The position numbers were made by a program, and so were the translations under genes. Shown here piece by piece: positions 1 to 48,638 of a stretch of DNA of 48,638 nucleotides (its first letter is position 1; each line of letters starts with the position of its first letter). This DNA is from Malaciobacter halophilus. GTDB taxonomy: Bacteria > Campylobacterota > Campylobacteria > Campylobacterales > Arcobacteraceae. The notes below the pieces were generated by a model. The model searched no databases. It worked only from the letters and a program-made list of their open reading frames with translations, and had not been told where the DNA came from. Location of the stretch: the NCBI RefSeq assembly GCF_002837275.1, contig NZ_NXIF01000011.1, positions 1 through 48,638 on the forward strand, written 5' to 3'.

Positions 1-1
1 T

Positions 2-130
2 GAAGCTGGTATTGGTTTTAAAACTAATTTCTCTGAGGATGTTGATTTTAGATTTGAATATAATTATGAAGGTAGAGATTCATCTTTCTCTAATCAAACT
101 TTATCTGCTAAAATCTCTTGGAAATTTTAG
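2..130 (+). CDS. C-terminal fragment of an outer-membrane beta-barrel protein (5' end outside window)
   Basis: An open frame runs in from the window edge and ends at a TAG at 128-130. The 42 visible residues alternate polar and hydrophobic positions (for example FRFEYNYEG, then LSAKISWKF) and finish in a C-terminal phenylalanine. This is the usual outer-membrane targeting signature of barrel and autotransporter proteins. The family cannot be named from so short a piece; an autotransporter or porin-like barrel is the best guess. A hairpin terminator follows directly. Confidence 0.6.
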   Translation, partial: EAGIGFKTNFSEDVDFRFEYNYEGRDSSFSNQTLSAKISWKF

Positions 131-141
131 TATCTTTATTC

Positions 142-177
142 CCCCTAAAACGAAATATCTTTTTCGTTTGGGGTTTT
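142..177 (+). terminator. Rho-independent terminator after the barrel gene
   Basis: CCCC (142-145) pairs with GGGG (170-173) and AAACGAAA (148-155) with TTTCGTTT (162-169), leaving a two-base bulge and a short loop. A TTTT run follows at 174-177. It lies between converging genes, but the T-run favours termination of the plus-strand barrel gene. Confidence 0.8.
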
Positions 178-181
178 AATC

Positions 182-1777
182 TTAATTTTTCTCTCTTGTT
201 TCAATATACTCTTCGTAAGTACCTTTAAAATCTAAAATTGAACCATCATTTTGAATTGCAATAATTCTATTTGCATAAGCATCTAATAACTCTCTATCAT
301 GAGATACACAAATTACTGAACCATCATATGAATGTAATGCTTCTCCTAGTGCAATAATTGCTTCTAAGTCTAAGTGGTTTGTAGGTTCATCTAAAATCAT
401 GAAATTTGGTTGTTCAAGCATGATTTTAGAAAGCCACATTCTATGTTTTTCTCCCCCTGAACAAGCTTCAACTTTTTTCTCTTGCTCTTGTCCATTAAAA
501 AGCATTCTTCCTAAACAGTTTCTAATTTCATTAATATCAGCTTCTCTATCAAAACCTCTTAACCAATCATAAAGTGTCATATCACCTTTTATAATATCTG
601 TTGCATTTTGAGGAAAGTATCCATTTTGAATTGTTGCTCCCCAATGAACTTCTCCACTATCAGCTTTTACATTTCCCATTAGTATTTCACATAAAGTTGT
701 TTTACCAATACCATTTGGTCCAATAAGAGCAATTTTATCATCTTTTTCTACTGTAAATGAGATATTATTTAATACAACTTTATCATCATATGATTTATTA
801 ATATCTTTTACCATAAGAAGCTCTTTTCCTACTTCTCTTTTTTGCTTAAATACAATAGATGGATCTCTTCTGCTTGAAAGCTGGATTGAGCCAACATCAA
901 GTTTTTCAAGTTGTTTTTGTCTAGAAGTTGCTTGTTTTGCTTTTGAAGCATTTGCACTAAATCTTGCAATAAATTTTTCAAGTTCTTCTTTTTCTTTTAA
1001 CTTTTTATCTCTATCTGCTGCATGTTGTTTTGCTAAAACTGTTGATGCTATATACCAATCATCATAATTACCTGTAAACTCTCTAATTTGTTTATAATCA
1101 ACATCTAAGATATGTGTACATACTGCATTTAAGAAGTGTCTATCGTGAGAGATTACAACCATTGTACCTTCATGATGTTGAAGTTGATTTTCTAACCAAC
1201 CAATTGTTTCAATATCAAGGTTATTTGTAGGCTCATCTAAAAATAATACATCTGGCTTTGGATATAAAACTTGTGCAAGTAAAACTTTAAATTTATCTCC
1301 ACCTGTTAATGTACTCATTAATTCATTGTGTTGAGAAGCAGGAAATCCTAAATCTTCTAAAATCTTTGTAATTTTTATATCATATTCATATGTTGGGTCT
1401 TCTTCAACACTTATAATTTCTAATTCACCTAATCTATTATTTACTTCATCAGTAAACTCTGTACTCATATATAACTCTTCTTTCTCTTTAATAGCGTTAT
1501 ATAATCTTTTATTTCCTAATAAAACCGTATCAAATAGTGTGTACTCTTCAAAAGCAAACTGGTTTTGACTTAAAACACCTACTTTTTTTCCACTTTGAAT
1601 TTGAACTTCACCTTCAGTTGCGTCTTCTTCTCCTGAAAGTATTTTTAAAAAAGTTGTCTTACCCGCACCATTTGCACCAATAAGACCATATCTTTTCCCT
1701 GTATCCAATTTTAAATTTATATCTTGAAATAAAACTCTTGGACCAAAAGCTTTCTTCAAATTAACTACTTGTACCAT
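182..1777 (-). CDS. ABC-F family ATPase, YbiT type
   Basis: The product is a soluble protein of 531 residues with two ABC ATPase domains and no membrane segments, the hallmark of the ABC-F translation factors that act on ribosomes. Walker A motifs are GANGAGKTT near residue 34 and GPNGIGKTT in the second half. Walker B/DEPTNNLD and DEPTNHLD motifs are present in both domains. The linker contains FSANASKAKQATSR, very close to the E. coli YbiT linker, and the length matches YbiT (about 530). The first signature reads LTGGD and the second CSGGE, both slightly off LSGGQ. The exact cellular role of YbiT-type proteins is not well fixed; a role in rescuing or tuning ribosomes is inferred from the family. 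The gene is monocistronic, with a GGAG ribosome site upstream. Confidence 0.9.
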   Translation of the reverse strand: MVQVVNLKKAFGPRVLFQDINLKLDTGKRYGLIGANGAGKTTFLKILSGEEDATEGEVQIQSGKKVGVLSQNQFAFEEYTLFDTVLLGNKRLYNAIKEKEELYMSTEFTDEVNNRLGELEIISVEEDPTYEYDIKITKILEDLGFPASQHNELMSTLTGGDKFKVLLAQVLYPKPDVLFLDEPTNNLDIETIGWLENQLQHHEGTMVVISHDRHFLNAVCTHILDVDYKQIREFTGNYDDWYIASTVLAKQHAADRDKKLKEKEELEKFIARFSANASKAKQATSRQKQLEKLDVGSIQLSSRRDPSIVFKQKREVGKELLMVKDINKSYDDKVVLNNISFTVEKDDKIALIGPNGIGKTTLCEILMGNVKADSGEVHWGATIQNGYFPQNATDIIKGDMTLYDWLRGFDREADINEIRNCLGRMLFNGQEQEKKVEACSGGEKHRMWLSKIMLEQPNFMILDEPTNHLDLEAIIALGEALHSYDGSVICVSHDRELLDAYANRIIAIQNDGSILDFKGTYEEYIETREKN

Positions 1778-1795
1778 ATAAAATTAACTCCAATA

Positions 1796-1817
1796 TTATA
1801 ATCTGTCGCGATTATAA
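1796..1817 (-). promoter_or_regulatory. Palindrome over the ABC-F gene promoter
   Basis: TTATAATC (1796-1803) and GATTATAA (1810-1817) form perfect 8-base arms around the spacer TGTCGC. Read on the minus strand, each arm holds a TATAAT-like -10 element. The more distant one leaves room for a short leader with a GGAG ribosome site before the ATG at 1777. This could be an operator overlapping the promoter, or simply two AT-rich -10 boxes; no cognate regulator is evident. Confidence 0.4.
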
Positions 1818-1917
1818 CGAAATGTTTCTAATTTGAAAGTTAGAAAAGCAAAAGAAAAATAGTTTTTACAAAAGCAGTTTTTCTTTAGCCACTTTTTTAC
1901 AATAATAATGTTATATG

Positions 1918-1926
1918 TGCTAAAAT
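1918..1926 (+). promoter_or_regulatory. Extended -10 promoter of the hybrid kinase operon
   Basis: TGCTAAAAT fits an extended -10 element (TGn followed by TAAAAT), 27 bases before the start codon of the hybrid kinase. An AGAGG ribosome site follows close to the ATG. The -35 side is only T-rich, as is common in this phylum. Confidence 0.45.
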
Positions 1927-1953
1927 GTTGTACTATTTTACAAAAGAGGCATA

Positions 1954-4900
1954 ATGAAAAATCTATCTATTAAATTAAAGCTAATAATAATCTCTATTTT
2001 ATCGCTAATATTTCTTTCTTCTATTTTAGGATTTATTTCTATAAAACAGACAAAGAAAACACTAATTGAGCAAAAATATGAAGCTTTAACTTCTACTAGA
2101 GATTCAAAAGTAAAACAGTTAGATGAATTATTTAAACTTTACACAAAACAAGCGCATCTTTTAGCTGATACTTCTTATGCAAAAGATTTAACAACACAGT
2201 TTGAAAAAATTGGAAAAGAGTTAAAAGTTGATGCATATGCTGAATTTCCAACAGATAATAAAATAGTAAAAAAAGCAAATGAAAAATGGGATACTTTTTA
2301 TAAAACATATACAAATACTTACCCTTTTACAGATATTTTATTAATTTCAAAAGATAATGGACATATCTTTTATACTTTTAAGAAAAAAGCTGATTTGGGT
2401 CAAAACTTAAGAACAGGAAGTCTAAATAAATCTAATTTAGCAAAAATTTGGCAAAAAGTAAAAAGAACAAGAAAAGTTTCATATATTGATATGCAAGCAT
2501 ATGCTCCTGATAGCTATAAACCAGCTATGTTTTTAGCTAGTCCAGTTTATGTAAATGGTGATTTTAAATCTGTTTTAGTTCTAAAACTTGATACAAACAG
2601 TATTCAAAATATTATGGCTTTTAGAAGTGGATATTCAAAAACACATGAAGATTATTTAGTAGGAGAAGATTATCTTATGAGAAGTGATAGTCATATTGTT
2701 CCTACTACCCACTCTGTTCTAGCATCTTTTAAAAATCCAAAAGTTGGCTTAAATAATACAGTTGCAGTAAAAGAAGCGTTTAAAGGTTTTACAGATACAA
2801 AAATTATAAAAGATTATCGAAATAAAGAAGTTTTATCTTCTTATACTCTATTTAAAATAGATGATAATCTCTCTTGGGCAGTTGTATCAGAAGTTGAATT
2901 AGATGAAGTTTTAAAAGTTCCCAATGAATTAACAAATACATTGATTATTATTAGTTTAGTAGCCTTTATTATTGTTTTTTCAATTTTATACTTTGTAATT
3001 CAAAAATATATTATAAACTCATTAAATAATTTTCAAGATGGGTTATTGAATTTTTTTATGTATTTAAATAGAGAAACAAATGATATTCAATTACTTGAAG
3101 ATAGTTCAAAAGATGAAATAGGACAAATGAGTAAAGTTGTAAATGCAGGTATAAAAAGAACAAAACAAAGCATAACAAAAGCAGATATTGAAAACTGGAT
3201 AAAAGATGGTGTTAATCAATTAAATCAAATTTTAATTAATCTAAAAGATTTAAAAGATGTTACAGATGAATCTATAAATTTTATTAGCAATTATGTAAAC
3301 GCAGGCGTTGCTGTTCTTTATATCTATGAAGAAGATAATAAAAAGCTAAAGCAATACTCTAGTTTTGCCCATGTTTCAAGAGATGAATTATCAAATGAGT
3401 TTTCATTGGGTGAAGGAGTAGTTGGGCAAGTTGCTTTCCAAAAAAAACCAATACTTTTAAAAAATATTAAGAAAAATGAAGCATTAATTACAACAGGTAC
3501 AGTTACACAAAATGCATACAATACATACACTTTTCCTTTAATATACAATAATGAGATTTTTGGAGTAATAGAGATTGGTTCGTTTGATGAGTTTGAGCAA
3601 AAAACATTAAGCTTTTTTGAAAATGTAAATAGAGCAATATGTATTGCAATTTCAAGTGCAATAAAAAATAAAAAAGTAAAAGAGCTTTTAGAACAAACAA
3701 AATTGGCAAATAAAGAGTTAGAGATAAACCAACAAAAACTAGAAGAAGCAAATGCAAACATGGAAGAGCAACAGCAACAACTAGAAGAAGCAAATGCAAA
3801 CATGGAAGAACAACAGCAACAACTAGAAGAAGCAAACGCAAATATGGAAGAGCAACAGCAACAATTAAAAATCTCTGAACAAAACTTAAAACAACAAAAT
3901 AGACTTTTAGAAGAGACAAAAAAAGATATAGAAAAAAAAGCTCAAGAGTTAGAACAATCAGGGAAATATAAATCAGAGTTCTTAGCAAATATGTCCCATG
4001 AACTTAGAACTCCACTTAATTCTATTATTCTTTTATCATCATTGTTGCAAAAAAATAGTAAACATACTTTATCAAATGATGATATAAAAAAAGCAAATAC
4101 AATTTTTGAATCAGGAAATGAACTATTAAGATTAATCAATGATATTTTAGACCTTTCAAAAGTAGAATCAGGAAAAATGGAAGTTATTGTAGATGAGTTT
4201 AATAGTATTGATTTATTAGAGCAAATGAAAGAGACTTTTAACTATACAGCAATAGAAAAAGGTCTTGAGTTTAATATTGTAGATGAATACAACAAAACAA
4301 TATTTAATGATAAAGATAGAATTTCACAAATTATTAGAAATTTAGTTTCAAATGCTTTAAAATTCACAAAACAAGGCTCAATTACTTTAAGTATTAAAGC
4401 TTCAAAAGATTTAACTAAAGATTTTTGTATAAGTGTAACAGATACAGGAATTGGTATTGCTAAAGAAAAACAAGATTTAATTTTCAAAGCCTTTACTCAA
4501 GCAGATGGTGGTACAAGTAGACAATATGGAGGAACAGGATTAGGTTTATCAATATCAAAAGAACTTAGTAGGCTTCTTGGTGGATATATCTCTCTTAGTT
4601 CACAAGAGAATAAAGGCAGTACTTTTAGTGTTGATTTACCAAATCTTCATAAAGAAAAAAATCAAGTAGAAGAAAAGATAAAAAAAGAGGAATCAAAACC
4701 TACATATAAAGAGCTAATAAAACCAAAAGTTACAAGTTATGTTGAAGACGATAGAGAAATATTAGACTCAAGTAAAGAGGCTTTTTTAATAATAGATGAT
4801 GATGAAATTTTTGCTCAAATTGTATATGAAGAGATTAAAAAAAGTGGGAATTTTGGACTTGTAGCGTTAGATGCATCTAGTGGGTTAAACTTAATAAAAA

Positions 4901-5931
4901 AATACAATATAAAAGGTGTTTTATTAGATTTAACACTTCCTGATATGGACGGAGTTGATGTATTAAAAAAATTAAAAGCAAAAAATGAAACAAAAAATAT
5001 TCCTGTTCATATTATCTCTTCAAAGGATAAAAATAGTGAAACTTTAAAACTTGGAGCTATTGGATACTTACAAAAACCAGTTCTTGATGGAGATATTAAC
5101 GGAGTAATTGATTCAATAGAAAAAATCAATAGAAAAGATATTAAAGATTTATTAATAGTTGAAGATGATGACATTCATAAAGATGCTTTAATTGAGTTAA
5201 TTGGTACAGATGACATAAATATAAAAGGAGTTAAGACTGCTCAAGAAGCAATTGATGAAGTTAAAAAAGAGCAATATGATACAGTTGTAGTTGATTTAGC
5301 TCTTATGGATGGAAGTGGTTATGAAGTTTGCGAATATATAAAAAATAGACATCCAAAACTTCCTATTATTATATATACAGGAAAAGAGATAAGTAAAGAA
5401 GAGAAAATTAAACTTCAAGAATATAGTAATAGTATTATTATAAAAACAGCAAATTCAAATGAAAGAATATTAAATGAAATAAATCTTTTTTTACATAAAG
5501 AAGAGAAAGAAGAGAAAAAAGAGATATTTAAAGATGTAGATTTAAGTGAAAAGAAAATTTTGATTGTTGATGATGATATTAAAAATATTTTTGTATTAGA
5601 TGCTGCATTAAAAGAGTTTAATGCTACAACTTTTACAGCTTTTAATGGACAAGAAGCTTTAGATTTTTTAGAAGATAAAAATAGTATTGATATAGATTTA
5701 ATTCTTATGGATATTATGATGCCTGTAATGAATGGTTATGAAGCAATGGAAAAAATCAGAGAAAACAAAAAACTCAAAGATATTCCAATTATTGCAGTTA
5801 CTGCAAAAGCTATGAAAGACGATAGAGAAAAGTGTATCAGTCTTGGGGCAGATGATTATCTTGCTAAACCTATTGATATTAAAGTATTGACTAACTTAAT
5901 TGAGTTTTGGAGTAATAAAAAGCACAAATGA
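1954..5931 (+). CDS. Membrane hybrid histidine kinase with GAF domain and three receivers
   Basis: This 1325-residue sensor kinase has a first membrane helix at about residues 8-28, an extracytoplasmic sensor region (Cache-like by layout) and a second helix at about 330-352. A HAMP-like stretch, a GAF domain at about 440-570 and a Gln/Glu-rich coiled coil with three 14-residue repeats follow. The dimerisation domain has H-box SHELRTPLNS with phospho-acceptor His682, followed by an ATPase domain with DTGIGI and GGTGLGLS. Three receiver domains carry predicted phospho-Asp at 992, 1114 and 1253. The architecture suggests a multi-step internal relay. The signal is unknown. Its TGA overlaps the ATG of the CheB-CheR gene, so the two are probably translationally coupled. 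Length and domain order are ordinary for large Arcobacter hybrid kinases. Confidence 0.9.
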   Translation: MKNLSIKLKLIIISILSLIFLSSILGFISIKQTKKTLIEQKYEALTSTRDSKVKQLDELFKLYTKQAHLLADTSYAKDLTTQFEKIGKELKVDAYAEFPTDNKIVKKANEKWDTFYKTYTNTYPFTDILLISKDNGHIFYTFKKKADLGQNLRTGSLNKSNLAKIWQKVKRTRKVSYIDMQAYAPDSYKPAMFLASPVYVNGDFKSVLVLKLDTNSIQNIMAFRSGYSKTHEDYLVGEDYLMRSDSHIVPTTHSVLASFKNPKVGLNNTVAVKEAFKGFTDTKIIKDYRNKEVLSSYTLFKIDDNLSWAVVSEVELDEVLKVPNELTNTLIIISLVAFIIVFSILYFVIQKYIINSLNNFQDGLLNFFMYLNRETNDIQLLEDSSKDEIGQMSKVVNAGIKRTKQSITKADIENWIKDGVNQLNQILINLKDLKDVTDESINFISNYVNAGVAVLYIYEEDNKKLKQYSSFAHVSRDELSNEFSLGEGVVGQVAFQKKPILLKNIKKNEALITTGTVTQNAYNTYTFPLIYNNEIFGVIEIGSFDEFEQKTLSFFENVNRAICIAISSAIKNKKVKELLEQTKLANKELEINQQKLEEANANMEEQQQQLEEANANMEEQQQQLEEANANMEEQQQQLKISEQNLKQQNRLLEETKKDIEKKAQELEQSGKYKSEFLANMSHELRTPLNSIILLSSLLQKNSKHTLSNDDIKKANTIFESGNELLRLINDILDLSKVESGKMEVIVDEFNSIDLLEQMKETFNYTAIEKGLEFNIVDEYNKTIFNDKDRISQIIRNLVSNALKFTKQGSITLSIKASKDLTKDFCISVTDTGIGIAKEKQDLIFKAFTQADGGTSRQYGGTGLGLSISKELSRLLGGYISLSSQENKGSTFSVDLPNLHKEKNQVEEKIKKEESKPTYKELIKPKVTSYVEDDREILDSSKEAFLIIDDDEIFAQIVYEEIKKSGNFGLVALDASSGLNLIKKYNIKGVLLDLTLPDMDGVDVLKKLKAKNETKNIPVHIISSKDKNSETLKLGAIGYLQKPVLDGDINGVIDSIEKINRKDIKDLLIVEDDDIHKDALIELIGTDDINIKGVKTAQEAIDEVKKEQYDTVVVDLALMDGSGYEVCEYIKNRHPKLPIIIYTGKEISKEEKIKLQEYSNSIIIKTANSNERILNEINLFLHKEEKEEKKEIFKDVDLSEKKILIVDDDIKNIFVLDAALKEFNATTFTAFNGQEALDFLEDKNSIDIDLILMDIMMPVMNGYEAMEKIRENKKLKDIPIIAVTAKAMKDDREKCISLGADDYLAKPIDIKVLTNLIEFWSNKKHK
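3739..3864 (+). repeat. Three tandem 42-bp repeats in the kinase coiled coil
   Basis: Three consecutive 42-bp units (3739-3780, 3781-3822, 3823-3864) each encode LEEANANMEEQQQQ. They differ by only a few third-position changes. The repeat preserves frame and a heptad-compatible 14-residue period between the GAF domain and the histidine-kinase domain. Copy number could change by slippage without breaking the frame. Confidence 0.95.
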
Positions 5932-7583
5932 TAAATATAGTTTCACAAAAAGTAGATGAAAATTTAAAGATTGTGGTTCAAGAGCTTGAAAAAAAAGAGG
6001 ATATAAAAAAACTTCAAGAGCTTTTAAATACTACAAATAAAGTTGAAATAAACTTTTTAAATATACAAGTTATTTGTGAACAGATAATTATTGCTTTATT
6101 TAAGATAAAAAGTAATTTATCAATATATACAAATGAAAATACTTTAAAAACATATTTATCTAATTTAGGGTTTAATATCAAACTTCTAAAAGAGCAAAAT
6201 AATAATAAAAATATTTTAAATTTAGATTATTTAGCATTAGCAGGAAGTGCTGGAAGTTTGAAAAAATTTATAAATATAATTGAAAATCTACCTGCATCTG
6301 AAATTTCAGTTTTTGTTATAATGCACCACAGACCAGATGAGAAAAGCTCTTTAAGTCAAATTCTTCAAACAAAAACCAAATACTATAAAGTTATTGAAGC
6401 TAAATCTGATATGAGAGTTGAACCTTCTACAATATATACTGCTCCTCCTGGAAAACATATGATTGTTATTGGTGGTTTTATATTTTTAACAGATGAAGCT
6501 AAAAGAAATTTTTCTAAGCCTTCAATTAGCACAAGTTTTGAATCACTTTCTAATGAGTATAAAAATAATCTACTTGCTATTTTAGTTTGTGGTTATGGCT
6601 CTGATGGTAGTGATTGTTTAAAACTTCTTAAAAATAATGGCACAACTGTGATAATTGAGAATCCAGAGGAATGCGAAGCAAAACCAATGCTTGAAAATGC
6701 TATAAAAACTAAGCAATATGATAAGATTTTATACTTAAATGAAATCAAAGAGTATATAAACTACTTTTTAAATAGCGAACCTTTTAATAAAGAAGAATTA
6801 GAAAACTTTTTAGATAAAATATATGAAGTTTATGGTTATGATTATAGAGGTTATAATTTAGAACATATAAAAAGAAGAATCAAACTTTTTTATAGTACTT
6901 TAAAACCAAAAAACTTTTATGAGTTTGAAAAAAAAGTATTAGATAATAAAAATATTTTTAAAGATTTATTTTTAAATATTTCAGTTAATGTCACTACTTT
7001 TTATAGAAACCCTGAAGTATTTAAGATTTTAAAAGAGAACTTACTTCTTAAACTTGATAGCTTTTTAGATATTAAGATTTGGTGTGCAGGTTGTAGTAGC
7101 GGAGAAGAACCCTATTCTATAGCTATATTTTTAAAAGAGCTTGGATTATTACATAAAAGTTTAATTTATGCAACTGATTTAAATGATATTGTTTTAAAAA
7201 ATGCAAAAAATGGTTTATATTCAATGCAAAATTATAAACAGTTTTTAAAGCACTACTACCAAGCTGGAGGAAGTGAAAGTTTTAGTAAATATTTCAATCA
7301 TTTTGAAAACTTTGTTCAAGTAAAAGATGAGATAAAACAAAGAATACTATTTTTTAGACATAATCTAGTTGAAGATAAAAAAATAAATGATTTTCAACTT
7401 ATTTTTTGTAGAAATGTAATTATCTATTTTGATAAAGAGTTAAAAACAGATATTTTTGAACTTTTTAACCAATCTTTAGACTCTTATGGCTTTTTAGTTT
7501 TAGGAGAGAGTGAATCATTAGATAATCATGAAAAATTTATTACAATTGATAAAAGCAACAGAATATACAAGAGGAAAACATGA
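5928..7583 (+). CDS. CheB-CheR fusion: protein-glutamate methylesterase/methyltransferase
   Basis: The 551-residue protein joins a CheB-type methylesterase domain (about residues 98-260) to a CheR-type SAM methyltransferase (about 265-551). The CheB catalytic triad appears intact: Ser107 in AGSAGS, His134 in MHHRP and Asp226 in GYGSDG. The CheR part has the SAM-binding WCAGCSSGEEPYS and the FCRNVIIYFD motif. The first 95 residues are not a normal receiver; they contain a short alternating segment that I cannot assign. The gene overlaps both neighbours by ATGA. No chemoreceptor is in this operon, so the substrate may be a kinase coiled coil or a receptor elsewhere (inference). Confidence 0.88.
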   Translation: MINIVSQKVDENLKIVVQELEKKEDIKKLQELLNTTNKVEINFLNIQVICEQIIIALFKIKSNLSIYTNENTLKTYLSNLGFNIKLLKEQNNNKNILNLDYLALAGSAGSLKKFINIIENLPASEISVFVIMHHRPDEKSSLSQILQTKTKYYKVIEAKSDMRVEPSTIYTAPPGKHMIVIGGFIFLTDEAKRNFSKPSISTSFESLSNEYKNNLLAILVCGYGSDGSDCLKLLKNNGTTVIIENPEECEAKPMLENAIKTKQYDKILYLNEIKEYINYFLNSEPFNKEELENFLDKIYEVYGYDYRGYNLEHIKRRIKLFYSTLKPKNFYEFEKKVLDNKNIFKDLFLNISVNVTTFYRNPEVFKILKENLLLKLDSFLDIKIWCAGCSSGEEPYSIAIFLKELGLLHKSLIYATDLNDIVLKNAKNGLYSMQNYKQFLKHYYQAGGSESFSKYFNHFENFVQVKDEIKQRILFFRHNLVEDKKINDFQLIFCRNVIIYFDKELKTDIFELFNQSLDSYGFLVLGESESLDNHEKFITIDKSNRIYKRKT

Positions 7584-8776
7584 AAGAGATAAAAATTTTA
7601 GCAGTTGATGATATTGAAGCAAATAGAGTTTCACTACAATATCTAATTCAAGAATATTTAGATAATGTAGAATTAATATTAGCATCAAGTGGCGAAGAAG
7701 CACTTAAAATAACATATAAAGAGAAAATTGATATTATAATTTTAGATGTTCAAATGCCAGGACTTGATGGTTTTGATACAGCAAAATATCTAAAAAGTAA
7801 TCCAAGAACACAAAATATTCCTATTATATTTTTGACTGCTGCTTTTAAAAGAGAAGAGTTTCAGCAAAAAGGGTTTCAAATTGGTGCTATTGATTATCTT
7901 ACTAAACCTATTGAAGACCACCAATTAATCAATAAACTAAATCTTTATATTGAAGTTATTATAAAAAATAAACAATTGCAAGCAGTTAATGATAATTTAT
8001 ATAAAGCTTTACAAAAAGAGATTGAACTAAAAGAGCAAATTCAAAAACAACAACTTGAGTTAATAGAACAAAGTAAAATGGCTGCACTTGGAGAAATGAT
8101 AGGAAATATTGCTCATCAATGGAGACAACCTTTATCTCTTATTTCTACTTGTGCTTCAGGAATCAAACTTAACTTTGAACTAGGAATTGCAAAAGATAAA
8201 GAAGTAAAAGCCTCTATGGAAAATATTATGAATACAACAAAAGAGTTATCAGAAACAATTGATAATTTTAGAGACCTTTCATATAAAGAAAAACTTGCAA
8301 AATTCAACTTATCTAAAATTATAAATAAAGCTATTAAAGCAAGAGAACATTTAATAAAAGACAATAACATTGAAATTATTACAAACTTGGACAATTCAAT
8401 TGAACTTACAAACTTACCTAATAGCTTAGTTCAAGCTTTAATTAATCTAATTCATAACTCAAAAGATGCCTTAGAAAAAATTGATTCAAAACGATATATT
8501 TTTATTGACTCATATATAAATAAAGAGAACCTTATTGAAATTACTATTACAGATAATGCAGGAGGAATTAAAACTAATTATTTAAATAAAGTTTTTGAGC
8601 CTTACTTTACTACAAAGCACCAAGCACATGGAATTGGACTTGGATTAAATATCACTTATAAAGTTATAAATGACTCAATGTCTGGAAAAATAAAAATCAA
8701 AAATAGTAAATTTACTTATCAAGAAACAGAGTATGAAGGTGCTTGTGTGACTATAACTCTACCTTTTAAAATCTAA
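7580..8776 (+). CDS. Response regulator-histidine kinase (REC-HisKA-HATPase)
   Basis: This soluble 398-residue protein has an N-terminal receiver (residues about 4-125, ILDVQMPG phospho-site, TAA and LTKPI switch residues). A coiled linker, an H-box HQWRQPLS and a C-terminal ATPase domain ending in DNAGGIK and GIGLGLN motifs follow. It is therefore a kinase that could itself be phosphorylated. The start overlaps the CheB-CheR stop (ATGA), with GAGG just upstream. It probably takes a phosphoryl group from the upstream hybrid kinase or feeds one to it. No DNA-binding output is encoded nearby, so the end effect is unknown. It is the last gene of the three-gene signalling operon. Confidence 0.88.
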   Translation: MKEIKILAVDDIEANRVSLQYLIQEYLDNVELILASSGEEALKITYKEKIDIIILDVQMPGLDGFDTAKYLKSNPRTQNIPIIFLTAAFKREEFQQKGFQIGAIDYLTKPIEDHQLINKLNLYIEVIIKNKQLQAVNDNLYKALQKEIELKEQIQKQQLELIEQSKMAALGEMIGNIAHQWRQPLSLISTCASGIKLNFELGIAKDKEVKASMENIMNTTKELSETIDNFRDLSYKEKLAKFNLSKIINKAIKAREHLIKDNNIEIITNLDNSIELTNLPNSLVQALINLIHNSKDALEKIDSKRYIFIDSYINKENLIEITITDNAGGIKTNYLNKVFEPYFTTKHQAHGIGLGLNITYKVINDSMSGKIKIKNSKFTYQETEYEGACVTITLPFKI

Positions 8777-8821
8777 AATTTCTTACATTAAAATATTTTT
8801 TATTTTCATTATATATTAAGG

Positions 8822-8851
8822 TATATAACGTTAATATTTTATCGTTATATA
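8822..8851 (+). promoter_or_regulatory. Putative ModE operator upstream of modE
   Basis: TATATAACG (8822-8830) and CGTTATATA (8843-8851) are perfect 9-base inverted arms separated by 12 bases, 21 bases before the modE start codon. The half-site resembles the CGTTATAT/ATAACG halves I recall from the E. coli modA operator, although the two halves are in the opposite order here. It is the only strong palindrome before the molybdate genes, so autoregulation of the whole operon is likely (inference). Confidence 0.65.
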
Positions 8852-8872
8852 TTTAAATACATAAGGAAATAG

Positions 8873-9655
8873 ATGCAGTTTGATTCATCACTTACACTTT
8901 TAAACCTAGATACTCCTTTTTTATTAGAAAAAAGAATAAAACTTTTACAAGCTATTGAAAAAGAAGGCTCTATTAGTAAAGCTGCAAAAACTGTACCTAT
9001 GAGTTATAAAACTGCATGGGAAGCAATTGATAGTATAAATAACCTTTGTCCTAGTATTGTAGTTGAAAAAGAGACTGGTGGGAAAGGTGGCGGTGGAGCA
9101 AAACTAACCTCATATGGAAAAAATCTTATTGAAACTTATACAATTTTACAAAAAGAACATGAAAAATTTTTAAAAAAACTTACTAGTCTTACTGACTTTA
9201 ACACGGGAAGTTTAAAATCACTTAAAAGGGTCTCTATGCAAATTAGTGCAAGAAATCAATTAGCTGTTAAAATAGAAAAAATTGTTGAAGATAATGTTAA
9301 TGCAAGTATTACTTTAAAAACTAAAAGTTCACAAAAAATGGTTTCTAATATTTCAACAAATAGTGTAACAGCACTTGGTTTAAAAGTAGAAGATGAGATT
9401 ATCGCTATTTTTAAATCAAACAATGTAATGATTGCAACAAGTCAACTTCTAGGATTTAGTGCCAGAAATAAACTTGAAGGAGTAATAAAGACTTTAAACT
9501 TTAGTGAAGTAAGTTGTGAAGTAGTACTTGAAATCTCAACTCATGAAACAATCACTTCTGTAATAACTAAAGAAGCAGCCTTACAACTTGAATTAAAAGT
9601 TGGGCAAAAAGTATTTGCCGTGATAAAATCATCAGATATTATGTTAGGAAATTAA
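8873..9655 (+). CDS. modE: ModE molybdate-responsive transcriptional regulator
   Basis: The 260-residue protein has a LysR-like winged helix at the N-terminus (EKEGSISKAAKTVPMSYKTAWEAID, followed by a GGKGGGGAKLT wing). Two MOP domains follow at about 122-190 and 193-258. Each begins with the SARN motif (SARNQL and SARNKL) that binds molybdate or tungstate in ModE and Mop proteins. Length agrees with E. coli ModE (262). It dimerises, senses oxyanion and represses uptake genes in characterised bacteria. Here it is the first gene of the mod operon and sits just behind a matching palindrome. Start chosen at the ATG with AAGGA upstream. Confidence 0.95.
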   Translation: MQFDSSLTLLNLDTPFLLEKRIKLLQAIEKEGSISKAAKTVPMSYKTAWEAIDSINNLCPSIVVEKETGGKGGGGAKLTSYGKNLIETYTILQKEHEKFLKKLTSLTDFNTGSLKSLKRVSMQISARNQLAVKIEKIVEDNVNASITLKTKSSQKMVSNISTNSVTALGLKVEDEIIAIFKSNNVMIATSQLLGFSARNKLEGVIKTLNFSEVSCEVVLEISTHETITSVITKEAALQLELKVGQKVFAVIKSSDIMLGN

Positions 9656-9664
9656 GGAGAACAG

Positions 9665-10414
9665 ATGTTAAAAAAGATAGTTTTAAGTAGTGCACTTTTA
9701 GTAAGTAGCCTATTTTCAGGGGATATAAATATAGCAGTTGCTGCAAATGTATCATATGCAATTGATGACTTGAAAAAAGAGTTTAATAAGCTTTATCCAA
9801 ATACAAATGTAAAAGTTACTTTAGGAAGTAGTGGAAAGTTAACTGCACAAATAAAAAATGGCGCTCCATATGATTTGTTTATGGCTGCAAATATGAAATA
9901 TCCACAAGCCTTATACAAAGAGGATTTAGCAGTGACAAGACCTTTAGTTTATGCACAAGGTTCGCTAGCTTACTTAAGCAAAAAAGCTCTTGATTTTTCA
10001 AAAGGTATAGCGTTAGTAAAAGATAAAAGTTTTAGAAAAATTGCAATTGCAAATCCAAAAACTGCACCTTATGGAACTGCAAGTGTTGAGGCTATGAAAA
10101 ATGCAAAAGTTTATGAAAAGATAAAAAATAAATTAATTTATGCAGAATCAATTTCTCAAACAGTTACATATGCATTAACTGCTGCTGATGTTGGTTTTAT
10201 CGCTAAATCATCTTTATTTTCAGATAAGATGAGTAAATACAAACAAGGAGTTAATTGGTATAGCGTTGATACAAAACTTTATACACCTATTAATCAAGGT
10301 ATTGTACTTCTTAAAAAAGCACAAAGTAATAGTGAAGCAAGTGCATTTTATAGTTTTATTTTAAGTAAAAAAGCAAAAAAAATATTTGAAGAGTTTGGAT
10401 ATTTAGTACCATGA
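9665..10414 (+). CDS. modA: ModA periplasmic molybdate-binding protein
   Basis: A signal peptide (about residues 1-18, ending near LFSG) precedes a type II periplasmic binding protein of 249 residues in total. Family features include AAANVSYAIDDL, GSSGKLTAQI, GAPYDLFMAAN and NPKTAPYGTAS, the last two around the oxyanion site. It delivers molybdate to the ModBC transporter in the inner membrane. It begins 9 bases after modE with AAGGAG in the gap. Its TGA overlaps the start of the next gene. Family membership is clear; specificity for molybdate over tungstate cannot be read from sequence. Confidence 0.93.
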   Translation: MLKKIVLSSALLVSSLFSGDINIAVAANVSYAIDDLKKEFNKLYPNTNVKVTLGSSGKLTAQIKNGAPYDLFMAANMKYPQALYKEDLAVTRPLVYAQGSLAYLSKKALDFSKGIALVKDKSFRKIAIANPKTAPYGTASVEAMKNAKVYEKIKNKLIYAESISQTVTYALTAADVGFIAKSSLFSDKMSKYKQGVNWYSVDTKLYTPINQGIVLLKKAQSNSEASAFYSFILSKKAKKIFEEFGYLVP

Positions 10415-10809
10415 ATGAGTTTAAAGCAGTAGTTTCTAAAATTGATAATCTTGATAATTTAAATATTGTTGAGTTTAGTTTTTTTGATATAACCTTATCT
10501 ATGATGAGTTTAGATTTACATAATATTGAAGTTGGAACAAAAGTTTTACTTACAGTTAAAGCTTCAAATGTAGCTATTGCAAAAGAGTTGCAAGGTCAAA
10601 TAAGCCTTGCAAACTCTATTAAATCACAGATTATCAAACTTGACATGGGAAAACTATTAACAAGTATAAAACTACAACATAATGATACTAGTATCACAAG
10701 TATTATTACTACAAAATCAGCAAAAAGACTAAATCTTAAACAAAATGATTGTGTAAGTGCTATATTTAAATCAAGTGACTTATCTATAAAAAAGGTGATA
10801 AATGATTGA
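10411..10809 (+). CDS. Two-domain MOP (TOBE) protein in the mod operon
   Basis: This 132-residue soluble protein looks like two tandem MOP-type domains. The second is the clearer one (from SLANSIKSQI through TTKSAKRLNLKQNDCVSAIFKSSDL). The SARN motif of ModE is degraded to SLAN here, and the first domain is more divergent. Related molbindins store or buffer molybdate in the cytoplasm. It overlaps modA by 4 bases and modB by 8. It may act as an intracellular molybdate buffer or as a detached regulatory domain for ModC, whose own C-terminal domain is short (inference). Confidence 0.75.
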   Translation: MNEFKAVVSKIDNLDNLNIVEFSFFDITLSMMSLDLHNIEVGTKVLLTVKASNVAIAKELQGQISLANSIKSQIIKLDMGKLLTSIKLQHNDTSITSIITTKSAKRLNLKQNDCVSAIFKSSDLSIKKVIND

Positions 10810-11491
10810 GTTATTATCAAGCATTGAGTATGGTCCTTTTATTTTATCTTTTAAATTAGCTTTTATAACAACACTTATTTTATTTATTTTAGCAATGCCT
10901 CTTAGTTGGTACCTTTCTCAAACAAAATCAAAAATAAAACCAGTTTTAGAAGCAATAACAGCTCTACCTTTAGTTCTTCCACCATCGGTTTTAGGTTTTT
11001 ATTTACTTTATACACTTTCATATAACTCTAGTTTAGGAAGTTTTTTTGATGAGTATTTAGGAGTACAACTTGTATTTAATTTTACAGGATTAGTTATTGC
11101 TAGTTGTTTTTACTCTCTACCTTTTATGGTTCAACCTTTACAAAGTGGTTTTGAAAGTATAAATAAAAATATGCTTGAAGCTAGTTATATTAGTGGTAAA
11201 AGTAAATTTTATACTATATTTAAAGTAGCCCTTCCAAATATAAAACCCTCACTATTAACTGCTCTTATTGTTACTTTTGCTCATACAGTTGGTGAGTTTG
11301 GAGTTGTATTAATGGTTGGTGGAAGTATTCCAGATGAAACAAAAGTAGCCTCTGTTGCTATATATGAGTTTGTTGAAATTATGGATTATAAAAGTGCACA
11401 TATTTATAGTGCTATTATGCTAGTAATTAGTTTTTTAGTGCTTTTAAGTGTTTATATTTTTAATCAAAAACAAAAAAAGAGTTTTTTATGA
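10802..11491 (+). CDS. modB: ModB molybdate ABC transporter permease
   Basis: A permease of 229 residues with about five hydrophobic helices. Features are ALPLVLPPSVLGFYLL near the N-terminal third and the EAA-loop region LEASYISGKSKFYTIFKVALPNIKP that contacts the ATPase. HTVGEFGVVLMVGGSIP is typical of the molybdate permease family. It starts inside the end of the MOP gene and overlaps modC by ATGA, so expression is tightly coupled. It forms the inner-membrane channel for ModA-bound oxyanion. Confidence 0.93.
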   Translation: MIELLSSIEYGPFILSFKLAFITTLILFILAMPLSWYLSQTKSKIKPVLEAITALPLVLPPSVLGFYLLYTLSYNSSLGSFFDEYLGVQLVFNFTGLVIASCFYSLPFMVQPLQSGFESINKNMLEASYISGKSKFYTIFKVALPNIKPSLLTALIVTFAHTVGEFGVVLMVGGSIPDETKVASVAIYEFVEIMDYKSAHIYSAIMLVISFLVLLSVYIFNQKQKKSFL

Positions 11492-12339
11492 TAGATATTG
11501 AAGTAAATAAAGAGTTAATTGGTTCAAATGGAAAAATGAATTTAGATATTAAACTAAATATAAATGAAGGTGATTTTATTGCTCTTACAGGACTTAGTGG
11601 AAGTGGTAAAACTACCCTACTTCGAATACTTGCAGGATTAGAACAATCAAAAAGTAAAATTAAAGTTGATAATAAAATTTGGCAAGATAATAAAAAGTTT
11701 TTGCCACCTCAACAAAGAGAGATTGGTTTTGTTTTTCAAGATTACGCACTTTTTACAAATATGAGTGTAAAACAGAATCTTTTATATGTAAATAAAGATG
11801 AAAAACTTGCAAATCATCTTTTAGAATTAACAGAGCTATCACAACTTGAAAATAGAAATGTTACATCTTTAAGTGGAGGACAAAAACAAAGAGTTAGTTT
11901 ATGTAGAGCCTTGATGAACCGTCCTAAACTTCTATTAATGGATGAGCCTTTATCAGCACTTGATCCATCTATGAGAACGAAACTTCAAGATGAGATACTC
12001 ACACTTCATCGTGAATTTAAAACTACAACTATCATGGTAAGTCATGACCCAAGTGAGATTTATAGATTAAGTAATAGAGTAATAGTTTTACAAGATGCAA
12101 AAATCATAAAAGATGGTAATGCAAAAGATGTCTTATTAAAAACAAGTGGTAGTGCAAAGTTTTCTTTTGAAGGAGAGCTTTTAGATATTGTAAAAGTTGA
12201 TGTTATTTATATAGCTATTATATCTATTGGTCAACAACTTGTAGAAGTTGTTTTAAGTGAAGAAGAAACTATAAATCTTCAAATTGGTTCAAAAGTAAGG
12301 GTAAGTACAAAAGCCTTCTCTCCAAATATATCAAATTAA
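11488..12339 (+). CDS. modC: ModC molybdate ABC transporter ATPase
   Basis: The 283-residue ATPase has Walker A GLSGSGKTT (35-43), Q-loop FVFQDYALF, signature LSGGQ (128-132) and Walker B LLLMDE (148-153). The switch histidine is in SHDPSE. It is about 70 residues shorter than E. coli ModC (352). The C-terminal region after about residue 220 looks like a single, incomplete MOP/TOBE domain. That truncation is notable beside the separate MOP protein two genes upstream. Because only one ATPase lies in the operon, it probably energises both the first and second permeases (inference). Confidence 0.92.
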   Translation: MIDIEVNKELIGSNGKMNLDIKLNINEGDFIALTGLSGSGKTTLLRILAGLEQSKSKIKVDNKIWQDNKKFLPPQQREIGFVFQDYALFTNMSVKQNLLYVNKDEKLANHLLELTELSQLENRNVTSLSGGQKQRVSLCRALMNRPKLLLMDEPLSALDPSMRTKLQDEILTLHREFKTTTIMVSHDPSEIYRLSNRVIVLQDAKIIKDGNAKDVLLKTSGSAKFSFEGELLDIVKVDVIYIAIISIGQQLVEVVLSEEETINLQIGSKVRVSTKAFSPNISN

Positions 12340-12347
12340 GGACTCTT

Positions 12348-13040
12348 ATGAAAAAACTGTTATTTATATCAATTTTAACTATTACAATAGTTAATGCAAG
12401 TGATTTTAAAATTGCAGCAGGAGCAGGATATAAAAAACCTGTACAAAAAATCTTGAAACTATATAATAAAAAAATTGACGCTTTCTATGGAAATATGAGA
12501 CAAGTAAGTACTCAAGCAAAACATACTGATTTAGCTTTAGTTATAGGAGATAAAAACTTTTTACAAAATAAAAGTAATATTGATTTTATAAAATATACTT
12601 CAATAGGAGAAGGTAAAGCTGTACTTGCCTACTCTAAAAAAACAAAAATAAACACTCTTAATGAAATATTATCAGATAAAATAAAAAGAGTATCAATGCC
12701 ACATCCTAAAAAGGCTATTTATGGAATTGCTGCTATGCAAATACTTCATAACTCTAAATTATCTTCTAATATAGATGAAAAGCTTTTTATAACGGCTACT
12801 GTTCCACAAGTTACAACATACTTAATAACAAATGAGATTGATGCAGGTTTTATAAATTTAACTTCTGCACTAGCAAATAAATCAAAACTTGGGGGATATA
12901 TTGAAATAGATAAAACTCTTTATTCAAAAATTGATATAGTTGCTGCTTCTACAAAAAACTGTAAAGATGAGTGTAAAGAGTTTTTAAACTTTTTACAATC
13001 TAAGAAAGCAAAAGATATTTTTACACAATTTGGTCTTTAA
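12348..13040 (+). CDS. Second, divergent ModA-like binding protein
   Basis: A 230-residue periplasmic protein with a signal peptide (cleavage likely after VNAS, near residue 18). It follows the ModA fold: FKIAAGAGYKKPVQKI at the N-terminus, PHPKKAIYGIAAM in place of the modA NPKTAPYGTAS, then VPQVTTYLITNEIDAGFI. Sequence identity to the first ModA is low. A pair of cysteines near the C-terminus (CKDEC) is unusual. It may bind tungstate, molybdate or a related oxyanion; sequence alone does not decide. It has AAGGA before the ATG and sits 8 bases after modC. Confidence 0.8.
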   Translation: MKKLLFISILTITIVNASDFKIAAGAGYKKPVQKILKLYNKKIDAFYGNMRQVSTQAKHTDLALVIGDKNFLQNKSNIDFIKYTSIGEGKAVLAYSKKTKINTLNEILSDKIKRVSMPHPKKAIYGIAAMQILHNSKLSSNIDEKLFITATVPQVTTYLITNEIDAGFINLTSALANKSKLGGYIEIDKTLYSKIDIVAASTKNCKDECKEFLNFLQSKKAKDIFTQFGL

Positions 13041-13042
13041 AA

Positions 13043-13714
13043 ATGGATTATTCTATGATTTTAAACCCTTTAATTTTAAGTGCTAAAACAGTGGGTGTTA
13101 ATTTAATATTATTTCTTACAATAGGAGTATTTTTAGCTTTTTTACTTTCAAAACAAGGGTTTAAATTTAAATGGTTAGTAAATACAATAGTAACTTTACC
13201 TTTAATTTTTCCTCCAATAGCAATAGGATTTTTTCTTCTATTGTTATTAGGTAGAGATGGAATAATTGGTAGTATCTTTTATAAGTTTGATATATCTTTC
13301 ATTTTTTCATTTCCTAGTTTAGTTCTAGCTGGATTTATTGCAGGTCTTCCTCTTATGGTAAAACCTTTACAATCTGCAATTGAGCAATTTCCCAAAAATA
13401 TGGTAGAAGCTTCATATTTAAGTGGAAAAAGTAAAATAAATACTCTTTTATTTATTATACTACCTTGCATAAAAAAAACTCTTTTAGCTTGTTTGCTAAT
13501 AGCTTGTGCAAGGGCGCTAGGAGAAGTAGGAATTACTCTTATGTTAGGAGGAAATATTATAGGTAAAACAGATACTATTTCACTTGCTATATATAATGCA
13601 GTATTTGATGGGGATTATAATTTAGCACTTATTTTAAGTGGTATATTAATAGTTATATCACTAATATTTTTTATAATCCTAAATTTTTTACAAACAAAAC
13701 AAAACCACATTTAA
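13043..13714 (+). CDS. Second ModB-like permease
   Basis: A 223-residue membrane protein of the ModB type with LPLIFPPIAIGFFLLLLLGRDG, the EAA-loop region VEASYLSGKSKINTLLFIILPCIKK, and ARALGEVGITLMLGGNI. It begins 2 bases after the second binding protein, so the two form a cassette. No second ATPase follows; modD comes next. The most economical reading is that ModC serves both permeases through the near-identical EAASYxSGKSK contact region (inference). Confidence 0.88.
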   Translation: MDYSMILNPLILSAKTVGVNLILFLTIGVFLAFLLSKQGFKFKWLVNTIVTLPLIFPPIAIGFFLLLLLGRDGIIGSIFYKFDISFIFSFPSLVLAGFIAGLPLMVKPLQSAIEQFPKNMVEASYLSGKSKINTLLFIILPCIKKTLLACLLIACARALGEVGITLMLGGNIIGKTDTISLAIYNAVFDGDYNLALILSGILIVISLIFFIILNFLQTKQNHI

Positions 13715-13724
13715 AAGGAAAAAG

Positions 13725-14573
13725 ATGTTTAATTTAACAAAAGAAGAGTTATATAGATATATCAATGAAGATTTACCTTATTTAGATTTAACTACACATA
13801 TACAAAAAGAGAAGCAAAAGAAAGCCACATTAGAGATATATACAAGAGAAAATATTATAGTTGCTTGTAGTGAAGAAGCAGCAAGTATTGCAAAACTTTT
13901 AGGTTGTAAAGTAAAGATGTTTAAACCTTCTAAAACAAAGCTTAAAAAAGGCGAAGTAATTCTAAAAATAAAAGGAACTTACGAACAAATTCAACAAACA
14001 CTAAAACTATCTCAAGTACTTTTAGAATATAGTTGTAAAATTGCTACACAAACAAATAATATGCTAAAAATCATCAAACAACATAATAGTATTTGTGAAC
14101 TATTAACTACAAGAAAAACTATTCCTTTTAGTAAAAAAATGTGTATAAAAGCTATCCTTTGTGGAGGTGCATTGCCTCATAGACTAGGTCTTAGTGAATC
14201 AATACTTTTTTTTGATTATCATAGAAAAATATATAGTACAAATGAAGAGTTTTATAATCAAATAACTAATTTTAAAAAACAGCTTCCAGAAAAAAAAGTA
14301 ATCATAGAATCAGAAACATTAAAAGATGCAAAAAATCTTATGAAATATAATGTTGATGTTATTCAACTTGATAAAATGCCTTTAGATGAAATAAAAGAAC
14401 TTGTAGATTATAAAAATAGTAATTATCCCCATATTAAATTACTTGTTGCAGGAGGAGTAAATCTATCAAATGTAGAGAAATATGCAAAACTTCAAATTGA
14501 TGGAGTAGTTACAAGTAGTATTTACTCTTGTGGAATGGCAAATATTGGATGTGAGTTAAAAATTAAACACTAA
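13725..14573 (+). CDS. modD: ModD-type protein (nicotinate-nucleotide pyrophosphorylase fold)
   Basis: The 282-residue product resembles quinolinate phosphoribosyltransferase (NadC) but carries the ModD features: it opens with LYRYINEDLPYLDLTTH. It also has LCGGALPHRLGLSESILFFDYHR, VDVIQLDKMPLDEIKELV and LLVAGGVNLSNVEKYA. ModD proteins occur in molybdenum transport operons; their true reaction is not established. Its position at the end of the mod genes supports the name over NadC. AAAAGGA lies upstream, and a 57-base gap separates it from the thiE-like gene. Confidence 0.85.
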   Translation: MFNLTKEELYRYINEDLPYLDLTTHIQKEKQKKATLEIYTRENIIVACSEEAASIAKLLGCKVKMFKPSKTKLKKGEVILKIKGTYEQIQQTLKLSQVLLEYSCKIATQTNNMLKIIKQHNSICELLTTRKTIPFSKKMCIKAILCGGALPHRLGLSESILFFDYHRKIYSTNEEFYNQITNFKKQLPEKKVIIESETLKDAKNLMKYNVDVIQLDKMPLDEIKELVDYKNSNYPHIKLLVAGGVNLSNVEKYAKLQIDGVVTSSIYSCGMANIGCELKIKH

Positions 14574-14630
14574 AAATAACCTACAAACTAATTAATAATT
14601 ACTATAAACTTTCAATATAAAGGATTTAAT

Positions 14631-15254
14631 ATGTTAGAAGGTTTATATGTAATTACAGATGATATATTAACACCCAAAGATAGTATATTAGCAAGTATAA
14701 AAAATGCACTTGATGGTGGAGCAAGAATCGTTCAACTAAGAGATAAAATAAGTACTGATGAACAAATTGAATCACTAGTACTTGATATACAAAACATATG
14801 TAGAAGTTATAAAGCAGATTTTATACTAAATGATAGAGTAAAACTTGCTATAAAACTTCAATGTGATGGATTACATGTGGGTAAAAGTGATTATGACAAT
14901 ATAGAGTTTATAAGAAAAAACTTTAAAGGCATTCTTGGAGTATCTTGTTATGATAGTATAGCTCAAGCAAAAAAAATGCAAAATATGAAAGTTGATTATG
15001 TAGCTTTTGGTTCTATGTTTAACTCACCTACTAAACCAAACTCTAAAACTATTCCCTTAAAAATATTAACACAAGCTAAAGAAGAGTTAAGTATTCCTAT
15101 ATGTGCAATAGGTGGAATAAATAATAAAAACATTGACACTGTTATGTTACATAATCCTGATATGATAGCAATTATTAGTGATATATGGAAAAGCGATAAT
15201 ATAAAAAATAGAGCAACTTTTTATGAAAACTATTTTAAAAAGGATTATAAATGA
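14631..15254 (+). CDS. thiE: Thiamine-phosphate synthase family protein
   Basis: The 207-residue TIM-barrel protein matches ThiE at most landmarks: IVQLRDK, FILNDRVKLAI, GLHVGKSD, LGVSCYDSIAQA, VDYVAFGSMFNSPTK and CAIGGINNKNID. ThiE joins HMP pyrophosphate and thiazole phosphate to give thiamine phosphate. Two loops differ from the common pattern (HVGKSD for HxGQxD, GSMFNSPTK for GPxFxTxTK), so it could be a ThiE/TenI-like variant. No other thiamine gene is nearby; it follows modD and overlaps the EAL gene by ATGA. The start has AAAGGA at good spacing. Confidence 0.8.
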   Translation: MLEGLYVITDDILTPKDSILASIKNALDGGARIVQLRDKISTDEQIESLVLDIQNICRSYKADFILNDRVKLAIKLQCDGLHVGKSDYDNIEFIRKNFKGILGVSCYDSIAQAKKMQNMKVDYVAFGSMFNSPTKPNSKTIPLKILTQAKEELSIPICAIGGINNKNIDTVMLHNPDMIAIISDIWKSDNIKNRATFYENYFKKDYK

Positions 15255-16306
15255 AATGCAAATGTAAACAAACATTTAAAATATGTGAACAAGAAAGTAA
15301 GATACACTTCATTTCACTAGTTCCAGAACTAACAAAAAAGCTTGCTTTACTTTTTGATAAATTATCATTAAAGTATAGTAGTTTAGATGGTATTCTTACT
15401 TTAAAACAAGATAATCCAAAAATCTTCTTTGAAGAGAATTTTGATGCTTTAAAAACATACTTTAACTCTTTAGAATTAAAAGAAATAAAAGTATATATAG
15501 AAAATGAAAGACATAAACTCTCTTTTGCTACTATTTTAAGTGCAAAACCTTTAGAAAAATTTTTAAATTTTATTGAAGATAGAACTTTTTTTGATATTTT
15601 AGAAAATAGAAGTATAACTTCACACTTCCAACCAATAATAGATATGAATAGTGAATCTATATTTGGTTATGAAGCACTCGTAAGAGGTGTTATGCCAAAT
15701 GGAGATTTGGTATATCCTGATGTTTTATTTGAAAAATCTGCTAGAAATGATATGGATTTTAACTTTGATAGATTATGTAGAGAAAATGCGTTAAAAACAA
15801 CAGCTGTAAAAAAAGTTGATGCAAAAGTATTTATCAACTTTATTCCAACAACTATTTATGACCCAAAATTTTGCCTTGCTTCTACTGTAAAATGGGCAAG
15901 ACAGTTAGAGTTTGACCCTAAAAATATTGTTTTTGAAGTTGTTGAGACACAAAAAGTTCAAGATAAAGAACATTTAAAAACAATTTTAAACTATTATAGA
16001 GAGCAAGGTTTTTTAATTGCCCTTGATGATGTGGGAGAAGGATACTCTTCTTTAAATATGATAATTGATTTAAAACCTGATATTATAAAAGTAGATAGAA
16101 ACATAATAAACAATATTGACAAAGATGAGATGAAGCGTTCAGTATATAAAGCATTGAGAAATCTTGCTATGGAAAATGATATTAAAATCTTAGCTGAAGG
16201 GGTTGAAACGCCTTATGAATTAGCTACATTAAAAAATATTGGACTTGATTATGCCCAAGGTTACTATTTTGCAAAACCAACAGCGGAGATTGTCAGACAA
16301 ATATGA
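15251..16306 (+). CDS. EAL-domain cyclic-di-GMP phosphodiesterase
   Basis: The 351-residue protein has an N-terminal region of about 115 residues that I do not recognise. It opens with closely spaced cysteines (MKCKCKQTFKIC). A full EAL domain follows: E141-A142-L143 in YEALVRG, INFIPTTIYDP, FEVVE, ALDDVGEGYSS, KVDRNII, AEGVET and AQGYYFAKP. All residues expected for metal-dependent c-di-GMP hydrolysis seem present, so it is probably active. No membrane helix is evident. It overlaps thiE and the photolyase gene by 4 bases each. The Cys-rich start could bind a metal or sense redox state (inference). Confidence 0.9.
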   Translation: MKCKCKQTFKICEQESKIHFISLVPELTKKLALLFDKLSLKYSSLDGILTLKQDNPKIFFEENFDALKTYFNSLELKEIKVYIENERHKLSFATILSAKPLEKFLNFIEDRTFFDILENRSITSHFQPIIDMNSESIFGYEALVRGVMPNGDLVYPDVLFEKSARNDMDFNFDRLCRENALKTTAVKKVDAKVFINFIPTTIYDPKFCLASTVKWARQLEFDPKNIVFEVVETQKVQDKEHLKTILNYYREQGFLIALDDVGEGYSSLNMIIDLKPDIIKVDRNIINNIDKDEMKRSVYKALRNLAMENDIKILAEGVETPYELATLKNIGLDYAQGYYFAKPTAEIVRQI

Positions 16307-17697
16307 AACTTTTTTTAGTGTATCCTCATCAACTATTTGAAAATATAAAGAACCTTAAAGATAAAAAAGTAATTTTAATAGAAGAGCCTCTATTTTTTAC
16401 ACAATATAATTTTCATATTCAAAAACTAGTTCTACATAGAGCTAGTATGAAATTTTATGAAGATTTTTTAAAAACACATAATATAGAAGTTGAATACTTT
16501 GAAGATGAAAGTTATTTAGAAAAATATAAAAATGAAGAGATTTATATTTATGAAGTTTTTGATAACTACTTAGAAAAAAAGATATATAAAAACTTTAAAA
16601 ATATTTATACTTTAAAAAATCCAAATTTCTTAAATGTTGAGGATAAAAGTAAATTTCTACATAACTTTTATGCAAATAGAAGAAAAGAGTTAAATATATT
16701 TATGAGCGAAGGAAAACCTTTGTATGGAAAATATAGTTTTGATAGTGAAAATAGAAAAAAACTTCCAAAAGATATATTTATTCCTGTAACTTTATCTTAT
16801 GAAAATAGATATATAAAAGAAGCAAAACAGTATTGCAAAAAATTTAATTACATAGGAGAAATTGAGAGTTTTAATTATCCTGTAACTTTTCAAGAAGCAA
16901 GACTACAATTTGATTATTTTTTGAAAGAAAAATTTGATAATTTTGGGAACTATCAAGATGCAATAACAAAAAAAGAAGGATTAGAGTATCTTTTTCATTC
17001 AAACTTATCAAGTAGTTTAAATATTGGATTATTGAATTTACATGAAGTAATAGATGCAGCCATAAAAGCAAAAGCTCCATATAATGCAAAAGAGGGTTTT
17101 ATAAGACAAATAATTGGCTGGAGAGAGTTTATGCTAAGAATTTATCAAGATGAAGGTACAAAACTTAGAAACTCAAATTTTTTTAATTTCAAAAAAACTA
17201 TCCCAAACTCTATAATTAATGCAAATAGTGGTATTACAATTCTTGATGATGTAATAAAAAAAATAAATAAAACATCATATGCACATCATATTGAAAGATT
17301 AATGATTTTAGGTAATATATTTGTATTATTAGAGATACATCCCAATGAAATACATAAATATTTTATGAAAAACTTTATTGATGCTTATGATTGGGTAATG
17401 GTTGGCAATGTTTATGCTATGAGTGGATATAGTGATGGAGGAAGTATTACTACAAAACCTTATATTTGTAGTTCAAATTATCTAATAAAAATGAGCGATT
17501 ATAGCAAAAAAGATAGTTGGTGCATTATATTAGATGCTCTTTATTGGAGATTTTTACATAAATATGGACATCTATTCAAAAAAAATCCAAGAATGAAAAT
17601 GCAACTTTCACTTCTTGAAAAGATGTCTGTACAAAAGCTTCAAAATCATATTAAAATTGCAGAAGACTATCTTCAAAAAATAGATTACAAATTGTAA
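16303..17697 (+). CDS. Prokaryotic (6-4)-photolyase/cryptochrome-like protein lacking most Fe-S ligands
   Basis: The 464-residue protein belongs to the photolyase-related group that includes A. tumefaciens PhrB. It shows LFLVYPHQLF at the start, FIRQIIGWREFMLRIY, SYAHHIERLMILGN with the paired catalytic histidines (328-329), WVMVGNVYAMSGYSDGG and LYWRFL. PhrB-type proteins bind FAD and a 4Fe-4S cluster through four cysteines. Here the region that normally reads DYCxxC reads DYSKKDSWC (399-407). Only one of the usual ligands (C407) is evident and the loop is shortened. The earlier cysteine position appears to be Ile or Thr near 311-314. Light-driven DNA repair is likely; cluster loss is inferred from memory-based alignment. 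Confidence 0.85.
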   Translation: MKLFLVYPHQLFENIKNLKDKKVILIEEPLFFTQYNFHIQKLVLHRASMKFYEDFLKTHNIEVEYFEDESYLEKYKNEEIYIYEVFDNYLEKKIYKNFKNIYTLKNPNFLNVEDKSKFLHNFYANRRKELNIFMSEGKPLYGKYSFDSENRKKLPKDIFIPVTLSYENRYIKEAKQYCKKFNYIGEIESFNYPVTFQEARLQFDYFLKEKFDNFGNYQDAITKKEGLEYLFHSNLSSSLNIGLLNLHEVIDAAIKAKAPYNAKEGFIRQIIGWREFMLRIYQDEGTKLRNSNFFNFKKTIPNSIINANSGITILDDVIKKINKTSYAHHIERLMILGNIFVLLEIHPNEIHKYFMKNFIDAYDWVMVGNVYAMSGYSDGGSITTKPYICSSNYLIKMSDYSKKDSWCIILDALYWRFLHKYGHLFKKNPRMKMQLSLLEKMSVQKLQNHIKIAEDYLQKIDYKL

Positions 17698-17738
17698 TAT
17701 TTTTTAGTTTTAATTCTAAATTTTTATAAAATAAAATC

Positions 17739-18980
17739 ATGAAAAAAGATATATATGAAAAGATGCAAGTCTTAGCAAATAGTGCTAAATATGATGTTAG
17801 TTGTAGTTCTAGTGGAAGTGATAATAATCATAAAACAGGAGAATTAGGAGCAACTCATAATAGTGGAATTTGTCATACCTTTACAGCAGATGGAAGATGT
17901 GTTTCTTTATTAAAAGTACTACTTACTAATTATTGTATATATGATTGTGCTTATTGTATAAATAGAAAAAGTAATGATATTAAAAGAGCTGCTTTTTCTC
18001 CTAGAGAACTTGCTGATATTACTATTAATTTTTATAAAAGAAACTATATTGAAGGTCTTTTTTTAAGTTCAGGAATAATTGATAATGAAGACCATACTAT
18101 GGTTTTAATTTTAAGAACTTTAAAAATCTTAAGATTTAAGTATCACTTTAATGGTTATATCCATGTGAAACTAATACCAGGAGCTGATAATAGACTTATT
18201 GATGAAGTTGTATCTTTAGCAAATAGAGTAAGTTCAAATATTGAGCTTCCAAGTGATAAATCACTAAAACTTCTTGCACCAAATAAAACTAAAGAAAAAA
18301 TATTACAACCTCTTAAACATGCAAGAGATAGAAGTTTACAAAATGATACAAAGCCTATTGGTATGAGTACACAATTAATAGTTGGTGCAACTCCTGAAAC
18401 AGATAAAGATATTTTAAAACTTAGTTCTGTTTTATACGATAAAGCATTACTAAAAAGAGTATATTATAGTGCATATATACCAGTAAATGATGAAAAAAAT
18501 CTTCCTTCACTTATAAATAAACCTCCTTTACTTAGAGAACATAGACTTTATCAAGCTGATTGGCTATTAAGATTTTATGATTTTTCTTATGATGAAATAG
18601 TAAATGAAGAGTATCCTAATCTTGACGAAGATGTTGACCCTAAAACTTCTTGGGCATTACATAATTTAAGCTATTTTCCAATGGAGATAAATAAAGCAAG
18701 TAAAGATGAACTTCTTAGAATCCCAGGAATTGGAGTAAGAGGAGTATTTAAAATATTAAAAGCTAGAAAATTTAAAAGTTTAGATTTTGAAGATTTAAAA
18801 AAACTAAAAATATCAATTAAAAGAGCACAATATTTCATAACTTGCAAAGGGAAATATCACTCAAAAGTCTCTTTTAGTAAAGAGACAATAAAACAAGCAA
18901 TTATTGCACCACCTAAAAAAAGAATAATACAACCATCACTATTTGATATAGAATATAGTGCTATTACAGGAGAGTTATGA
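17739..18980 (+). CDS. Putative DNA modification/repair radical-SAM protein (TIGR03916 type)
   Basis: The 413-residue enzyme carries the radical-SAM cluster motif CIYDCAYC (Cys66, Cys70, Cys73). A cysteine-containing SGSDNN...GICHTFTADGRC segment precedes it. The C-terminus has a helix-hairpin-helix (INKASKDELLRIPGIGVRG), which implies DNA contact. The neighbouring gene is its usual partner (TIGR03915/DUF4130), and the two overlap by ATGA. The substrate lesion or base is unknown in this family. No clear ribosome site precedes the ATG; a TATAAAAT box ends about 7 bases before it, so a leaderless message is possible. Confidence 0.88.
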   Translation: MKKDIYEKMQVLANSAKYDVSCSSSGSDNNHKTGELGATHNSGICHTFTADGRCVSLLKVLLTNYCIYDCAYCINRKSNDIKRAAFSPRELADITINFYKRNYIEGLFLSSGIIDNEDHTMVLILRTLKILRFKYHFNGYIHVKLIPGADNRLIDEVVSLANRVSSNIELPSDKSLKLLAPNKTKEKILQPLKHARDRSLQNDTKPIGMSTQLIVGATPETDKDILKLSSVLYDKALLKRVYYSAYIPVNDEKNLPSLINKPPLLREHRLYQADWLLRFYDFSYDEIVNEEYPNLDEDVDPKTSWALHNLSYFPMEINKASKDELLRIPGIGVRGVFKILKARKFKSLDFEDLKKLKISIKRAQYFITCKGKYHSKVSFSKETIKQAIIAPPKKRIIQPSLFDIEYSAITGEL

Positions 18981-19708
18981 TTATTGTTTATGATAAGAGT
19001 TTTGAAGGGTTTTTAACTTTAGTTTATGATGTCTATTATGATAAATTAAAACCAAGCTCAATATTAAAAGATAGCCCAAATAGTTTAATACTTGAAGATT
19101 TAAAACAGATTCAAACAGATGAAATAAAAGCTAAAAAAGTGCTTGAAGCTATAAAAAAACATTTTCCAAAAAAAGCTTTTCAAACAGTATTAAATATTTT
19201 CATGTGTGATAAAGAGGAGTTTGAATTACACCTATTAAACTATATAATAATTGGCTTTAAAAATAGACATGAACTTTTTAATATAAACAACCATTCAATC
19301 TTTTTTATACAAAACCTTGAAAAACAACTATTTAGAGCAAATCACAAAATGAGTGGTTTTTTAAGATTTGAAGAACTTGAAGATAAAACTTTATATGCAA
19401 AGCTTGAAAGTAGATTTAATCTTTGCTATTTTTTAGGTAAACATTTTTATAAAAGATTAAATAATCAAAACTATATAATCCATGATATAAACAGAAAACT
19501 TGCATTTATAAAAGATGAGAACTCTATTAAAGTACAAAATATTGCTTCATTCGAAGAACCAAGCTTATCAAAAGATGAACAAAAGTTTAAAAAACTATGG
19601 AATAGCTTCTTTAAAGCTGTTAGTATAGAATCAAGAAAAAATGAGAAATTGCAAAAGAGTTTAGTTCCTTTACTTTATAGAACTTATATGACAGAGTTTC
19701 AAAATTAA
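18977..19708 (+). CDS. DUF4130-type partner of the radical-SAM DNA-repair protein (TIGR03915 type)
   Basis: The 243-residue product begins MIIVYDKSFEGFLTLVYDVYYDK, the recognisable opening of this family. It continues with FLRFEELEDKTLYAKLE and LLYRTYMTEF-type ends. The family nearly always sits next to the radical-SAM protein encoded just upstream. Its biochemical role is unknown; a DNA-repair function is a database naming based on context. No catalytic motif can be identified by eye. It ends the photolyase/radical-SAM block, and a separate promoter probably drives the genes that follow. Confidence 0.82.
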   Translation: MIIVYDKSFEGFLTLVYDVYYDKLKPSSILKDSPNSLILEDLKQIQTDEIKAKKVLEAIKKHFPKKAFQTVLNIFMCDKEEFELHLLNYIIIGFKNRHELFNINNHSIFFIQNLEKQLFRANHKMSGFLRFEELEDKTLYAKLESRFNLCYFLGKHFYKRLNNQNYIIHDINRKLAFIKDENSIKVQNIASFEEPSLSKDEQKFKKLWNSFFKAVSIESRKNEKLQKSLVPLLYRTYMTEFQN

Positions 19709-19737
19709 TTTATACTTTATTATTTGTATTGTTTACT

Positions 19738-19743
19738 TATAAT
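19738..19743 (+). promoter_or_regulatory. Candidate -10 box before the micropeptide-lipocalin operon
   Basis: A TATAAT hexamer lies in the 127-base gap after the DUF4130 gene, about 90 bases before the first micropeptide. It is in an AT-rich setting, so chance occurrence is possible. It would start a transcript covering the two micropeptides, the lipocalin and the TIGR03643-type gene. Confidence 0.35.
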
Positions 19744-19835
19744 TTTATAAAATAGTGATGAAATAACAAAAAAAGTATATTAATACTTTAAATGTTTTAT
19801 TAAAATAATTAAAATATTAGATGAAAGGATAAAAA

Positions 19836-19937
19836 ATGGAAAGTTTAGTACAGGTTTCTATGATTGTTACTTCATTAGCAGTAATTAGTTTAATTTCATC
19901 AGTAGTTTTTGTAAAAGCAAAAACATATAATAAATAG
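19836..19937 (+). CDS. Single-helix micropeptide 1 (33 aa)
   Basis: A short frame reads MESLVQVSMIV, then TSLAVISLISSVVFV, ending KAKTYNK. It consists of one hydrophobic helix of about 23 residues with a basic tail, the form of a small inner-membrane peptide. AAAGGA at 19824-19829 is ideally spaced. It is followed 15 bases later by a second tiny frame with a matching start (MES-VQ). I do not recognise the family. Ribosome site, helix and the paired start argue that it is real. Confidence 0.6.
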   Translation: MESLVQVSMIVTSLAVISLISSVVFVKAKTYNK

Positions 19938-19952
19938 ATTAAAGGGTCTAAA

Positions 19953-20033
19953 ATGGAAAGTATAGTTCAACTTTTAGTTTTATCTACAGCATGGTTTGTT
20001 GCACACTTTAATGCCTTACTTATTTTACCATAA
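19953..20033 (+). CDS. Single-helix micropeptide 2 (26 aa)
   Basis: The frame reads MESIVQLLVLSTAWF followed by VAHFNALLILP, a hydrophobic peptide with a central His-Phe-Asn. AAAGGG at 19941-19946 precedes the ATG by six bases, and the lipocalin ATG follows the stop after 9 bases. Its first six codons closely match those of micropeptide 1, suggesting duplication or a conserved N-terminal role. Function unknown. It could partner the lipocalin in the membrane or act as a leader for it. Confidence 0.6.
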   Translation: MESIVQLLVLSTAWFVAHFNALLILP

Positions 20034-20042
20034 GGAAAAGGT

Positions 20043-20555
20043 ATGTTAAAAAAAAGTTTACTAATTATATTATTACTATTTATATCAGGATGTTCAACTA
20101 AACATCCACCACTAACAACTGTAAATAGTGTAAATATAAACAAATATTTAGGTACTTGGTATGAGATTGCAAGATATGAACATTTTTTTGAAAAAGGATG
20201 TAAAAATGTAACTGCAACTTATACATTAAATAAAGATAATACCTTAAAAGTAGTAAACAAATGTACAAAAATAGATACAAATAAAAAAAGTAGCGCAACT
20301 GGTGTAGCATATGCTACAAGCAAGTCTAATAGTAAGCTAAAAGTTAGCTTCTTTAGACCCTTTTATGGGGATTATTGGATTTTAATGCTTGATAAAAATT
20401 ATAAATATGCAGTTGTAGGAAGTCCTTCACGAGAGTATTTATGGATACTATCAAGAACTTCAAAACTAAATAAAAAAAGTTTAAATAAGATTTTAGAAAA
20501 ACTACCTAAACTAGGTTTTCCTACAGAAAAACTCATTTGGACAATACAAGAATAA
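20043..20555 (+). CDS. Lipocalin family outer-membrane lipoprotein (Blc-like)
   Basis: A lipoprotein signal (FISGC, lipidated Cys17) is followed by the lipocalin opening NKYLGTWYEIARYEHFFEKGC. YWILMLDKNYKYAVVGSPSREYLWILSR follows in the barrel, which is the Blc signature. Length of 170 residues is close to E. coli Blc (177). Bacterial lipocalins bind fatty acids or lysophospholipids at the outer membrane and are often stress-induced. The residues KHPPL after the lipidated Cys do not include Asp at +2, so outer-membrane sorting is expected. It is followed one base later by the TIGR03643-type gene. Confidence 0.93.
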   Translation: MLKKSLLIILLLFISGCSTKHPPLTTVNSVNINKYLGTWYEIARYEHFFEKGCKNVTATYTLNKDNTLKVVNKCTKIDTNKKSSATGVAYATSKSNSKLKVSFFRPFYGDYWILMLDKNYKYAVVGSPSREYLWILSRTSKLNKKSLNKILEKLPKLGFPTEKLIWTIQE

Positions 20556-20556
20556 T

Positions 20557-20844
20557 ATGATAAAAAGAAAAATTGATAAAATACTTTTAAGAAAAAAATC
20601 TTTAGATGAGAGTATGCAAGAGCATGACTTAAATAGACTAATTGAAATGGCATGGCAAGATAGAACTACTTTTGATGCAATTTACTTACAATATGGATTA
20701 ACTGAAAATCAAGTAAAAAATAGAATGAGAAAATTAATTAGTAAAAAAGCTTATAATAGATGGAGAAAAAGAGTTCAAAAAAGAGCTACTAAACATAAAA
20801 AGAAGCTATATCATAAACCTAATAGATTTCAAGGTCCTTGGTAA
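20557..20844 (+). CDS. TIGR03643/DUF2805-type small basic protein
   Basis: The 95-residue, very basic protein has DLNRLIEMAWQDRTTFDAIYLQYGLTENQVKNRMRKLIS, then RWRKRVQKRATKHKKK. This pattern matches the TIGR03643 family as I remember it, found in photolyase/FAD-oxidoreductase clusters of marine bacteria. The middle looks like a helix-turn-helix and the tail like nucleic-acid binding, but function is unknown. It starts one base after the lipocalin stop, so the two are co-translated. Confidence 0.8.
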   Translation: MIKRKIDKILLRKKSLDESMQEHDLNRLIEMAWQDRTTFDAIYLQYGLTENQVKNRMRKLISKKAYNRWRKRVQKRATKHKKKLYHKPNRFQGPW

Positions 20845-20912
20845 TTACTTAACAAAAAAACAATACTAAATAGTTTATAAAAGTGATATAATTAAATAAA
20901 AAGGAAGTTATT

Positions 20913-21176
20913 ATGTTAAAAGAGTTAATTTACACAGGAATTGGAGCTACTTCTTTAATCAAAGATAGAGTTGAAGATGAACTAAAAAAATTGGAAGAGA
21001 AAGGTAAAATTGATAAAGGTGATATAAAAGGTTTTATTGAATCTTTAGAAAAAAAAGGAAAAGAGCAAGATGAAGAGTTTAAAGAACAAATCAAAAAAAG
21101 TATAAAAGAAGCAATAAGTGAACTTGGACTTGTTACTAAAGATGATTTAGAAGAGTTAAAAAAGGAATTAAAATAA
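20913..21176 (+). CDS. Phasin-like coiled-coil protein
   Basis: The 87-residue protein begins MLKELIYTGIGATSLIKDRVEDELKKLEEKGKI. It then becomes a charged helix rich in Glu and Lys, ending DDLEELKKELK. This is the shape of the phasin/poly(3-hydroxyalkanoate) granule-associated family (PhaF-like). Such genes are regularly followed by a UbiB-family kinase, as here. A short amphipathic start may contact a membrane or granule. No polyhydroxyalkanoate genes are visible, so a granule role is unproven. AAAAAGGA lies before the ATG, and its stop overlaps the inferred ubiB start. Confidence 0.75.
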   Translation: MLKELIYTGIGATSLIKDRVEDELKKLEEKGKIDKGDIKGFIESLEKKGKEQDEEFKEQIKKSIKEAISELGLVTKDDLEELKKELK

Positions 21177-22729
21177 AAACTTTTTTTAAAAATCTTAATC
21201 TTTATTCATTAAAAAGAGTTTATAAAGTCTTTAAATTCTTACTTACTACTTATCTTGTTATAAAAAAGAAACATAGTTTTTTAGGTTTAAAACCTTTAAA
21301 GCCCAAAGAGTTTAAAACTACTATTATTAGTTTAGGTGCAAGTTTTATAAAGCTTGCACAAGTTCTAGCAACAAGAGCTGATTTTTTTAATGAAGAGTAT
21401 CTTTTAGAATTAAAACAACTTCATGATAAACTTCCTTCAATGCCTAAAGAAGAGTTTGAAGCGGTATTTTCAAGAGCTTTTAAAACAAATATTTTTAAAA
21501 GTTTTAATAAAAAAGCAATTGCTTCAGCATCAATTGGTCAAGTTCACGAAGCATACTTACATTCAGGTGAAAAAATTGCAGTTAAATTAAGAAGAGAAGG
21601 AATAAAACAAAGGGTTCTTGCGGATATAAAGATAATTAATTTTTTCAATTTTATATTTAAGCCACTATTTTCTCACTATACAAAAAACTCTATTGAATCG
21701 GTAATTAAAGAGTTTTCTTCAATGATTGTTCAAGAAGTTAGTTTAAATAATGAGCTTCAAAATTTGAAAAAATTTTCTCTTACTTACAAACAAAGTAAAA
21801 TATATTTTCCAAAACCTTATGAAGAGTATTCAAGTGATGATGCTTTAGTGATGAGTTTTGAAGAAGGTTTTAGGTTTGATGATAAAGAGGCTATTTTTAA
21901 AAATAACATAGATTTCAATGAGATAATCTCAAACCTTGTAGATTTCTATACAGAACAAATGCTTATTAAAGGTTATTTTCATGCAGACCCACATCCAGGA
22001 AATCTTTTAGTAACAAAAAATAGTGAAATAATTCTTTTAGATTTTGGAATGGTTAAAACTGTACCAAATGACTCAAGAGTTGCAATTATAGAATTAATCA
22101 AAGCAGCAAATGAACAAGATTATGAGTTATATATAAGTGCTAGTAAAAGACTAGGAACAATTGCATATGAAGCCCCTACTTCAGAGCTTGCAGTTTTTAC
22201 AAGTAAAATGTTTGAGATTTTTTCAAACAATAATTTAGATAGTGAATCTATGCAAAAACTTGCTTTTGAGGTATTAGAAAGTACTAGAGATTTACCTTTT
22301 AAACTACCAAGTGATGCTATTTATATTTTAAGAGTAAGTGCTATTATTGAAGGCTTAGGTACTACTTATATTGAAAACTTCAATGGAATAAAAGATATTT
22401 TGCCTATATTACAAAATAACCTTCCAAAGGCTTTAGGAGCAAAAGATTCAATTGTTGAAACATTAATTGATGAAATAAAAGATATTCCTTTTACTATAAA
22501 AGATTTTAAATCAACACTTAAACAAGCAAGTGAAGGTGAATTAAAAGTTGAATTATCAAAAAATCAATTAGACTTTTTGAAAAAAGAGCTAAAATCTTAT
22601 ATAAAACCATACATTTTTGCAACTACACTTATGATAAGTTCAATTTTTTTAATTCTAGTTAACAAAGATTTTAAAGAGATTGCTATTGTTTTATTTACAC
22701 TTTCTATTGCTAGATTACTATTCAAATAA
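21173..22729 (+). CDS. ubiB: UbiB/ABC1-family atypical kinase with apparent ATA start
   Basis: From ATA at 21173 the frame encodes 518 residues. The first ATG lies at 21440 (codon 90), after the conserved FIKLAQVLATRADF segment (K60-Q63). That segment is the family KxGQ region, with Ala for Gly. Further motifs are ASASIGQVHEAYL, VKLRREG, FHADPHPGN (from H270) and LLDFGMV. Two hydrophobic helices close the protein. UbiB-type ATPases support ubiquinone synthesis or lipid handling at the inner membrane. The ATA overlaps the phasin stop (ATAA), with AAAGGA at 21161-21166. No ATG, GTG or TTG occurs in frame between the upstream stop and codon 90. Confidence 0.88.
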   Translation: MKTFFKNLNLYSLKRVYKVFKFLLTTYLVIKKKHSFLGLKPLKPKEFKTTIISLGASFIKLAQVLATRADFFNEEYLLELKQLHDKLPSMPKEEFEAVFSRAFKTNIFKSFNKKAIASASIGQVHEAYLHSGEKIAVKLRREGIKQRVLADIKIINFFNFIFKPLFSHYTKNSIESVIKEFSSMIVQEVSLNNELQNLKKFSLTYKQSKIYFPKPYEEYSSDDALVMSFEEGFRFDDKEAIFKNNIDFNEIISNLVDFYTEQMLIKGYFHADPHPGNLLVTKNSEIILLDFGMVKTVPNDSRVAIIELIKAANEQDYELYISASKRLGTIAYEAPTSELAVFTSKMFEIFSNNNLDSESMQKLAFEVLESTRDLPFKLPSDAIYILRVSAIIEGLGTTYIENFNGIKDILPILQNNLPKALGAKDSIVETLIDEIKDIPFTIKDFKSTLKQASEGELKVELSKNQLDFLKKELKSYIKPYIFATTLMISSIFLILVNKDFKEIAIVLFTLSIARLLFK

Positions 22730-22852
22730 AATTTATGACTTTTTTATGATTTAATTATAAATAAAATTTTAAATTATTTTACTAACTTTTTAATTAAGAA
22801 AACTAATTCAATTAAGCTAATAAAATATAATTAAAACTATATAGGAGTTCTT

Positions 22853-23245
22853 ATGAATTCTATTAATAATGAAATAGAGTTAGAAATAAAATCTTTTTTA
22901 GTTTCTGAAACAGATGAAGAAGGAATGATAAAATTTGCAAATGATGAGTTTTGTGAATTTTCAGAATACTCCTTGGAAGAGTTAATAGGACAAAATCATA
23001 ATATTGTAAGACATCCTGATATGCCTGCAAAAACTTTTCAAGATTTATGGGACACAATAAAATCAGGGAAAAGATGGAAAGGCTTTGTAAAAAACAAATC
23101 TAAAACTGGTAAATTCTATTGGGTTTATGCAACTGTTTATCCTTATACTTCATGTGATGGAAGTAAAGGGTATATCTCTTGTAGAAGAAAAGCTTCAAGA
23201 GATGAGATAGAAAAATATTCTAACATATATAAACAGATGAAATAA
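22853..23245 (+). CDS. Aer/CetB-like PAS-domain energy-taxis protein
   Basis: The 130-residue soluble protein is essentially one PAS domain of the Aer type: NDEFCEFSEYSLEELIGQNHNIVRHPDMP, then FQDLWDTIKSGKRWKGFVKNKSKTG and FYWVYATVYPY. In Aer and CetB this domain holds FAD and reports redox state to a chemoreceptor. It has no membrane or signalling domain, so it must act in trans. The chemoreceptor gene starts 12 bases later, as in the Campylobacter CetA/CetB split system. A TAGGAG ribosome site precedes the ATG. FAD binding is inferred from similarity. Confidence 0.87.
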   Translation: MNSINNEIELEIKSFLVSETDEEGMIKFANDEFCEFSEYSLEELIGQNHNIVRHPDMPAKTFQDLWDTIKSGKRWKGFVKNKSKTGKFYWVYATVYPYTSCDGSKGYISCRRKASRDEIEKYSNIYKQMK

Positions 23246-23257
23246 AAGGAGTTTACT

Positions 23258-25837
23258 ATGATTAAATACAAAGACTTTTCAATAAAAACTAAACTATTTA
23301 CTTTAACTATTATTCCTTTAATATTTATTATTATTTTATCTTCACTTTTTATATATAAAGAGTATAAAAATAAAAATGAATATTCTACTTTAAAACAGCT
23401 AATAAAAGTTGATTCTAATATATCACTTCTTTTACATGAAATACAAAAAGAAAGAGGTATGAGTGTAGGATATATAGGAAGTAATGCTAAAGAGTTTAAA
23501 AATAAACTTATAAGACAAAGAGAAAAAACTAATAATCAAATTAAAAATTTTGAAAATAGTTTTAAAAATTTGAATAAAGATGATTTATCAACTCATAGTT
23601 TAGAAATTGTAAATAATGTTTTTGATGAGTTTAGAAGTTTACAAAATATAAGAAATAGAATTGATAATTTAGAATTATCAACAAAAAAAGCTTTAAATTA
23701 TTATACTTTAATAAACTCTTTATTATTAGATTTTATTGCAAGAACATCTTCACTCTCACATGATACAAGTACAACAAAAGAGATATTATCTTTTTATAAT
23801 TTTCTAATGACAAAAGAAAAAGCTGGTATAGAACGCGCTATTGGTGCAAGTACCCTTGCAAAAGGTAGTTTTCAAGATGATATGTTTAGTAAATTTACTA
23901 GTTTAATCTCTACTCAAAATCAGTATCTAAAACAATTTAGAACATATGCAATTGATGAACATTTAAATTATGTTGATAATAAACTCAAAGATAACTCAAT
24001 AAATGAAGTACAAAAAATTAGAGATATATTAACCAATTCACAAAAGAAGCTAAAACTAATAATCTTAATGCAAGAAAATATAGGTTATGGAGGTATAATA
24101 CATGATTTTAAAAACTTTGTTTTAAGAAAAGATTTTAAATATAAAAATAGAGTAGAAAACAAATATAAGACTTTAAAAGAGTTAATTAAAAAGTATAAAA
24201 ATGATTTTTTTATATCAAATAGAGAGCTTAAACTTTTAAATCGTATTGAAGCTGTTTTTAAAGAGTATTATACTGGTTTAAATGTTATTGAAAACTCTAT
24301 ATTTAAAAATGTAAATACCACACAAATAGATAAATTGGTAAAAGTAGATGATACTCCTGCAATTGAAGCCATTCACGAACTTAAAAACAAACAATTTGAT
24401 ATAAAATCTACTGTTTGGTTTGATACAATAAGTAAAAAAATAGAGATATTAAAACAAATAGATGATTATCTTTCTAAAGAGTTATCAACAAAAGTAGCAA
24501 ATAAATATGATAGTGTATCTACATATTTTTATATAAATGTTATTGTTTTAATAATTGCATTAATAGTTATTTTTCTTTTAACTGCTTTAATTTATACAAA
24601 TATTTCAAAATCTGCTAAAAGTATTTATACAGGTATTGAAAGATTTATGAGATACATAAATAGAGAAATAAATGAGATTAAAGATATTGAAATACATGGT
24701 AATGATGAGTTTGGTAAAATTGCTGAAATGGCAAATAAAAATATGAAAAGAATAAATGATGATTTAGAAGAGGATATGCTTTGCGTAGGAGAAGCAATCT
24801 TAGTTTTAAATAGGATGAGAGAAGGATATTTTAATTGTAGGATAAAATCAACTGCAGCTAATCCTCAAATTCAAACTTTTGTTTATTCTGTAAATAAAAC
24901 CTTAGATATACAAAAAACTCTTTTTGATGAAATCTTACAAACTTTAAATAGTTATACAAATTATGACTATACTAAAAGTATCATAAATCAAGAAATAAAA
25001 GGGGACATGGCTAAACTATTAGAAGGAATAAATAGCTTAAAAGAGTCAATAACTCAAATGCTTCTTAAAAATCAAGATGTTGGACTTACATTGAAAAGTA
25101 GTTCAGGAGTATTACTTAAAAATGTAGATATTTTAAATAAATCCTCAAATGATGCAGCAGTTAAGCTTGAAGAAACAGTAGCTGCTTTAGATGAAATAAG
25201 TGGAAATATAACATCTACAAATACAAATGTTAAGCAAATGTCACAAAATGCAAAAATATTAACTAACTCTTCAACAGAAGGAAAAAATCTAGCAAATCAA
25301 ACAACAGAGTCTATGGAAGAGATAAATAGACAAGTTGAAGCAATAAATGAAGCTATTACATTAATAGACCAAATAGCATTTCAAACAAATATTCTTTCAT
25401 TAAATGCAGCAGTAGAAGCAGCAACTGCTGGAGAAGCTGGAAAAGGTTTTGCAGTTGTTGCACAAGAAGTTAGAAACTTAGCTAGTAGAAGTGCTGAAGC
25501 TGCAAACAAAATAAAACAGATTGTAGAGAACGCTACAGAAAAATCAGCAAAAGGTAAAACTATTGCTTCTTCTATGATTGAAGGATACAATAGACTAAAT
25601 GAAAATGTACAAAAAACCGTATCTTTAATAGAGAATATTCAAAGTGCATCAGCAGAACAAACAGAGGGAATAAACCAAATAAATGATGCTTTAAATAGTT
25701 TAGATAAACAAACACAACAAAATGCAAATGTTGCAACTCAAACAAACGATATTGCACATGAAGCTTCAAATATTGCAAAATCCGTAGTAAAAAATGTAAA
25801 GAAAAACAATTTTAAAGGCAAACTTGAAGATTTATAA
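23258..25837 (+). CDS. NIT-domain methyl-accepting chemotaxis protein
   Basis: The 859-residue receptor has a first membrane helix at about 13-32. The periplasmic region has the NIT motif [19 protein letters not shown], known for nitrate/nitrite sensing in related receptors. A second helix lies at about 425-447, then a HAMP-like segment, a further linker and a methyl-accepting output domain. The hairpin tip reads [40 protein letters not shown]. It pairs with the PAS protein just upstream. No C-terminal CheR-tether pentapeptide is visible. Nitrate or nitrite as ligand is suggested by the domain only. Confidence 0.9.
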
Positions 25838-25867
25838 ACTATAGTTAAAAGAGCAAAATAGACATAC

Positions 25868-25914
25868 AAAAAACCTTATTTTAGTGATAAAATTGAAACT
25901 AAAAAAGGTTTTTT
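25868..25914 (+). terminator. Terminator hairpin ending at the next ribosome site
   Basis: AAAAAACCTT (25868-25877) pairs with AAGGTTTTTT (25905-25914). An inner stem ATTTTA/TAAAAT (25878-25883 with 25888-25893) encloses GTGA. The T-run reaches the ATG at 25916. The 3' arm contains the AAAAAAGG ribosome site of the oxidoreductase gene, so the hairpin may terminate the receptor transcript and also mask translation start on read-through RNA. Confidence 0.7.
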
Positions 25915-25915
25915 T

Positions 25916-26833
25916 ATGAATATTGCCATAATAGGTGCAGGTCTTAGTGGATGTGTACTATACAATAATCTTATAAAAAAAAATCACAAAATAACAATTT
26001 TTGAAAAATCAAGAGGTACTGGTGGAAGATTAAGTACAAAATATATACATAATAGATTTTGTGACCATGGTACACCTTATTTTGAAACAAATAACGAAAA
26101 TTTTATTAAGTTTTGTGATAACTTAATAAAAAAAGAGATATTACGAAAAGAGAAAAATAGATACATACCTACAAATGGAATAAATAAAATCTGTTCTAGT
26201 CTAATCAATAAAAAAGACTTAAAAACTGAAACTAAAATTGTAGCTTGTGAGTATAAAAATAGTAAGTGGTGTTTAAAAGATAGTAATAATAAAACTTATG
26301 ATAACTTTGATATTTTACTTTTAACTATACCTTCTTATCAAATTTTAGAACTTAAAATAGACTTGAATCCTCAAATAAAAAGAGAGTTAAAAAAAGTAAA
26401 TTATGATAGTATATTTACTATGATTTTACACTCAAATAAAAATATCTCTTTACATAAAGCATTGAAAAATACTAATATTTTTAAAAAGATTATTAACAAC
26501 TCAAATAAATATAATTATACAGATTTTAGTAGTTTTGTACTACATTCAAATGAAAAATTTTCCAATAAAAACAATACAAAAACAAAAGAGGAAATAGAAA
26601 AAAAATTACTTAATAAACTTGAAAAACTAAATATAACTTTTGATAAAAATTTCAAAATAATTCCACATCTTTGGAAATATGCATTTGCAAAAAATGTACT
26701 TGAAAAAGAGTTTTTATATGATGAAAAACAATCATTAGGAGTATGTGGAGACTACTTTTTAATTAATAATATAGAAGGTGCTTTTTTAAGTTCATCAAAA
26801 CTTAGTGAATATATAAAGATTTCCATTTCTTAA
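25916..26833 (+). CDS. FAD/NAD(P)-dependent amine-oxidase-like protein (renalase-like)
   Basis: The 305-residue protein opens with MNIAIIGAGLSGC, a dinucleotide-binding GxGxxG. FEKSRGTGGRLSTKYI follows, then FCDHGTPYFETNNENF, features of the short FAD-dependent oxidoreductases often located beside photolyase genes. A C-terminal LGVCGDYFLINNIEGAFLSSSKLSEYI completes the FAD site. The substrate is not known. It stands alone, with a long hairpin directly over its start region. Confidence 0.82.
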   Translation: MNIAIIGAGLSGCVLYNNLIKKNHKITIFEKSRGTGGRLSTKYIHNRFCDHGTPYFETNNENFIKFCDNLIKKEILRKEKNRYIPTNGINKICSSLINKKDLKTETKIVACEYKNSKWCLKDSNNKTYDNFDILLLTIPSYQILELKIDLNPQIKRELKKVNYDSIFTMILHSNKNISLHKALKNTNIFKKIINNSNKYNYTDFSSFVLHSNEKFSNKNNTKTKEEIEKKLLNKLEKLNITFDKNFKIIPHLWKYAFAKNVLEKEFLYDEKQSLGVCGDYFLINNIEGAFLSSSKLSEYIKISIS

Positions 26834-26877
26834 ATACAGATTGTATAAAAAATCTATTTTTAATACAGTTTGTATTA
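26833..26877. promoter_or_regulatory. Two tandem TACA-N3-TGTA palindromes
   Basis: AATACAGATTGTATA (26833-26847) and TAATACAGTTTGTATTA (26861-26877) share the core AATACAG-TTGTAT. The second is a perfect palindrome around GTT. Their starts are 29 bases apart, close to three helical turns. They lie just after the oxidoreductase stop and about 170 bases before the phosphodiesterase start. Paired operators for a dimeric repressor are plausible; the protein is unknown. The first site could also act as a weak hairpin. Confidence 0.5.
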
Positions 26878-27043
26878 GTTTTAATACTATTTATAAATTA
26901 CAATAACTTTTTTTACAAAAAATAATTTAATCTAATTTTAATCTTTGTAAACTCTTTATATATGTTTTAATATATACAAAAATAGTAAACCTTTCTATCA
27001 TAGAAAATTAGATATACTTATTTACTTTTAAAAAAGGGTTTAA

Positions 27044-27961
27044 ATGTTAGATAGAAGTATTAAGGTACTTGGTGCATATGGGGGAAAAGCTGTTGATATA
27101 AATAATACAAGTATTCAACTAGATAAATACACTACAATTGATGCTGGAAATATATTAAAAGGAATAGGAGAAGAGTCTAAATATATAGATAAAATATTTT
27201 TAACACACTCTCATCTTGACCATATTGTAGATATACCTTTTTTAGCAGATGCTTTTTTTGAACTTAGAGATTATCCTATAACAATTTATGGATTAAAACA
27301 GACTCTTGAAGATTTGAAAAAACATATATTCAATTGGGATATTTGGCCAAATTTTTTAGAGATTGATTTAATAAATAAAAAGAATGGTTCAATTAAATTT
27401 GTAGAGATTGAATTAAATAAAACTATAGTTTTTGATAACTTTACTATTAAACCTATTAAAACAGAACATACAGTCTCTAGTTGTGGCTATGTAATTCAAA
27501 AACAAGATAAAGCCCTACTTTTTACAGCTGATACATATAAGTGTAATACAATATGGGAGGAATTAAACCATAACAAAAATATTAAGACACTTATTATTGA
27601 TGTATCTTTTCCTTCACGACTTTCAAATATAGCTAAAAGTAGCAATCATCTATCTCTTAAAGATTTAATAGAAGAGTTAGAAAAATTAAAAAGAGATGAT
27701 GTTTGTATATATATTAATCACCTTAAGCCTTCATATATACAAGAGATAAAAGATGAAGTAGCAAAGTTAAGTAGTAAGTATCAAATACAAATACTAAATG
27801 ATGGAGATATTATTGACTTGCAAACATCAAAAAAAGATAGTAGCTTAATCTATGAAAATAGTACAAAATATCATTTAAAAAAAATATTAGAAAATACAAA
27901 TACTAAACGGCAATTTGATAAACTTATTGCAATACTAGAAAAAGAAAAAAATAGACTATAA
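27044..27961 (+). CDS. Class II 3',5'-cyclic-nucleotide phosphodiesterase (MBL fold)
   Basis: The 305-residue protein contains the metal-binding HSHLDH (His55, His57, Asp59, His60), preceded by the ITxDAGN-like TTIDAGN. Downstream metal ligands appear in TEHTVSSCGY, LFTADTY and YINHLKP. The HSHLDHI form and NILKGIG stretch match class II cAMP phosphodiesterases (CpdP/PDE1 type). It should hydrolyse cyclic nucleotides in the cytoplasm or periplasm; no signal peptide is seen. Residues after about 265 are an extra charged helical tail. The gene is monocistronic with AAAAAGGG upstream and a strong terminator downstream. Confidence 0.87.
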   Translation: MLDRSIKVLGAYGGKAVDINNTSIQLDKYTTIDAGNILKGIGEESKYIDKIFLTHSHLDHIVDIPFLADAFFELRDYPITIYGLKQTLEDLKKHIFNWDIWPNFLEIDLINKKNGSIKFVEIELNKTIVFDNFTIKPIKTEHTVSSCGYVIQKQDKALLFTADTYKCNTIWEELNHNKNIKTLIIDVSFPSRLSNIAKSSNHLSLKDLIEELEKLKRDDVCIYINHLKPSYIQEIKDEVAKLSSKYQIQILNDGDIIDLQTSKKDSSLIYENSTKYHLKKILENTNTKRQFDKLIAILEKEKNRL

Positions 27962-27987
27962 AATAGAAGAAAATACTCTTCTATTTT
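27960..27987. terminator. Bidirectional terminator between converging genes
   Basis: AAAATAGAAGA (27960-27970) pairs perfectly with TCTTCTATTTT (27977-27987) around a six-base loop. It lies between the phosphodiesterase and the nitroreductase, and both stop codons abut or overlap the arms. Confidence 0.75.
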
Positions 27988-28613
27988 ATAAATTCTGTTA
28001 TCTCATCAAGACTTAATCTTAACTGTTCTGATTGTTCATTTATTCTATATCCAAAAGGTAATACCATAGCTACTTGATATTTAGAAGTATCTAGCTCTAA
28101 TATTTTTTCTAATTTATCTTTTTCAAATCCTTCAATAGGACAAGAATCAATCCCAATTCCAGCTGCAGCTGTCATCATATTTCCTGCTGCAATATATGTC
28201 TGTCTTGCAGTCCATTCATAAATATTTTTATCACTACTTAGCGTATCTTTTAAATGATTTGCATAAAGATTTATATAAAACTCTTTTTTGTCTTGAGGCA
28301 TTGGTCTTCTTCCAAATCTTTTTTCAGGTACCCCACTTTGAACTTTTACATCTTCTATTTTTGCTAAAATAATTACTAAATCACTACAAGTTGTAATTTG
28401 AGCTTGATTCCAACAAACTGGTTTAATTTTTTCTTTTATTTCTTGGTTTTGTATTACTAAAAATTTCCATGGCTCCATACCAAATGATGAAGGTGATTTT
28501 CTAGCTACTTCTAAAATAAACTCTAAATCTTCTGCTGGTATTTTTTTTGTATCATCAAATACTTTACAAGCATGTCTAAAATTCATCGCTTTTAAAAACT
28601 CTTCTTTTTTCAT
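27981..28613 (-). CDS. NAD(P)H-dependent nitroreductase family oxidoreductase
   Basis: The 210-residue flavin enzyme has FRHACKVFDDTKKIPAEDLEFILEVARKSPSSFGMEPWKFLVI at the N-terminus. AAAGIGIDSCPIEGFEKDKLEKIL and VAMVLPFGYR follow near the end, which are NfsB-type FMN contacts. Length agrees with NfsB (217). It likely reduces quinones or nitro compounds in the cytoplasm. It is the last gene of a minus-strand set with an ABM monooxygenase and an MdaB-like enzyme. These are divergent from an HxlR regulator, suggesting quinone or electrophile detoxification under HxlR control (inference). Confidence 0.9.
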   Translation of the reverse strand: MKKEEFLKAMNFRHACKVFDDTKKIPAEDLEFILEVARKSPSSFGMEPWKFLVIQNQEIKEKIKPVCWNQAQITTCSDLVIILAKIEDVKVQSGVPEKRFGRRPMPQDKKEFYINLYANHLKDTLSSDKNIYEWTARQTYIAAGNMMTAAAGIGIDSCPIEGFEKDKLEKILELDTSKYQVAMVLPFGYRINEQSEQLRLSLDEITEFIK

Positions 28614-28622
28614 TTTATATCC

Positions 28623-28919
28623 TTATATTGATAATTTTTCTAATTTATTTATTTGAACACTCTCTAACTTGTTTTCTATATTTGCTAAAAACTCTTGAAA
28701 ATGTGATTTATTTTCATGTTCTGTTAAATACTCTTTTGTTTCCCAAGTTTCAACAAAAGTATAAGAGTTACTCTCTTCTAAACATTTATGTAAATCATAT
28801 TGAATACAACCCTTATCATTTTCATGCGTCTTTTTATATAGTTTAACAAGCTCATTAAATACAACTTCTTCAAACTCTGGTTTTATTTTAATTTTTGCTA
28901 CAACAATTATATTTTTCAT
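28623..28919 (-). CDS. ABM-domain putative quinol monooxygenase
   Basis: The 98-residue protein is a single ferredoxin-like antibiotic-biosynthesis-monooxygenase domain: IIVVAKIKIKPEFEEVVFNELVKLYKKTHENDKGCIQYDLHK. YTFVETWETKEYLTEHENKSHFQEF closes the motif, as in YgiN. Such proteins are dimers that act on quinols or small aromatics without a cofactor. It sits 9 bases before the nitroreductase and 39 bases after the MdaB-like gene, consistent with a quinone-handling operon. Confidence 0.88.
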   Translation of the reverse strand: MKNIIVVAKIKIKPEFEEVVFNELVKLYKKTHENDKGCIQYDLHKCLEESNSYTFVETWETKEYLTEHENKSHFQEFLANIENKLESVQINKLEKLSI

Positions 28920-28958
28920 TTTATACCTTTGATTTTTTAATAAAATAACTTTAGTATC

Positions 28959-29552
28959 CTATTTTACAAAATTTCTTTTTAATGTATTAGTAAATCTTTC
29001 TAACTCACTTTTCATATCTAAATCTGATTTGAATATATCATGAATAGCATAAGTTTCTAAAGGTTTTGCTCCACAAAATTGAAATGTTTTATGTGTTGCT
29101 ATATTTGCTTCATCAAGAGATAATCCATCAAAAAAACCATCTTTATTATCAAATTCATTACTAGGACAATTATATGTTAATGAAAGCATATACTTTTTAT
29201 CATTCATTAGTCCACCACTACCATATTTCTTACTACTATCACTTCTACTTCTTCCATCATTTACAAAAGTAACTGTACCATTTCCTCCTGAAAAAATTTC
29301 ATCCATATACTTTTTTGTTATCCAAGGAACTCCCATCCAATAAATAGGATATTGAAATAGTATATAATCTGCCCAAGAAAATTTATCTAACTCTTCTTTT
29401 ATGTCATAATCACTTTCTACTGTACTATGTTTTACTTCAAAATTGTTTTTTAAAAAAAACTCTTCTGCTGTATCAATAAAAGTTTGAGTAAGTTTGCCTT
29501 CTGCTATCTCTTCATATTTTTGATGTCCATTAATTATAAGAACATTTTTCAT
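28959..29552 (-). CDS. MdaB-like NAD(P)H quinone reductase/flavodoxin-fold protein
   Basis: The 197-residue protein opens with KNVLIINGHQKYEEIAEGKLTQTFIDTAEEFF. It then shows FSWADYILFQYPIYWMGVPWITKKYMDEIF and LSLTYNCPSNEF, the FAD-contact features of MdaB (about 193 residues). Such enzymes reduce quinones by two electrons and protect against redox cycling. It is the first gene of the minus-strand detox set and is divergent from hxlR, sharing a 129-base regulatory region. Confidence 0.9.
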   Translation of the reverse strand: MKNVLIINGHQKYEEIAEGKLTQTFIDTAEEFFLKNNFEVKHSTVESDYDIKEELDKFSWADYILFQYPIYWMGVPWITKKYMDEIFSGGNGTVTFVNDGRSRSDSSKKYGSGGLMNDKKYMLSLTYNCPSNEFDNKDGFFDGLSLDEANIATHKTFQFCGAKPLETYAIHDIFKSDLDMKSELERFTNTLKRNFVK

Positions 29553-29606
29553 AACTACTCCTGTATTAATTTAGGAAATTATATACATTATAAACTTAAA
29601 TTTCTC

Positions 29607-29628
29607 TTACTTTACTTTAGGTAAGTAA
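29607..29628. promoter_or_regulatory. Inverted repeat between the mdaB-like gene and hxlR
   Basis: TTACTT (29607-29612) and AAGTAA (29623-29628) face each other across ten bases. CTTAC/GTAAG (29606-29610 and 29621-29625) gives an alternative overlapping pairing. Position in the shared divergent promoter region, upstream of the hxlR -10 box, fits an HxlR-type operator that controls both directions (inference). Confidence 0.5.
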
Positions 29629-29647
29629 TGTGATTTAATATAGTTTA

Positions 29648-29656
29648 TGGTATAAT
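29648..29656 (+). promoter_or_regulatory. Extended -10 promoter of hxlR
   Basis: TGGTATAAT is an exact extended -10 element, 25 bases before the hxlR start codon. AAAAAGGA follows as the ribosome site. Confidence 0.65.
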
Positions 29657-29681
29657 TCTTTTTTATAAAAAGGATTTTATA

Positions 29682-30062
29682 ATGTATTATATAAATGAAA
29701 AAGAGTATAAGTGCTCAGTTGCTGTTACTCTTGATATTTTTAATGATAGATGGAAATTAGCTATTATCTGGCATTTATTAGAAGATGATAAAAGATTTAA
29801 AGATTTACATGAAGATATTGCAGAGATAACACAAAAAACATTAACTGTAAAGTTAAAAGAATTAGAAGAAAAAAATATCATAAATAGAGAGGTATTCCCT
29901 GAAGTTCCTCCTAAAGTTGTTTACTCTTTAACTCCAATGGGAGAACAACTTAAACCAGTATTAACAGAGATGTATAAATGGGGTATAAAATATGTTGAAG
30001 AGCATGGCGAACTTATAAAAGATAATCTGTGTGATGCAGAGTTCAAAATTGCAAAACAATAA
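29682..30062 (+). CDS. HxlR-family winged-helix transcriptional regulator
   Basis: The 126-residue protein carries the HxlR pattern: CSVAVTLDIFNDRWKLAIIWHLLEDDKRFKDLHEDIAEITQKTLTVKLKELEEKNII. VPPKVVYSLTPMGEQLKPVLTEMYKWG follows. Such dimers sense electrophiles or redox change, often through the N-terminal cysteine (here Cys11). It is divergent from the mdaB-like operon, a classic arrangement for control of quinone-detoxification genes. The AEC transporter follows 11 bases downstream. Confidence 0.9.
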   Translation: MYYINEKEYKCSVAVTLDIFNDRWKLAIIWHLLEDDKRFKDLHEDIAEITQKTLTVKLKELEEKNIINREVFPEVPPKVVYSLTPMGEQLKPVLTEMYKWGIKYVEEHGELIKDNLCDAEFKIAKQ

Positions 30063-30073
30063 CTAATTAAAAC

Positions 30074-30973
30074 ATGGAAAATTTTGTTTTAATTATTGTT
30101 GCCATTCTTATTGGATATGCTCTTCAAAAATTTAAGATTTTTTCTCAAGAGACTCCAATAATATTAAACCAATATATTATATATATCTCATTACCTGCAA
30201 TTATTTTATTGCAAGTACCAAAACTAAACATCTCTATTGATATTATTATCCCTGCAATTATTGCATGGATTGTTATGATTTTAAGTGCTGGTGTAGTATT
30301 ACTATTTTCTAAATACTACAAATGGTCTAAAGAAGTAACAGGTGCTTTATTGCTTGTTGCAGTTTTATCAAACAGCTCTATTGCTGGTATTCCTTTACTA
30401 AATACTTACATAGGTGAAAAAGCAATCCCTTATGTTATTATTTATGACCAATTAGGAACATTTATAGCGCTTGCAACATATGGAACACTAATTACTGCTT
30501 TATATTCAAATAATAAAGGAACAACTCCTAGAATTATTGTTCAAAAGGTAATTACATTTCCACCTTTTATGTCGCTTATTGTTGCATTTTGTTTCTTAGG
30601 TGTGGAATTTCCACCTTTACTTACAAGTATATTAACAGATTTTTCATATACACTTATTCCTGTTGCTTTAGTAGCAGTTGGTTTACAACTAAAGTTAAAA
30701 ATGCCAAAATCAGATTTGAAACCTTTAAGTATTGCTCTTTTAGTAAAACTTATAATTGGCCCAATTATTGCATATTTTGCTGCTGTAATGTTTGGTTGGC
30801 AACATACTTTAGCAAGTGATGTATCAATCTTAGAAGCTGGTATGTCTCCTATGATAACAGCAGGAGCAATAGCAGCAATGGTTGGTCTTGCACCAAGACT
30901 TAGTACAGCAATAGTTGGATATGGAATAGTTGTTTCTTTTTTAACAACATATGTAATTTCAAGGATGCTTTAA
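30074..30973 (+). CDS. AEC-family (auxin efflux carrier) transporter
   Basis: The 299-residue protein has about nine or ten hydrophobic helices. It opens ENFVLIIVAILIGYALQKF and has SNSSIAGIPLLNTYIG (helix 4 region) and LEAGMSPMITAGAIAAMVGL near the end, which is the AEC family pattern. Substrate may be malate or another organic acid. No good ribosome site precedes the ATG, 11 bases after the hxlR stop, so translation may depend on coupling. Its stop overlaps the end of a decayed HPP gene on the other strand. Confidence 0.85.
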   Translation: MENFVLIIVAILIGYALQKFKIFSQETPIILNQYIIYISLPAIILLQVPKLNISIDIIIPAIIAWIVMILSAGVVLLFSKYYKWSKEVTGALLLVAVLSNSSIAGIPLLNTYIGEKAIPYVIIYDQLGTFIALATYGTLITALYSNNKGTTPRIIVQKVITFPPFMSLIVAFCFLGVEFPPLLTSILTDFSYTLIPVALVAVGLQLKLKMPKSDLKPLSIALLVKLIIGPIIAYFAAVMFGWQHTLASDVSILEAGMSPMITAGAIAAMVGLAPRLSTAIVGYGIVVSFLTTYVISRML

Positions 30974-31218
30974 ATCCAATAAGTTGGATAGTATCTTTTC
31001 TCATTTTGCGATAGGTTATTTATAAATAGTGCTACTAAAAGCATTAGTAAAGCCCCTATTGCAATTGGAGTAAAAGGATATAACCACCCTAAAGCTTGTA
31101 TTTTTTCACTACCAATAACATAAATTAATGCTGTTGCGCCTCCTGGAGGATGTAAGGTACAACTATAATGCATAATAACAATAGCTAATGAAATACTTAA
31201 TGCACAAAGTAATTCCAC
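30970..31218 (-). pseudogene. Remnant of an HPP-family membrane protein
   Basis: A GTG-initiated frame of 82 residues contains LHPPGGATALIYV, the defining HPP motif, and a following pair of helices (IAIGALLMLLVALFIN). HPP-family proteins normally have further helices upstream, including the LAQPRN segment. That segment is missing here. The same frame stays open back to 31317, directly behind the stop of the DMT gene, but encodes no HPP sequence there. Deletion of the 5' half is the simplest explanation. A truncated but still expressed protein is possible. Confidence 0.7.
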
Positions 31219-31314
31219 AGAAAGATATACTTTAAAAAACTTTACTACAAAAACTGAAACTAATTTTTTAAATTTTATAAAAATAAAAAAGGTTTTAAAA
31301 TGATTTATATCAAA

Positions 31315-31773
31315 TCACTTCTCAAAATTAAAAAGCCAAACTCCTAAAATTACTAATAAAACAGCAATAATCTTTGTTAATGATATATCTTTAACTTCAA
31401 AACTAAAAAGTCCAAACTTATCAATAAGTAAAGACATAATTATTTGTCCACTAATCATAGAAAGAATCATTGATGCCATTCCAATTTTTGGAGCAATAAT
31501 AATCCCAATAGTTACAACAAAAGCACCTATTATACCTGCAAACCAAGAGTAAGTTGGAGGTGTAGAGTTAAAATCTAAATTTGCAAGACTTACTTTTGTA
31601 AATAATAAAACTACAAAAATCAAACAAAGTGTCCCAACAAAAAAAGATACCATTGAAGCAAACTCAAAAGAACCACTCCATTTTGCAACATATAAATTCA
31701 ATGCTGCTTGAACTGGCATACCAGCACCTGCTACAATCATCAATAAAACATAAAAAACTTTAGTATCAATCAT
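31315..31773 (-). CDS. DMT-superfamily membrane protein (YdcZ/DUF606-type)
   Basis: The 152-residue protein contains about five hydrophobic helices with PVQAALNLYVAKWSGSFEFASMVSFFVGTL and SWFAGIIGAFVVTIGIIIAPKIGMASMILSMISGQIIMSLLIDKFGLFSFE. This is the YdcZ/DUF606 layout of half-size DMT transporters. Substrate unknown. The C-terminus NFEK is followed by the HPP remnant in the same reading frame after a TGA. An AAGGA ribosome site precedes its ATG. Confidence 0.85.
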   Translation of the reverse strand: MIDTKVFYVLLMIVAGAGMPVQAALNLYVAKWSGSFEFASMVSFFVGTLCLIFVVLLFTKVSLANLDFNSTPPTYSWFAGIIGAFVVTIGIIIAPKIGMASMILSMISGQIIMSLLIDKFGLFSFEVKDISLTKIIAVLLVILGVWLFNFEK

Positions 31774-31911
31774 AATTTATCCTTATTTTGTTAAAAACTA
31801 TAACTTTTAATGGCTTAAATTACTAATTATTCTTATATTTTGGTGGCGACTTAGTTGCATTTAAAGTTTATTTGTTATACTCCAAATTTTAAAATATTAA
31901 AAAGGATATTT

Positions 31912-32163
31912 ATGTCTAATCATTGTCCCTATTGTCAAAAGAAAATTTCAATAAGTAAAGTCTTTTGTTCAAGAGATTGTAAAGACAATTATTTTCAAAT
32001 GGTAGCTATTCAAATACCAAAACCTTTTATTAAAAGAATCTTTGTATTTTGTGATAAAGAACAAAGAGAAAAAGAGATATCTAACTTTGCTAGAAGACAT
32101 GGTTGGAAAGAGAGTTTAATAAGAAACAAAATTGAAAAACTTAAAGAAGAGTACGGATACTAA
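31912..32163 (+). CDS. Small zinc-ribbon protein of unknown function
   Basis: The ATG at 31912 with AAAAAGGA upstream gives 83 residues; a TTG at 31855 is a poorer start. The frame shows CPYC followed by CSRDC, a four-cysteine metal ribbon in the first 30 residues. A basic helical tail (ISNFARRHGWKESLIRNKIEKLKEEYGY) follows. The tail could bind nucleic acid or protein. I do not recognise the family. It recalls the DUF2256-type small ribbons near photolyase genes, but the ribbon spacing is not the same. Confidence 0.75.
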   Translation: MSNHCPYCQKKISISKVFCSRDCKDNYFQMVAIQIPKPFIKRIFVFCDKEQREKEISNFARRHGWKESLIRNKIEKLKEEYGY

Positions 32164-32356
32164 CTTCATATTATATACAATAACTCTTTTTTTAATAAAA
32201 TAATCTAATATTATACTATTTTGTAACCTTTACGACTATAAATACTTACTTGATGCCTAAAAAATTGAATATTTGTTTTATTTTAGATATTTTTTTTACA
32301 CTCTCTAAACAAACTTTGAGTAAGATTGCTGATAAATTTATATAATAGGAACTTAT

Positions 32357-33085
32357 ATGTTAAACATAATTAAAAAGAGTTTTACAGTACTACTTTTTCT
32401 TACTGTATTAAATGCTCAAGAAATAAAAGAGATTTCTAAAAGTGAAATTGAACAAATCAATAAACTAAATCTTATCAAAAAAGCAGAGATTAAAGTAACA
32501 AAAGCTTTTGATATGGGAAATATCTTTGTACTTGACTCAATAATTCAAGGAAAACCTCAAGAACTATTTTTGACAAAAGATAAAAAGTTACTAATAGCTG
32601 GAAATGTTATGAATGTAAATAGTGGTGAGCCTATAACTTTGCCTGTTGATTTATCTCATACTCTTGGAAAAGAAGCTTTAACTTATGGAAATGGCAAAGA
32701 TGAATATATTTTATTCACTGACCCTGAGTGTCAATATTGTAAAAAATTTGAAGCATTTTTTCCTAAACTTGAAAAGCATGTAAAAATTAGAGTATTTTTC
32801 TTTCCTTTAAGTTTTCATAATAATGCAAGAGATTTATCTATATATTTTATGAGCAAAAAAACAAATAAAGAAAAAATCAAAGCTATGTTAAATACAAATG
32901 CTGATTCAAAAGAGTTTAAAAATAGAGAAATCTCAAAAGAAAAATTAGCAAAACTAGAAAAAAGTTTAGAAGAACAAATGATAATAGCAAGAAATTTAAA
33001 TGTAAGAGGAACACCAACACTTTTTGATTCAAATGGTAAAAAAATTATTTGGATTGAACTTTTAAGAAAGTATAATATTCAATAA
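32357..33085 (+). CDS. DsbC/DsbG-like periplasmic thiol-disulfide protein
   Basis: The 242-residue protein has a signal peptide (cleavage near NAQE, about residue 20). An N-terminal dimerisation-like region precedes a thioredoxin fold with active site CQYC (Cys125-Cys128) in FTDPECQYCKKFEAFFPKL. The cis-proline loop is RGTPTLF. It probably isomerises or reduces disulfides in the periplasm. DsbC proteins in related bacteria are of similar length (about 220-240). No DsbD is seen nearby. It is monocistronic and ends at a strong bidirectional terminator. Confidence 0.88.
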   Translation: MLNIIKKSFTVLLFLTVLNAQEIKEISKSEIEQINKLNLIKKAEIKVTKAFDMGNIFVLDSIIQGKPQELFLTKDKKLLIAGNVMNVNSGEPITLPVDLSHTLGKEALTYGNGKDEYILFTDPECQYCKKFEAFFPKLEKHVKIRVFFFPLSFHNNARDLSIYFMSKKTNKEKIKAMLNTNADSKEFKNREISKEKLAKLEKSLEEQMIIARNLNVRGTPTLFDSNGKKIIWIELLRKYNIQ

Positions 33086-33113
33086 AATAAACCACAAAAG
33101 TGGTTTATTTTTT
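33085..33113. terminator. Bidirectional terminator between dsbC-like and SnoaL-like genes
   Basis: AAATAAACCAC (33085-33095) pairs with GTGGTTTATTT (33100-33110) around AAAA, followed by TTT. A perfect 11-base stem with T-runs on both strands separates two converging genes. The stop of the SnoaL-like gene lies at its edge. Confidence 0.85.
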
Positions 33114-33510
33114 AATGCCTTGAACCTATATCTTTATCCTCTTCTTTACCTGATAACATTTGTGTTAGTTCATCACACTTTACTAATAAATTATTTTTAA
33201 TTACAAATTGTGCTATAACTTTTACTTTTACTATACTTTTGTCTTTTTTAACAGCTGTTACTATGTGATTTGTAAAAACATTTTCACCATCTTGTGCAAT
33301 AGCCAAAAAATCAACATCTAAAGAGTCTATAACCTCTTTTTGCTTTTTCATATGACTTATGAAGCCATCATAATCTAAAGTATTACCATCTACATTTTGT
33401 ATATAATCAGAAGAGATATATTTTTCTATAATTTTAGTATCTACACTAGAAGCACCTAATACTTCTGAAAATATTTTTTTTATAAGCTCTTTTTTTTCAT
33501 TTTTTTCCAT
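33112..33510 (-). CDS. SnoaL/NTF2-like protein
   Basis: The 132-residue protein has the NTF2-like layout: an N-terminal helix pair, then KYISSDYIQNVDGNTLDYDGFISHMKKQKEVI and VFTNHIVTAVKKDKSIVKVKVIAQFVIKNNLLVKCDELTQML. The fold forms a small cavity for aromatic or polyketide-like ligands; the reaction cannot be told. A perfect 12-base inverted repeat and -10 box lie just upstream of its start, so expression is likely controlled. Confidence 0.75.
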   Translation of the reverse strand: MEKNEKKELIKKIFSEVLGASSVDTKIIEKYISSDYIQNVDGNTLDYDGFISHMKKQKEVIDSLDVDFLAIAQDGENVFTNHIVTAVKKDKSIVKVKVIAQFVIKNNLLVKCDELTQMLSGKEEDKDIGSRH

Positions 33511-33523
33511 AAAACTCCTTTTA

Positions 33524-33555
33524 TTAGATTATTATACCATGTAATAATAATCTAA
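33524..33555 (-). promoter_or_regulatory. Perfect 12-base inverted repeat over the SnoaL-like promoter
   Basis: TTAGATTATTAT (33524-33535) and ATAATAATCTAA (33544-33555) are perfect inverted arms with an 8-base spacer. On the minus strand a TGGTATAAT extended -10 lies across the spacer and one arm. AAAGGAG follows 6 bases before the ATG at 33510. A repressor bound here would block the promoter. It could alternatively stop transcription from the gene cluster upstream, but there is no T-run. Confidence 0.6.
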
Positions 33556-33582
33556 ATAAACTTGAAACATAAAATTACTACT

Positions 33583-33807
33583 TTAATATTTTATAATTTT
33601 TTTCATTATCTTTCTAACGAAAGGAATTATAAAAATAACAGAAAAAAAAGCTACTATCCATGCTTTCCACCAAGCATTTAACAAAAGTAATAAAAACTCA
33701 TTTGTAAATCCTAAGTTTATAATTATTAAAATAGCAGAAATAATAAATGACATAAACATAGTTACTAGAAAACTAAAAATATAAAATTCATATCTTTTAT
33801 CTATCAT
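33583..33807 (-). CDS. DUF2798-type small membrane protein
   Basis: The 74-residue protein has two hydrophobic helices (about residues 9-31 and 45-62). It contains FLVTMFMSFIISAILIIINLGF and LLLLLNAWWKAWIVAFFSVIFIIPFVRKI, the DUF2798 pattern with its conserved WxxxWxxAF-like core. Function unknown. It overlaps the carboxymuconolactone-type gene by 11 bases, so it belongs to that operon. Confidence 0.8.
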   Translation of the reverse strand: MIDKRYEFYIFSFLVTMFMSFIISAILIIINLGFTNEFLLLLLNAWWKAWIVAFFSVIFIIPFVRKIMKKIIKY

Positions 33808-34171
33808 TATTAAATATTTCCTTCATTGCAAATAAACCATTTAGAGCACAAGGAAAGCCACCATAAACTGACATTTGTATTATAATCTCAACAATTTCTT
33901 CTTTTGTACACCCCACATTTAATCCTGCATGAATATGTACTTTTAATTGTTCTGTAACGTTACCCATCACAGTAAGTGTAGCAATAGTTGCAATTTCTCT
34001 TGATTTTAAATCTAACTTCTCTCTTGAATAAATATCTCCAAAAGGAAACTCAATAAGTAAATCTGCAAACTCTGGAGCAATATCCTTTAATGACTCAATT
34101 ACTTTTTCCCCTGCACTACCATCTACTTCTTTTAACTTTTCCCAACCTTTGTTATATCTTTCTGATTTCAT
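33797..34171 (-). CDS. Carboxymuconolactone decarboxylase/AhpD-family protein
   Basis: The 124-residue protein contains DLKSREIATIATLTVMGNVTEQLKVHIHAGLNVGCTKEEIVEIIIQM, the CMD family core. A single Cys occurs in GCTKEE and no CxxC is seen. It probably acts as a decarboxylase-like enzyme or a peroxide-defence partner, not a classic AhpD. It overlaps the ABM gene upstream by 4 bases and the DUF2798 gene downstream, giving a small detox operon. Confidence 0.87.
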   Translation of the reverse strand: MKSERYNKGWEKLKEVDGSAGEKVIESLKDIAPEFADLLIEFPFGDIYSREKLDLKSREIATIATLTVMGNVTEQLKVHIHAGLNVGCTKEEIVEIIIQMSVYGGFPCALNGLFAMKEIFNNDR

Positions 34172-34461
34172 TTTATCTTCTTCATTTTTATTACATCAGT
34201 CTCTTTTTCCTGATAATCTTTTAAATTTGCAATTGCTTTTAAAGTATAATCATAGGTAAAGTGCTTTGTTATAGATAACTCATCTCTCCATTGCTCATAT
34301 AGATATAATTTTTTCTTTTCAAAATCTTCATATAAATTAAATTCTATACACCCCACTTCTTTTCTTGTATTATCAATAATTGATTTTATTATCTCACTTA
34401 CTTTTTCAAAACTATCCTTTTTAGGATGTAATGTAGCGAAAATAAATACTGTAGTTTTCAT
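34168..34461 (-). CDS. ABM-domain putative quinol monooxygenase (second copy)
   Basis: The 97-residue protein has FIFATLHPKKDSFEKVSEIIKSIIDNTRKEVGCIEFNLYED and KLYLYEQWRDELSITKHF, a standard ABM domain. It is distinct from the copy at 28.6 kb. It is the first gene of the operon with the CMD-family and DUF2798 genes, and its start lies 71 bases from the end of the AraC-type regulator. AAAAGGAG precedes the ATG. Confidence 0.87.
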   Translation of the reverse strand: MKTTVFIFATLHPKKDSFEKVSEIIKSIIDNTRKEVGCIEFNLYEDFEKKKLYLYEQWRDELSITKHFTYDYTLKAIANLKDYQEKETDVIKMKKIK

Positions 34462-34532
34462 ATAATCTCCTTTTAGATTTAGAAGATTATAAAAGAATTT
34501 AGAAAAATAAGGTATAAGAAAAGTTTCTTTTT

Positions 34533-35387
34533 TTATAAGTTTTGTTCCCTATAAAGTAAAGGGGTAGTTTTATAATATTTTTTAAATTGTATGATAAACC
34601 ATGAAACACTTGAATATCCACATGAAGTTGCTATTTGAGATACACTTTTTTGAGTATTTTTAAGAAGTGCTTTAGCAAGAGAAAGTCTTTTTTCATCTAG
34701 CCACTCTTTTGGATTTTGATTATATAACCTAATCATCTCTTTTCTTAAGGCTTTTGAATTAAGCCTAGTAAGTTTGCACATATCATCAACACTATTTATA
34801 ATATCAAGGTTTTCTTCTAAAATATATTTTGTTCTTGAAGATTTTGTTTGTATAATTTTATTTAAAAAAGCACTAAATCTTTCTTTATCTTTCGAAAGAG
34901 AATATAAAAACAATTCATCTAGTTTTAGTTTTACTAAATCAAGGCTATTATTTATACTAGTTTGGAAAAATTGATTTACAATATTCACACAATTATTTAT
35001 GAAATGATCTCTATTTAATACTAAAACATCTTTTTTTTCAATTGTATCTAAGATAATATTATATTTTTTAATAAAATTAAATACATATTCATCATCAAAA
35101 AATATCAATATAGATTCAAAATTATTTTTATCTCCAGTTATTTCACTCATGAAATAACTAGATTGTGATAAATAGAGTATATCTGTACTATTAATTGTAA
35201 TATCACTATTTTTAAGATGTAAAATTTTACTACCATTTACTAGCAAAATAACCAAATGCATACTATTTCTCAAAGACATCATATCTTTTTTGTAAATAGA
35301 TGATTTTGAGGCAATAACAGAGTCGTCATTTATTATTTGGTATAAGTGCTTATTTTCAAATATATAATTAGGTAAGGTAATAATCAT
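34533..35387 (-). CDS. AraC-family transcriptional regulator
   Basis: The 284-residue protein has an N-terminal ligand-type region and a C-terminal pair of helix-turn-helix motifs: INSVDDMCKLTRLNSKALRKEMIRLYNQNPKEWLDEKRLSLAKALLKNTQKSVSQIATSCGYSSVSWFIIQFKKYYKTTP. The N-terminal half resembles ExsA-like sensing domains. It lies directly before the ABM-CMD-DUF2798 operon on the same strand and is a likely activator of it. The effector is unknown. Confidence 0.87.
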   Translation of the reverse strand: MIITLPNYIFENKHLYQIINDDSVIASKSSIYKKDMMSLRNSMHLVILLVNGSKILHLKNSDITINSTDILYLSQSSYFMSEITGDKNNFESILIFFDDEYVFNFIKKYNIILDTIEKKDVLVLNRDHFINNCVNIVNQFFQTSINNSLDLVKLKLDELFLYSLSKDKERFSAFLNKIIQTKSSRTKYILEENLDIINSVDDMCKLTRLNSKALRKEMIRLYNQNPKEWLDEKRLSLAKALLKNTQKSVSQIATSCGYSSVSWFIIQFKKYYKTTPLLYREQNL

Positions 35388-35397
35388 CTATATTAAA

Positions 35398-35742
35398 TTA
35401 TTGTTTTTTAACAAACTCTTGTTTTAATTTTATTGCACCAACACCTGGCACTTTACAATCAATATTATGACCATCATTTCCTTCAACAAGTCTAATACCT
35501 TTGATTTTTGTTCCAACTTTTATACCAGAAGAGCTTCCTTTTACTTTTAAATCTTTTATAACTGTTACATCATCTCCATCATTTAAAAGTGTACCATTTG
35601 CATCTTTTACAACTAAAATATCTTCATCTTCTTGTGTATCATTTAAAGACCACTCATGTGCACACTCTGGACATACAAGTAAGCTTCCATCTTCATAAGT
35701 ATATTCGCTATTACATTTTGGACAGTTTGGTAATTGCTCCAT
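35398..35742 (-). CDS. PhnA/YjdM-family zinc-ribbon protein
   Basis: The 114-residue protein has a zinc ribbon [27 protein letters not shown] and a C-terminal SH3-like region with [34 protein letters not shown]. Both match YjdM (PhnA) at usual length (111). Despite the old name it is not a phosphonoacetate hydrolase, and its role is not settled. It lies 10 bases upstream of the AraC regulator on the same strand. A TATAAT box and GGAAA site precede it. Confidence 0.92.
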
Positions 35743-35821
35743 TTATTTCCTTTAACTTTTATTTGAAAGTGTATTATACAATAAAACGCCTTTTGTGATT
35801 AATTCGAAAATTTTATTGTTA

Positions 35822-36520
35822 TTAAGTATGATAAATATCAAACTGTTTATCATCTTTTCCTAAGTTATATCTTTTTTCAAGTGAAACTTTAAAAGGTTTT
35901 CCTAAATATTTACTATCTAAAGCTTTTAATGTTGCTTCTTTATCACTATTTACATCTAAGATTAGACTATTTAATTTAGATATTGTAAGCAAAGGTTCTT
36001 CTCTTTTTATTAAAATCAAAGAGTCATTTTGTTTTATAGTTCCCTCTTTTAAAACCTTTGCATACCAACCTGTAAGACCACTATTAAAAATAAATTTTGT
36101 CATCTGTTTTATTTTTGTACTTGCACTTAATTTCCAACAAGGTTGTCTTGGTTGAGTTATTTGTACTTGTGCTTCACCTATATTAAAAATATCTCCTACA
36201 CATATATCATCTTCGCAAATATTAGATAATATTAGATTTTCTCCCAAGTTTGCTACTTCATCAACTTTAAAATTTGTATTGCAGTTTTGATTTATTGTTT
36301 CATAACTTCTTTTTGAAAACATAAATAGTGCTTTATTTTCTCCACCATGATGTTTTAAATCAGCTTGTTCATCTTGTTTAAATCCTGTTTTAGTTAGAAA
36401 AGCTTGTTTTACAGGATGTTTTTTCATAGCAGTTACTAACTCTTTTCTTTTGCTATTTTTTAGAATAGTTGTTTGAATCTTACCTACTTTTACGTATAAA
36501 ACTTCTGCAATTTTTTGCAT
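35822..36520 (-). CDS. MOSC-domain protein (YiiM-like)
   Basis: The 232-residue protein carries a MOSC domain: TKTGFKQDEQADLKHHGGENKALFMFSKRSYE, then NLGENLILSNICEDDICVGDIFNIGEAQVQITQPRQPCWKLS, with the conserved Cys in RQPCWKLS. The domain binds molybdenum cofactor in YiiM/YcbX, which detoxify N-hydroxylated compounds. It is monocistronic. It may consume molybdenum taken up by the mod operon about 22 kb away (inference). Confidence 0.9.
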   Translation of the reverse strand: MQKIAEVLYVKVGKIQTTILKNSKRKELVTAMKKHPVKQAFLTKTGFKQDEQADLKHHGGENKALFMFSKRSYETINQNCNTNFKVDEVANLGENLILSNICEDDICVGDIFNIGEAQVQITQPRQPCWKLSASTKIKQMTKFIFNSGLTGWYAKVLKEGTIKQNDSLILIKREEPLLTISKLNSLILDVNSDKEATLKALDSKYLGKPFKVSLEKRYNLGKDDKQFDIYHT

Positions 36521-36567
36521 TTTAAGTCCTTAGATTTAAATTGAAAGATTATAATAACATAGTAATT

Positions 36568-36600
36568 AAAAAAAAGAAAGAGGACTAAATTAGTCCTCTT
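36568..36600 (-). terminator. Terminator downstream of nhaD
   Basis: AAGAGGACTAA (36578-36588) and TTAGTCCTCTT (36590-36600) are perfect inverted arms. On the minus strand the stem is followed by a long T-rich run (the A-rich stretch at 36568-36577). The nhaD stop is at 36613, so this ends its transcript. Confidence 0.85.
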
Positions 36601-36612
36601 ATTTTAATTTGA

Positions 36613-37980
36613 TTAATAAAAGTTTAAAATATCAAATTGTACATACCAAATAGCAATAGATACAAAGTAACCAATCAATATCATCCATGCATATTTCATA
36701 TGACTATTAAATGTATAAACACCTTTTAGTTTACCCATTACTCCTACTCCAGCAGCACTACCAAATGAGATTAAAGAACCTCCAATTCCAGCTGTTAATG
36801 TAACTAATAACCAGTTTGCATGGTCCATATTTGGATTTGCTTTTAGTATTGCGGACATTACAGGAACATTATCTACTATTGCTGATAAAAATCCAACTGC
36901 AATATTAGAATAAGTTGCGCCTAAATAATTTGGTTCATATACAATTGAAGCAAGAGTTAACCAACCAACAAAATACAATGCTCCAACAGCTGCTAAAATA
37001 CCAAAGAAAAACATAAGTGTATTGTTTTCAATTTTTGACATAGATTCAAAAATATCAAAATGCTCTTCACCATAATCTTTTTTAAGTTTATATGAATAAA
37101 GTTTTAATAATACAAGTCCAAACATCATTCCCCACATTGCAGGAAAATCTAATATTTGATGAGAGATAACTGCCATGACAATAGTAAATACACCAAGTAC
37201 AATTATTGTTTTTGCACCTTCTTTCATCTTTGGAGCATCAATATTTGCATCAAACTCTGGTTTAGAGTGTGGTACTACTAATGATAATAAAAATGCTGTA
37301 ACTAAATATCCAATAACCGATGCTGGAAAAAGATATAAAAAGTCTGCAAAATCACCTTTCCCTGAAGTCCAAACCATAAGTGTAGTAATATCTCCAAAAG
37401 GAGACCATGCTCCACCTGCATTTGCAGCAACAACAATATTTATAGCCCCTGGTACTAAAAACTCTTTTTTTTGTTTTTCAATTGTAATTAAAACAGTAGA
37501 TAATATAAGTGCTGTTGTAAGATTGTCTGCTATTGGAGATAAGAAAAATGCAATAAATCCAGTTGCCCAAAATAATTTTCTATAAGAGTACCCTTTAGAA
37601 ACTAGACTGTATTTTAACCTATCAAAAACCCCCATATGAATTAATGACTCTATATATGTCATTGCAACAAATAAAAAGAAAAATATTTCTGCAATTTCAA
37701 GAATTACACTTTCAGCTTCTTCATGTACGAGTTTTATATCTAAACCATTTATAATAAAATAAAAGGCTATTAATAAAAAAGTAAAAATACCTACAAAAAG
37801 TGCTGGAAGAGATTTATCAACATTGTATTTTTCTTCATTTGCAATTACATAATATCCAACGATAAAAATACCTAAAGTTGCTATACCAACCCAAGTATCT
37901 ACTAAATTTGGTAGTTCTGAACTAGTTGCATATGCAACATTTGTTAGAAATAATACCAAAACAGTAAAAATTTTAAACAT
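36613..37980 (-). CDS. nhaD: NhaD-type sodium/proton antiporter
   Basis: The 455-residue membrane protein has about twelve helices and the NhaD landmarks: IEIAEIFFFLFVAMTYIESLIHMGVFD-like region, FLSPIADNLTTALILST, NAGGAWSPFGDITTLMVW and AIVDNVPVMSAIL. An N-terminal hydrophobic segment may be a cleaved signal. It exchanges sodium for protons at the inner membrane, consistent with a marine or saline habitat. A strong terminator follows; the gene stands alone. Confidence 0.93.
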   Translation of the reverse strand: MFKIFTVLVLFLTNVAYATSSELPNLVDTWVGIATLGIFIVGYYVIANEEKYNVDKSLPALFVGIFTFLLIAFYFIINGLDIKLVHEEAESVILEIAEIFFFLFVAMTYIESLIHMGVFDRLKYSLVSKGYSYRKLFWATGFIAFFLSPIADNLTTALILSTVLITIEKQKKEFLVPGAINIVVAANAGGAWSPFGDITTLMVWTSGKGDFADFLYLFPASVIGYLVTAFLLSLVVPHSKPEFDANIDAPKMKEGAKTIIVLGVFTIVMAVISHQILDFPAMWGMMFGLVLLKLYSYKLKKDYGEEHFDIFESMSKIENNTLMFFFGILAAVGALYFVGWLTLASIVYEPNYLGATYSNIAVGFLSAIVDNVPVMSAILKANPNMDHANWLLVTLTAGIGGSLISFGSAAGVGVMGKLKGVYTFNSHMKYAWMILIGYFVSIAIWYVQFDILNFY

Positions 37981-38077
37981 AATTCTCCTTGATATGTTTT
38001 ATAAAAAGTATTATTTAAAAGTAAATAACAAAAAAATAATAGCATAAGTTTTGTAAATTTTTTGTATTTAAAAGAAA

Positions 38078-38107
38078 TTAACTTAGAAGTTTAAACTTCT
38101 AAGTTAA
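38078..38107 (-). terminator. Thirty-base perfect palindrome after the YciI-like gene
   Basis: Positions 38078-38107 form one uninterrupted palindrome centred on TTTAAA, with half-site TTAACTTAGAAG. On the minus strand it is followed by TTTCTTTT, so it can serve as terminator for the YciI-like gene that ends at 38121. It lies 98 bases upstream of the nhaD start and could also insulate that promoter. Confidence 0.75.
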
Positions 38108-38120
38108 TAAAAAATGTAGT

Positions 38121-38414
38121 TTATGCAAGCTCTTTTAAACCTTCAAACTCTTTTGAAGTCATCGAAGGTACAAATTCAGTAATTTCATAAGTTGCTAAAT
38201 TTGCTTTATGAAAAGGGTCTTCTCTTAACACCTTTTTTAAATCTGTTAAAAAATTCATTTTTGAAAGGATAACTCCACCTGTTCTTGGTATTTTTTTACC
38301 TGAAGCTACAAAATTACCTAAACTGTACTGTTTTTCCAAATATTTAAGATGTTCTGATAAGTATTTATCAACCTCTTCCAATGGTTTTACATAATTTAGA
38401 TTTATTATAAACAT
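38121..38414 (-). CDS. YciI-like protein
   Basis: Starting at the ATG at 38414, with GAGGAG at good spacing, the product has 97 residues; a longer frame to 38480 lacks a good ribosome site. It reads MFIINLNYVKPLEEVDKYLSEHLKYLEKQYSLGNFVASGKKIPRTGGVIL and ends with a FHKANLATYEITEFVP segment, as in YciI. The family has a dimeric ferredoxin-like fold with a His/Asp pair of unclear function. The promoter region holds a near-perfect palindrome at 38473-38488. Confidence 0.87.
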   Translation of the reverse strand: MFIINLNYVKPLEEVDKYLSEHLKYLEKQYSLGNFVASGKKIPRTGGVILSKMNFLTDLKKVLREDPFHKANLATYEITEFVPSMTSKEFEGLKELA

Positions 38415-38472
38415 TCTATTCTCTCCTCGTTTATTGTGTAATACATATCTCAATCCCCAACCGTAAAAAAGC

Positions 38473-38488
38473 GGTAACAAATGTTATC
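38473..38488. promoter_or_regulatory. Near-perfect palindrome between yciI-like and araC-like genes
   Basis: GGTAACA (38473-38479) and TGTTATC (38482-38488) pair at six of seven positions around AA. It lies in the 210-base divergent gap, 59 bases before the YciI-like start and 137 bases before the AraC-type start. An operator for the AraC-type regulator or another factor is possible. Confidence 0.35.
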
Positions 38489-38624
38489 TTTTATAAAGGA
38501 CTTTTGTGTTACTTTTTTAGTTTATCCAAACTTTTTTTATAAGTTACATAAAAAAGCTATAAAAAACAACTTGCTTTTTTACAAAAAATTCTATATGCTA
38601 ACAAAAAAAATTATAAGTTGAAAA

Positions 38625-39434
38625 ATGACAAAACACTCTATTATGAAAGAGATAGCTTTCAATGAACACAAACTTATCTTTAAACATATAAATAAAAAAC
38701 ACTCCTTTGCTAAACATATACATGAAGATAACTATATGATTGGACTTTGTATAGAAGGTAAAGGAGTTTTTTCAATGGACAATAAAGAAAATGAAGTAAA
38801 AGAAAAAATGCTTTTTATTATACCACCTAATACTGTTCATTCTTGTACTTCTTATAATATTGATGGGAAATACAGCTTTTTAACTTGTTTTATTCCAAAA
38901 AAGTTTTTTGAAAGTATTGCTAGTAGTATTTGCTCTAAAAGTAACTATACTTTTAAAGAGTATTTCATAAAAGATGAGATGTTATTTAACTACCTTGAAG
39001 AGATTATAAAAACAACTTTACACTCTGAGAAGCTAGTTTCAGAAGAGATAATAAACTTTATATCTTTATTTTGTGAAAAATATATGACATATAAAGAGAA
39101 AATCAAAACAATAGAAAATGAAAAGTTTGAACTACTATTTAAATATCTAAAAGAAGAGAGCTATGAACTAAAAGAGTTAAACTTTTACAAAATGGCTGAG
39201 GTTATGAAAATGAACCCTTACTATTTTCATAGAATTTTTTCTAAAACAATAGGACTTACACCACAAAGTTTTATAAACTTTTTAAGAGTTTCAAAAGCAA
39301 CAAAACTTTTAAAAGAGTATGAGTCTTTAGCTTCTATTGCACAAGAGTGTGGATTTTATGACCAAGCACATTTTACAAAAGAGTTTAAAAAGTATCATGG
39401 AATCACACCAACAAATTTTAAAAATATCTCTTAA
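38625..39434 (+). CDS. AraC-family regulator with cupin N-terminus
   Basis: The 269-residue protein has a cupin-type sensor (HKHSFAKHIHEDNYMIGLCIEGKGVFSMDN, then FIIPPNTVHS) and a C-terminal AraC domain. The AraC part is YKMAEVMKMNPYYFHRIFSKTIGLTPQSFINFLRVSKATKLLKEYESLASIAQECGFYDQAHFTKEFKKYHGITPTNF. It is divergent from the YciI-like gene and upstream of the SLC13 transporter, which it may control. Effector unknown. Confidence 0.9.
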   Translation: MTKHSIMKEIAFNEHKLIFKHINKKHSFAKHIHEDNYMIGLCIEGKGVFSMDNKENEVKEKMLFIIPPNTVHSCTSYNIDGKYSFLTCFIPKKFFESIASSICSKSNYTFKEYFIKDEMLFNYLEEIIKTTLHSEKLVSEEIINFISLFCEKYMTYKEKIKTIENEKFELLFKYLKEESYELKELNFYKMAEVMKMNPYYFHRIFSKTIGLTPQSFINFLRVSKATKLLKEYESLASIAQECGFYDQAHFTKEFKKYHGITPTNFKNIS

Positions 39435-39505
39435 TTGTTCAAAATATTACAATACAAAATTTTTTATACTTGATAAAATCCTATAAAACAAAAGGATAAA
39501 CTCTT

Positions 39506-40852
39506 ATGATAAAAAATATTACTTTTATTTGTATTCCCTTATTTTTATATTTTATTCTAAATAGTTTTATTGGACAAACAAAAGATTTGATACTAATTAC
39601 TTTGATTCTTTCTACTATTGCTTATTGGGCAACAAACATAATACCTTTATATTTCTCATCACTTATATTTTTATTTACTTGTTTAGTATTTGCACTAAGT
39701 CCTAAAGAGATAATCTTTTCTGGTTTCTCTTCTTCTGCTTTTTGGTTAGTTTTTTCTGGTATGCTAATAGCAACTGCTATAAAAAATGTAAATTTAAACA
39801 ATAGATTCTTTAATTTCTTTTCTATAATCAAGAATATTAGCTATTTAAAACTTCTAATTTTTATCTCTATTTTTTGTCTAATTTTTAGCTTTTTAATGCC
39901 TTCTAGTGTAGTTAGAGTTGTTTTACTAGTACCTTTAGCTATAACAATAGCAAAAGCTTTAGGCTTTGAAGAAAATGACAAAGGATATATTGGAATACTG
40001 CTTACTTTTATACTTTGTACTTCTATTCCAGCATTTACTATTTTACCTGCAAATGTTCCAAATATGATATTAGGTGGACTTACAAAAGAGATTTATGATT
40101 TTGAGCTTTTATTTTCTCACTATTTATTATCAAACTTTTTTGTTTTAGGTTTTTTAAAAAACATTATAATCGTTGCTTTAATATACCTATTTTTCAAAGA
40201 TGAAGTAAAAAACAATAAACTAGAAAAACAAAATAGCTCTTATAGTAAAAACGAAAAAATAGTTATGATAACTTTGTCTATCATGCTTCTATTTTGGTTG
40301 ACTGACTTTATTCATAAAATCTCACCTAGTGTAATAGCTATGATTGGAGTTTTGTTTTTAGCATATCCAAGTATAAATATCATAAAAAGCAAAGATATAA
40401 ATAGTATCAACTTCTCTTCACTAATTTTTGTAGCTGCTATTATTAGTCTTGGAAGCATTGTTGCAAATAATGAGTTTATAAAACAAAGTTTACTTAGTAT
40501 CATAAATCTATACACACCATCAGAGTATGAATTACTTGACTATATAAAAATCACTACCTTGATGTCTTTAAGTGGGGTTATTATCACTCAACCAACTATT
40601 CCAGCTATCTTTACTCCAATGGCAGAACACCTAAGTAGTATAAGTAGCTTTTCATTAAATGAAATCTTTATGATGCAAGTTGCTGCTTTTTCTAATGTTT
40701 ATTTTCCTTTTCAAGCTCCACCTTTAGCAGTTGGACTTGCTTTATCTGGTATGAAACAAAAGCACATGTTAAAAGTAGTACTTATATTAGCAATTGTTAC
40801 TATTATATTTTTGTATCCTTTAGAGTTTTATTGGATGAACTTTATAAAATAG
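39506..40852 (+). CDS. SLC13/DASS-family anion transporter
   Basis: The 448-residue protein has about eleven hydrophobic helices. Family features include SSAFWLVFSGMLIATAIKNVNLNNR, FLMPSSVVRVVLLVPLAITIAKAL and FTILPANVPNMILGGL. A C-terminal repeat contains VITQPTIPAIFTPMAEHL. SLC13 members carry dicarboxylates or sulfate with sodium; SNT motifs are degenerate here (MPSSVVR and ITQPTIP), so the substrate is uncertain. AAAGGA lies upstream of the ATG. An AraC-type regulator is just upstream. Confidence 0.8.
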   Translation: MIKNITFICIPLFLYFILNSFIGQTKDLILITLILSTIAYWATNIIPLYFSSLIFLFTCLVFALSPKEIIFSGFSSSAFWLVFSGMLIATAIKNVNLNNRFFNFFSIIKNISYLKLLIFISIFCLIFSFLMPSSVVRVVLLVPLAITIAKALGFEENDKGYIGILLTFILCTSIPAFTILPANVPNMILGGLTKEIYDFELLFSHYLLSNFFVLGFLKNIIIVALIYLFFKDEVKNNKLEKQNSSYSKNEKIVMITLSIMLLFWLTDFIHKISPSVIAMIGVLFLAYPSINIIKSKDINSINFSSLIFVAAIISLGSIVANNEFIKQSLLSIINLYTPSEYELLDYIKITTLMSLSGVIITQPTIPAIFTPMAEHLSSISSFSLNEIFMMQVAAFSNVYFPFQAPPLAVGLALSGMKQKHMLKVVLILAIVTIIFLYPLEFYWMNFIK

Positions 40853-40941
40853 TCTTTAGATTTAGAAGTTTTTAAACATAGTTTAAATAAAGTTCAATTT
40901 AGTAATGATATTCAATACTAAAATTAATATTTGGAGTTTTT

Positions 40942-41280
40942 TTGATAAAAGAGTTTAGTTTATATTTTTTAGCAGCATTTTTTGAAATACTTGGTTGTTA
41001 TAGTTTTTGGATGGTTTTTAAACTTCAAAAATCATCTTTTTGGCTTTTTGTTGGAACTATTTCACTTATATTGTTTGCATTTTTACTTACAAAAGTAGAT
41101 TTAGAGTTTGCTGGACGAGCTTATGCTGTATATGGTGGGATTTATATCATATCTTCTTTGGCTTGGCTTTTTTTTGTAGAGAAACAAAGCTTTTCAAAAT
41201 ATGATATTATAGGTTCACTTATTATCTTTGTAGGAATTAGTATAATTTTACTTGGAAACCAAAAGCTTTTAAATAGTTAA
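40942..41280 (+). CDS. YnfA/UPF0060-family membrane protein (TTG start)
   Basis: The 112-residue protein has four hydrophobic helices and the YnfA pattern: FFEILGCYSFWMVFKLQKSSFWLFVG, GRAYAVYGGIYIISSLAWLFFVE and DIIGSLIIFVGISIILLG. The start is a TTG with GGAG six bases upstream; no ATG is available before the first helix. YnfA-like proteins resemble small multidrug carriers, but the substrate is unknown. It converges on the racemase gene with a 2-base gap. Confidence 0.88.
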   Translation: MIKEFSLYFLAAFFEILGCYSFWMVFKLQKSSFWLFVGTISLILFAFLLTKVDLEFAGRAYAVYGGIYIISSLAWLFFVEKQSFSKYDIIGSLIIFVGISIILLGNQKLLNS

Positions 41281-41282
41281 TA

Positions 41283-41975
41283 CTATTTTAAAGCCTTTTT
41301 TACAGCCTCACTTGCATGTATATATGTCGTATCAAATAGTTTTGTTTTAGTATCCATTTGAGATACCAACATACCTATTTCTGTACAACCTAAAATAACA
41401 CCTTGTGCACCTCGATTGCTAAGTGAATCTATTATTCTTAAATACTCTTTTTTTGATGTTTCTTTTATTGAACCTTTACATAACTCTTCATATATGATTT
41501 CATGAACTATTTTTATATCTTCTTCATTTGGAACAATTACTTCAATATCAAAACTCTTTTGAATACTATTTTTATAAAACTCTTCTTTCATAGTAAAAGT
41601 AGTACCTAAGAGTCCTACTTTTGAAATACCTTCATCTTGAAGTTTTTTTCCTGTTGCATATGCAATATGCAAAATAGGAATATTGATATTATCTTGTATA
41701 ACAGGAGCTACTTTATGCATAGTATTTGTACATATAACTAAAAAATCAGCATTTGCATTTTGAATATTTTTAGCTGCCTCACTTAAGATACTTGCTGTTT
41801 CTTCCCATCTATTTTCATGTTGAAGTTTCTCTATCTCATCAAAATCTACACTATAAAGAACTACTTTTGCACTATGCAATCCACCAAGTTGTTTTTTAAC
41901 TTCTTCATTGATTTGTTTGTAGTATAAAGCAGTACTTTCCCAACTCATTCCACCAAGTAATCCTATAGTTTTCAT
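41283..41975 (-). CDS. Aspartate/glutamate racemase family protein
   Basis: The 230-residue protein begins MKTIGLLGGMSWESTALYYKQINEEV. It has the two catalytic cysteines in FLVICTNTMHK and VILGCTEIGML, the hallmark of PLP-independent Asp/Glu racemases. The YgeA-type opening suggests an amino-acid racemase with broad specificity, not MurI. The ABM protein upstream is only 9 bases away, in the same operon. Confidence 0.9.
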   Translation of the reverse strand: MKTIGLLGGMSWESTALYYKQINEEVKKQLGGLHSAKVVLYSVDFDEIEKLQHENRWEETASILSEAAKNIQNANADFLVICTNTMHKVAPVIQDNINIPILHIAYATGKKLQDEGISKVGLLGTTFTMKEEFYKNSIQKSFDIEVIVPNEEDIKIVHEIIYEELCKGSIKETSKKEYLRIIDSLSNRGAQGVILGCTEIGMLVSQMDTKTKLFDTTYIHASEAVKKALK

Positions 41976-41984
41976 TTTATTCCT

Positions 41985-42287
41985 TTAAATCTTTACAAAA
42001 GACACATCATCACTTTTTATAAATTGAACATCAAATGTTTCATTTTCAACACAATCTCTTAATTTTGGAACATATGTTTTAACATGTTCTGCTTCAAGGT
42101 GTAAATCAAGTAGCTCTTGTGAACTCCATCTTTCAATAGTTAAAAATACATCACCATCAATAAATGACTCATATTGTTCACAACCTTTTTCATTTACTGC
42201 ATATTCATATTGTAAAATATCAGCTATTTTTCTTAATTCTTCATGTTTATCTTTTTTTATTTTTGCTTTTACTATTGCAATAATCAT
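41985..42287 (-). CDS. ABM-domain putative quinol monooxygenase (third copy)
   Basis: The 100-residue protein has IIAIVKAKIKKDKHEELRKIADILQYEYAVNEKGCEQYESFIDG and VFLTIERWSSQELLDLHLEAEHVKTYVPKLRD, a full ABM domain. It is the third such gene in 14 kb and differs clearly from the other two. It precedes the racemase gene. Substrate unknown. Confidence 0.87.
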   Translation of the reverse strand: MIIAIVKAKIKKDKHEELRKIADILQYEYAVNEKGCEQYESFIDGDVFLTIERWSSQELLDLHLEAEHVKTYVPKLRDCVENETFDVQFIKSDDVSFVKI

Positions 42288-42320
42288 TATAAAGTATTCC
42301 TTATTATTAATTTTATTTTA

Positions 42321-43037
42321 TCAATCAGTTAAATAATACTCAACTGTTGAAACAACTCTTATTTTTTTTATTTGAGGGTTGTTTTTATCTCTTTGTGAGA
42401 TTGAAAATTGACCTTGTGAAGCTTTTTTTATCTTACCTAATTTGCTATTTGAGTCTATTGCAAATTTTTGAGCAACTTCTCTTGCTTTTTTTGTAGCTTC
42501 TTCTATCATTTTAGGTTTTACTTCATTTAATCTTGTAAAAATATACTCTGTTTTATTGTTATAATTTTCTCCTGAAAAAACAATACCTTGTTTTCCAAGT
42601 TTTGATAAAGATTTTTTTACATCTCTTACTTTATCAATATTTTTTGAATATACAGTTATTGTTTGTTTTGCATTATATCTATAGTTTATTTTTTCACTTC
42701 CATACTGTTGTGCAACTTTATCTGTAATTATAGGAGCAGAAAAACTTATTTCACTTCTTTTTATACCATTTGAACTCAAAAAATCATCTATTTTTTTATT
42801 GTTTTGCTCTACTGTTTTATACAACTCTTCAAGGTTGTTACTAACTTGTGTATAAGAAATCGGCCAAATAACAATATCTGCTTTATACTCTTTTTGAGAT
42901 AAGCCCTTTACTTTTACTGTTCTATCATACTGCTTATACTCAACAACAGCATTTTTAAAAAAATATCCCAAAGTACTTAAACCCAAAAATATAAATACCC
43001 CCAAAATAAAAAAGTTTGTTTTACTATTTTGTTCCAT
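42321..43037 (-). CDS. SIMPL-domain protein with N-terminal membrane anchor
   Basis: The 238-residue protein has a membrane helix at about residues 9-27 and then a SIMPL (DUF541) domain: VKVKGLSQKEYKADIVIWPISYTQVSNNLEELYKTVEQN and TRLNEVKPKMIEEATKKAREVAQKFAIDSNSKLGKIKKASQGQFSI. These proteins are periplasmic or membrane-anchored and form oligomers; function is poorly defined. The gene is separate from its neighbours. Confidence 0.88.
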   Translation of the reverse strand: MEQNSKTNFFILGVFIFLGLSTLGYFFKNAVVEYKQYDRTVKVKGLSQKEYKADIVIWPISYTQVSNNLEELYKTVEQNNKKIDDFLSSNGIKRSEISFSAPIITDKVAQQYGSEKINYRYNAKQTITVYSKNIDKVRDVKKSLSKLGKQGIVFSGENYNNKTEYIFTRLNEVKPKMIEEATKKAREVAQKFAIDSNSKLGKIKKASQGQFSISQRDKNNPQIKKIRVVSTVEYYLTD

Positions 43038-43100
43038 TTGTTTTCCTTTTTTTACTTATAAAAATAAATAAATTCAATTATACATTAACATAATATTTTT

Positions 43101-43556
43101 CTAATTAAAAGTCATTGAATAATTAATAAGTAATTGATTATCTCTTTTTATAATATTTCTCTTTATTACTTTAAACCCATACTTTTCAAAAAAAGGTTTT
43201 GCAGTAATACTTGCATCAACTCTTAATTTTTCAATCTCATTTTGTCTTGCTTTTTTAAAAATATAAAGTAGCAATGCTTTTCCAAGCCCTTTTCCTTGAT
43301 ACTCATGATGTACATAAAAACAATCAATATAATCTTCATAAAACTCTGCAAAACCAACTAACTTTTCATCATGTATAGCTAAATATGGTTTTGTTTTATT
43401 TAATTTTTTTTCCCAAACCTCATAATCAATATCTAACTTTGCCCAAGCATTTAACTGCTCTTTTGTATAATCTTTATTGCATGTTTTATGAATGCTGTTT
43501 GTAAATAGTTCAGGTATTTGTTTTGAATAGTTTTTATTGTAATTTATTATCTGCAT
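43101..43556 (-). CDS. GNAT-family N-acetyltransferase
   Basis: The ATG at 43556 gives 151 residues; a TTG start upstream would overlap hipA. The frame has YVHHEYQGKGLGKALLLYIFKKARQNEIEKLRVDASITAKPFFEKYGFKVIKRN, the acetyl-CoA loop (QGKGLGKAL) and the terminal GNAT motif. The acceptor cannot be told. It starts 11 bases after the hipA stop and may be expressed with the toxin locus. Confidence 0.88.
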   Translation of the reverse strand: MQIINYNKNYSKQIPELFTNSIHKTCNKDYTKEQLNAWAKLDIDYEVWEKKLNKTKPYLAIHDEKLVGFAEFYEDYIDCFYVHHEYQGKGLGKALLLYIFKKARQNEIEKLRVDASITAKPFFEKYGFKVIKRNIIKRDNQLLINYSMTFN

Positions 43557-43566
43557 TTTATACTTT

Positions 43567-44706
43567 CTAAGACCATTTTTCAATCAAATTATCAATAAAT
43601 TCTGATAGTTTTTCATCTTTTTTATAACTCTTTGCTTCTTCTATAATCTCATCTTTTGCTTTTACACATAGTTCATAAAGTTCTTTAACCTCTTTTGCTG
43701 TCAAATCACAAAACTCTCTACCAAACCTTAAAAGTTGCTTTTCTTTCCACCATTTTTTACTTCCTAAAAGATGAAGTGCTGGTATATCATTTTTGATATA
43801 CACTGTTGTAGTTACCACATCATAAGCAGGAGCCAATTTTATATTTGAAATATCTTCATAAATCAAGCCAAAGTTTTTAAGGTGAGCATCTCCATTTTTT
43901 AATAAAAAATTTATAACTATCATTTTAAAGAAGTTTGCTAAAGACTCTTTCTTATATTTGGGTGATACAAAAGTCTTTATGGTTTTTGCTATTTGTTCAT
44001 AAGTCCCTTCATATTTGTCATCACGATTTTTCCCAAAAAGTACGCACATATCTTCAAAACCTAAATAAGTATTGTCCTCTTTTATATCAAATCTTTTCAT
44101 GATAAAAAGTTTTCTATCTTGGGATAAATAAAATTCAGGTACACAAATATTTGCTTTTTGAACAACTCTCATACACAAGTATTCATTAAGTGCCAGTTCT
44201 TGGTACTCTTCACCCCAAGACTTCACAATATAATCTTCAAGTTTTAATGTAGCTTTGTTTTCTATTTGAGCTAAAACCTTTGGTTGAACTCCAGAAATTG
44301 GTGAATTTAAAGCAAATCTAGATACTAGTTCATCAAACAGTTTTTCATTTGAAGAATGAAGTAAATCATCTAAAACAAGAGGTTTTAACTCTACTTTTAA
44401 ATCTTGCTCATAAGAAACTCTTCCTTTTATACTTGGTGACATAAGTTTTAATAAACCAAAATCATCAGTCTTTGTGAACTTTGAAAAATGCTTTTTGATT
44501 ATAGATAATAAATACCCCTCAGGTAAGTGCATTTCAAATAATGGATGAAGATTTTTACTATTCCAAGATTTAGTACGAACTGGCATAGTAAGTGAGATAA
44601 ACTCTTTTTTATCTTCAGTTTTATAAGAAAAAATATACTCATTTTCTTCAAAAGACAAAATACCTGATACTTTAGAGTCAACCTTTACAGTTAAAAAATC
44701 ATTCAT
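43567..44706 (-). CDS. hipA: HipA-family serine/threonine kinase toxin
   Basis: The 379-residue protein shows HipA landmarks: SPISGVQPKVL (137-145, the P-loop-like regulatory serine region), FIMKRFDI, KNGDAHLKNFGL (270-281, catalytic Asp273 and Asn278) and LAPAYDVVTT with metal-binding Asp296. HipA kinases phosphorylate translation factors such as glutamyl-tRNA synthetase and induce dormancy. The catalytic residues appear complete. It is a single-polypeptide form of near-standard length (E. coli 440) and overlaps its antitoxin by 8 bases. Confidence 0.92.
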   Translation of the reverse strand: MNDFLTVKVDSKVSGILSFEENEYIFSYKTEDKKEFISLTMPVRTKSWNSKNLHPLFEMHLPEGYLLSIIKKHFSKFTKTDDFGLLKLMSPSIKGRVSYEQDLKVELKPLVLDDLLHSSNEKLFDELVSRFALNSPISGVQPKVLAQIENKATLKLEDYIVKSWGEEYQELALNEYLCMRVVQKANICVPEFYLSQDRKLFIMKRFDIKEDNTYLGFEDMCVLFGKNRDDKYEGTYEQIAKTIKTFVSPKYKKESLANFFKMIVINFLLKNGDAHLKNFGLIYEDISNIKLAPAYDVVTTTVYIKNDIPALHLLGSKKWWKEKQLLRFGREFCDLTAKEVKELYELCVKAKDEIIEEAKSYKKDEKLSEFIDNLIEKWS

Positions 44707-44944
44707 TTCTTAAATCCTCTAATGTAGGAAATAGACTTTTTTGTTTGATATAAAATTCATACCCCAAATAATCAAGTATTTGCATAACTTTTTTTATCCC
44801 CACATCCACACCTCTTCCATTTTCTAATGAAGAAAGTGTCGCTCGCGAAATTTTTAAATCATCACAAATCTTTGATTGAGATATAAAGTTTTCTTTTCTA
44901 TATTTTTTTATTTCTAATCCTAGTTCTTTTAAATCCACTTTCAT
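44699..44944 (-). CDS. hipB: HipB-type helix-turn-helix antitoxin
   Basis: The 81-residue protein is an XRE-type helix-turn-helix: EIKKYRKENFISQSKICDDLKISRATLSSLENGRGVDVGIKKVMQILDYLGYEFYI. It should bind HipA and repress the operon. It starts just after a long inverted repeat and within reach of a good -10/-35 promoter. The C-terminal tail (KQKSLFPTLEDLRNE) is acidic and may occupy the HipA surface. The start is the ATG nearest the operator. Confidence 0.9.
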   Translation of the reverse strand: MKVDLKELGLEIKKYRKENFISQSKICDDLKISRATLSSLENGRGVDVGIKKVMQILDYLGYEFYIKQKSLFPTLEDLRNE

Positions 44945-44948
44945 CTCT

Positions 44949-45010
44949 TTTGTAAAATATATTAGACATTCTATAATTTTATTTATATTTTGTCAAATAT
45001 ATTATACAAA
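44949..45010 (-). promoter_or_regulatory. Long inverted-repeat operator and promoter of hipBA
   Basis: TTTGTAAAATATATTAGACA (44949-44968) and the complement of 44991-45010 (TTTGTATAATATATTTGACA) match at 18 of 20 bases. They face each other across 22 bases. The centres are 42 bases apart, four helical turns. On the minus strand a TTGACA (44991-44996) and a TAGAAT (44968-44973) are 17 bases apart, so the promoter lies between and inside the arms. HipB binding to both arms would shut it off (inference). Confidence 0.75.
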
Positions 45011-45015
45011 TAATG

Positions 45016-45042
45016 CAACTAATTCTTTTGAATTGTTAGTTG
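45016..45042 (-). terminator. Hairpin between KAP NTPase gene and hipB operator
   Basis: CAACTAA (45016-45022) pairs with TTAGTTG (45036-45042), and TTC/GAA extends it inside, around TTTT. It lies downstream of the KAP gene on the minus strand. No clear T-run follows, so termination is uncertain. Confidence 0.4.
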
Positions 45043-45071
45043 TTAAAGGAAGAATATAAATGAAGCTTTTT

Positions 45072-46889
45072 TCATAATCGTCTATTATTTAGCTTTTTTA
45101 TTTCTTCTATTTTACTCAATGCAATTTTTAGATTTTTAATTATCTGTTCATTTAGATTGTATGTGCTTAATTTTCCTTTATTTTCCTTAATATATTTTTC
45201 AGATTTTTTTAATAACTTTTTTAAGAATATATCCTCTTCAAATAATATTTCTTTTCCTTGATAATACCTATCTTTTAAAATTCCTCCAAAATAATGCATA
45301 GTTAAACCATCTGCTTTTATGAGTGCATTAAATAATTCATCTATATTTATCTTATTTAATATTGGTTTATATCTATAATCAATTTTTCCTCTATTATTCA
45401 TACCATCTAACAAATCAAGAACTAATTGCCTATTTTTTTCTTTTATTGCTAAAATAATTTTTTTTGAATCTTCTTTTTGCTTTAATATCTTTTTTTCTTC
45501 CAAAACTTCATTTACATGATTTTTCAATTTTTCAAAATTTCCACATTCAAAATATGCAATATTTTCATAAGAATCTGAAAAATCAACATTTTCAATAATA
45601 TAAATATCCTCTATACAAATGATACCTTCATCAAATAATAGTTTAAAATTCTTTTTTGCTAAATCAAAGAGTTTTTCAAATTCTATAACTAATAACTCTT
45701 TTTCTTGAAAATACAATAACATTGAAGCTACTAATTTAAAACATTTGTAATCCTTATATTCATTAGATTTAAACTTTTTAAATACATCTTTTAGTAATAC
45801 TTCAAATTCATCATCTGTTAAATTATGAAAATAACTTAATTTTTTCCATGAAGAAGTATTATCATTAATATAATATTTACTATTTTTTAAAGCTTCATTT
45901 ATACTTTCTTTTTGAATATTTGAATTAATTAATATTTCTTTCCATTGACCAATAGGAATAATTACATTTGAATTATCATCAAGTCTATATTTAGAGAAAG
46001 AAGATAATTCTTCTTTCTTTTTAAAAGAAAACAATGATAAAAAATTAGAGTTTTGTTCATCATTAAGTAAATCTAAAACTTCATTATTTCCTTGTCTGAT
46101 TTCAAAAGAAAAAAGAAAAAACCAATATAAAATATCTTTAATTATCTCTTCTTTTTTATAATGTTCTATTAAAACTTCATCATGAAACCTCTCAAAATCA
46201 AGTAAATTTTGTCTTAAAAACCTAAGGTTATTTGAGCCTGATTTTTCAAAAAGTTCTAATATATTTGATTTCTCTTTTTCTAATATATTTTCTTTTACAC
46301 TTTTATCATTTTCTAATTCAGTTAAAAAACTATCATATGCTTCATTTGGACGTGTTTTAAACTCAAAAGTTTTTCCAACAAGTTTTTCTTTTATTTTTTT
46401 GTATTTCTTAGTTTTATTAAGTTCTTCTTCATTTGCTATTAATATTACTTTATAATTTTGATGCTCAACAAAATTGTTTATATAACCTAACAAATCAACT
46501 ATTTTTAAACTACATCTTTCTATATCGTCAAATATTAAAACTCTTTTTTTTGCATTTAAAGATGATAATGATTTTTTAATTTCTTTTAGTGAACCTCTTA
46601 TTTTTTCACTTATTAAAGCATTTGCAAGTTTTGATACATAGATGGTTTTTTCATTAAAAATTTCTGGATTAGTAGCTTGTAAAAACTTAGTTTCAATTTC
46701 ATCATAAGAAGTCACACCATACAAACTTACATAAATATATTTTTGTTTATTTTTATCTAAGTTCTTTTTATATTTATTTATAAAATGTGTTTTTCCACTT
46801 CCCCATTTTCCTTTTAAAAGGACTGCATACTGGGGATTTGGAAGTTTTGTATAATAATCTAAAAATTCATCAATGTGTTTATTTGGCAT
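45072..46889 (-). CDS. KAP-type P-loop NTPase
   Basis: The 605-residue protein has Walker A GKWGSGKT (27-34) and Walker B VLIFDDIER (117-125), both at the N-terminus, as in KAP-family NTPases. After about residue 250 the sequence is mostly Lys/Glu-rich helices that I cannot assign. There are no clear membrane segments. KAP NTPases occur in some defence systems (for example as QatA) and in phage or plasmid genes. The gene is unusually AT-rich even here, and its neighbours are a toxin-antitoxin pair and an ORF6N protein, so it may be transferred. A stand-alone defence role is inference. Confidence 0.8.
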   Translation of the reverse strand: MPNKHIDEFLDYYTKLPNPQYAVLLKGKWGSGKTHFINKYKKNLDKNKQKYIYVSLYGVTSYDEIETKFLQATNPEIFNEKTIYVSKLANALISEKIRGSLKEIKKSLSSLNAKKRVLIFDDIERCSLKIVDLLGYINNFVEHQNYKVILIANEEELNKTKKYKKIKEKLVGKTFEFKTRPNEAYDSFLTELENDKSVKENILEKEKSNILELFEKSGSNNLRFLRQNLLDFERFHDEVLIEHYKKEEIIKDILYWFFLFSFEIRQGNNEVLDLLNDEQNSNFLSLFSFKKKEELSSFSKYRLDDNSNVIIPIGQWKEILINSNIQKESINEALKNSKYYINDNTSSWKKLSYFHNLTDDEFEVLLKDVFKKFKSNEYKDYKCFKLVASMLLYFQEKELLVIEFEKLFDLAKKNFKLLFDEGIICIEDIYIIENVDFSDSYENIAYFECGNFEKLKNHVNEVLEEKKILKQKEDSKKIILAIKEKNRQLVLDLLDGMNNRGKIDYRYKPILNKINIDELFNALIKADGLTMHYFGGILKDRYYQGKEILFEEDIFLKKLLKKSEKYIKENKGKLSTYNLNEQIIKNLKIALSKIEEIKKLNNRRL

Positions 46890-46922
46890 AATTCACCTCT
46901 TTATTCAAATTTTTTATTATAT

Positions 46923-47471
46923 CTAATTATTTTTTTTAACCCTAAACCCCATCACTTTATCATCTGTCTTTTTTGTATCTTCAAGGATTTGAGTGAGTAG
47001 CTCAAAGGCTGTTTTGATATGTTTAGTATTTTGTGTTGTTTGATTTTTATTTAGTTTCAAATCTTCTTTTAGATTTTTTAGTTCTATTACTATATCTTTA
47101 TATGTAAGTGCAAACTCTCTAAGCTTTGTAAAGGTTCGCATAATATTTATAGTAACTTCGGTTGCTACTTTACTTTTTAAAACAGTTGCAAGCATATATA
47201 CACCTTGCTCAGTAAATACTTTTGGATTATATTTTCTATTATTTAAGCTATTTTTAAAGGTCGAAAATTTCGACCTCAAAATTTCTGTTTCTTCTTTTGT
47301 CAATTCAAAATAAAAATCTTCAGGAAATTTTTCAGGGTTGTTTTTAACAGCTTCATTTATTCTTTTGGTTTCTACTTGATAAAGAGTTGCCAAGTCACTA
47401 TCTAACATCACTTTTAAGTTACGAATATCATAGATTTGATTTTCAATCAATTGTTTTGGTAAGTTTTCCAT
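46923..47471 (-). CDS. ORF6N-domain protein
   Basis: The 182-residue protein has the ORF6N DNA-binding domain: IYDIRNLKVMLDSDLATLYQVETKRINEAVKNNPEKFPEDFYFELT, then FTEQGVYMLATVLKSKVATEVTINIMRTF. A C-terminal coiled coil follows. ORF6N proteins are common in phages and in Campylobacterota chromosomes, with unclear roles. It lies 33 bases upstream of the KAP gene on the same strand and may be co-expressed. A GGAG site precedes the start. Confidence 0.9.
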   Translation of the reverse strand: MENLPKQLIENQIYDIRNLKVMLDSDLATLYQVETKRINEAVKNNPEKFPEDFYFELTKEETEILRSKFSTFKNSLNNRKYNPKVFTEQGVYMLATVLKSKVATEVTINIMRTFTKLREFALTYKDIVIELKNLKEDLKLNKNQTTQNTKHIKTAFELLTQILEDTKKTDDKVMGFRVKKNN

Positions 47472-47553
47472 AGAACTACTCCATAATCAATATAAAGTAA
47501 TTCTATCAGTTTTTTACAAAAATAATAAAAAATATTACATAATGTAACCAAAT

Positions 47554-48638
47554 CTAAAAGTTTTTAATCAAATCCACATAAACAGCAGTTAATCCCTCTA
47601 CTTCTTTAACAGTTGTTCTCTCTCCTACAGAATGGATAGTATCATTTATAACTCCAAACTCAATAGCTTCTATTCCAAAGGCTCCAAAATACCTAGCATC
47701 AGAAGTTCCACCAGCAGTTGAGTGTTTTGTTGTTACTTTTAAAACCTCTTTTATAGAGTTTTCCATAGCACGTACTACTTTTGATTCTTTGTTTGTTACA
47801 AATGGAAAAGAGCCTTGTGTAGTTTTAAACTCATAGTCTAAACCCTCTAAGTTTTTATGAATAAATTTTTCTACGTCTTCTCTTTTTGTGTTTGTTGAGT
47901 TTCTTACATTGAACATAAGTTTTAAATCTGGTGGTGTTACATTTGTTACTTGCATTCCACCTCTAATATCAGTGATTACCATTTTACTAGGAGCAAAATA
48001 TTCATCTCCATTATCAAGATTATGTCCTGCTAATTTTGGTAAAATCTCTGCAAAGTTATGTACTGGATTTATACATTTTTCAGGATAAGCTGCATGACCT
48101 TGTTTACCTTTTATAGTTATATATCCATTTATACTTCCACGTCTTCCAACTTTAATAGCATCTCCAAAAATCTCTTCACAAGTAGGCTCTGCAACTACTG
48201 CATAATTTGGAATAAAGTCAATCTCTTTTAAGTGCTCTAGCATTTTGATAGTTCCATAAGTTCCTTCGCCCTCTTCATCACTTGTCATCAAAATACTTAA
48301 TGTTCCATCAAAATCAACTGCATGTTTACAAGCATATAAAAAAGCTGCATCTCCACTTTTCATATCTTGAGTTCCCCTTGCAGTTATAACACCATCAATA
48401 ATATCTGCAGCAAAAGGTTCAACTTCCCACCCCTCACCTACTGGAACTACATCAATATGTCCAGCAAAACACAAATGCTGTTTTTTTTCATTAAATTTTT
48501 TATAAAAAAATCTATTTTTTACACCTTCCATATCTACTTTTATACAATTCCAAGTATCACCTAAATACTCTTCAATAAAATCAAAAGCCCCATCATCATC
48601 TGGTGTAATTGATTTAAATCTCAATAATTTTTGGAATA
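47554..48638 (-). CDS. dapE: Succinyl-diaminopimelate desuccinylase (5' end outside window)
   Basis: The visible part reads through the window edge in the frame KLLRFKSITPDDDG, the normal DapE opening, so only about the first 10 residues are missing. HIDVVPVGEGW, TRGTQDMKSGDAAFLYA, LMTSDEEGEGTYGT, GRRGSINGYITIKGKQGHAAYPE and HSTAGGTSDARYF match DapE. The metal ligands of the M20 fold are present. It removes succinate from N-succinyl-diaminopimelate in the lysine/peptidoglycan pathway. It is unrelated to the accessory genes downstream and marks the return to core chromosome. Confidence 0.93.
   Translation of the reverse strand, partial: FQKLLRFKSITPDDDGAFDFIEEYLGDTWNCIKVDMEGVKNRFFYKKFNEKKQHLCFAGHIDVVPVGEGWEVEPFAADIIDGVITARGTQDMKSGDAAFLYACKHAVDFDGTLSILMTSDEEGEGTYGTIKMLEHLKEIDFIPNYAVVAEPTCEEIFGDAIKVGRRGSINGYITIKGKQGHAAYPEKCINPVHNFAEILPKLAGHNLDNGDEYFAPSKMVITDIRGGMQVTNVTPPDLKLMFNVRNSTNTKREDVEKFIHKNLEGLDYEFKTTQGSFPFVTNKESKVVRAMENSIKEVLKVTTKHSTAGGTSDARYFGAFGIEAIEFGVINDTIHSVGERTTVKEVEGLTAVYVDLIKNF

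Follow-up and report, generated by a model that had tools for sequence, protein, structure and literature searches.

A pair of small membrane protein genes

We identify two unannotated, neighboring short frames that head a small putative operon, upstream of its lipocalin gene, in Malaciobacter halophilus; they are almost certainly real genes, and their products look, on comparative grounds, like genus-restricted membrane proteins and not like chance frames or lipocalin leaders. They represent two previously undescribed small membrane protein families, known only as a pair, and routine annotation would miss both genes. The window, by which we mean the whole stretch of 48,638 nucleotides analyzed, is contig C14 of the genome designated G000. 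Six genomes represent the genus, and these hold only three orthologues of the pair (G000, G003, and G001). The features of the region are as follows.

16303-17697: DPRP photolyase-like gene, upstream of the pair
19766-19806, plus strand: putative promoter-like block ACAA-N8-TATTAA-N17-TAAAAT, from alignment, in a stretch common to five sister species, pair or no pair
19822-19835, plus strand: ribosome site of peptide 1, GAAAGGA-TAAAAA-ATG, 6-base spacing, with equivalents in G003 and G001
19836-19937, plus strand: peptide 1, 33 residues, MESLVQVSMIVTSLAVISLISSVVFVKAKTYNK, single hydrophobic helix and lysine-rich C-terminus
19938-19952, plus strand: spacer between the peptides and ribosome site of peptide 2, TAAAGGG-TCTAAA-ATG, 6-base spacing
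19953-20033, plus strand: peptide 2, 26 residues, MESIVQLLVLSTAWFVAHFNALLILP, single hydrophobic helix
20043-20555, plus strand: outer-membrane lipocalin, Blc type (PF08212), downstream of peptide 2
20557-20844, plus strand: DUF2805/TIGR03643 protein, found in all three species with the pair
20852-20892: 41-base promoter-like element ACAA-N8-TACTAA-N17-TATAAT, before the phasin-like gene
20913-21176: phasin-like protein, following the DUF2805 gene

The frames of 33 and 26 residues, the single hydrophobic segment in each, and the ribosome sites are present exactly as a sequence-only reading of the window had described them. The 9 bases that it counted between peptide 2 and the lipocalin are confirmed by a stop codon ending at 20033 and a lipocalin ATG at 20043. 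Both ribosome sites are of the AAAGG type, and the best 19-residue segments score -7.5 (peptide 1) and -11.9 kcal/mol (peptide 2) on the Wimley-White octanol scale. The C-terminal halves are unlike, with small residues and a tail rich in lysine in peptide 1 and, in peptide 2, W-x3-HFN and no positive charge; peptide 1 also has an N-terminal acid. Each peptide, in 3 of 3 species, is shorter than 50 residues and contains one membrane-length hydrophobic segment, as expected of a single-pass small membrane protein.

The same reading had taken the two for a duplicated small membrane protein. Conserved frames and ribosome sites uphold the second half of that description; the duplication is not borne out, with likeness confined to the first 11-16 residues. 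Residues 1-16 alone align by BLASTP, at an E value of 0.005 for a single comparison, hhalign joins columns 1-11 only (probability 56%), and shuffle tests between the peptides exceed 5% in 6 of 9 species combinations. Significant similarity over most of the length, which would mark a tandem duplicate, was not found. An old duplication of one peptide into the other stays possible but unproven, because the starts agree within a genome (MES/MES in G000 and MEN/MEN in G001).

Conservation and selection

The tandem pair recurs in the same order in two of the five other species of the genus. At the same place, G003 encodes MQNMPQILMIIGSLSVVSLVSSLFFLKK and MENLIQLSILSVTWIAAHFNILLILQ, with a peptide 1 orthologue of 28 residues, and G001 encodes MENLLLNVFFILASGITISAISSIFYLKK and MENIITIFFISLTWFTVHFNVLFLLP, with one of 29 residues. 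The DNA has diverged, with nucleotide identity of the pair at 60-73% between species, yet frame, start, ribosome sites, hydrophobic segments, and key residues are retained in all three. The initial reading had placed both peptides below usual gene-finding limits and had named, as the observation that would count against them, close relatives in which the frame or the ribosome sites are lost; both are kept in G003 and G001, and this conservation in sister species backs the small membrane proteins it proposed. In G002, G004, and G005 the entire insert is absent, not decayed.

Residues S11, W14, H18-F19-N20, L22, and L25 of peptide 2 are invariant among the three orthologues, and S11, W14, H18, L22, and L25 share one helix face. 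Peptide 1 keeps the small residues S13, S18, S21, and S22. In profile searches the peptide 2 copies from these genomes reach 1e-15 to 1e-16, well ahead of any other match, with the G001 and G003 rows included in the profile; a two-row profile built without G001 found the G001 copy at 3.8e-6. We compared both peptides with a neutral simulation that matches the observed substitutions in number and kind and asks for a stop-free peptide as similar as that observed. For peptide 2 against G001, none of 20,000 trials succeeded in each of four directional comparisons, and between G000 and G003 the observed similarity was reached in 0.1-0.7% of trials. The corresponding P values for peptide 1 are 0.0006-0.010, and its dN/dS estimate, from ~18 synonymous sites and by a rough method, lies near 1. 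Selection on the sequence of peptide 2 is clear, and that on peptide 1 is weaker and less certain.

Both peptides are single copy. Beyond the genus, family-, order-, and class-wide profile searches for relatives returned only weak matches; L073, the match that we examined closely, runs antisense to a response regulator gene. Degenerate DNA patterns in genome and viral contigs matched only in unrelated or short spurious frames, and back-translation scans of the peptides gave nothing, tblastn confirmation being weak for a 26-residue hydrophobic query. Neither peptide matched Pfam at E up to 10, NCBIfam at E up to 1, or PHROGs, and Rfam gave no match. A profile search of the PDB returned nothing for peptide 2 and, for peptide 1, a non-significant resemblance to photosystem II PsbT (E 0.81). 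Very short diverged proteins escape sequence search, and absence outside the genus means that relatives are not detectable.

History of the insert

The block upstream of the pair is common to all six genomes and is a diverged copy of the 41-base element found before the phasin-like gene. A search with ACAA-N{5,9}-TACTAA-N{16,18}-TAWAAT finds this pattern with a single 41-base geometry at two positions: ahead of the lipocalin (G002, G004, and G005) and ahead of the phasin-like gene (G000 and G003). The other genome matches are dispersed or fall in a single stretch found in several of the genomes. The element at both sites of the cluster possibly reflects one dedicated regulator. Separately, G001, G002, G004, G005, and G007 carry an opposite-strand frame of 211-232 residues in the interval from TIGR03915 to the promoter (L065 8555-9250, plus strand, and the same place in L123, L124, L125, and L126); G000 and G003 lack it.

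The pair therefore lies between a promoter-like block and an operon that are both older than it is. When three neighboring proteins are concatenated, the resulting tree has G001 branching first within the genus (support 88) and groups G002, G004, and G005 together (support 85). Given this branching, the simplest history would place the pair in the ancestor of the genus, with the pair lost once and the lipocalin lost once, in G001; transfer is possible. The pair is dispensable, being missing from half of the genus. Because it was gained or lost within one genus, at a site flanked by its operon and a conserved promoter-like block, it offers a tractable case for studying the origin of tiny membrane proteins and their entry into operons.

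This position, and the lack of detectable relatives outside the genus, would also suit young genes specific to the lineage, born de novo when AT-rich intergenic DNA lay behind an active promoter, whose membrane peptides are weakly selected and have only generic effects. A precedent comes from yeast, where thymine-rich DNA can give adaptive membrane proteins (PMC7005711). We nevertheless consider this account unlikely as a full explanation: specific residues of peptide 2 are kept between species whose core proteins are ~81% identical, which argues for selection on sequence and not merely on hydrophobicity. A de novo origin as such is compatible with the function we propose below, and the two could be true together.

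Relation to the lipocalin gene

The pair is not tied to the lipocalin, because G001 has the pair alone and three species have the lipocalin alone. The G001 genome holds no lipocalin match, and there the pair directly precedes DUF2805; in G002, G004, and G005 the lipocalin follows straight after the promoter-like block. Where both occur, the lipocalins are 82% identical (G003 against G000), and the gap from the peptide 2 stop to the lipocalin ATG is 9 bases in each. The G003 gap (AGTGTTTAC; L002, minus strand, around 2019-2007) holds no ribosome site. This exact spacing and the lack of a ribosome site in G003 suggest that lipocalin translation is probably coupled to peptide 2 in G000 and G003, in addition to any role of the peptides themselves.

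Taken further, the same gap could mean that the frames are leader peptides that set lipocalin translation by coupling or attenuation, with products that matter little; the G003 lipocalin may depend on ribosomes finishing peptide 2. We regard this as quite unlikely, as the amino acids of peptide 2 are conserved above neutral expectation and both peptides are kept in G001, whose genome has no lipocalin. Nor does the region resemble an attenuator: there are 0 terminators before the gene, the intergenic gap is just 9 bases, the fold z of -0.78 is not unusual, Rfam offers no match, and no stretch repeats the codons of a single amino acid.

Less favored readings of the frames

In size and hydrophobicity the peptides would fit type I-like toxic hydrophobic peptides repressed by antisense RNA. 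TimP/TimR of Salmonella lends the reading a precedent: a toxic protein, small and targeted to the membrane, that a small RNA represses (PMC7667032). It is very unlikely here: the peptides are single copy with strong open ribosome sites, no unusual structure, and no Rfam match, and they are two different peptides, always together, with a conserved promoter-like block on one side and an operon on the other.

By analogy with cytochrome b559, a minimal cofactor-binding module might also be imagined, in which His18 of peptide 2 (with W14) would ligate heme or contact quinone, peptide 1 would pack against it in a two-peptide manner, and reducing power would pass to a lipocalin-linked membrane antioxidant system; we hold this to be highly improbable.

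We scanned both strands for ATG frames of 20-45 residues that follow a ribosome site and contain a 19-residue segment of strong hydrophobicity. Eight frames in the whole 48.6 kb window qualify, and peptides 1 and 2 are the only neighboring two. A similar scan of 30 DUF2805 loci from the family found frames only in G000, G001, and G003, with one extra inside the lipocalin region of G003. That both frames are chance ORFs is barely credible: hydrophobic frames are frequent in AT-rich DNA, and six others lie in the window, but 0 of 3000 shuffles of the 334-base intergenic stretch yield two such frames, and conservation of the pair in two other species already contradicts chance.

Proposed function

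We propose, as a reading with an even chance of being right, that the peptides are two co-expressed single-pass inner-membrane miniproteins that form a heteromeric accessory or regulatory pair tuning a larger membrane protein. We infer the transcription unit, translation, membrane topology, pairing, partner, and stress role as follows. The peptides would be co-transcribed from the promoter that drives the lipocalin and DUF2805 genes. Given the N-terminal acid and C-terminal lysines of peptide 1, its insertion would leave the C-terminus on the cytoplasmic side; under the positive-inside rule, lysines at the end of peptide 1 point to this orientation. Peptide 2 would form a helix without positive charge that presents the conserved S-W-H-L-L face. 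The residues on one face of peptide 2 and the small residues of peptide 1 suggest packing against each other or against a partner, and the two peptides are found only together in the three genomes. Most likely the two would assemble into a small hetero-oligomer and, in the way of other accessory miniproteins, bind a larger membrane protein and tune it.

The setting may be envelope or photo-oxidative stress, because the neighbors are photolyase-like, radical SAM repair, lipocalin, and DUF2805 genes. Upstream of the pair lie genes for an EAL protein, the DPRP photolyase-like protein, a TIGR03916 radical SAM protein, and TIGR03915 (gene end at 19708). DPRP and DUF2805 co-occur: both are present in G000, G001, G003, and G004 and both are absent in G002 and G005. 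The pair is confined to genomes with both, but is not in all of them. This neighborhood does not prove a shared role: in G001 the pair occurs although the lipocalin is missing, and G004 combines DPRP, lipocalin, and DUF2805 but lacks the pair. The genes beside the pair encode no known membrane complex.

Comparison with known systems

In Pseudomonas, photolyase/CryB clusters that include unknown genes are light-induced and LitR regulated (PMC9758184). They share with our locus a photolyase-like gene and unknown genes in one neighborhood (PMC9758184), and differ in that no LitR was identified here and no counterpart of the pair is known. LcoA-BcnA, in which a cytochrome b561 membrane protein is encoded upstream of a YceI-type lipocalin (PMC9113575), offers a second parallel: a single operon in which a membrane protein gene immediately precedes a lipocalin gene, in a stress setting (PMC9113575). 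Here, in contrast, two miniproteins without a domain match precede a Blc-type lipocalin of PF08212, and G001 has no lipocalin.

Small membrane proteins can regulate larger processes (PMC11539335). Within the phylum, the closest precedent is CioY of Campylobacter jejuni, a helix of 34 residues that binds CioA (PMC11955535); CydX of E. coli has 37 residues (PMC4325964). Both are single-peptide small subunits of bd-type oxidases, whereas the pair comprises two peptides with no Pfam or NCBIfam match and no adjacent oxidase genes; beside it lie TIGR03916, TIGR03915, lipocalin, DUF2805, and phasin-like genes, and no cydAB or cioAB. CioY and CydX resemble the pair in being single hydrophobic helices of fewer than 40 residues, encoded in operons and easily overlooked in annotation (PMC11955535; PMC4325964).
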